From positions 1-33,176 of the forward strand of contig CALDFV010000210.1 in NCBI GenBank assembly GCA_937942145.1: a stretch of 33,176 nucleotides of DNA, written 5' to 3'. Below, piece after piece: positions 1-33,176 of the stretch. Each line of letters begins with the position of its first letter. The stretch's first letter is position 1. A program made the position numbers and the translations under genes. Source of the DNA: an uncultured Opitutaceae bacterium (GTDB taxonomy: Bacteria > Verrucomicrobiota > Verrucomicrobiia > Opitutales > Opitutaceae). The notes beneath the pieces were generated by a model. That model saw nothing but the letters and a program-made list of their open reading frames with translations. It searched no databases and was not told where the DNA came from.

Positions 1-1
1 C

Positions 2-106
2 ACCAAGAATGAGCTCGAGAAAGCTTTGATCGACAAGGCCCGAGCGAAGACTAAGGGCACGAGTGATGTGGATCTACTCAAACAGACCTTTGCCTCGATG
101 AAGTAG
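2..106 (+). CDS. C-terminal end of an unidentified protein (5' truncated)
   Basis: An open frame enters from the left edge and ends at TAG, giving a 34-residue lysine-rich, helical-looking tail that finishes in FASMK. No family can be recognised from so little. A GC-rich hairpin lies 37 nt after the stop, which fits a true gene end. The only alternative is a chance open frame, which the downstream terminator makes less likely. Confidence 0.6.
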   Translation, partial: TKNELEKALIDKARAKTKGTSDVDLLKQTFASMK

Positions 107-143
107 GGCTCCTCGTTTGAGTTCGAAAAGATTTTCAATAGAG

Positions 144-169
144 AAAGCCCGGCGATTAGACCGGGCTTT
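144..169 (+). terminator. Intrinsic terminator-like hairpin after the first gene
   Basis: The arms AAAGCCCGG and CCGGGCTTT form a perfect 9-bp stem around an 8-nt loop, ending in a short T run. It sits 37 nt after the stop of the truncated gene. The T tract is short, so termination strength is uncertain. Confidence 0.75.
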
Positions 170-657
170 CGTAGTTAACCAACCAACTAAGAAAGTTGAT
201 AGTATGTGGTGCGTAGGTATGGCGGATTCTTAAGGTTCCTGGCCGGTATTCCGGTCTTATAACTTCATTCAATCGGTTGTATTACGGATCGTCTTAACCC
301 CATTCTGTAGCATTTGTGGCGAGGCTGAGTAGAATACGTGGCAAGTGGATAGGTGCCATTACTCATTGAATACGTATAGGGATGAATTTCCGCGTTCTGC
401 GATTGTATAGTTTCACTGGGAATTCAGCCTGAGCGGTCGCTCTAATCGAAAAAATGGTTGAGTGTTCAGGGCAAGTTTACCCGGCAACCGATGCCCATGC
501 TAATAACTTGCCGGAGTTCGGATCCACCACGATAGCGTGGTGGATCCGAACCCTTAAATGCCCTTGAGCAATCAGGGATTTCTTGCCATAGTGCATGCGT
601 TTACCATCCTTTTACGTTGTGTGTATGACCTCGGATTAACCTGTATCTAGAAGCAAA
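170..657. other. Gene-free stretch with nested inverted repeats
   Basis: No convincing ORF was found. The left part is featureless. From about 470 it holds GGCAAGTT (470-477) and CCGGCAA (481-487). Both can pair with the same segment, AACTTGCCGG (505-514). A perfect 15-bp hairpin follows at 516-551. The stretch ends at the start of the secreted protein at 658 and could be a leader or an extragenic repeat. Confidence 0.5.
516..551. repeat. Perfect 15-bp stem-loop (extragenic palindrome)
   Basis: GTTCGGATCCACCAC and its exact complement flank the 6-nt loop GATAGC. There is no T tract on either side, so it is not a classical terminator. It may be a dispersed extragenic palindrome or a protein-binding or RNA structure. 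Copy number elsewhere is unknown, and I saw no second copy in this window. Confidence 0.8.
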
Positions 658-1608
658 ATGAACCATCCAAAATATTTTCGGGCAAGTAGTTTGGTCTGTC
701 TTCTTCTGGTTTTGGTCTTCGGGTTTGCCGATCCTGTTTTTGGTCAGGCTGCGGTTGAGGGGAAAGAAAAGTCAGGCCAGAGTTCCGATGGCAGGCTCGA
801 AGCGATTTTGGAGAATTCGACGCAAGAGGAAACTAAAAAGCAAAAACGGAAAAGCCAGGTCACCTTGGAAGAACTACCGCCTGAGGAACGGAGGCGCATG
901 GAAATGCAAATGATGGGGGTGGACTTCCATAGCAAAGGCGGAGTGGGGTACCGAAAGAGCTGGGAGTTTAGATCGGGTGTAACGAAGTTGTATCCACCGT
1001 ATTATGACGGCTGGGAAGATGGGAGAGAGATGAAGGGGCTGTACGAGGATTACGCGGGGAAAGGAGAGCCAGGATACACGCTTTCAAGAATTATCTACAA
1101 CGACCGCTTTCTCCAGCAAACGGGATCGGAATTTGTGAATTTTTTCTCGTTGTTTTGGGTACCCGAAGCTTATGCGTTTTCGCTGTTTACTCCGCGTAGC
1201 TTCGAGAAAGTCAAAAACACGATTCGCGAGCGAATTATTGAAGCGAGGAAAGAATATGCGGAACGCGAAAAGTTCGATTCGTTTGAAGACTACATTGCCT
1301 TCAAGTTTGGAAACGATTTCGAAATGGAGGGTTTCGTTGATGGTTATTGGATCGAGGCCAATGACGGTCCAGAACACCTCACCTATTTCTACACCTCTGA
1401 ATTCGTAGGCTACAGGCGGAAGAAAAAAGAGGCCTACAAGACTCCTTTGATTGCCACCGCGACTTACATGATCGTGAGGAACAAGATGGTGAAAATGGAT
1501 GTGGTGAGGGAATACGTCGGTCGAGATGACATTCCGATTCTATTAGAATTTACCTCCAAACTTCACGCGGACATGAACGTCGTAAATCGCTATGGAGAAT
1601 CGGATTGA
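658..1608 (+). CDS. Putative secreted protein of unknown function
   Basis: The 316-residue product starts with a Sec-type signal peptide: a short basic N-terminus, then a hydrophobic core around residues 11-24, with likely cleavage near FADPVFGQA. Residues about 35-85 are charged and low-complexity, rich in E, K and R. The rest is soluble, aromatic and charged, with no transmembrane helix and no motif I recognise. It is probably periplasmic or exported. The ATG at 658 places the signal peptide correctly, although no clear ribosome binding site precedes it. It stands alone after a structured gap and 64 bp before the next small gene. No function is proposed. Confidence 0.75.
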   Translation: MNHPKYFRASSLVCLLLVLVFGFADPVFGQAAVEGKEKSGQSSDGRLEAILENSTQEETKKQKRKSQVTLEELPPEERRRMEMQMMGVDFHSKGGVGYRKSWEFRSGVTKLYPPYYDGWEDGREMKGLYEDYAGKGEPGYTLSRIIYNDRFLQQTGSEFVNFFSLFWVPEAYAFSLFTPRSFEKVKNTIRERIIEARKEYAEREKFDSFEDYIAFKFGNDFEMEGFVDGYWIEANDGPEHLTYFYTSEFVGYRRKKKEAYKTPLIATATYMIVRNKMVKMDVVREYVGRDDIPILLEFTSKLHADMNVVNRYGESD

Positions 1609-1672
1609 AGTTTGAACGACACGATTCTTAGGCATTGAGTCAGTTGAGGCGATTGTATTGAAGGAGTCGGTA

Positions 1673-1972
1673 ATGAGTCTCAACCGCTACGAACAGATCC
1701 TAATGAACTATTTGGAGAGCCATTCTGAAGAAAAGCGGTTCTGGGAAGCAAGAGTGACTGAAATCTCTCGCCGTGGAGGAAGGCGGGAATCTAGGGCTCT
1801 TGAGTTAAACGGGATTTTGTGGGAATATTTTGAAGAGCGGGCACGCTTTGAGTCTCCATTTAGGGAAGTCCTGATTAACGAAGGTGACCGAAAGATCAGC
1901 ATGCTCAACTTGTCGGAATACCTTCTCCGAATGTGGGCTCCGCCTCCGCAAAAGAAAAGGGGTCGCCGTTAG
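1673..1972 (+). CDS. Small conserved-looking protein of unknown function
   Basis: The track opens this frame at a TTG (1658), but that codon is followed directly by AAGGAG at 1661-1666. That is a good ribosome binding site 6 nt before the ATG at 1673, so I use the ATG. The 99-residue product is charged and mostly helical. It has an arginine-rich segment (ISRRGGRRESR) and a basic tail (KKRGRR), which could suggest nucleic-acid contact, but no domain is recognised. Its stop overlaps the stop of convergent trhO by a few bases. Confidence 0.7.
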   Translation: MSLNRYEQILMNYLESHSEEKRFWEARVTEISRRGGRRESRALELNGILWEYFEERARFESPFREVLINEGDRKISMLNLSEYLLRMWAPPPQKKRGRR

Positions 1973-2964
1973 GATGGGCCGCCCCGAGATCGGTCGGCTT
2001 TTCGTTTCGTTTCAAGTTTTTCTTCCCGCCAAGTCGCTCTCTCTTTTGGCGTCATGCCGATGTGCTTGCGAGAAAGCTTCTTGCTGATTTCAACTTGCTT
2101 TTGGCGCTGGGCGGCTCGTTCGCGCTGTTCGTCACTGAGAGATTCGTGACAGTAGGGACAGCTAACGCCTTCGACGTAGTGTTCAGACTCCTTGTCTATC
2201 TCGGAAATCGCATGGCGGCAGGCATGGCACATGTCGTACTCGCCCGGCTCTAGATTGTGATCCACCGTCACCCGATTGTCGAAAACGAAGCAATCGCCCT
2301 CCCAGAGACTCTCAGAAGCGTCGACTTTCTCGAGATAGTTCAGGATCCCACCGTCGAGGTGGTACACTTTCTTAAAACCTTTTTTGAGCAAGAGCGATGT
2401 AGACTTCTCGCATCGAATTCCTCCGGTGCAGAACATGGCGATCGGCTTGTCTTTTTTTTTCTGGAGCTCTTTGTCCACGTACTCAGGAAAGTCGCGGAAG
2501 CTCTTTGTTTCCGGATTCTGGGCTCCTTTGAAGGTGCCAATCTCGACCTCGTAGTCATTGCGGGTATCAATCAAAGTGACGTCGGGATCCGAGATAAGAT
2601 CGTTCCAGTCCTCGGGCCTTACGTATTCACCCACCTGGTCTCCTGGGTTGATGTCTGGTCTGCCTAAGCGTACGATCTCTTTCTTCAGCCGGACTTTCAT
2701 TCGGTAGAAAGGGAGCTCCGATGCTTTGGAGTATTTTACCTTCATGCGGCCGATCACGGGATCGGACTGGAGGGAATCCAATACTGCATCAATACCCATT
2801 TGAGGGCCTGATATCGTTGCGTTGATCCCTTCGTGGGCGAGTAGTATTGTACCCTTGACCCCGTTCTTCTCGCACAGATTGCGTAGGGGAATTCGGCGCT
2901 GTTCGAAGTCAGGCAGCGGAACGAATTTATAGAATGCAACAATAACGACGGTGTCAGCTTCCAT
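1969..2964 (-). CDS. trhO: tRNA uridine(34) hydroxylase, rhodanese-type (TrhO/YceA)
   Basis: This family hydroxylates uridine 34 of certain tRNAs, the first step towards 5-carboxymethoxy- or 5-methoxyuridine, in the cytoplasm. The 331-residue length is close to the E. coli protein. An N-terminal acylphosphatase-like domain (VVIVAFYKFVPL, residues 6-95) precedes the rhodanese domain (about 120-220). The active-site loop is FCTGGIRCEKS, with the catalytic cysteine at residue 179. A C-terminal cysteine cluster (CHAC, CPYC) could hold zinc, as is common in the longer members. The ATG at 2964 places the N-terminal domain correctly. It is monocistronic and convergent with the small gene ending at 1972. 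Confidence 0.93.
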   Translation of the reverse strand: MEADTVVIVAFYKFVPLPDFEQRRIPLRNLCEKNGVKGTILLAHEGINATISGPQMGIDAVLDSLQSDPVIGRMKVKYSKASELPFYRMKVRLKKEIVRLGRPDINPGDQVGEYVRPEDWNDLISDPDVTLIDTRNDYEVEIGTFKGAQNPETKSFRDFPEYVDKELQKKKDKPIAMFCTGGIRCEKSTSLLLKKGFKKVYHLDGGILNYLEKVDASESLWEGDCFVFDNRVTVDHNLEPGEYDMCHACRHAISEIDKESEHYVEGVSCPYCHESLSDEQRERAAQRQKQVEISKKLSRKHIGMTPKERATWREEKLETKRKADRSRGGPS

Positions 2965-3082
2965 GGATCTAGATTTAATTGAGAACCCGAAATGCGTGTA
3001 TCAATCAAGAAGTAAACGTCGAAGTGACCGGTAGGCACTAGTGTTAGTTAAGAAGGATTGACCGGTTCCTAGTCTTTAGGCA

Positions 3083-3364
3083 ATGAACCTCGCTATGACA
3101 GTCCCTACGAGCAAAGAAAAAGCAGCTCTGCGAAATACGGCTCAGAAATTGAAGCCGGCAATCCATATTGGAAAAAAGGGGATTACACCCGCCTTGCTGG
3201 CCGAATTTACCAAAGCTCTCAAATCGGATCAGCTCGTAAAAGTGGCGTTTAAGGCAAACCGGGACGAGATTCCTCCAATCGTTGGAGAGCTGGAGTCGAA
3301 AACGGACTCCTACTGCGTAGGTGGAGTGGGAAAGCGACGGAGTTTTTACAAAGTCAAAGAGTAG
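3083..3364 (+). CDS. yhbY: YhbY-type RNA-binding protein (CRM domain), ribosome assembly factor
   Basis: The 93-residue protein is a single CRM (CRS1/YhbY) domain, which binds pre-ribosomal 23S rRNA in the large-subunit assembly pathway. Visible signatures are KPAIHIGKKGITPALLAEF (residues 24-42, with the GKKG loop) and the following KSDQLVKVAF strand. The short end RRSFYKVKE matches the usual C-terminal strand. Two in-frame ATGs (3083 and 3095) are possible and neither has a strong ribosome binding site, so the first is kept. It is divergent from trhO across about 118 bp, so the two may share a promoter region. Confidence 0.9.
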   Translation: MNLAMTVPTSKEKAALRNTAQKLKPAIHIGKKGITPALLAEFTKALKSDQLVKVAFKANRDEIPPIVGELESKTDSYCVGGVGKRRSFYKVKE

Positions 3365-3758
3365 GTCGAAACCCGATAAGGCTTCATTGAGAATATTCAC
3401 ATCTGAGGTACTCGTTCGATTGATTCGGGATCGTGAACTCCCTGGCAGAGCGAAATTTGCGGTGGGATGTTCTAATGCCTGAATTGAAAAAGCTTCGGTC
3501 GGAGTTCGAGACGGAAGTGGCGGACCTTTCCCAGGCGGTATTGGGCGTGAACGCCCTCAAGGTCGAAATGGGAGAAGAATAAGTGGGGCTGCAGTAATTT
3601 GTCTCCTGAGGAGAAAGGCGTTGTGCAAGGCGCACAGGCGCTACCTAAACATCTGTGGTTTGGTTGAGCGCTCTCAAAAAACGAGATTTGGGAATAAGAA
3701 CGATCACTCGAGCTCGAATCGATTGGGCGTTCCGAGCAAGCGTGTAAAGAAATATCCC
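3365..3758. other. Gap between yhbY and the phosphatase gene; small hairpins and one weak short ORF
   Basis: No gene listed in the track is credible here. The stretch holds three short perfect inverted repeats: GGGCG/CGCCC at 3543-3556, TCTCCT/AGGAGA at 3602-3614 and TGTGC/GCACA at 3622-3636. None has a T tract. A possible 49-codon ORF (3433-3582) is listed separately. The remainder, about 3640-3758, shows nothing. Confidence 0.4.
3433..3582 (+). CDS. Possible 49-residue small protein
   Basis: The frame is below the track's length cut-off. From GTG 3433, or ATG 3475 for a 35-residue version, it encodes an acidic, helical-looking peptide with PELKKLRSEFETEVADL, ending in KVEMGEE. Regularly spaced hydrophobic residues would suit a short amphipathic helix. 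A GGGA precedes the GTG, but the ribosome binding site is weak. It may simply be untranslated sequence downstream of yhbY. Confidence 0.3.
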   Translation: MNSLAERNLRWDVLMPELKKLRSEFETEVADLSQAVLGVNALKVEMGEE

Positions 3759-5468
3759 TTACAGTATTTCAAGAGCCATCAGCGTCTTGTCGTCTTGAGC
3801 AGCCCCGCCTTGGGAATGAGCGTCGACGACGGAAAGGGCATTTCCGGGGACGGCTTCTATTCCCTCCTGCCAGATTTCAGGTAGTCTTTTCGAGAATCCG
3901 TTGATTCCTAGCATCTCTCCTGATTGGTTTTCTACCTCGTAGATACCGTCCGTTATGAAAACGATTCGGTCTTTGGCCCCCAGTTGGATCAATCGTTCAT
4001 CGTAGACATCATCGGGCTTGATGCCGAGCGGCACGCCTTCCGAACAGATCTCTTCTGGTTCACTTAATCCGTTTCTGGAAAGAAATGCGGGGCAATGCCC
4101 GGCACTCGCGAGCTTTAGCCGATAGTCATCATAGGAGTAATAGGCGACTTGGGCAGTGATGAACATGTTTAAGTGCCCGAGCTCATCATAGATTTGCTTG
4201 TTCGTTTGGGACAAAAGCCAACCCGGGGTTTCCGCCAAGTTTAGCCGCGAGCGGATCGCCGTTCTGAAAATGGTAGCTAGCAATGCTGCGGGAACGCCTT
4301 TTCCCATCACGTCGGCGATGACAAGAAGTAGTCCACGTCCTTTTATTTCAATGGCGTCTATGTAGTCACCGCCTACGGCTAAAGCCGTAACACATTTGCC
4401 AGTTAAACGAAAGTGTTCGTTGTTTGGAAATTTCGACGGTAGAAGAGACTGCTGGATTTCCGCTGCGATCTCGAGTTGTGTTTTTGAGCGAGCGTGCTCC
4501 TTCTTTTGATTAATGGTAGATGCGTTTTCGATTGCAATAGCTAGAAATCTAGAAATTGCACGCGCGAGTCTTGCAATCCTAGTCTCGAACTGAATCGCAT
4601 CCTGTTTCGGCATTTGTAAAGAGATTATACCTACGCATTCGTCTTGGTATGAAATTGGGACCAGTAGAGCACTTTCGGACACTGAATAGAGTGGATCCGA
4701 TCTAGCGAATTGGGTGCAGTCTACGATGATCTGTTCACGCTGGGTGCGGAGAGCTTGAACAATCGAGATAGAGCGGTTGCTTGTCAGCTCGAAGCGTTGC
4801 TCTTTGTGATCGAGTGGATTTATCAGGTGCCCCTGTTGCAAGACCCAGACTACGGCATGAGGAATGGTGAAGACAGATTGGAGTCTGGCGAGACTGCTTG
4901 AAACCGCCTCAGCTAGCCAGGGCTCGCGACTAAGATCTTCGGCGAATCCTTGCAGGGCATCAAGTTCGCTGTAGCTTTGACTGAGATCGTTTGTGGCGCT
5001 TTGCAGGGTTTCGTATAGCTCTTGCATCTTAGCGATAGGGCTTTGCGGACGATGCAAAGTTTTCACGAGAACCAACTTGTGCCCATACTGGGTTTTAGAG
5101 TGAACCGCGGAATCGAAAATCGAATCAATGAGAAAGCACCCTCGACCCGATTCACTCAGAGGGTCGTCTGGAAGCCTAGCGGTCTTTGGTAGATATTTAA
5201 AGGTTCCGGGGTCTTCGATTTCGATGATTAGTTGCTCCCCTTCCCATTGCCACATGACCTTGACCGACTTAGGGCGAAATCCTCGACAGCCATGTTCAAT
5301 CGCATTGTTTAACGCCTCGCAGAAACCTAGTTCGATGGCTGGCCAAATAGTGGTGTCGATCAAACGTAGTTCGCAGAATTCCTTAAGATGTTCTGCTACG
5401 CTGGATACGAAGCTCAATTCTCCCGGAACTTCGCAGTATGAAATGTTTTGGTGTTTCAGCTCCGCCAT
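3759..5468 (-). CDS. Partner-switching regulator: RsbW-like kinase + GAF + PP2C (RsbU-like) phosphatase
   Basis: The 569-residue protein joins opposing activities that usually act on STAS-domain anti-sigma antagonists. Residues about 10-140 are a GHKL ATPase of the RsbW type. Its N box is EALNNAIEHG (51-60), G1 is EDPG (85-88) and G2 is SESGRG (105-110). A GAF sensor follows (about 165-320). Residues about 335-569 are a SpoIIE/RsbU PP2C domain with metal-binding segments GGDYIDA, ADVMGKGVPAAL, FITDGIYE and AQDDKT, all with their aspartates. It lies 3 nt after the composite glycan protein, as the last gene of the operon starting with the udk-like kinase. A STAS protein is encoded divergently at 8141 and is the obvious candidate substrate. 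The signal sensed by the GAF domain is unknown. Confidence 0.88.
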   Translation of the reverse strand: MAELKHQNISYCEVPGELSFVSSVAEHLKEFCELRLIDTTIWPAIELGFCEALNNAIEHGCRGFRPKSVKVMWQWEGEQLIIEIEDPGTFKYLPKTARLPDDPLSESGRGCFLIDSIFDSAVHSKTQYGHKLVLVKTLHRPQSPIAKMQELYETLQSATNDLSQSYSELDALQGFAEDLSREPWLAEAVSSSLARLQSVFTIPHAVVWVLQQGHLINPLDHKEQRFELTSNRSISIVQALRTQREQIIVDCTQFARSDPLYSVSESALLVPISYQDECVGIISLQMPKQDAIQFETRIARLARAISRFLAIAIENASTINQKKEHARSKTQLEIAAEIQQSLLPSKFPNNEHFRLTGKCVTALAVGGDYIDAIEIKGRGLLLVIADVMGKGVPAALLATIFRTAIRSRLNLAETPGWLLSQTNKQIYDELGHLNMFITAQVAYYSYDDYRLKLASAGHCPAFLSRNGLSEPEEICSEGVPLGIKPDDVYDERLIQLGAKDRIVFITDGIYEVENQSGEMLGINGFSKRLPEIWQEGIEAVPGNALSVVDAHSQGGAAQDDKTLMALEIL

Positions 5469-5471
5469 GGG

Positions 5472-6650
5472 TCATACGGATCGCTTGAACGCGAGTCGCC
5501 AAAAATTGTTCCGAATAAGTTTGATGATGTTCTTGTCTCCGCCGAGAGCTTGATACGAAGCGTGCACCCACTCATTGGGATCGTCTGCACTATGGCAATC
5601 GTGGAGGTCGGACAACGAGAGAAAGCCAGGGGAAGCTTCCTTAAGCCTTTGTTCCAATTCCTGGTCCTCTTTGATTCTCCATTCGATAGGCCGGGGAAGA
5701 ATGCCGATCAAACGCATCCGTCCCTTGAACACTTCCTTTAGCCAATGCCAACGACGAGTGAGAAGGCACCCGTTGTTCCCTGTTTTAAGCGCAAGGGCGC
5801 CACCTTTTCCGTCATGAGCCTCAATTGTCGTCCAGTCAATTTGGGAAAGAGCAACGGCGGGAGCGGCGAGTGTAAAAAGCAGGATCGCGAAAAGACGCTC
5901 GATCAGGGGGGCTTTACGAATGCGGCTGCCCAGGTCGCTTAGAATGAAAGCGTCCGAAATATTTACGCGACAACCTCTTTTGATATCAATTAGCAGCCCA
6001 CCGTCGGCTGCGACCTGATCGAGTTCGGTGTTGCGTCCCACCATGGTCCCCGGGAGTATCACGGAATCTCGGACGATAGCATTGTCGTCGACTATGGTAT
6101 TTTCCCCGATGCAAGCGTTGGGTCCGATGACGGCTTGCGAGCCAATATCGCATTTACCTTGAATCCAAAATGGAGGCGTCAATTTGGCGCTCGGATGGAT
6201 TCGAGTTTGAGGGCCCACCCATCCTCTAGGACAAACGGATGTTTCGATGCGAAGCTCGTACTCCTCAATGTGTTTTACCCAATTCTTGTTTAGTTTTAGC
6301 CAATGTCGGAAAAGGTCGGAAGTTGTCGCGAGGCTTGTCTGGACTTTGTTTTCACGAGGCAGTCCAATAATGGGAATAGCGTCGTTCGGCGCTTTGTCAT
6401 CCGACTGTATAGGAATTACGGTTACGTTGCGTGACCAATAGGCTCCTCCATTTAGATAGTCTCTAACAACCGTCGGTCGATCAGAAACATATACCTTGAT
6501 ATTTTCGATATTCTCGTCAACGGCCCGATCCATCCAATGGGCGATAAATGGCTGGTTCCCAACCGGCCAGAGGCAAAAGGGTTGCGGGTTTTTCCAAAGA
6601 TCGTCCAGTTTCCCCCAATCTGGAATTAGTAGTTTCCATTTTTGCTTCAT
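5472..6650 (-). CDS. Composite glycan protein: nucleotidyltransferase-like + left-handed beta-helix + sugar-transferase-like tail
   Basis: The 392-residue product has three recognisable parts. Residues about 1-85 resemble the start of a sugar-1-phosphate nucleotidyltransferase (PVGNQPFIAHWMDRAV), but the nucleotide-binding GxGTR loop is absent. Residues about 165-225 are hexapeptide repeats (IHPSAKL, IGSQAVIGPNACIGENTIV), indicating a left-handed beta-helix. The tail has a hydrophobic segment (LIERLFAILLFTLAAPAVAL) followed by FKGRMRLIGILPRPIEW. That echoes the membrane helix and the GxMSxVGPRP motif of bacterial sugar transferases, in degenerate form. It sits between a true sugar transferase and the phosphatase in one operon. 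It is probably a structural or regulatory partner rather than an active synthase, though acyl- or nucleotidyltransferase activity cannot be excluded. Confidence 0.7.
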   Translation of the reverse strand: MKQKWKLLIPDWGKLDDLWKNPQPFCLWPVGNQPFIAHWMDRAVDENIENIKVYVSDRPTVVRDYLNGGAYWSRNVTVIPIQSDDKAPNDAIPIIGLPRENKVQTSLATTSDLFRHWLKLNKNWVKHIEEYELRIETSVCPRGWVGPQTRIHPSAKLTPPFWIQGKCDIGSQAVIGPNACIGENTIVDDNAIVRDSVILPGTMVGRNTELDQVAADGGLLIDIKRGCRVNISDAFILSDLGSRIRKAPLIERLFAILLFTLAAPAVALSQIDWTTIEAHDGKGGALALKTGNNGCLLTRRWHWLKEVFKGRMRLIGILPRPIEWRIKEDQELEQRLKEASPGFLSLSDLHDCHSADDPNEWVHASYQALGGDKNIIKLIRNNFWRLAFKRSV

Positions 6651-6668
6651 GTCTCGATAGGGAGTCGG

Positions 6669-7403
6669 CTAGTAAGCGCCTTTGCCGAGGAGTACGGCTG
6701 GAATGGTCAAAAAGAGTAGTTTGATATCGAGCCAGATGCTGCTAGATTGGATGTATTCGATGTCGAGCCGAACCTGGTTTTCAAAATCGAGATCCGTTCT
6801 TCCACCGACTTGCCAAAAACAGGTCAGACCCGGTTTCGCCAGAAGGCGTTTGCGCGCTTCCACAGTGTAGTCTGCTACCTCGGCTGAGACAACTGGACGA
6901 GGTCCCACGATCGACATATCGCCGAGAAACACGTTCCAGAACTGGGGCAGCTCATCGACCGAATGCTTTCGGATAAAACGCCCGATCCGCGTAATTCTTG
7001 GATCGCCTTTCAGTTTTATCTCAATGGTATCTCTTGCCTCTTGTTGTTCGATCATTAGCTGGGCCACCTTTTCGGCGTCCAGTACCATAGACCTGAATTT
7101 CCAGATCATGAATGACTGCCCTTTGAGTCCGATGCGTTGTTGAGTGAAGAACACCGGCCCTTTGTCTTCCAGTTTTATAAGCGCAGCCGTGATGCCGAAA
7201 ATGGGAGAAAGGGCGACGAGAGCGAAACCGGAAATCAGGATATCGAAAATCCGTTTGAGGGCGATTGTCGCTCCGATTACAAAAGCCCAAGTAGAGCGCT
7301 TCAGTTTAGCTCTCGTTGTGAGACCTACCTTGCCGGAGACGGTGGCAGCTTTGGCCCAATATTCGGCAAGCTCTGTGTCTGAGTCATTTGGGATTCTTTG
7401 CAT
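6669..7403 (-). CDS. Undecaprenyl-phosphate sugar (phosphoglycosyl) transferase, exopolysaccharide initiation
   Basis: Enzymes of this family (Pfam Bac_transf) move a sugar-1-phosphate from a nucleotide sugar onto undecaprenyl phosphate at the inner membrane. This starts a repeat unit of exopolysaccharide or O-antigen. Seen here are the re-entrant helix KRIFDILISGFALVALSPIF, GPVFFTQQRIGLKG, IWKFRSM, the catalytic-region HSVDELPQFWNVFLGDMSIVGPRP and GLTCFWQVGGR. The track start at 7448 is a TTG that overlaps the upstream gene by 65 nt. The ATG at 7403 gives a 244-residue protein and a 20-nt overlap, and I prefer it. It is a short, single-helix type without the extra N-terminal membrane domain. 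The sugar is unknown. Confidence 0.92.
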   Translation of the reverse strand: MQRIPNDSDTELAEYWAKAATVSGKVGLTTRAKLKRSTWAFVIGATIALKRIFDILISGFALVALSPIFGITAALIKLEDKGPVFFTQQRIGLKGQSFMIWKFRSMVLDAEKVAQLMIEQQEARDTIEIKLKGDPRITRIGRFIRKHSVDELPQFWNVFLGDMSIVGPRPVVSAEVADYTVEARKRLLAKPGLTCFWQVGGRTDLDFENQVRLDIEYIQSSSIWLDIKLLFLTIPAVLLGKGAY

Positions 7404-8067
7404 TTTTGGCGAGTCTTCTTCGTAGATCGGCCAAAAACGTAGATTCAAAAGCGGTATCTTCTTCTGAGTTCCAGATCAAATCAGCGTGTTGCAGGGAGGG
7501 TTCCACGTGCTCCTGGTGCATCGGAAGGGTTTGCTGGCTCCAACTCGCGCGAATTTGGTCCGCAGTATAGCCCCTGTCCTTAGTATCTCTTTTCAGTCTT
7601 CGCTTAAGGCGGGTCTCTGAATCTACATTGATGTAAAGTTTGAAATGCAGGAGGTTGCGTATCTCTGGCCAGCAAAGAACGAACAGTCCTTCCAATATGA
7701 TGAGCGGACTAGGGACGAGAATATTGCCAGAGAGCAGCCGACGATAGTTGATATAAGAATAGTCAGGTGCCTCCACCTCGATACCTTGGTTGAGACAATT
7801 GAGGTGGTGATGAAGCAGTGTGTGTTCGACCGCGTTAGGGTGGTCGAAATTGGTTTTCTTGGCCTGTTCTAGGTTAATGCCTGAGAGGTCACGGTAGTAC
7901 CAATCTTGTTCGATAACAGTCGATTCCTCGGGAAACGCAGATTGAATACGTCGGGCAAAACGTGACTTCCCAGAGCCACTGCCGCCTGAAATACCGATTA
8001 TGATAGGCGCTCTATACACTCTTTTTTCTCTTATTTTCTCTCGTAGTGATTCAAGGCGCGGGGCCAA
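7384..8067 (-). CDS. udk: Uridine kinase-family P-loop kinase
   Basis: The 227-residue protein has the PRK/uridine kinase layout: Walker A GGSGSGKS (residues 28-35), DWYYRDLS after the second strand, FDHPNAVEH, YSYINYRR, and LIILEGLFVL as the Walker B-like strand. The lid is RLKRRLKRDTKDRG. Uridine kinases phosphorylate uridine or cytidine in the salvage pathway. Here the gene leads a surface-polysaccharide operon, so it might instead supply nucleotide for UDP-sugars or act on another small substrate. The first start is a TTG (8067), and a GTG at codon 17 would also leave the domain whole. The end overlaps the sugar transferase, implying coupled translation. Confidence 0.8.
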   Translation of the reverse strand: MAPRLESLREKIREKRVYRAPIIIGISGGSGSGKSRFARRIQSAFPEESTVIEQDWYYRDLSGINLEQAKKTNFDHPNAVEHTLLHHHLNCLNQGIEVEAPDYSYINYRRLLSGNILVPSPLIILEGLFVLCWPEIRNLLHFKLYINVDSETRLKRRLKRDTKDRGYTADQIRASWSQQTLPMHQEHVEPSLQHADLIWNSEEDTAFESTFLADLRRRLAKNAKNPK

Positions 8068-8140
8068 AATGTCGTAGGAAAGAAGGAGTTGAGCTTACCA
8101 TTAGGGGGCGAGCAACGAACATTCCCAAATTCCTACAAAC

Positions 8141-8455
8141 ATGAGTACAGTAATTGATGGTCATCTGGACAACGGCATTTTGCGTGTCAAATTAGACGTA
8201 AATCGTTTGGATGCCTCTGCCTCTCGCGATTTCAAGAAGCAAGTCGACCTGATCTGGTCAAAAGACGTTACACAGGTTGAATTGGATTTCAAGCAGGTTG
8301 GTTTCATCGACAGTTCTGGAGTAGGGGCGTTGCTAGGAGTTTACAAGCGGCTCCCGAACGCAGATGGGCAGGTTCGCCTGACGAGTGTCCAAGGGCCGGT
8401 CCAATCTGTCATAGAGCTCCTGCGCTTGCATCGAATTTTCAAAATAGAAAATTGA
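8141..8455 (+). CDS. STAS-domain anti-sigma factor antagonist (RsbV/SpoIIAA-like)
   Basis: The 104-residue protein is a single STAS domain. The conserved phosphorylation loop is GFIDSSGVGALLGVY, with the Ser58/Ser59 pair in the usual place. Such proteins, when unphosphorylated, bind an RsbW-type kinase and release its target; phosphorylation inactivates them and a PP2C phosphatase restores them. The kinase-PP2C protein encoded at the far end of the divergent operon, 73 bp away at its head, is the natural partner. No strong ribosome binding site precedes the ATG. No sigma factor adjoins the module, so the output may be another protein, as in the Hsb or Icf systems. Confidence 0.9.
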   Translation: MSTVIDGHLDNGILRVKLDVNRLDASASRDFKKQVDLIWSKDVTQVELDFKQVGFIDSSGVGALLGVYKRLPNADGQVRLTSVQGPVQSVIELLRLHRIFKIEN

Positions 8456-8637
8456 GAAGGCGTAATCGCCGCTATTGGGCGGATGCTATCGCATTCACTT
8501 GATCGATGCGAGGCTTCAATTGGAGCCCGGTTTTTCCGTTGCATTCGCTCTTCCTTGAGAGGGTCTGCTCATTCTTAGCGAGCGATTTCAATTCTGGTTT
8601 CGAGTGGGAGAGTGCTCAGGGCGATTTTTGGAAAGGA

Positions 8638-8655
8638 TTGGGTAAAAGTACCCAA
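8638..8655. repeat. Perfect 7-bp hairpin upstream of the hybrid kinase
   Basis: TTGGGTA and TACCCAA flank AAAG, about 65 bp before the kinase start. With no T tract it is more likely an operator or an RNA structure in the leader than a terminator. Function unknown. Confidence 0.4.
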
Positions 8656-8721
8656 AAGAGCTCTCGTTCAAGGCAGGGCTGCCGATAAGCTAAGTGGCTA
8701 AACTCATTATTGCTGCGTGCT

Positions 8722-11700
8722 ATGAATCCCACTGGCTTGTTCAAAGACATATTCCTCAAATCTCCCCATGCTCAGATTATTTCGAGTAATGGTCTCATCC
8801 AGATGGCGAATCGAGCGGCAGTAGAGCTATTGGTTCGCAGTTCAGATGTTCATTCTCTCACGGACACTCCGATGGAGGCCTACTTCAAAAATTGGGAGAA
8901 AGCGCTTCAGGAAAACGAAGGTTCCGCTTCGTTGACCTTGGCCTCGCCGACCGAAAAAGGCCCGCATGCGTGTGAAGCCATTGCGACGAAGATGGGAGAA
9001 GGGGAAGTTTTGTGGAATCTGCGTCCGATTGGATCTGGAATTGAATCAAGCGGCGCTGACCGGGAGTCGGCTCTTAAGGTGGCTCTTGATCGATCGACAG
9101 ACGGAATCGTCTGCTTATCGCAAGACCTATCTAGTGAAGATCAGGCATCAAATTGGCTTGTCCGTTTCGCTAATCGCGCTTCCCGCGAGCTTATTGGAAT
9201 CGAACGCTCAAATATTGTGGGCAGAGCATTAAGGGAAGTGTCTTCAGTTTACGACGTTCTCAAAATTGACGAGCTCATCTCGAATATTCAGAATACTCAC
9301 AAGCCGGCAAGTGAAGAGCTCGCATTTGAGGTACAAGGCGAGTTGAAAACGGTTGTTCTTTCGGCCCAGAAAACGGATCGTTCGGAGTACATTTTAGTTG
9401 TAGAAGACGTTACCAAGGCACGGCAGGTCGAGCAGGAGCTGGAAAGCAGTTCCAATGAGTTGGAGCGTTTGAGTGACCAAGTGCCTGGGGTCTACTTTCA
9501 TTTGAAGATTAACCAAGATGGTGATCCGTCCTTCCCGTTTATCAGCGAGAAGATTAAAGACCTTCTCGGAGTCGAAGCGCAAGATGTAATGAAGGATGCC
9601 TCTATCGCCATGGGGGCCGTATTCATCGAGGACTTGGAGCGGGTATATGAAAGCTTGGCAGTATCTTCGAAGAATCTTAATCCGCTCTATTTAGAATATC
9701 GAGTTAACGGTCCTAACGGAAAACAGAAATGGGTATCAACTAAAGCGATACCGGAAAAGCGTAGTGACGAGACGATTATATGGTACGGAATTTTTGAGGA
9801 CGTTACCTTGAGGAAAGAATCCGAAGAACGCCTTAGAATGGTATCTGCTGCCGTTGACGTCTCTAGCGACTTCATCCTGATGATGTCGACCGAAGGAAAC
9901 GGCATCTACCATAACAACTCCTTCACCAGCGTTCTCGGATATGACTCAGTCGACCAGTTGAACAATTCCGGTGGAGCAGTGGCTCTATTTGAAGATCAAG
10001 GCCTATTTGAGAAAATCCTCCAAGAGACTCAGGAATATGGTCACTGGCAGGGAGATGTGCAGATGGCTACGGAGTCAAGTCGAGTGCTTGATGTCTACTT
10101 TAGAACAGTTGCCGTGCGCGATGACAAAGGGCGGATTACCGCAATCGTTGCCACTGGTACTGACGTCACTCACAACAAACGGCGCCAGAATCTGTTGAAG
10201 CGATACAACTCCGTATTGAAAGCGCAATCCGAGGCATCGACCGATGGAATTCTGGTAGTAAACGAACGAGGTATCGTATCGAACTACAACAAGCGTTTTC
10301 ACGAAATCTGGTCGCTTTCTCCAAGTGTTATGGACGCGGGAGACCCTGCGAAAATCTGGGAGACCGCATCGGAACTGATGCCTGAACCTCAAGCGTTCTT
10401 GGATAAGGCGAATTCAATTTCTGCGAGTGAAACCGAGACAGTAAAAGATCTGCTCGAGTTGAACGACGGAAGAATTTTTGAGCAAGCTTCCTTCCCGATA
10501 TGCTCACCTTTAGGTGAATCGTATGGAAGGGTTTGGTTCTTTCATGAGATAACGGAGCAGAAGCGTTCTGAAGAGCAGCTAAGAGCCGCAATGCGGCAGG
10601 CAGAAGAGGCGAACGAGGCTAAGAGTTATTTTCTCGCTAACATGAGCCATGAAATTCGGACTCCGATGAATGGCATCATCGGTATGACCGGCTTGGTAAG
10701 CGATACGGACCTTGATCGCGAGCAGCGTGAATGCGTGGATACAATCCGTGCCAGTAGCGAGGCGTTGCTTGTCGTTATAAATGACATTCTAGACTTTTCG
10801 AAGATCGAATCCGGAAAACTCGAGATCGAGAGTACCCTCTTTGACCTTCGCGATTGTGTAGAGGAGGCAGTTGATACTCTCGCCTTACAGGCGACCGAAA
10901 AAGGTTTGGACATCGCATATGTGATCGACAAGTCGATGGAAACTACGCTGCTCGGAGACCCTACGCGTTTACGTCAAGTTGTGATGAACCTGATTGGCAA
11001 TGCGGTGAAGTTTACCGGGAAAGGGGGCGTTTGTGTTCGAGTTTCCCTTGTGGAGGAGAGCGATGATCGTTTGAAGGCCCAGTTCTCAATACGTGATACG
11101 GGAATTGGTATTCCTGCGGATCGAGTAGATACACTCTTCGATTCGTTTAGTCAGGTGGATGCCTCAACTACGAGAAAGTATGGTGGCACCGGTCTTGGTT
11201 TGTCGATCAGCAAGAACCTGGCCGAGTTGATGGGTGGATCTATGTGGGTGGAGAGCGCGATAGAGGAAGGGTCGACGTTCCACTTTACGGTTGAGTTCCG
11301 CAAATCTGCTATTGAATCGCTTCCTGCAGGAACGAAGACTGTGGGCGAATTTGAGGGAAAGAATGCTTTGATTGTTGAGCACAACGCATTCAGCCGAGAG
11401 TCCTTGAGGAGCCAGGTTGAACACCTTGGCCTAGAATCGATTGGTCTGGAGTCGTTGGCTGATCTTGAGAATCTTGAAGTTGAGTCTTCGAATCTGCTTC
11501 TGGCTTATGTGGAATCGGGTATCGATGGATTAGATACGAATGAATTAGTTGAAAGCGTTCGAAAAGGCTCAGGGAATTCGAATTTGCCCGTAGTGATATG
11601 CGGTCCATTGGGGAGTCTTCATGCTGGCAGCGGTGTGTCTGGCAAGGTGTTGTCTCAATTAAAGCCTTGTAAGCTTGCGAATACGAAACGCAATCTCATG

Positions 11701-12171
11701 GAATCCGTAGGGTTAGCGGAGGAGACGGTAAAAAAGACTGAAAAAACTTCCGATAAACTAGGAGAGAGAATGCCGATGTCTATCTTGCTGGCTGAGGATA
11801 ATATCGTAAACCAGAAGGTTGCCACTAGGTTGTTTAAGAAATTTGGTTACAAGATTGAAGTGGCGAATAACGGCCTTGAAGCGATAAAGGCTCTTCAGCA
11901 GAGTTCTTATGACCTTGTATTCATGGATATTCAGATGCCGGAAATGGACGGTCTTGAAGCTACGAGGCAAATAATCGCCAAGTGGGGTGATGCGAGACCG
12001 AGAATTGTTGCGCTGACCGCAAACGCTATGCGAGAAGATAAAGAGAAGTGCTACGAAGCTGGGATGGACGACTACCTGACCAAGCCGTTTAAGCCCATTG
12101 AGCTAGAAGAAGCGATTGAGAGTACTTACGAGCGTCTAGAATCAAAGGGCGGGTCAACTCCAGCCTCTTAA
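8722..12171 (+). CDS. Hybrid sensor histidine kinase with about five PAS domains and two receiver modules
   Basis: This large soluble kinase (1149 residues from ATG 8722; 1153 if the TTG at 8710 is used) has about five PAS-like domains across residues 10-620. Several end in the typical (D/E)(V/I)T motif (VVEDVT, IFEDVT, GTDVT, FHEIT). HisKA follows with the phospho-acceptor His643 in FLANMSHEIRTPMNG, then HATPase_c (NLIGNAVKF, DTGIGIP, GGTGLGLSI). Next is a receiver-like segment (KNALIVEHNAFSRESL) without a phospho-acceptor aspartate. Last is a canonical receiver with LAEDN, Asp1069 in FMDIQMPEMDG, and the TKP lysine. No membrane helices are seen, so it senses in the cytoplasm. There is no adjacent output regulator, so phosphate may pass to a remote Hpt protein. 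Confidence 0.93.
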   Translation: MNPTGLFKDIFLKSPHAQIISSNGLIQMANRAAVELLVRSSDVHSLTDTPMEAYFKNWEKALQENEGSASLTLASPTEKGPHACEAIATKMGEGEVLWNLRPIGSGIESSGADRESALKVALDRSTDGIVCLSQDLSSEDQASNWLVRFANRASRELIGIERSNIVGRALREVSSVYDVLKIDELISNIQNTHKPASEELAFEVQGELKTVVLSAQKTDRSEYILVVEDVTKARQVEQELESSSNELERLSDQVPGVYFHLKINQDGDPSFPFISEKIKDLLGVEAQDVMKDASIAMGAVFIEDLERVYESLAVSSKNLNPLYLEYRVNGPNGKQKWVSTKAIPEKRSDETIIWYGIFEDVTLRKESEERLRMVSAAVDVSSDFILMMSTEGNGIYHNNSFTSVLGYDSVDQLNNSGGAVALFEDQGLFEKILQETQEYGHWQGDVQMATESSRVLDVYFRTVAVRDDKGRITAIVATGTDVTHNKRRQNLLKRYNSVLKAQSEASTDGILVVNERGIVSNYNKRFHEIWSLSPSVMDAGDPAKIWETASELMPEPQAFLDKANSISASETETVKDLLELNDGRIFEQASFPICSPLGESYGRVWFFHEITEQKRSEEQLRAAMRQAEEANEAKSYFLANMSHEIRTPMNGIIGMTGLVSDTDLDREQRECVDTIRASSEALLVVINDILDFSKIESGKLEIESTLFDLRDCVEEAVDTLALQATEKGLDIAYVIDKSMETTLLGDPTRLRQVVMNLIGNAVKFTGKGGVCVRVSLVEESDDRLKAQFSIRDTGIGIPADRVDTLFDSFSQVDASTTRKYGGTGLGLSISKNLAELMGGSMWVESAIEEGSTFHFTVEFRKSAIESLPAGTKTVGEFEGKNALIVEHNAFSRESLRSQVEHLGLESIGLESLADLENLEVESSNLLLAYVESGIDGLDTNELVESVRKGSGNSNLPVVICGPLGSLHAGSGVSGKVLSQLKPCKLANTKRNLMESVGLAEETVKKTEKTSDKLGERMPMSILLAEDNIVNQKVATRLFKKFGYKIEVANNGLEAIKALQQSSYDLVFMDIQMPEMDGLEATRQIIAKWGDARPRIVALTANAMREDKEKCYEAGMDDYLTKPFKPIELEEAIESTYERLESKGGSTPAS

Positions 12172-12285
12172 CGGTCAAAAGCGGATTCCTTTTTTCGATT
12201 ACCCGATTCATTTGCTTACATTAATCTAGGCATTTGGCTTGCTCACGCAGATTCAATCTGTGTCATCCGAGCTAGTCATTGCTAA

Positions 12286-14283
12286 ATGCTAGATTCTAGT
12301 CCAAAAGGAGAGTCAGATTGCTACAAGCGAGCGAAGCGTTCGCTCGATTTAATTCTGGAAACGGGAGAAGAACTGAAATTTGATCCCGTTGCGGAGCCAG
12401 AAGTAACCATAGTAATCGCTTCGCGTAACCCAGCTCCATTCCTATTTCGGTGTCTAGAGGCGCTGTGCCTTTCGGAATCCGTCCGGATGGAGGTTGTAGT
12501 CGTCGTTGAGTCGAGCCCTCGTGAGTTGATTGCCCCTTTGCTCGATCGATTAAAGACCGTTGTGAAGGTGCGTTGTCTGGAAATCGTAAGCTACTCTAAC
12601 GCTTGGAATCAGGGCGCGAATGTAGCGCGAAGTGCAAATATCATTTTTTTGAAGGACGACGTGTGCGTAAGGAAGGATGCGATTTGCGCGACACTGAACG
12701 TCTTGGATAATGATGGCGGGGTGGGAGCCGCTGGAGCCATGTTGCTGGATGGAGATGGAGTCCTCATTGAGTCGGGATCGCTTTTGAATTCCAGTGGAAT
12801 TTGCCGATCAGTAGGAAGAGGCTGGAATCCGGACGACTATCGTGTGCAGTACAGAAGAGATGTAGCGTTTTGCTCAGGAGCCTACTTGGGAATTACAAAA
12901 GAGACTTTTCAGTCGATCGGAGGATTCGATGAGTCGTACTTGGATGAGTACTACGAAGACGTTGACCTATGCTTGAGGCTCAATCGCGTTGGGAAGAGGA
13001 TCGTTTACGATCCTTGCAGTGTAGCGACCAGAAATCTGGAGTACCGAGACTCTTGGGAAAAGGCCGCTAAATTGATGGCGGCAAATAGAAATAGGCTTTT
13101 GTTGATTCGCGAGTTAGAGCTCGCTAGTTTTCCGTCTCAAAGTGATTTCGAATTAGATACGGTTCATGAGTGTGCGAGAGGGCAGCGGATACTTTGGATT
13201 GAAGACGCTCCTCCTTTCGCCCACATGGGAGCAGGGTTTCCCAGGACGAAGGAAATGCTGCGGACTCTGATTGAATTGGGGCATTCTGTAACTCTGCTTC
13301 CCACTTTTATTACGACGAGCGACTTCACGGATGTGTACAAAGATACACCGCGAGAAGTTGAAGTGGCCTTAGGAGTTGGGGCGGAAGGTTTCGAAGAATT
13401 TTGGCAGAGAAAATGGAGAGCGTATGATACTGTCATCATTTCGCGACCCAATAATCTTAATTCTATTGGTCGCGTAATTGAAGATACAAAAAGCAAAAGA
13501 GCAGACTTGCGTTTGATATACGACGCCGAGGCTGTTTTCGCTAACCGAGAGATAAGCGAGGCGCTATACAATGGGGAACCGTTCTCGGAGTCGGAAGAGA
13601 GACAACTGCTCGAAGCGGAATTGAAGCCGGCGGTGTTTGCGGATGTAATACTATCAATATCCGAGTACGAACGAAAGCAATTTGCTTCACTGGGATTCTC
13701 TAAGGTGATCATGCTTAGGCATCACTCGACAATTGAGCCAGCGGTTAGGTCATTTGCAGAGAGAGAAGGGATACTTTTTGTGGGGGCGGTTCACTCGGAT
13801 TCAGCCCCAAACGCGATAGGCTTGATTGACTTTATTGAAAATTCCCTGCCGTTAATTCGAGCAAAACTGGGGCAGGACATAAAGCTGTATTGCGCCGGCA
13901 GATACCATTCAGATGAATTGATGAAGTATGCCTCGGATTCAGAAGTCTTTTTAGGATTCGTGGAAGACCTCAGTAAGTGGTATGAAAAATGCCGACTGTT
14001 CATTGCACCCGCTCGGTTTGCGGCGGGTATACCTCTAAAGATCATTGAAGCCGCTTCGAAGGGTATCCCCGTTGTGGCGACTACTCTTGCAAGGAGCCAG
14101 CTTGGATGGACCGAAGAGGAGTTAATCTCGGCAGATACGGCAGAGGCCTTCGCGGATGCTTGTGTTCGTGTTTATTCGGAAGAACCCTTGTGGCGCCAGC
14201 TAAGAGTGGGAGCATTGGCCAAAATACGGCTGGACTACAGCCGAGAACACATTGCCGAAGCGCTGCGTTGCGCCCTGGAGTAG
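12286..14283 (+). CDS. Two-domain glycosyltransferase (GT2 + GT4)
   Basis: The 665-residue protein joins two glycosyltransferase folds. Residues about 36-265 are a GT-A, family 2-like domain: VTIVIASRNPAPFLFRCLEAL at the start, the acidic FLKDDVCV that would hold the metal and nucleotide sugar, then GGFDESYLDEYYEDVDLCLRL. Residues about 300-665 are a GT-B, family 4-like domain with ILWIEDAPP, GILFVGAVHSDSAPNAIGL, and the sugar-nucleotide region FAAGIPLKIIEAASKGIPVVAT. Two domains on one chain suggest two consecutive sugar additions in surface glycan synthesis. There is no membrane helix. It starts 114 bp after the hybrid kinase and may be co-transcribed with it. Donor and acceptor are unknown. 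Confidence 0.88.
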   Translation: MLDSSPKGESDCYKRAKRSLDLILETGEELKFDPVAEPEVTIVIASRNPAPFLFRCLEALCLSESVRMEVVVVVESSPRELIAPLLDRLKTVVKVRCLEIVSYSNAWNQGANVARSANIIFLKDDVCVRKDAICATLNVLDNDGGVGAAGAMLLDGDGVLIESGSLLNSSGICRSVGRGWNPDDYRVQYRRDVAFCSGAYLGITKETFQSIGGFDESYLDEYYEDVDLCLRLNRVGKRIVYDPCSVATRNLEYRDSWEKAAKLMAANRNRLLLIRELELASFPSQSDFELDTVHECARGQRILWIEDAPPFAHMGAGFPRTKEMLRTLIELGHSVTLLPTFITTSDFTDVYKDTPREVEVALGVGAEGFEEFWQRKWRAYDTVIISRPNNLNSIGRVIEDTKSKRADLRLIYDAEAVFANREISEALYNGEPFSESEERQLLEAELKPAVFADVILSISEYERKQFASLGFSKVIMLRHHSTIEPAVRSFAEREGILFVGAVHSDSAPNAIGLIDFIENSLPLIRAKLGQDIKLYCAGRYHSDELMKYASDSEVFLGFVEDLSKWYEKCRLFIAPARFAAGIPLKIIEAASKGIPVVATTLARSQLGWTEEELISADTAEAFADACVRVYSEEPLWRQLRVGALAKIRLDYSREHIAEALRCALE

Positions 14284-14292
14284 TAGGTGATG

Positions 14293-15483
14293 TCAGTCCA
14301 GTTCCTTGACGTATTCGATTGGTAGTTGAGCCTTCTCGGCAACCTCAGGAATCAGCTCATCCCCGCAGTAGAAAGGAATCTCGTTTTTAACATGAGCGGC
14401 GCAGTTGGCGAAATGCAATAGGGTAACGTAGCAAAACTCATTTGAAGCAAAAGCTGCGGGTTCATGATGCCATGTTGTGGCTCTAACGATATTTTCTGGG
14501 AGTCCCCACATTGCGAAGAGGAAACCTCCGATGGCAGCATGGTCGCAACCGAAGATGGCTTGCTCCAAATGCCACAATGGCCGGTTGTTCTCGATGGATC
14601 TCCCCATTAGGTCAGCATATTCTTCTTGTTTGTTTGCCAAGAGAACTAATTTTCCAAGGTCATGGAGAAGAGTGATACTGGAAAGCGCTTGAGTCTGCTT
14701 CACGTTCACCCCGAACTTTCGCATCTGCAATCCGCAGTGACTGGTCTCGATGCAATGCTTCAACACCGCGTTGGCGATCTCTTGTAGCCCAGGAGAAAGA
14801 CTAAGCTGCTTTTTCGCCAACTCAGTAATTGCGAGATTACGAACGAAGTCCATGCCCAGCATCTGGAGGGCTTCCTCAATGGTTTCCACTCGGCCACCAG
14901 CTCCGAGAAAAGCGGTGTTGGCAACTTGAAGAATAGTAGCAACTGCTGTCGGATGCTGCCGTATCACAGGAGCGAAATCATCGATTCCACAATTGGGATC
15001 ATCGGAGGTTTTAAGAAGCTGCTGCATTGGCTCCGTGTTGACGTGGAGCTGTTTTGTGTCCCGAACGATTTCAACAACCTCTTTGCGTCGAATTCTCAAC
15101 TGAGTGTTTAAGACATGCTTGATCTCGGTTACGAGGTCCTCTGGTGAGATGGGTCTCTCGATATAGAGGTGGGCCAGACCAGTCCCTTTCTTTAACGAGT
15201 CTTTGTCAGACTGGTCGTGAATTAGAAACCTAAGCGAATTTGGGTATTCCCGTTTAACGTTTGATAGAAGTATGTCGCCAGAGGTCTTGGGAAGGTCTAG
15301 GCTGGTGAGTACGATATCCGCTTGATCCGCAGCTAGGGAAGCGGCTGCTTCTTCTCCATCCTGTAGGATACGCAGTTGCCATCCTTCCTGGATGATCGAT
15401 GGAGCGTTGCTAATCGAATCGAGGAAAGAAGGGTCTTTATCAGCAATCAGTATCTTGATTGCTCGCTTTGCCTTCGAACTCAT
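14293..15483 (-). CDS. HDOD-domain signalling protein with degenerate receiver domain
   Basis: Residues about 9-125 fold like a response-regulator receiver (IKILIADKDPSFLDSI), but the phospho-acceptor position in VLTSLDLP is Ser61 rather than Asp. The conserved lysine of KP is arginine (IERP). Phosphorylation therefore looks unlikely. Residues about 150-345 are an HDOD domain (AVATILQVANTAFLG, ALQMLGMDFVRNLAI, LLHDLGKLVLL). HDOD proteins are non-catalytic or poorly defined HD-like regulators, often tied to motility, type IV pili, c-di-GMP or stress responses. The 396-residue protein ends 9 bp from the convergent glycosyltransferase. A second receiver-HDOD protein lies at 19463. Confidence 0.9.
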   Translation of the reverse strand: MSSKAKRAIKILIADKDPSFLDSISNAPSIIQEGWQLRILQDGEEAAASLAADQADIVLTSLDLPKTSGDILLSNVKREYPNSLRFLIHDQSDKDSLKKGTGLAHLYIERPISPEDLVTEIKHVLNTQLRIRRKEVVEIVRDTKQLHVNTEPMQQLLKTSDDPNCGIDDFAPVIRQHPTAVATILQVANTAFLGAGGRVETIEEALQMLGMDFVRNLAITELAKKQLSLSPGLQEIANAVLKHCIETSHCGLQMRKFGVNVKQTQALSSITLLHDLGKLVLLANKQEEYADLMGRSIENNRPLWHLEQAIFGCDHAAIGGFLFAMWGLPENIVRATTWHHEPAAFASNEFCYVTLLHFANCAAHVKNEIPFYCGDELIPEVAEKAQLPIEYVKELD

Positions 15484-15684
15484 TTGACTGTATCTGTGGG
15501 CGATACGGGAAGCCGTTTGTGGAAAACCTCCGTAGTTCTAATAACGTGCGCCTTGGTGAGAAAGAGAGCAGAAAAGGCGAATCCATTGGAGGGAAGGCAC
15601 CATTCAAGCGACTTTCACTGATTTTTCACAGCTCGCGCTGGCGTTGGGAGCATGATCCCCATCAGCCTGTGTATTCGCCAAATT

Positions 15685-16881
15685 TTACCTTTTGAGACGT
15701 TCAGAAATCCATAGGGATATCTCCTGTCCGAGCTGTCTTTTGCTCAGTGTCCCTAGTTCGACCGACCCTTCAGGAGTTACGAAGTGAGCAGTATTATCGT
15801 CCTGACCGAAAACGGAACCACCTGAGACATTGTTAGCGACAATCAAGTCGCAGCCTTTGATATCTAGCTTCGCTTGAGCGTTGTCTATCAGTTCTTCTGT
15901 TTCTGCAGCGAATCCGACGACCACTGCGGGACGATCTGTAGGCCCCAGTTTGCCTACCGAACGGACGATGTCTGGGTTCTCGGCAAACTCGATATTCAAT
16001 CCTTCGGACTTTTTGATTTTTCGATCGGAACGATTGACGACCTTAAAGTCACACACTGCGGCGCATCCAACGAAAATGTCTGCGGGAAGGGCTTTGTGGA
16101 CCGATTCATGCATTTCTTCGGCTGATACGACTTCGAGAACCTGCAGATTTGGGTGGCTTGCCGGACTGATACTGTTCTTGCCTAAAACCAGAGTTACCTT
16201 CGCACCTGACTGGGCAAGAGCAATTGCGATGGCATTACCCTGCTTGCCGGAAGAGAAGTTGCTAATGTATCGCACGCTATCAATGCGTTCGATCGTGCCC
16301 CCAGAGGTGACGATGGCGCGTTTCCCCTCGAGTGTTGATGCAAGCCGAAAATGGTCGTCGATCACTTCCATTATAGAACCCGGCTCAGCCATCTTACCCA
16401 TACCGATTTCCCCACAGGCCAACATGTCAGCTTGCGGAGGAATGACTGTGGCTCCATCGGATTTCGCAATTTCAAGATTGCGTTGAAAAGCAGGGTTTTC
16501 CCACATTTCCACATTCATGCTAGGGGCGAGAATGACTGGCTTATTCTTCGCCAGCATTAGGGTGGAAGCAAGATCGTCTCCTTCGCCTCGTACCATTTTT
16601 GAAATGAAGTCAGCGGTTGCCGGAGCCACGACAATCAAATCCGCTCGACGGGAAAGTTCGATGTGGCTCATTTCGTAGGCTTGGGAATCCCACATTTCGA
16701 CGTGCGCCTTTTTGCCGGTGAGGGTTTCGACGGAAAGGGGAGTTACGAAGTGCTTTCCTCCCTCGGTCAATACGCCCTTGACCGAGGCGCCGGCCTTTGT
16801 GAGCAGACGAATGAGGTCGAGCGATTTGTAGGCCGCGATGCTGCCTGTCAATATCAATAGAATGCGTTTGCCCTCAAGCAT
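15685..16881 (-). CDS. coaBC: Bifunctional phosphopantothenoylcysteine decarboxylase/phosphopantothenate-cysteine ligase
   Basis: This bifunctional enzyme makes 4'-phosphopantetheine in coenzyme A synthesis: CoaB joins cysteine to phosphopantothenate and CoaC decarboxylates the product using FMN. The N-terminal CoaC half has LTGSIAAYKSLDLIR, His73 in SHIELSRRADLIVVAPATADF, PSMNVEMW, and Cys156 in ADMLACGEIGMGKMA. The CoaB half starts near residue 185 with AIVTSGGTIERIDSVRYISNFSSGKQG, then FVGCAAVCDF and the KIKKSEG loop. The 398-residue length is normal. It starts at an ATG without a clear ribosome binding site and is transcribed alone or after dinB on the same strand. Confidence 0.96.
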   Translation of the reverse strand: MLEGKRILLILTGSIAAYKSLDLIRLLTKAGASVKGVLTEGGKHFVTPLSVETLTGKKAHVEMWDSQAYEMSHIELSRRADLIVVAPATADFISKMVRGEGDDLASTLMLAKNKPVILAPSMNVEMWENPAFQRNLEIAKSDGATVIPPQADMLACGEIGMGKMAEPGSIMEVIDDHFRLASTLEGKRAIVTSGGTIERIDSVRYISNFSSGKQGNAIAIALAQSGAKVTLVLGKNSISPASHPNLQVLEVVSAEEMHESVHKALPADIFVGCAAVCDFKVVNRSDRKIKKSEGLNIEFAENPDIVRSVGKLGPTDRPAVVVGFAAETEELIDNAQAKLDIKGCDLIVANNVSGGSVFGQDDNTAHFVTPEGSVELGTLSKRQLGQEISLWISERLKR

Positions 16882-16968
16882 GACTTAAAACATAGAAGGT
16901 TCGATGTTCGTTGAAAAGATCTAGAGAGCAAGCCCTGAGAGTTGTCCGTTGAACACAAAAGGAAAAGG

Positions 16969-18021
16969 CTAGTTTTGAAACTCGAACTCGAGCTGTTTTG
17001 ATTGGCTCGCTTGATGGGTCGCGAGCCTAACGCCAATTCCGATAAGCCTCACAGGCAAAGCCTTACGGCCGAAGGCTTCTTGTAACAGGGTTTGGGCAGA
17101 AGACTCGTTGATCGCAAGACCCACTCGCTCGACGGTCGTTTTGGAAAAGTCGGAGAACTTCAGCTTTAAAAAAAGCTTCGCGATCTTCCGATCCACTTTG
17201 ATTCGGAACAAGTCCTCTTCGAGTTCCAAAAAGAGAGACTGAACCTTTTCCGCGCAAGCCTCGAGCGATTCGAGATTGGCCGAGAAAGTCCTTTCAACGC
17301 TAATGGATTTACGAATACGGTGGGAGACGATGGGACGATGGTCGATCCCTCGACACAAGTCGTAAAGCTCACCGCCGAATTTACCGAATAAATGTGTAAG
17401 CTCTAGAGAGCTGTAGGACTGAAGATCACCGCATGTCCGTATGTTTTTTGCTAGTAGCTTTTCTTCTGCCTTCTTTCCGATTCCCCAGATCTTAGATACA
17501 GGTAGACTCGACATGAATTCGGATATTTCGTCTGCAGCGATATGGAACAGGCCATTGGGCTTCTTCCAGTCGCTAGCGATTTTAGCGAGCATTTTGTTGG
17601 GAGCGACTCCTGCGGAAGCCGTCAGCCCAGTGACGCGTCTTATCTGTCTTCGGATATCGTTGGCGATTGAAACCGCGTTTCGTTCATCGCTCGATACGTC
17701 TAGGTAGGCTTCGTCGAGTGAAAGGGGCTCTACTAGATTGGTGTATTGATTGAGTATGGATCTAATGCGTTTGGACTCGAATCGATATACCTCGAATCTT
17801 ACTGGCAAAATAACGAGGTGGGGGCATTTTCGTACTGCGATAAAATTTGGCATTGCCGAGTGGATACCAAATTCTCGAGCTTCATAGTTGCATGTAGTCA
17901 GTACCCCTCTCGGACTTCTGCCACCCACGGCGATAGGCTCTCGCCTCAAGGACGGATTGTCTCGAGCCTCGATTGCTGCGTAGAAACAGTCCATATCCAC
18001 ATGTATTATCTGCCGCTCCAT
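16969..18021 (-). CDS. dinB: DNA polymerase IV (Y-family, translesion)
   Basis: A low-fidelity Y-family polymerase for bypass of damaged template bases. I chose the ATG at 18021 rather than the track start at 18099, because AGGAAGGAG lies directly before it and the protein then begins MERQIIHVDMDCFYAAIEA, as the family does. The product is 350 residues. Catalytic residues are Asp9 in the first motif and Asp103/Glu104 in SLDEAYLDVS, matching E. coli numbering. TASAGVAPNKMLAKIASDWKKP and the helix-hairpin-helix KIWGIGKKAEEKLLA are present, and the little-finger domain completes the C-terminus. The tail ends QLEFEFQN, which may be a beta-clamp-binding peptide. It is divergent from the SpoU methyltransferase over 77 bp. 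Confidence 0.95.
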   Translation of the reverse strand: MERQIIHVDMDCFYAAIEARDNPSLRREPIAVGGRSPRGVLTTCNYEAREFGIHSAMPNFIAVRKCPHLVILPVRFEVYRFESKRIRSILNQYTNLVEPLSLDEAYLDVSSDERNAVSIANDIRRQIRRVTGLTASAGVAPNKMLAKIASDWKKPNGLFHIAADEISEFMSSLPVSKIWGIGKKAEEKLLAKNIRTCGDLQSYSSLELTHLFGKFGGELYDLCRGIDHRPIVSHRIRKSISVERTFSANLESLEACAEKVQSLFLELEEDLFRIKVDRKIAKLFLKLKFSDFSKTTVERVGLAINESSAQTLLQEAFGRKALPVRLIGIGVRLATHQASQSKQLEFEFQN

Positions 18022-18098
18022 CTCCTTCCTCTTGAATGTGCAAATATTTTTTCCAAGTGTAGCGACTCCAGCTTTTCTATGGACAAGCGGAAGTGACA

Positions 18099-18932
18099 AT
18101 GCTTGATGGGTTCAAGATGGCAGAACCGCTTTCAAAAGCCAAGCTTTCGGTCTTTCGAAAGTTACACAGCAAGAAAAACAGGGAGATCGAAAACCGATTC
18201 ATTATTGAAGGGTGGCACTTGCTGGAGGAGGCCATCAAATCCGGTGCGCATCTTAACGCGGTGGTATATGATGGATCCCGAAAGTTGAGTGGTGAGGACA
18301 GAGTGGTTCTGGCTAAAGCCACGCAGCATTCAGATAAGGTCTACTTGGCAAGCGAATCACAGCTGAAGGCGCTGGGAGAAACGAAGACAAACTCGGGAGT
18401 GATTGGGATTGCCGATCGCTTACATTATGATTGGGGAAGCGTTGAAGCCTCTCTCAGGACAAAAGTTGAGAGTTATTTGGTAGCCTTGGATGCGGTTAGC
18501 GACCCGGGAAATTGCGGTGCGATTGTTCGAGGGTGTGATTGGTTTGGGGCTGATGCGGTTCTCATGGGGAAGGGGTGTCCGGAAAAAGAAAACGGAAAAC
18601 TCGTAAGAGCCACGATGGGTGGTCTCTTTCATTTGCCCATCTTGCCGATTGAAAATTTAGCAGACACCGTGGGTTCTTTAAAAAGTGAAGGATTTCAAGT
18701 TGTTGCGAGTGAAATCGGGGCGAGCGAGTCCCTTCAAAGTTTTCACTGGCCGGCTAAAACCGTACTGGTAATTGGAAATGAAGCGAGGGGAGTTTCGGAG
18801 CAGATTCTGGAGCTGGCGGACCATCGGATAGAAATTCCCTCTTTTGGGAATGGGGAATCTCTGAACGCTGCAATGTCGTGCTCAGTCTTTTTAGGTCATT
18901 GGCGTATGGTTGATTCGACTACGCTCGGCTAA
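18099..18932 (+). CDS. SpoU/TrmH-family RNA 2'-O-methyltransferase
   Basis: SPOUT enzymes methylate the ribose of rRNA or tRNA from S-adenosylmethionine. All three SpoU motifs are present: DAVSDPGNCGAIVRGCDWFG (motif 1), LVIGNEARGVS (motif 2) and IPSFGNGESLNAAMSCSVFL (motif 3, forming the knot). An N-terminal substrate-binding region (residues about 10-90, NRFIIEGWHLLEEAI) resembles the L30e-like part of rRNA-modifying members. GTG 18093 and two ATGs (18099, 18117) compete as start. GGAAG at 18088-18092 sits 6 nt before the ATG at 18099, which I use, giving 277 residues. The exact nucleotide modified cannot be read from sequence. Confidence 0.92.
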   Translation: MLDGFKMAEPLSKAKLSVFRKLHSKKNREIENRFIIEGWHLLEEAIKSGAHLNAVVYDGSRKLSGEDRVVLAKATQHSDKVYLASESQLKALGETKTNSGVIGIADRLHYDWGSVEASLRTKVESYLVALDAVSDPGNCGAIVRGCDWFGADAVLMGKGCPEKENGKLVRATMGGLFHLPILPIENLADTVGSLKSEGFQVVASEIGASESLQSFHWPAKTVLVIGNEARGVSEQILELADHRIEIPSFGNGESLNAAMSCSVFLGHWRMVDSTTLG

Positions 18933-19078
18933 GGAGATTGAGAGCAGTTCGGCGGTGTAGGCATTCCATTTTGAGAAAGGAAACTCTTTTTCCTGAAAAT
19001 AACGCATACGACCTTGCCAGGCATTGAAAGTTTTCTAGGGTTCGCGGACTTAGATTGAAAACAGCGAATGAGAATCAG

Positions 19079-19447
19079 ATGAATTGGTTGGCCGATATAG
19101 ACGAAGCGCTTGAGCAAAGGAACTCTCAGCAGAGACGACTACTCATGATTTTTAAGGGGAATGGGGATTGGTGTCCTTGGTGCAATAAGCTGGAAGCGTT
19201 GCTAAACAACGATGCTGCGTTGGATGAATATTTGGAGTTGGAAGGTATTCTCGGGGCCAAGATAGGAATACCGCGGAAGAGCGAGGATATTACCGGTATT
19301 CGAGAACGGTTTGGGATAACCGGAATTCCATTCCTCCTCTTCTATTCTGACGATGGCAGAATCGAAGGGACAACCGAATTTATCGACGGAGGAAGTGCGG
19401 TCTCCTATGTTTCTTGGATAGAATCCGTCGATTCAAGCGCCTTGTAG
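19079..19447 (+). CDS. Thioredoxin-like protein with CPWC motif
   Basis: A short thioredoxin-fold protein, resembling the Thioredoxin_7 group. The redox motif is WCPWC (Cys32, Cys35) within MIFKGNGDWCPWCNKLE, and the cis-proline loop is GITGIPFLLFY. No signal peptide is seen, so it probably acts in the cytoplasm as a thiol-disulfide reductase or related protein. The track begins at a TTG (19055). The ATG at 19079 starts the protein at NWLADIDEAL, where the fold usually begins, so 122 residues are more likely. Neither start has a good ribosome binding site. The gene ends 15 bp from the convergent HDOD gene. Confidence 0.85.
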   Translation: MNWLADIDEALEQRNSQQRRLLMIFKGNGDWCPWCNKLEALLNNDAALDEYLELEGILGAKIGIPRKSEDITGIRERFGITGIPFLLFYSDDGRIEGTTEFIDGGSAVSYVSWIESVDSSAL

Positions 19448-19462
19448 CGCCGCTATATTGCT

Positions 19463-21256
19463 TTATTTTACCGAGTAGGATTTTCGTATCCCTTCGTATT
19501 GGACGATCACGTTTTTCTGATCGATACCCACGACGCGAGCCCCTGAGACTCTGTCCCCTATTCTCACCAGCTTGCTGTTGATATTGGCTACGGGAATGGG
19601 AAGGTCGTGATAAATTTTTGTTATGTTGATCTTTGGGAACTTGGTCGGCTCCTGAGAGAGGTCGAAGCTTTCTGCGACAAGTTCTTCAGCCGTAACAGTA
19701 GTGAAATACGTGTTGGACGCTTGAGCAACAAGTTCTTGGGCGGTAATCGCTTTATCATCGACTGAGTTTTCATCACTAATTCTCAAGTATGCCCCCTCAT
19801 TGATTTGCGATGTGAGGGAACCTTGCTCCCAATCGTCAATTGTCTCGGAACTTGTATTTTTGGTAACGATAAAGCCCGCGAATAGGATGCAGGCGATAGC
19901 ACAAACTCCTACGACCAATTGATTTTGAGTGATTCGTGGTTTACTGATTTTTTGTTCGTTCGGGCAATCGGTTGGGCTTTCGAAATTTGCCACATCAGAA
20001 TCCCAATTGTTTTGTGGCTGCTCAAGATCGGACCCTAATTCTCTCGTTGAAACGTTCGATTCATCGCTAAAGTTACCCGAAACCAGCCTATTCCATTTGG
20101 GCCATTGGTCTGCTTTCCCCAATTCAGAAATGAAAGGACACTCGTATCCGGAACCTGGGGGCGTATGTTTCTGAGATAAGATTCGATTGGCGACGTAGAC
20201 GGAAGCCAGTGCGGAGAACGATGAACCGGAGGAATTCACCGGCTCATGGTGGAATACTGCAGACTCGACTGCTTCGATTGGGAGTCCCCAGCGAGCGAGC
20301 AGGTAGGCTCCGGTCTCGGCGTGATTACAGCCTAGAATTCCGTTTTCGGCTTCCCATGCTGGGATTTTCTTTAATTCGGCGAACTCTTGCGCGGACTTGT
20401 AGGCATCAGGTGCCGCTCTTTGCATAATTAGTTTCCCGATGTCGTGAAAGAGTCCGGATGTATATGCCCCTTCTGCAAGTTTAGAAGTACCGGTTTCGTA
20501 CATCATAAGGTTTTTAGCGCCTACAGCGACGCTCATGCTGTGATGCCATAGTTGGTCGGTCTGAATCTTTTGTTCTCCTCCCTGGGTGTCACTAAATACC
20601 TGGATTGCGAGCACTAGGTTCTTGACCGTTTCGATACCGAGGACACTGACGGCTTGGGTAATGTCAGAAATGGTTTCATCGAAGCCGAAGAAGGAGGAAT
20701 TAACGATTTTTAGAATCTTAGCGCTGACCGTTATGTCATTGGAGATCGCTTTGCCAACTTTCTCGATGGATACATCGTCGTCGTTCAGCGTATCGACGAT
20801 TTTGATATAGAGAGAGGGTAAGCTAGGTAGTTCGCCTAGTGTGCTGACGATGCTCTTGATTTGGGGTTTTCCAAGCCAGGCCTCGATTGAGAGACACCTC
20901 TGAATTTTGGTGAGGAGTCGATTGGCAGGACATGGCTTCGGCAGAAAATGGAAGGAGCTCCCGATTCCGTCTTCCAGAACTCCGATCTCGTCCCGATTTG
21001 CGACTATGAATCGGTGAATAAACGGATGGGCTTTTTCGGCTTTGCGCAGGAGCTCTGCACCATTCATTTGCGGCATATGGTAGTCGCAGATTACGATTGA
21101 AGGGGGGTTACTGATAATCGACTCGAGGGCCTGTTGCGGATTATTGGAATACTCGAGAATCCACTGGTCTCCTTTCGAAGACAGGGAAGCCTTTATTTGG
21201 TCGAGGCAATCGATCTCGTCATCGATTACCAGAATGCGTGTGTTATTATTGGCCAT
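19463..21256 (-). CDS. Membrane-anchored receiver-HDOD protein with secretion-protein-like tail
   Basis: From the ATG at 21256 (MANNNTRILVIDDE) it has 597 residues; the track's GTG at 21313 adds 19. The receiver domain (about 1-125) is intact at key sites: VIDDE, Asp in ICDYHMP, and Lys in LPKP. HDOD follows (about 150-345), with TVSAKILKIVNSSFFGF, AVSVLGIETVKNLVLAI, FHDIGKLIM and HHEP. After a polar linker comes one transmembrane helix (QLVVGVCAIACILFAGFIV). An exported part ends KLVRIGDRVSGARVVGIDQKNVIV, which resembles the small beta domain of GspB/PulC-type secretion proteins. The layout suggests a phosphorylation-controlled signal linked to an envelope machine such as type II secretion or type IV pili. 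That link is inference. Confidence 0.85.
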   Translation of the reverse strand: MANNNTRILVIDDEIDCLDQIKASLSSKGDQWILEYSNNPQQALESIISNPPSIVICDYHMPQMNGAELLRKAEKAHPFIHRFIVANRDEIGVLEDGIGSSFHFLPKPCPANRLLTKIQRCLSIEAWLGKPQIKSIVSTLGELPSLPSLYIKIVDTLNDDDVSIEKVGKAISNDITVSAKILKIVNSSFFGFDETISDITQAVSVLGIETVKNLVLAIQVFSDTQGGEQKIQTDQLWHHSMSVAVGAKNLMMYETGTSKLAEGAYTSGLFHDIGKLIMQRAAPDAYKSAQEFAELKKIPAWEAENGILGCNHAETGAYLLARWGLPIEAVESAVFHHEPVNSSGSSFSALASVYVANRILSQKHTPPGSGYECPFISELGKADQWPKWNRLVSGNFSDESNVSTRELGSDLEQPQNNWDSDVANFESPTDCPNEQKISKPRITQNQLVVGVCAIACILFAGFIVTKNTSSETIDDWEQGSLTSQINEGAYLRISDENSVDDKAITAQELVAQASNTYFTTVTAEELVAESFDLSQEPTKFPKINITKIYHDLPIPVANINSKLVRIGDRVSGARVVGIDQKNVIVQYEGIRKSYSVK

Positions 21257-21499
21257 TGTGGAGCTTTCGGGTACATTTGGATCGACAGAAAGCGAGCGAG
21301 CCTTGAGCTCCACCGCGCGGATTTACTTAGGTTGGTGTGATATACTTATTAGGGGATTGGACTTATTTGAGTAGGTTCCTCCTCGCTGACTCAAGGGCTT
21401 GTCGGTGATTGAGACGGACTTCCGAAAATTAAAGCCTCAGGCTTCGACGCAAAAAGTTTGTTGTGAGCCAAGGCGAGACTGTCAGATTGATGGGTTTGA

Positions 21500-22273
21500 A
21501 TGGATAGACCTTACGAATATTGCGGTATTGAAGCCTCATCCTACGATCTGATCGACGAACTTTCAGACTTTGACGACTATCCGTTCTATCGGTTTTTGAT
21601 AGAGTCCAATCCGGGCCAAGTTCTCGATCTTGGATGTGGGACAGGGCGCATTTTGTGCCCTCTTGCTCGGGATGGAATAAGTGTGACAGGAATCGATTCC
21701 TCCCACGAGATGCTTGAAATTTGCCGAGAGAAGCTTTCGAGGTCTGGGCTAGAAGCAAAACTTTCCCGAGGAGACATACGCAAATTCGATCTAAGCTCCC
21801 AGTTCGATAGTATTCTCATCCCTGGATTCACCTTTAACCTGCTTTTGGAGACGCAGGAAATAGAAGGATGCTTAGACGCATGTTTTAAGCATTTGAAACC
21901 CTCAGGGCAGCTGGTTCTCCCGACGTATATTCCTTGGGAGATGCTCGAAGGCGAATCGAATCAAAAGCCTCTGAAAAAGAGACGCGAGTCTTCGAGCGAT
22001 CAAAAGGGAAGTAGAATTGTTGCATGGCAGGGTTGGGAGATCAACCGGTTCGACCAGCTTCTCCACTTGAGAAATCGCTTCCAGCATCTCGATTTCAATG
22101 GGGTTGTGCAAAGTGAGGAAGACCGTACGATGACACTCCGTTGGCACTTGCCTTACGATATGTTGACGCTGCTTCGGAAGTGCGGTTTTGGAGACGTCTC
22201 CGTCTATGGAGACTTCACCTTTGATCCTCCAGAATCGGATTCAGAATCAGTGATCTACGTTGCCCGGCGGTAG
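21500..22273 (+). CDS. Class I SAM-dependent methyltransferase
   Basis: The 257-residue protein is a Rossmann-fold methyltransferase. Motif I is VLDLGCGTGRILCPLARDGI (residues about 41-60), followed by the acidic end of strand 2 (VTGIDSSHEMLE) and motif post-I (SRGDIRKFDL). The GDVSVYGDF-like C-terminal hairpin is typical of Methyltransf_25/11 families. The substrate is unknown. The N-terminus (EYCGIEASSYDLIDEL) matches proteins in this group that act on small molecules. No membrane segment is seen. It is followed on the same strand by a second methyltransferase, which may form an operon with it. Confidence 0.85.
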   Translation: MDRPYEYCGIEASSYDLIDELSDFDDYPFYRFLIESNPGQVLDLGCGTGRILCPLARDGISVTGIDSSHEMLEICREKLSRSGLEAKLSRGDIRKFDLSSQFDSILIPGFTFNLLLETQEIEGCLDACFKHLKPSGQLVLPTYIPWEMLEGESNQKPLKKRRESSSDQKGSRIVAWQGWEINRFDQLLHLRNRFQHLDFNGVVQSEEDRTMTLRWHLPYDMLTLLRKCGFGDVSVYGDFTFDPPESDSESVIYVARR

Positions 22274-22400
22274 CGGAGGATACGCCCTTGATTTGAGGCG
22301 CTACAGGAATGGGGCCCAGGGGGCTAACTTTCTGTCTCAAATTACTGGGAGCCAGGGATTTTTGAGAAAAACGGCTTTTTTTGCTCCTTGCCCTAAGAGA

Positions 22401-23174
22401 ATGACCGATTCTGCCGATCACCTACTAAGGTGCCGCTTAGGTACCATTCTTCATAACCTCATGGGTAATATTGCAGAACTTACTTATTTTGGGCGCGATT
22501 TGGAAGCGATGTCTTTCGCGCAAAATTATCACGAATGGATTGCGGACGAATTCTCGCCTTACCTCGGCAAAGAAGTCGCAGAAGTGGGAGCCGGCAGTGG
22601 TGACTTCACGGATCTCATTTTGGAAAGGGGTGCCGATCGGGTTACCTGCTTTGAGCCCTCGAGCAACATGTTTCCAATTTTAGAGGAAAGGCATGTCGAT
22701 AACTCTCGAGTTGAAACTATGCCACACTATTTTGGGGAATGCTTAGAGGATAACCGAGAGCGTTTTGATGCGGCAGTCTATGTTAATGTGCTCGAGCATG
22801 TTGAGCATGATGTGGACGAAGTTGGTTTTGCCTACGAGAGCTTGAAGCCAGGGGGGCACCTAGCAATTTTAGTTCCGGCTTTAGAATGGCTGTATAGCGA
22901 CTTCGATAGTCAGCTCGGCCATTTTAGACGCTATCGTAAGAAGAATCTCGTAGGAATACTCGAAGATCATGATTTCGAAATCAAAGAAGCAAAGTACTTT
23001 GATATGGCAGGAATCATGCCTTGGTACCTGATGATGGTTATGTTCAACAAGTCCCTTAATAGCGGAAATGTTAGCGCGTACGACAAACTAGTGATTCCGG
23101 TTTCCCGGTTTCTGGAAGGGAAGTGGGCTCCGTCCATTGGAAAGAACCTGCTTGTGATTGGTCGCAAGCGATAG
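22401..23174 (+). CDS. Class I SAM-dependent methyltransferase (Methyltransf_23-like)
   Basis: The track opens this frame at a TTG (22260) inside the previous gene, and its first 47 codons look non-coding. The ATG at 22401, preceded by AAGAGA, gives 257 residues; ATG 22461 is a further option. Seen are motif I (VAEVGAGSGDFTDLILERG), VTCFEPSSNMF, YVNVLEHVEHD and GGHLAILVPALEWLYSDFD. The FDSQLGHFRRYRKKNL segment is common in methyltransferases found among polysaccharide and glycosyltransferase genes. The upstream methyltransferase and the GT39-like gene downstream fit a surface-glycan context, but the substrate is unknown. Confidence 0.82.
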   Translation: MTDSADHLLRCRLGTILHNLMGNIAELTYFGRDLEAMSFAQNYHEWIADEFSPYLGKEVAEVGAGSGDFTDLILERGADRVTCFEPSSNMFPILEERHVDNSRVETMPHYFGECLEDNRERFDAAVYVNVLEHVEHDVDEVGFAYESLKPGGHLAILVPALEWLYSDFDSQLGHFRRYRKKNLVGILEDHDFEIKEAKYFDMAGIMPWYLMMVMFNKSLNSGNVSAYDKLVIPVSRFLEGKWAPSIGKNLLVIGRKR

Positions 23175-23440
23175 CCAGAGGCTTTTGGTTGAGCGTCCCC
23201 CTCGTGTTCCTGGCGAGTCACCGAATGTGAATTTGGAAGATTCGTATCTATAGCGTTTGCCCTATCGTACATCGTTCAGTGCCGAACTCGTTTGACGTCG
23301 TTTAGGCGACATGGATAAAACCTTTGAAGAGGGCCTAAGAAATCAAGGGGTGGGCTGAGTTTTACGGCAAGACGGTCGACGCTCAATACTTAGATTAGCA
23401 ATGTAACCTTTCGCTATTTTATTGATGATACCTGAAGCTA

Positions 23441-25279
23441 CTAGGGTAGGGAGTTCACCCAAATGCCGTATGCTTCGAGATCTATTCGGTTCATATAGGA
23501 AAGCTCGGATTCTAGAAGTTTTTCCCTAATCTCTGTGTCCTGGACTTTGTCTTCGAGCTCCAAAACGATATGGGTGACTTTGCTCAGTCGAGTGATGTGG
23601 AGGGGTGTTGTAGACACCTCAGCAACCGTTTCTAATTCAAACCAGGGCCCAGGGTCATGGCCCGGAAGCGGAGTTTCAGTGATGCGATCCTCTATTGGTT
23701 GAATACCTATTGTTTGAATTACGAATATTTCATTCCAAGTCCCAAGTTCCTTGTGGAACTTTAACAAGCCTGGTTGAGACACGGCTCTTTGGAAACCGAT
23801 ATTATCGATGTCGTTTAATTCAAATTCTTGAGCATAGGATGAAATGTATAGATAGTTTCCGTCAGGCAACTGCTCATGCCAATTCATCATCCATTCCAGA
23901 CGTCGCAAGATCTTGTTGTTGTCGGAATAGAGATGCTTTGAGAAAAGAGGCAAAGCGTACAGAAAACAGACGACGACAAGTGAATGCGTGACAATTTTCA
24001 ATTTGGGACGCAGCGCATGAATCATTCCGAACGCTAGTCCTGAACTAATTAGCATGAGGAGTATAAATGGTAATCCTAAACGAGCTACTACAGGGTCATC
24101 GAGCTGACCATAAGTGAAACCGAGGACTAGGACAAACTCGGCTAAGATTGCGAAGCTGAAAATTTGTGCAACATGTAGACGATTCTTCAGGGAGGGCCAA
24201 TTTTTATAACGCGTTATGCTGAGAGTCAAAAGAATAACAAGGCTTAGTAGGCCAATTATTGAGAGCCAAGGCGAGTTCGTTGAAAAGTCGCCTGATGAAA
24301 AAAGAAAGTTGGTAGCATGGCCGAGATTTTCGTCGATATATGAAAAGCTAAAGAACCCGTCAGAATCGTATTTGTACTGTTTATATCTTTCATTTGCTGC
24401 AGAGAATGTGTGCTGCCATGCAATTGGTATGAAAGACATGGGTATGAGTACAGCGGGCCATGTTATATGGACTTCCCTTATTCGTGCCCAGCAAAGAGCA
24501 ACGACGATAACAATGGGAACGACCAAGAATGGGGATTCGTATCGAGCGTGGGAGAAGAGTGCGACTGCAACAAGTAGAGCAGAAAGTCTGGAAGTTGAGT
24601 GAGGCTTTTCTGCGTATTTCAGGGCAAGCAAGAAACAGGTGAGAATGCCGACCAAGTTAAGCGTTTCTAGCCCACCACCACTAGCGTTTTGGCTGAGAAT
24701 CGGAGCACAACATGATAGGAGCATAGCGTACCAACCGGCTTGATAATTGTACAATTTGCTAGTGCAGGTCTGTATAAGGACAAGTAGAATAACGGTTAGG
24801 AATCCGTTTAAAAAGAAAGCATTTTGAATCGCGTATCCGAATATATCGTGCACCGACGCTAAGAGGAATTGGAACAGGATGGGACGCTTGTCCACGATCG
24901 ATGTCTCGTCGATCCCTAAAATGGCAGATTCGCGCCAAATAGCGAGACGGTCATAGTGCAAGCTTTTAGCGACGTTAGAGATAGTGTGCTCGTCGAAAGT
25001 TATGTTGAATCCGCCTCCCTCCCGCGTGTACAAAAAAACCGATGCGAGGATAGCGATCCCAACGACTATCCCGTTTTTCCTTTCCGATATCCAGGTGGTG
25101 AGGTCTTTATGGTAGGCTTTTAGAACGAGAAATACGAAGCCACCAAAACAAGCTAGGATATTCCAATAGGCTAGTTTAGCAAAATTATCAGAAGCTCCAG
25201 TTGAGTCAAAGAGGAAGAATCCAACTAATATCGACGAGGTGCTTGAGAGACCGAATAGGATCCACTTGGCTAATTTCAT
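23441..25279 (-). CDS. Polytopic membrane glycosyltransferase-like protein (GT39/PMT/ArnT-type)
   Basis: The 612-residue protein has roughly ten or more hydrophobic helices, starting with WILFGLSSTSSILVGFFLF. An early exported loop carries FNITFDEHTISNVAKSLHYDRL, placed like the acidic catalytic loop of GT-C enzymes such as PMT and ArnT. Those enzymes transfer sugar from a polyprenyl-phosphate carrier onto protein or lipid on the outer face of the inner membrane. The last 150 residues or so are soluble and presumably periplasmic. Family membership rests on topology and the DE motif only, so confidence in the reaction is moderate. It is not closely linked to an operon: 266 bp separate it from the methyltransferase and over 300 bp from the pilin. 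Confidence 0.65.
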   Translation of the reverse strand: MKLAKWILFGLSSTSSILVGFFLFDSTGASDNFAKLAYWNILACFGGFVFLVLKAYHKDLTTWISERKNGIVVGIAILASVFLYTREGGGFNITFDEHTISNVAKSLHYDRLAIWRESAILGIDETSIVDKRPILFQFLLASVHDIFGYAIQNAFFLNGFLTVILLVLIQTCTSKLYNYQAGWYAMLLSCCAPILSQNASGGGLETLNLVGILTCFLLALKYAEKPHSTSRLSALLVAVALFSHARYESPFLVVPIVIVVALCWARIREVHITWPAVLIPMSFIPIAWQHTFSAANERYKQYKYDSDGFFSFSYIDENLGHATNFLFSSGDFSTNSPWLSIIGLLSLVILLTLSITRYKNWPSLKNRLHVAQIFSFAILAEFVLVLGFTYGQLDDPVVARLGLPFILLMLISSGLAFGMIHALRPKLKIVTHSLVVVCFLYALPLFSKHLYSDNNKILRRLEWMMNWHEQLPDGNYLYISSYAQEFELNDIDNIGFQRAVSQPGLLKFHKELGTWNEIFVIQTIGIQPIEDRITETPLPGHDPGPWFELETVAEVSTTPLHITRLSKVTHIVLELEDKVQDTEIREKLLESELSYMNRIDLEAYGIWVNSLP

Positions 25280-25539
25280 TTGTGCGGTTTTTGACTCGGC
25301 AGATTAATCTCGCGGAATGACCAAATTGTCTTTGTTTCTCGAATACGGCTTTGAGTCGAGATATGTATGGCCCTTGTGACATTGCCTCTAATCATTGGTA
25401 ATTGTCGATTTTGTGCGTTTGCCAGTTCTATGAGTACTATAGTATATTCGGTCTGTAGAGTGAATTACTTAATGAAAATCCATACTTTGTGGAAACTCGT
25501 TGGGAAACGGAAAAAGGGTAGACGATGATGGGACTAGTC
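25280..25539. other. Gene-free, AT-rich gap upstream of the membrane glycosyltransferase
   Basis: No ORF of note was found. There is one short inverted repeat, TCTCGA (25337-25342) with TCGAGA (25356-25361). The right end passes into the pilin terminator. Promoters for the minus-strand membrane protein must lie here, but none stands out. Confidence 0.4.
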
Positions 25540-25573
25540 AAAAATAAAAAAGCCACGCCGTGAAGGCGTAGCT
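25540..25573 (-). terminator. Rho-independent terminator of the pilin gene
   Basis: Read on the minus strand, AGCTACGCC and GGCGTGGCT form a 9-bp stem (one G-T pair) around a 5-nt loop. A run TTTTTATTTTT follows. It lies about 35 nt after the pilin stop. This is the clearest intrinsic terminator in the window. Confidence 0.9.
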
Positions 25574-25607
25574 TTGAAAATAAACTCAGACTTGAAGTCT
25601 CAGATAA

Positions 25608-25991
25608 TTACTGTTTCTGACCTTCGGCGGAGTACGTACGAGTCGTCGGATTGGCCTGAGGATGTCCAACCGAAAATGTGCCATCAGAAGTGACCGAACC
25701 TGATACGGTATATCCCTTTCCGATTTGCTTAACGTAGGAGAGAAGGTGACCGGTGATGGAACCAGAAGTCGCTGCGTAAGAAATCGTGGCAGACGTTGTG
25801 TTATTCTCGAGCATGTACTGTTGTGCAGCAGATGCGATTTGGCGTGCGTCATTGTCCATTGCGCTAGCACGTGAGCTTTCGCGAACCTTTTGGAACGCAG
25901 GTATCGCCATAGCAGCCAAGAGGCCTATGATAACGACAACGATCATGATTTCGACGAGGGTAAAACCCTTCTTAGATGTATTTTTATGCAT
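25608..25991 (-). CDS. Type IV pilin / type II secretion pseudopilin
   Basis: The 127-residue prepilin has the class III signal KKG^FTLVEIMIVVVIIGLLAAMAIPAF: short basic leader, cleavage after Gly9, and glutamate at mature position 5. A hydrophobic helix forms the filament core. The C-terminal part is small (about 85 residues), rich in Ser, Thr and Gly, and cysteine-free, so without the usual disulfide loop. It could be a major pseudopilin or a minor pilin. TAGGAAT precedes the ATG by about 10 nt. A strong terminator and an isolated position imply a single-gene transcript, so the assembly machinery must be elsewhere. Confidence 0.9.
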   Translation of the reverse strand: MHKNTSKKGFTLVEIMIVVVIIGLLAAMAIPAFQKVRESSRASAMDNDARQIASAAQQYMLENNTTSATISYAATSGSITGHLLSYVKQIGKGYTVSGSVTSDGTFSVGHPQANPTTRTYSAEGQKQ

Positions 25992-26031
25992 AATATTGAT
26001 TCCTATTGATATTTTATTTGTGAATTAGAAA

Positions 26032-26065
26032 AAGGACACTACCGCCTCAATAAACGGACGTCCTT
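26032..26065 (-). promoter_or_regulatory. Hairpin in the pilin leader, followed by a T run
   Basis: On the minus strand AAGGAC and GTCCTT close a loop with an inner CCG/CGG pairing, and the second arm runs into TTTTTC. It lies about 40-75 nt before the pilin start. It could be a weak attenuator or simply a leader structure. A TTGACA at 26103-26098 might be the -35 element, but no good -10 follows. Confidence 0.3.
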
Positions 26066-26231
26066 AGGAGCCCTTTAGCCGCTGCCCTTGTATTTGGTGT
26101 CAACCATATGTAAATACGGAAAGAGAGCAGCAATTTTGAAACAATAGTCGTATTAGTATTGCTCTAATTGAGACGATTACGCATCCGCCTAGAGGATTAT
26201 TACAAACAGGGAATAGGTAGTAGAATTTAAG

Positions 26232-27197
26232 ATGAAGTTTTGGACGCGAAGTTATGTGAGAGTAGCCACCGTTTTTTTTGCCTGCCTGGCCATGCAGTGG
26301 ATGGAGGCTGTGGAGGTTCGAATATCCTTAAGAAATGGGGACGTCCTTAGGGGCAGGCTGATTAGCGAAGGTGACGTTGTTTTAATTGAGCATGCAATTT
26401 TAGGTGATGTTGAGATTCCAAAAAGGAGTGTCAGGAGTATTATCCGCCCCAATCAGAATCGAAATGAAGGGGATGCTCCTGAGGAACCTGAGAACGAGGA
26501 ATCGCAAGCATCGGAACCCTGGATGAAAGATTTTGTGCGGGTGATCAGCTTTGAGGATTGGTCCCGCCAGTTTGAGTTTGGAATGAACCTGCAGAGTGAC
26601 CGCCGGGATAAATTCGACTACAATGCTCGATTCAATATGCGGCGCAGGATCGAGAAAAACGATTTCCGGTTTGAAGCCCGCAGATACTTTGGCGAGAGCG
26701 ACCAAGAGAAGACGACTGACCGGTTGTATTCCAACTTTAGATGGAGACGAGACTTATCGCCCGGCGTATTCTACCAATCCGATACGCTTTACAGTTCAGA
26801 CGCGATAAAGGAAATCGATGTTAACTTGGAGCAAACATTGGGATTGGGTTATCGCTTACTGAACCAGAAAGCCCTCAAAGTTTCGACAGGCGCGGGACTA
26901 AGTGGGCGGTATCGTGAAGACAACGTCGACAATGGGAACACGAACTACCTTTTGGACGTGTTTCAAGATCTGGACTGTCGGTTAGGTAGTCGCCTGCGAT
27001 TGACGCAAGAGTTTAGAATCGCGCTTCCCCCTGATGAGCGGAGCGAATACGAGTACGAGTTTCAGGCTGGAATTGTCAGCAGGGTAACCGACTCGTTGCA
27101 CCTTTCTATCAGGTATCAGCTAGAATACGATAGGTCGCTGCCGGAGGACCGGCGTGAGGACCAGCGAATAGTGAGTTCGGTAGGAATCGATTTCTGA
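26232..27197 (+). CDS. DUF481 outer-membrane beta-barrel protein
   Basis: The 321-residue protein begins with a signal peptide (hydrophobic core VATVFFACLAMQWMEAVEV). A small Sm-like beta region follows (VRISLRNGDVLRGRLISEGD ... VEIPKRSVRSI, residues about 27-70), common ahead of DUF481 domains. After an acidic linker comes a DUF481/YdiY-like barrel (about 110-321). Its strands alternate polar and aromatic residues, and it ends with phenylalanine (VSSVGIDF), the usual signal for outer-membrane insertion. Function in this family is poorly known; some members respond to stress or salt. It is convergent with rsfS, 20 bp apart. Confidence 0.85.
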   Translation: MKFWTRSYVRVATVFFACLAMQWMEAVEVRISLRNGDVLRGRLISEGDVVLIEHAILGDVEIPKRSVRSIIRPNQNRNEGDAPEEPENEESQASEPWMKDFVRVISFEDWSRQFEFGMNLQSDRRDKFDYNARFNMRRRIEKNDFRFEARRYFGESDQEKTTDRLYSNFRWRRDLSPGVFYQSDTLYSSDAIKEIDVNLEQTLGLGYRLLNQKALKVSTGAGLSGRYREDNVDNGNTNYLLDVFQDLDCRLGSRLRLTQEFRIALPPDERSEYEYEFQAGIVSRVTDSLHLSIRYQLEYDRSLPEDRREDQRIVSSVGIDF

Positions 27198-27217
27198 GGA
27201 AGCGTATCGAACCGTTT

Positions 27218-27613
27218 TTAGGCGCTTTCTTCAAGGTTGGACATTAGCGGTTCGGCGTCGATTGCTTTGGCGTCTTTCCAAAGAGTCTCCAAATCGTAAT
27301 TTTCCCGCATTTCGGGAGTGAACAAATGGATCATAACGTCGAAGGCATCGACGACGGACCAACCGCTGTGGTCACCCTCGTCCACGCCGAGTATGCGTAC
27401 ATTGAGGTCCTTCAGCGTCTTGTCCAGATCGCGCTTCAAGGCACGCAGATGAGGCTGTGAGTTCGCAGTCGCGAGTATCAGGTAGTTTGTGATAGTCGAA
27501 ATTTTGCTCACATCGAGTATCGCGATGTCCTCCGCCTTGGTATCGTCCAACGCGTGGCAACAAGCTCCGAGAAGTTGCCTGTATTTGGAGGAAAGTTTTG
27601 TTTCTTGGCTCAT
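27218..27613 (-). CDS. rsfS: Ribosomal silencing factor RsfS
   Basis: RsfS binds ribosomal protein uL14 and blocks joining of the subunits when nutrients are low. The 131-residue protein shows the family core: DTKAEDIAILDVSKISTITNYLILATANSQPHLRAL, then GVDEGDHSGWSVVDAFDVMIHLFTPEMRENYDLETLW. It starts at ATG 27613, 11 nt after nadD ends, as the last gene of the sigma-factor/nadD/rsfS transcription unit. The nadD-rsfS pairing is widespread in bacteria. Confidence 0.95.
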   Translation of the reverse strand: MSQETKLSSKYRQLLGACCHALDDTKAEDIAILDVSKISTITNYLILATANSQPHLRALKRDLDKTLKDLNVRILGVDEGDHSGWSVVDAFDVMIHLFTPEMRENYDLETLWKDAKAIDAEPLMSNLEESA

Positions 27614-27624
27614 GGTGTGGTCAG

Positions 27625-28227
27625 TTAGTCTCGATAGAGATTCCGCGATTTGATGTAATGAAAGACCGGCTCTGGCAAGAAGTACTTCGGGAGATCACCC
27701 GATTTCGCTCGGTTTCGAATCTCAGTGGAGCTCGTTGGGATGCGTTCCATCTGCAAAGGATGGAGCTTTGTCAGACTCGAAACAACCTCTGGTAGGCTAG
27801 CTTGATCATCCCGTTCGAGATAGATGAATTCCACCTTTTGCGCTAAATCCTCAATATCTCTCCATCGGTCTAGCTGTTTCGCCTGATCTCCTCCGATTAT
27901 CCAGAAAAGCTTCGCCCCTGGATTCTGGCAGGCTACTCGTTCGGCGGTTTCTATCGAGTAGCTAATTCCACCCCGTTCAATCTCAACAGTTGAAACTTCA
28001 AAGGATGGGTTGTCCCCAATGGCGAGGCGGATCATCTCGACTCGGTCTTCGTCTGACGCCGCAGGAGAATTCACTTTGAGTGGAGATTGCGCTGCGGGAA
28101 TAAAGAGGACGCGATTCAGTCGAAATTGCTCGATCGCTTTTTTGGCAATTGACAAATGACCTGCGTGGATGGGGTCGAAGCTGCCTCCGAATAGCCCAAT
28201 CCGCAGGGTTTGGTCAGGCAAGCTCAT
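27625..28227 (-). CDS. nadD: Nicotinate-nucleotide adenylyltransferase
   Basis: NadD adenylates nicotinate mononucleotide with ATP to form deamido-NAD, an essential step of NAD synthesis. The 200-residue protein has the nucleotidyltransferase signature GLFGGSFDPIHAGHLSIA (T/HxGH motif), LFWIIGGDQAKQLDRW, and the closing SSTEIRNRAKSG. Its start overlaps the end of the sigma factor gene by 14 nt, so translation is probably coupled. The ATG at 28227 places the first motif at residue 10, as expected. Confidence 0.95.
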   Translation of the reverse strand: MSLPDQTLRIGLFGGSFDPIHAGHLSIAKKAIEQFRLNRVLFIPAAQSPLKVNSPAASDEDRVEMIRLAIGDNPSFEVSTVEIERGGISYSIETAERVACQNPGAKLFWIIGGDQAKQLDRWRDIEDLAQKVEFIYLERDDQASLPEVVSSLTKLHPLQMERIPTSSTEIRNRAKSGDLPKYFLPEPVFHYIKSRNLYRD

Positions 28228-29446
28228 TTACAAAAGGAGAAAACATTCCCTCCAGCCTAGCCAAGGCGCGTTTCTCTCGTCGGGTGACTTGCTGGCGGGA
28301 AATGCCGGTCGCCCTCGCTATTCCCTGGAGCGTATCGACTACCTCCTTATTGAGAATACCAAATCTTAGAGCGATGACTTCGCGTTGTTTGGGAGAAAGT
28401 TGGGCCAGCGCCTTTTCTAGAATCTCGACTAAATCAGCTCTGGCCGCTGCCGCAATTGGAGACAGGATTTCCGATTCGAGTTCGATCGCCGTAGTGGATG
28501 ACATGTCACTCGAAAACTCTATGTGAGGTTGCTGAATGCAATTGAGAGCAAGGGTTAAGTTTTTCGTGTCGAGGCTGGGGTGGGATTCAGTCTTTTCCGA
28601 CCGCGAAACTTTGGAGATGAGGTTAACGGGTGCTGAAACAGGGATACTGTTCTTCATCAGGTAATTTCGGATACGCCTATTTGTCCATTGAAAGGCATAG
28701 CTTGCAAATGGCTTGTCGGGTTCAATCCGGTCGATCGCCTGCAGTAGACCCAAGGCTCCTTCCTGCTCGCAATCTTCTCTTCGATTGATGCTACGACAAA
28801 TTTCTTTAGCCGCCTGAATTGAAATGTACTCGTATTTCTGATACAAAATCGTTTGGGCGTTTTTGTAAGAGGGGTACCGTGAGGCCAATCTAAGTTCAAG
28901 TGCCCGCTTGAGATCTTGCCATTGGGTCAATGTAAGCTCTGCGCCCGCTCCAGGTTTATTAGAGAAACCCCAAGCTCTGGTTAGTGATAAAGCCGAGCTA
29001 CGTTTTAATCTGGGGAGTCGAATATCAAAGATGTTAACGACAACGTCTCGCTTGGATTCCAGAGGCAGCGAAAGCACCGCTTGTACAAAGCTGATCCCCT
29101 GCCTTTGCCCCGGCAAATCAAGTGCGTCGAGCGCAGATTGGATGCTATTTTGCCATTCGGGGACTCCCAGCGTCGCATCCAAAGCCCTTCGAAAGCGAGC
29201 TATGACGAGCGTTGCCGCCTGCTTAGCTTCTTCTGAAATCGTGCCGGTCTGCGTCAGCTGCCTGGAATTTTCAGTTTTGGACATCGTAGAAAGTCGGACA
29301 AATCTTGGCCCTAACTTAGAAGCTGCGGAACGAATCGCAAGTCTCGGTTTTCTATGAGTCTCAGGCGGTCTCTTTTGAACTTTGGGAACTGATATCGCCA
29401 GAAAGTTGATCTCAGACTTGTTTTCGCCAAAAAAACCTGCTGGCAT
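28214..29446 (-). CDS. Sigma-70-family-like transcription factor with long N-terminal extension
   Basis: Two conserved sigma parts are visible. Region 2 is EDCEQEGALGLLQAIDRIE ... FASYAFQWTNRRIRNYL (residues about 200-265), covering core binding and -10 recognition. Region 4 is QLSPKQREVIALRFGILN ... ATGISRQQVTRREKRALARL (about 343-400), a helix-turn-helix for the -35 element. Region 3 is short, and the first 190 residues have no clear match, so this is not the housekeeping sigma factor. The track starts at TTG 29461; ATG 29446 or ATG 29284 are better codons but none has a strong ribosome binding site, so the N-terminus is uncertain. It heads the nadD-rsfS operon and lies just upstream of, and opposite to, the tRNA-Leu gene. 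Confidence 0.8.
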   Translation of the reverse strand: MPAGFFGENKSEINFLAISVPKVQKRPPETHRKPRLAIRSAASKLGPRFVRLSTMSKTENSRQLTQTGTISEEAKQAATLVIARFRRALDATLGVPEWQNSIQSALDALDLPGQRQGISFVQAVLSLPLESKRDVVVNIFDIRLPRLKRSSALSLTRAWGFSNKPGAGAELTLTQWQDLKRALELRLASRYPSYKNAQTILYQKYEYISIQAAKEICRSINRREDCEQEGALGLLQAIDRIEPDKPFASYAFQWTNRRIRNYLMKNSIPVSAPVNLISKVSRSEKTESHPSLDTKNLTLALNCIQQPHIEFSSDMSSTTAIELESEILSPIAAAARADLVEILEKALAQLSPKQREVIALRFGILNKEVVDTLQGIARATGISRQQVTRREKRALARLEGMFSPFVNELA

Positions 29447-29467
29447 GCGGACCAATCCCAATCCTGA

Positions 29468-29551
29468 GCCCAGGTGGCGGAATCGGTAGACGCAGCGGAC
29501 TTAAAATCCGTTGTCCGTAAGGACGTGCGGGTTCAAGTCCCGCCTCTAATT
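29468..29551 (+). tRNA. tRNA-Leu(UAA), 3' acceptor strand replaced (probably disrupted)
   Basis: The D arm (GCGGAATCGGTAGACGC), an anticodon arm with loop CTTAAAA (anticodon TAA), a long variable arm (GTCC-GTAA-GGAC) and the T arm (GCGGG TTCAAGT CCCGC) are all good. The 5' acceptor GCCCAGG needs CCTGGGC at the 3' side, but CTCTAAT is found. Only one Watson-Crick and about two wobble pairs can form. No CCA is encoded. An integrase gene starts 130 bp downstream, so the 3' end was most likely replaced by an inserted element. If so, the gene is probably non-functional. Confidence 0.85.
29527..29551 (+). other. Probable attachment site (left junction) in the tRNA-Leu 3' end
   Basis: The T arm is intact up to CCCGCC (29539-29544), and sequence after it no longer matches the 5' acceptor. 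A junction at or near 29544 is therefore inferred, with the shared core probably within the T arm. The partner att copy should lie beyond the right edge of the window and is not visible here. Confidence 0.55.
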
Positions 29552-29577
29552 GAGTTGCTTGTTGTTAAATAGCAATG

Positions 29578-29671
29578 ATTTAGGTAAATTTTTTTACCAA
29601 TATTGAGATGACGGTTGTGCCGAGTTATTCCTATTTAGGTTGATTATTGACACTATTTAGAGTCAATTTAG
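29578..29671 (+). repeat. Helically phased ATTTAG repeats before the integrase
   Basis: ATTTAG occurs at 29578, 29633, 29655 and 29666. The steps are 55, 22 and 11 bp, all multiples of 11. The first two copies share ATTTAGGT and the last two share TTTAGAGT. This is the pattern expected of protein sites on one face of the helix, such as integrase arm-type sites or repressor or excisionase sites. Confidence 0.55.
29583..29598. repeat. Perfect inverted repeat GGTAAA-TTTT-TTTACC
   Basis: A 6-bp perfect inverted repeat with a T4 centre lies between the tRNA remnant and the integrase and overlaps the first ATTTAGGT repeat. It is a likely binding site for a recombination or regulatory protein. It could also end tRNA transcription weakly. 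Confidence 0.45.
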
Positions 29672-29674
29672 AGT
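29646..29674 (+). promoter_or_regulatory. Putative integrase promoter overlapped by a palindrome
   Basis: TTGACA (29647-29652) and TAGAGT (29669-29674) are 16 bp apart and would start transcription at about 29681, the A of the integrase ATG. ATTGAC and GTCAAT (29646-29667) form an imperfect 22-bp palindrome over the -35 and spacer, a natural place for a repressor or the integrase itself. There is no ribosome binding site before the ATG, so a leaderless transcript is plausible. Confidence 0.5.
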
Positions 29675-29680
29675 ACATAC

Positions 29681-30847
29681 ATGGCACGACCGATCACCCT
29701 AAAACCCGTAAAGCGAGGTTCTTCCTGGGATGTAAGTCTTCCTCCGTCGTTAAGCCCGACTGGCAAGCGTAAGCGTAAATCCTTCCAGACAAAGGTGGAG
29801 GCGGACAAGTACAGCCAACAGCAACTACAGCAGTTCAGGAATGAGGGGCCGCATACTATTCGCTTCACTTCCAAGGAGGCTGTTGACGCCCGTGATGCGA
29901 TGAGAATATTGGACGAAGCAACGAAAGAGCTGACGGGCGTCGACAGGATAAGCCTCGCCAATGCAGCAAAGCATTTCGTCAATTTCTTGAAGGAAAGGCA
30001 GGCGGCCAAAACCTTCATCGAGGTTTGGGAGGCATCTCTTGAGTCCAGAGGTTTCGACACGTTTTCAATCAGACATAAAAATGATGTTCGTGGATTGAGC
30101 AGAAAATTCCTAGAGGTCTTTGGCAAATCTCTGATTCCCGACATCAGTCCCGATCAAATCGAGAGATTTCTGAACCGCACGTTCACACATAAGACTCAAT
30201 TCAATAAAGCCTACAGGGTGATTCACCCAGCATTTGTTTATGCAGTAAAAAGGGGTTACTTATCGGCGGACCCATTCGTAGGAATAAGCCAGAAGAAGGT
30301 TGCCAAGGGTAAGGTAAGCGTCGTCAGCATAGAGCAAGCGGAGAGGATCGCCAGTCTCTGTAGAGGCGACTTCGCCGACTGTATGCCTGCGATCATGATA
30401 ATGATGTTCGCAGGCGTGAGGCCGCTAGAGTGCGAGAGACTGGAATGGAGTGCCATCAAATTTGATTTGGATGAACCATGCATAAGAGTAACCAAAGAGG
30501 TTGCCAAAGGATCGTTAGAAACTGCCCGACCAAGAACCATTCCAATGGAAAACAACCTCATTTCGTGGCTGAATTTGATCCCGAAAGAGAAGAGGGAAGG
30601 TAAGGTTATCCCTCCCAATTGGACAAAGAGAAACACAGCCTTCAGGGCCGCTATTGGTTTTTCTGGGACTCAAGACCAAGACATCCTGCGGCACTCTTTT
30701 GCAAGCTACCATCTAGCCTACTATAACGACGAGAACAGTACTACAGCTTCACTGGGACATGGCTCCTCCAAGATGCTTTTCAAGCACTACGACGCAGCGG
30801 TTGAGCGAAAGCCAGCGCTGCGATTCTGGGGACTGTTTCCTGATTGA
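29681..30847 (+). CDS. Tyrosine recombinase/integrase
   Basis: The 388-residue enzyme would integrate and excise the element at the adjacent tRNA-Leu gene. Residues 1-55 form a basic, probably DNA-binding start, about 90-205 the SAM-like core-binding domain, and about 215-385 the catalytic domain. Catalytic candidates are Arg247 (AGVRPLE), Lys272, Arg337 (DILRHSFAS), His360 (LGHGSSK) and the nucleophile Tyr370 (KHYDAAV). The first histidine of the HxxR box is Asp334 here; substitutions at this place are tolerated in some integrases. The ATG has no ribosome binding site but directly follows a good promoter-like sequence. It points away from the tRNA. Confidence 0.92.
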   Translation: MARPITLKPVKRGSSWDVSLPPSLSPTGKRKRKSFQTKVEADKYSQQQLQQFRNEGPHTIRFTSKEAVDARDAMRILDEATKELTGVDRISLANAAKHFVNFLKERQAAKTFIEVWEASLESRGFDTFSIRHKNDVRGLSRKFLEVFGKSLIPDISPDQIERFLNRTFTHKTQFNKAYRVIHPAFVYAVKRGYLSADPFVGISQKKVAKGKVSVVSIEQAERIASLCRGDFADCMPAIMIMMFAGVRPLECERLEWSAIKFDLDEPCIRVTKEVAKGSLETARPRTIPMENNLISWLNLIPKEKREGKVIPPNWTKRNTAFRAAIGFSGTQDQDILRHSFASYHLAYYNDENSTTASLGHGSSKMLFKHYDAAVERKPALRFWGLFPD

Positions 30848-30912
30848 GAGAGGACTCCAATGATAGAGGGAGTCGATCAGAAGGGAGTTCACTGTGCCTA
30901 GCGGAAGCACTT

Positions 30913-30945
30913 CAATACAGAAGAGGATTTAACCTTCCTGTATTG
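30913..30945. repeat. Inverted repeat after the integrase
   Basis: CAATACAG and CTGTATTG are perfect 8-bp arms, with partial pairing (AGG/CCT) inside a 17-nt centre. No T tract follows. It may be the 3' end of the integrase transcript or a protein site. Confidence 0.5.
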
Positions 30946-30980
30946 GCAAATAGTCCCCAAAGGAGTCACTGTTCCTGAGG

Positions 30981-31006
30981 TATTTTAGATACATGTATCC
31001 AAAATA
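30981..31006. repeat. 26-bp near-perfect palindrome (operator-like)
   Basis: The core GATACATGTATC is a perfect 12-bp palindrome. With flanks TATTTT and AAAATA, 12 of 13 base pairs match. The right half, GTATCCAAAA, recurs at 31538-31547, 53 bp before the primase-like start. This suits a dimeric repressor or an origin-binding protein with a main site and a half site. Confidence 0.65.
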
Positions 31007-31227
31007 ATCCGCCAACAGAATTGATTGGGCTGTTCAATTGAGAATTGAGAGAAAGATCGTTTAGCTTCCTCAACTTAACTCTGTTCGGGGGGGAGGATTT
31101 CAATGGAAGCAGAAGTCGTTAAAAGCCACCCTTATTTCTCTTTCGTCGGTGAAGCATAAGTAGTGAATAAATTAAAATAACTCCATCTTGTAACCCTTTG
31201 GTGAATTAGCACTAATCGGCTATATCA

Positions 31228-31251
31228 GAGCTTAATTGGCAGCAATTGCTC
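31228..31251. repeat. Hairpin with 9-bp interrupted stem
   Basis: GAGC-TT-AATTG and CAATT-GCTC pair around a GCAG loop, with a 2-nt bulge. It lies in the element's non-coding stretch. Function unknown. Confidence 0.4.
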
Positions 31252-31599
31252 AGCTTTATAAATGATTAAGATTCTTCTATCAAAACTTATAACTAGGGCC
31301 GCGGGGTTTTCCCGCCGCTCGTTAATCCCGTGGACTCTGATTCTTTGCTATCACGTCATGGGAATAATAATACAGGGAAGGAGGGTAAGATGACTTAGTA
31401 CCATCCTCTGAATCAAGATAATAGTAATCGCCTGTAATTAAATAGGCGAAATTAACGCCCAGAAAGCGTGCCATGCGTTAGCTATGCCTACACGCAAAGG
31501 ATAAAGGCTATCAATACGATAAGCTTCTGGGATTTTCGTATCCAAAACTAATTAAAAATATACCAGATACCATGCGTGTCTCTAAATATATAAATATTA

Positions 31600-32670
31600 A
31601 TGTATAAACAAAAACACAAAGAAGCCCCTGCGATAACAGGGGCTACGAAAAACGAATACCGAGGTATCCTTAGTAAAGTAAGTACCAACGGTAACAATAG
31701 ATCAGCCCAGCGCAAGACTGAAATTCTGGAGGACTTCAAAAGCTCACCAGCAATACATGGCCAGCGCTGGTCAGACGCCCGGGAGTGGGCCGTTAAGCTA
31801 TATTGCGGAACGGACTTAAATCCGGATGAGATAGAGGAGCTACTGATCGAACACTACGGCCATGAAATGGCCAGGGAAATGCGGGGTCTTGTCAAAGATC
31901 TCCCCAATAAGTTCGAGAAACGTGACTATAGAGAGATGCGGCCGACTCGGGTTACTCCGATTTGCCCGAAGACGAAGCCGAAACTGATTGATCTTGGAAA
32001 CCTATTCCCGGATTCGGTTTCGGTTCCGGAGTCGGCGTTTTTAGAGAAGTCGGATTTCGAGCTAAACTGCGGCAGGGAGGACGCTCGATTACTGCTTTCT
32101 TGCTGCTTCAGGGAAGGAGATCTCATTGCTATCAAGACTAGCCACAAAAGTCCCTCTTTCGTGAAGTCGAGAGAGGAGTGGCTGGAGTATCTAATCGAAA
32201 ACCCAGTTCTCCAATCCGAAGAAGGTTCCTGGGTGTATGCGAATCCGATCAGTCCAGAAGTTCTTTATCGGCTTCCCAAGGACCGGCATATCAAAGCCTC
32301 TGACGTCCTAAAGCACAGGTTTATTGTCTTGGAGAATGACAACGTCAGCCTGCAAACTCAACTAAGCTTCGCTGGATATGTCCTCCCTTATCTTCAGGCG
32401 ATCGTCTTCTCAGGACGTAAGAGCTATCACTGTTGGCTAAGAGTTGATGCTGAGACGCCGGAGGACTATCGCAAGGCAGCGTCTAACATAAAATCGCTCG
32501 TTGGGGCTGGGTGCAGCAGATTCGGGAACTCCGGATATGATGTCTGCACTATTTGCTCGACTGCCCATCCACGTATGTGTGGGGCCGCGAGGGGTCTAGA
32601 GGAGCAGAGGCTTATCTTCTTGAGGAGTTCTCCAACTCCGGAACCCGTTTTTAGGAAGGAGGTGGCCTGA
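31600..32670 (+). CDS. Primase-like (PrimPol-related) replication protein of the element
   Basis: The 356-residue protein has an N-terminal helical part (WSDAREWAVKLY) and a C-terminal half resembling primase-like proteins encoded beside DUF3987 genes. HRFIVLENDNVSLQTQL would supply acidic residues. IVFSGRKSYHCWLRVDA matches the SGGKSxHxW histidine motif, and HPRMCGAARGLEEQRLIFL matches the usual RxPGxxR..Q.LLYL end. It probably primes element replication. The ATG at 31600 lacks a ribosome binding site and is followed within 8 codons by a terminator-like hairpin. No other ATG, GTG or TTG in frame occurs for about 90 codons, so the true start is uncertain. Its stop overlaps the next start. Confidence 0.6.
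   Translation: MYKQKHKEAPAITGATKNEYRGILSKVSTNGNNRSAQRKTEILEDFKSSPAIHGQRWSDAREWAVKLYCGTDLNPDEIEELLIEHYGHEMAREMRGLVKDLPNKFEKRDYREMRPTRVTPICPKTKPKLIDLGNLFPDSVSVPESAFLEKSDFELNCGREDARLLLSCCFREGDLIAIKTSHKSPSFVKSREEWLEYLIENPVLQSEEGSWVYANPISPEVLYRLPKDRHIKASDVLKHRFIVLENDNVSLQTQLSFAGYVLPYLQAIVFSGRKSYHCWLRVDAETPEDYRKAASNIKSLVGAGCSRFGNSGYDVCTICSTAHPRMCGAARGLEEQRLIFLRSSPTPEPVFRKEVA
31623..31644. terminator. Terminator-like hairpin within the first codons of the primase-like gene
   Basis: AGCCCCTG and CAGGGGCT form a perfect 8-bp stem around CGATAA. It is flanked by A-rich sequence on the left and GAAAAAC on the right, so on the minus strand it looks like a terminator (T run after the stem). On the plus strand it could slow initiation or attenuate. 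Its place inside a predicted reading frame is odd. Confidence 0.5.
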
Positions 32671-33176
32671 TGAGCAACGATGTAGTCCGAAAGCTCGAAG
32701 CTAACGTAGTCGCCTTGCTCGTTTCTGAAATCCCTGGAACGGCAACCGAAACCGAATCGGAGAATCAGCTCGCGTTCCCCAAGGATGCGATCGGCGAGAA
32801 TCCCATCAGTCGCATGGCTCAAGAAGTAGCAAGGGTATACGGCGTTCCGCCACAGTTGCCATACATGCTGGGGTTGGCTGTGGTTTCCATCGCCATTCAA
32901 AGAGCGTTCCAGATCCTCGGGGCTTTCGATAGGCCGCGGTATGGCAACATCTTTTTGATGGGTATAGCCCGATCCGCTACCGGGAAATCCAATATTTTTA
33001 AGGATTTCATGGACCCGCTCTTGAAGCGACAAAGGAAGTTTGACGAGGATTTTCAGAAGGCGAAACGGAAAGACTCCGACGACATAGAAATCCTGCGCGA
33101 AGAGCGAAAGGATCTTATGGCCGCCATCCGCAAAAAGAAGAAGGAAGACTGGAGGAGCGATGATCCCGAATGGCGG
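32670..33176 (+). CDS. DUF3987-type P-loop protein (3' truncated), probable element helicase/ATPase
   Basis: This frame is absent from the track because it runs off the window. All 169 visible codons are open. AAGGAGG (32656-32662) lies 7 nt before the ATG, which overlaps the upstream stop as TGATG, so the two genes are coupled. Residues about 38-82 (FPKDAIGENPISRMAQEVARVYGVPPQLPYMLGLAVVS) match the start of DUF3987 proteins. A P-loop-like segment ARSATGKS lies near residues 104-111, followed by FKDFMDPLLKRQRKFDEDFQ. A highly charged coiled region runs to the edge. DUF3987 proteins occur in plasmids, phages and integrative elements beside primases and are thought to act as replicative helicases or ATPases. 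Confidence 0.8.
   Translation, partial: MSNDVVRKLEANVVALLVSEIPGTATETESENQLAFPKDAIGENPISRMAQEVARVYGVPPQLPYMLGLAVVSIAIQRAFQILGAFDRPRYGNIFLMGIARSATGKSNIFKDFMDPLLKRQRKFDEDFQKAKRKDSDDIEILREERKDLMAAIRKKKKEDWRSDDPEWR

Follow-up and report, generated by a model that had tools for sequence, protein, structure and literature searches.

The secretin is anchored to the inner membrane by GspB, and the HR domain of Dickeya OutB binds the N0 domain of OutD, as found by pulldown, NMR, and cross-linking; the HR domains of GspC and PilP have also been reported to bind secretin N0 domains (PMC9239104). HDOD domains are HD-GYP-like and lack the phosphodiesterase activity of HD-GYP. The HDOD protein SadB has been reported to bind c-di-GMP, and Xanthomonas HDOD proteins influence attachment and flagellar genes; the mechanistic role of HDOD has not been established (PMC6543031), and its exact role is described as unknown (PMC4395418). 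A literature search found no protein that combines HDOD with a secretion component. Here, we describe a protein whose domain combination is new and whose parts are of known kinds.

The gene is located in a window (the whole stretch of DNA analyzed) of 33,176 nucleotides from an uncultured Opitutaceae bacterium. Computational analysis resolved its 597-residue product into a receiver domain, an HDOD domain, one membrane helix, and an HR-fold domain:

19463..21256, minus strand: whole gene of the receiver-HDOD-TM-HR protein (ATG start; 597 aa plus stop)
20900..21235, minus strand: receiver domain, residues 8-119 (Pfam PF00072, E 1.7e-11)
20240..20830, minus strand: HDOD domain, residues 143-339 (Pfam PF08668, E 5.3e-54)
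19919..20167, minus strand: variable cytoplasmic linker, about residues 364-446 (poorly conserved and modeled with low confidence)
19862..19918, minus strand: transmembrane helix, residues 447-465 (predicted N-in/C-out)
19643..19861, minus strand: variable acidic periplasmic linker, residues 466-538 (from alignment, conservation, and model)
19466..19639, minus strand: C-terminal HR/T2SSB-like six-stranded beta domain, residues 540-597 (from Pfam T2SSB and fold search)

A GTG codon 57 bases upstream is an unlikely start, because the orthologues in the family alignment begin at about the same Met as the 597-residue protein. The full-length structure model recovered these parts; its confidence is low between residues 397 and 537, a stretch that includes the membrane helix, and pLDDT is below 50 from residue 397 on in the cytoplasmic linker.

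The receiver scored 44.7 bits against a Pfam cut-off of 30.2 and the HDOD domain 183.1 bits against 22.9, so that with both domains above their cut-offs the protein is a receiver-HDOD response regulator. As read from the family alignment, the window receiver retains the residues of a phosphorylatable receiver, namely the acidic pair D12/D13, the phospho-acceptor D58, and K107, with Val85 at the switch Thr/Ser position, and the HDOD residues H239, H271-D272, H312, and H336-H337 are invariant across the family. The same alignment shows that D13, D58 (the phospho-Asp), and K107 are missing from the receiver of one relative, G310, making it an aspartate-less receiver, a type that is enriched on HDOD domains (PMC4395418). 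Phosphorylation is therefore not required in all members.

Residues 447-465 (LVVGVCAIACILFAGFIVT) form one strong hydrophobic segment with a Kyte-Doolittle 19-mer mean of 2.76, a value reached in 2 of 2000 shuffles of the protein. A single helix was predicted at the same position in all seven intact members of the family, the weakest being that of G302 (segment score 1.8). Such a segment was found in none of the HDOD relatives at other loci in a small check that is indicative only, as some rows were in the wrong frame. Across the family, the N side of the helix is basic and the C side acidic, indicating an N-in/C-out orientation by the positive-inside rule, with the receiver and HDOD domains predicted to be cytoplasmic and the tail periplasmic. 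The sequence-only reading of this DNA had described a receiver-HDOD protein anchored by a true transmembrane helix, which the two domain matches and the recurring hydrophobic segment bear out.

The same reading had likened the C-terminal tail to small domains of secretion proteins. With the T2SSB profile (Pfam PF16537; curated cut-off 28.4 bits), residues 548-590 were matched at 16.5 bits in the whole protein and at 21.7 bits in the tail alone (E 1.6e-4), both below the cut-off; when the family tails were scanned singly, all seven gave a match (best E 2e-6). CdsD_C, the C-terminus of the type III inner-ring protein, was also matched by four of the seven. Searched against the PDB, the tail as a single sequence gave nothing useful and a first seven-row tail profile gave a chance match only. 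A ten-row profile returned four matches in all, including GspC 2lnv (E 0.3) and GspB 4wfw (E 1.2), both weak. The AlphaFold2 model of the tail has six strands, and most of its final 50 residues have a pLDDT of about 95. When this model was searched with Foldseek against 350,542 PDB chains, the top five matches were 3oss (GspC from the GspC-GspD complex), 4wfw (GspB), 6hcg (PulC HR), and 2y4y and 2lc4 (PilP), with probabilities of 0.97-1.00 and a sharp drop thereafter. The E-values of 0.02-0.4 were modest because the domain is small (58 residues); despite this, we take the five-fold agreement on the modeled fold to be specific. The likeness proposed earlier was thus upheld, with a relationship of the tail to the GspB/PulC/PilP HR domain supported by sequence profile and clearly by predicted fold. 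The tail carries the motif IGDRVSGARVVGIDQKNVIV, and its identity exceeds that of its linker in both pairs compared (85% against 36% in one, 69% against 36% in the other).

Six further intact proteins with the identical order of parts were found in G009, G006, G022, G310, G302, and a MAG carrying locus L101, and the members with known affiliation are Opitutaceae or Opitutales MAGs. The window comes from a draft assembly of 320 contigs, which could favor the explanation that the fusion is an artefact, two genes having been joined by assembly error or read-through. This was refuted by the independent genomes with the same fusion and order, one of which (G302) has the gene at a different genomic place, and we give it practically no weight. 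When a full-length profile was run against 388 genomes across the phylum, end-to-end matches were confined to the window's own family, and the other matches reached about position 400, covering the receiver and HDOD domains. The nearest relatives elsewhere in the phylum end after HDOD, indicating a lineage-specific fusion within Opitutaceae. From these alignments, we infer that the membrane/HR module was added to a cytoplasmic receiver-HDOD protein within the Opitutaceae lineage.

Other proteins with comparable C-termini were also observed. Loci L093, L096, and L097 (G322, G276, and G331, from other genera of Opitutaceae) encode proline-rich single-helix proteins of about 250-450 aa that are GspB-like in layout and carry a similar C-terminal domain (SGVFQGTPPRAFINGRLVRLGEVV). 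An FHA-domain protein at L050 in an order relative (G036) resembles the type III inner-ring SctD/CdsD, and its C-terminus is T2SSB-like. In G004, a related tail lies at a contig edge among different neighbors, its cytoplasmic part being beyond the visible sequence.

The gene is broken or absent in sister genomes, indicating that it is optional and dispensable. The copy in G010 (L042:9150-10936), a genome 96.3% identical to the window over 19 kb, has four frameshifting single-base deletions; its neighbors are open, and over the 19 kb there are only two other coding-region indels, both upstream of one neighbor's likely start. G007 lacks the N-terminal half of the gene, and the loss extends through the adjoining genes as far as the pilin, which is also missing. 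Of the HR end, 39 residues survive in G001 and 36 in G008, and no trace of the gene was found in G002 and G005. In G003, an ORF of 152 residues covers just the helix and the tail and may be a remnant; it was rejected as proof of an independent function, since the remnants in congeners show frequent decay of the locus. Decay on this scale, with the coding parts of the G010 neighbors nearly free of indels, would suit a gene that is a relic, that is, a fusion once useful, now dispensable in the genus, and without an important role in the window's organism. We consider this very unlikely, as the frame of the window copy is open throughout and, between species, the receiver, HDOD, and HR domains are conserved, unlike the two linkers and the helix sequence, which drift (dN/dS was unobtainable for most domains because synonymous sites were saturated).

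The neighbors of the gene in the window are housekeeping or unrelated genes: a thioredoxin-like gene on the opposite strand at a distance of 15 bases, and genes for a SpoU-type methyltransferase, a DinB-like polymerase, a CoaBC-like protein, and two methyltransferases, some of them named from sequence by eye. The order thioredoxin-like gene, receiver-HDOD-HR gene, methyltransferase is kept in G009, G006, G022, and G310. Apart from a lone pilin-like gene (25608..25991, minus strand), no T2SS or pilus machine genes adjoin the gene in the window. The pilin-like gene has an N-terminal methylation motif, stands without pilus machine genes alongside, and is present at the same locus in G009, G010, G310, and G018. 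A hybrid histidine kinase (8710..12171, plus strand), which contains several PAS domains and ends in a receiver, is a candidate kinase for the nearby receivers, and at L101 the end of a relative of this kinase lies near the receiver-HDOD-HR gene. A second receiver-HDOD gene (14293..15483, minus strand), whose receiver apparently has Ser in place of the phospho-Asp and is without the conserved Lys, is conserved near the receiver-HDOD-HR gene in several relatives, L101 included. A weak phage-integrase match (29681..30847, plus strand) is followed by an ORF without any Pfam family (31600..32670), possibly marking an integrated element. No tRNA was found in the window, and promoter and terminator scans stayed at chance level.

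Three secretin systems were found in the genome, their component names being assigned by eye apart from the secretins and the ATPase:

Contig C100: T2SS cluster, GspD to GspG with E and F, on a separate contig from the receiver-HDOD-HR gene
Contig C47: pilMNOPQ-type cluster, in which a small protein of its own occupies the PilP position
Contig C240: third secretin with T4P-like neighbors

No second GspB-like protein was found by the T2SSB profile in this genome, which is 88% complete. G010 and G001 keep GspD and an open PilQ although the gene is broken or lost there, indicating that no secretin depends on the gene. In-frame stops in PilQ of both G010 and G007 had suggested joint decay with the gene; G010 was discounted, since its PilQ stop lies three codons from the end and its other pil genes are open. 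GspD is kept and the intact gene missing in G005 and G008, where no T4P secretin was found (G008 is 85% complete), and in G007, where both T4P secretins and pilM/N are broken. Co-loss with the T4P secretins is therefore a weak clue to the partner, countered by G001, G002, and G010, in which the T4P secretins are kept and the intact gene is missing. The single-contig genome G007 has broken pilM, pilN, and pilQ, a fragmented third secretin, and an intact GspD (L108; G007:C1:4096154-4101424), which reads as pili decaying and the T2SS being kept.

We propose that a receiver-HDOD regulator has been fused to a GspB-like module consisting of the membrane helix, a flexible periplasmic linker, and the C-terminal HR domain, and that the HR domain would dock on the N0 domain of one of the three secretins, in the manner of its counterparts in GspB, GspC, and PilP. 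This is the best explanation for the protein, and we regard it as probable. With docking, the phosphorylatable receiver and the HDOD domain would sit at the cytoplasmic base of a machine for either type IV pili or type II secretion. The main rival to docking is that the HR-like domain acts as an envelope anchor or sensor, binding a non-secretin partner (peptidoglycan-associated or otherwise periplasmic) and giving a second input beside the receiver. Such a role would fit the similar small domains in Opitutales proteins of other architecture, the CdsD_C matches, and a gene that has no conserved link to a secretin cluster; however, the five nearest solved folds are all secretin-associated HR domains, including a GspC crystallised with its secretin, and we consider the anchor or sensor unlikely.

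For the docking that we prefer, we infer secretin binding, phosphorylation, a role of HDOD at the machine, and a signal running from cytoplasm to machine or in the reverse direction. By analogy with the HR domains above, it is plausible that a phospho-relay signals directly to a secretion or pilus machine. We tentatively suggest as a possibility that the protein is a two-component output protein docked on the secretin, in which HDOD serves as a phosphorylation-controlled switch within the inner-membrane/periplasmic scaffold of T4P or T2SS. If this is true, a kinase could act directly on the machine, bypassing both transcription and free second messengers. The fusion also names a physical place where the receiver-HDOD unit may act and yields a small, testable binding prediction.

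GspB/OutB (4wfw) and the window protein share, by prediction, a single membrane segment, a variable periplasmic linker, and a C-terminal periplasmic HR fold, and the tail likely works like the HR part of GspB. In contrast to GspB/OutB, the cytoplasmic part of the window protein is a receiver-HDOD unit, no gspA or gspS context was seen for its gene, the T2SS cluster is on another contig, and the T2SSB score is under the cut-off for both the tail and the whole protein. Because of this score and gene context, we did not file the protein as GspB. It also belongs to Verrucomicrobiota, whereas the GspB survey covered gamma- and betaproteobacteria (PMC9239104).

GspC/PulC (3oss, 6hcg, and 2lnv) and PilP (2y4y and 2lc4) have the tail fold in common with the window protein, whose gene, unlike theirs, lies outside any gsp or pil operon. 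To our knowledge, GspC and the lipoprotein PilP have no cytoplasmic signaling domains. An identity as GspC/PulC was rejected, as the protein ends at the HR domain with no PDZ/coiled-coil after it and its gene is not in a gsp operon; PilP was rejected as well, as the sole helix is internal, after HDOD, and the pilMNOPQ-type cluster has its own protein in the PilP place. Cytoplasmic receiver-HDOD regulators have the same order of receiver and HDOD (3hc1, 3m1t, and 3ljx are solved HDOD proteins for comparison), and the nearest relatives in the phylum can be aligned with the window protein from residue 1 to about residue 400; unlike the window protein, these relatives end after HDOD, and those checked had no membrane helix. 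The GspBs of Alteromonas, which bear an extra cytoplasmic DUF3391 domain (PMC9239104), provide a precedent for a GspB with an added cytoplasmic domain; in Alteromonas this domain is DUF3391 and a gspA partner is present, whereas in the window protein it is the receiver-HDOD unit.
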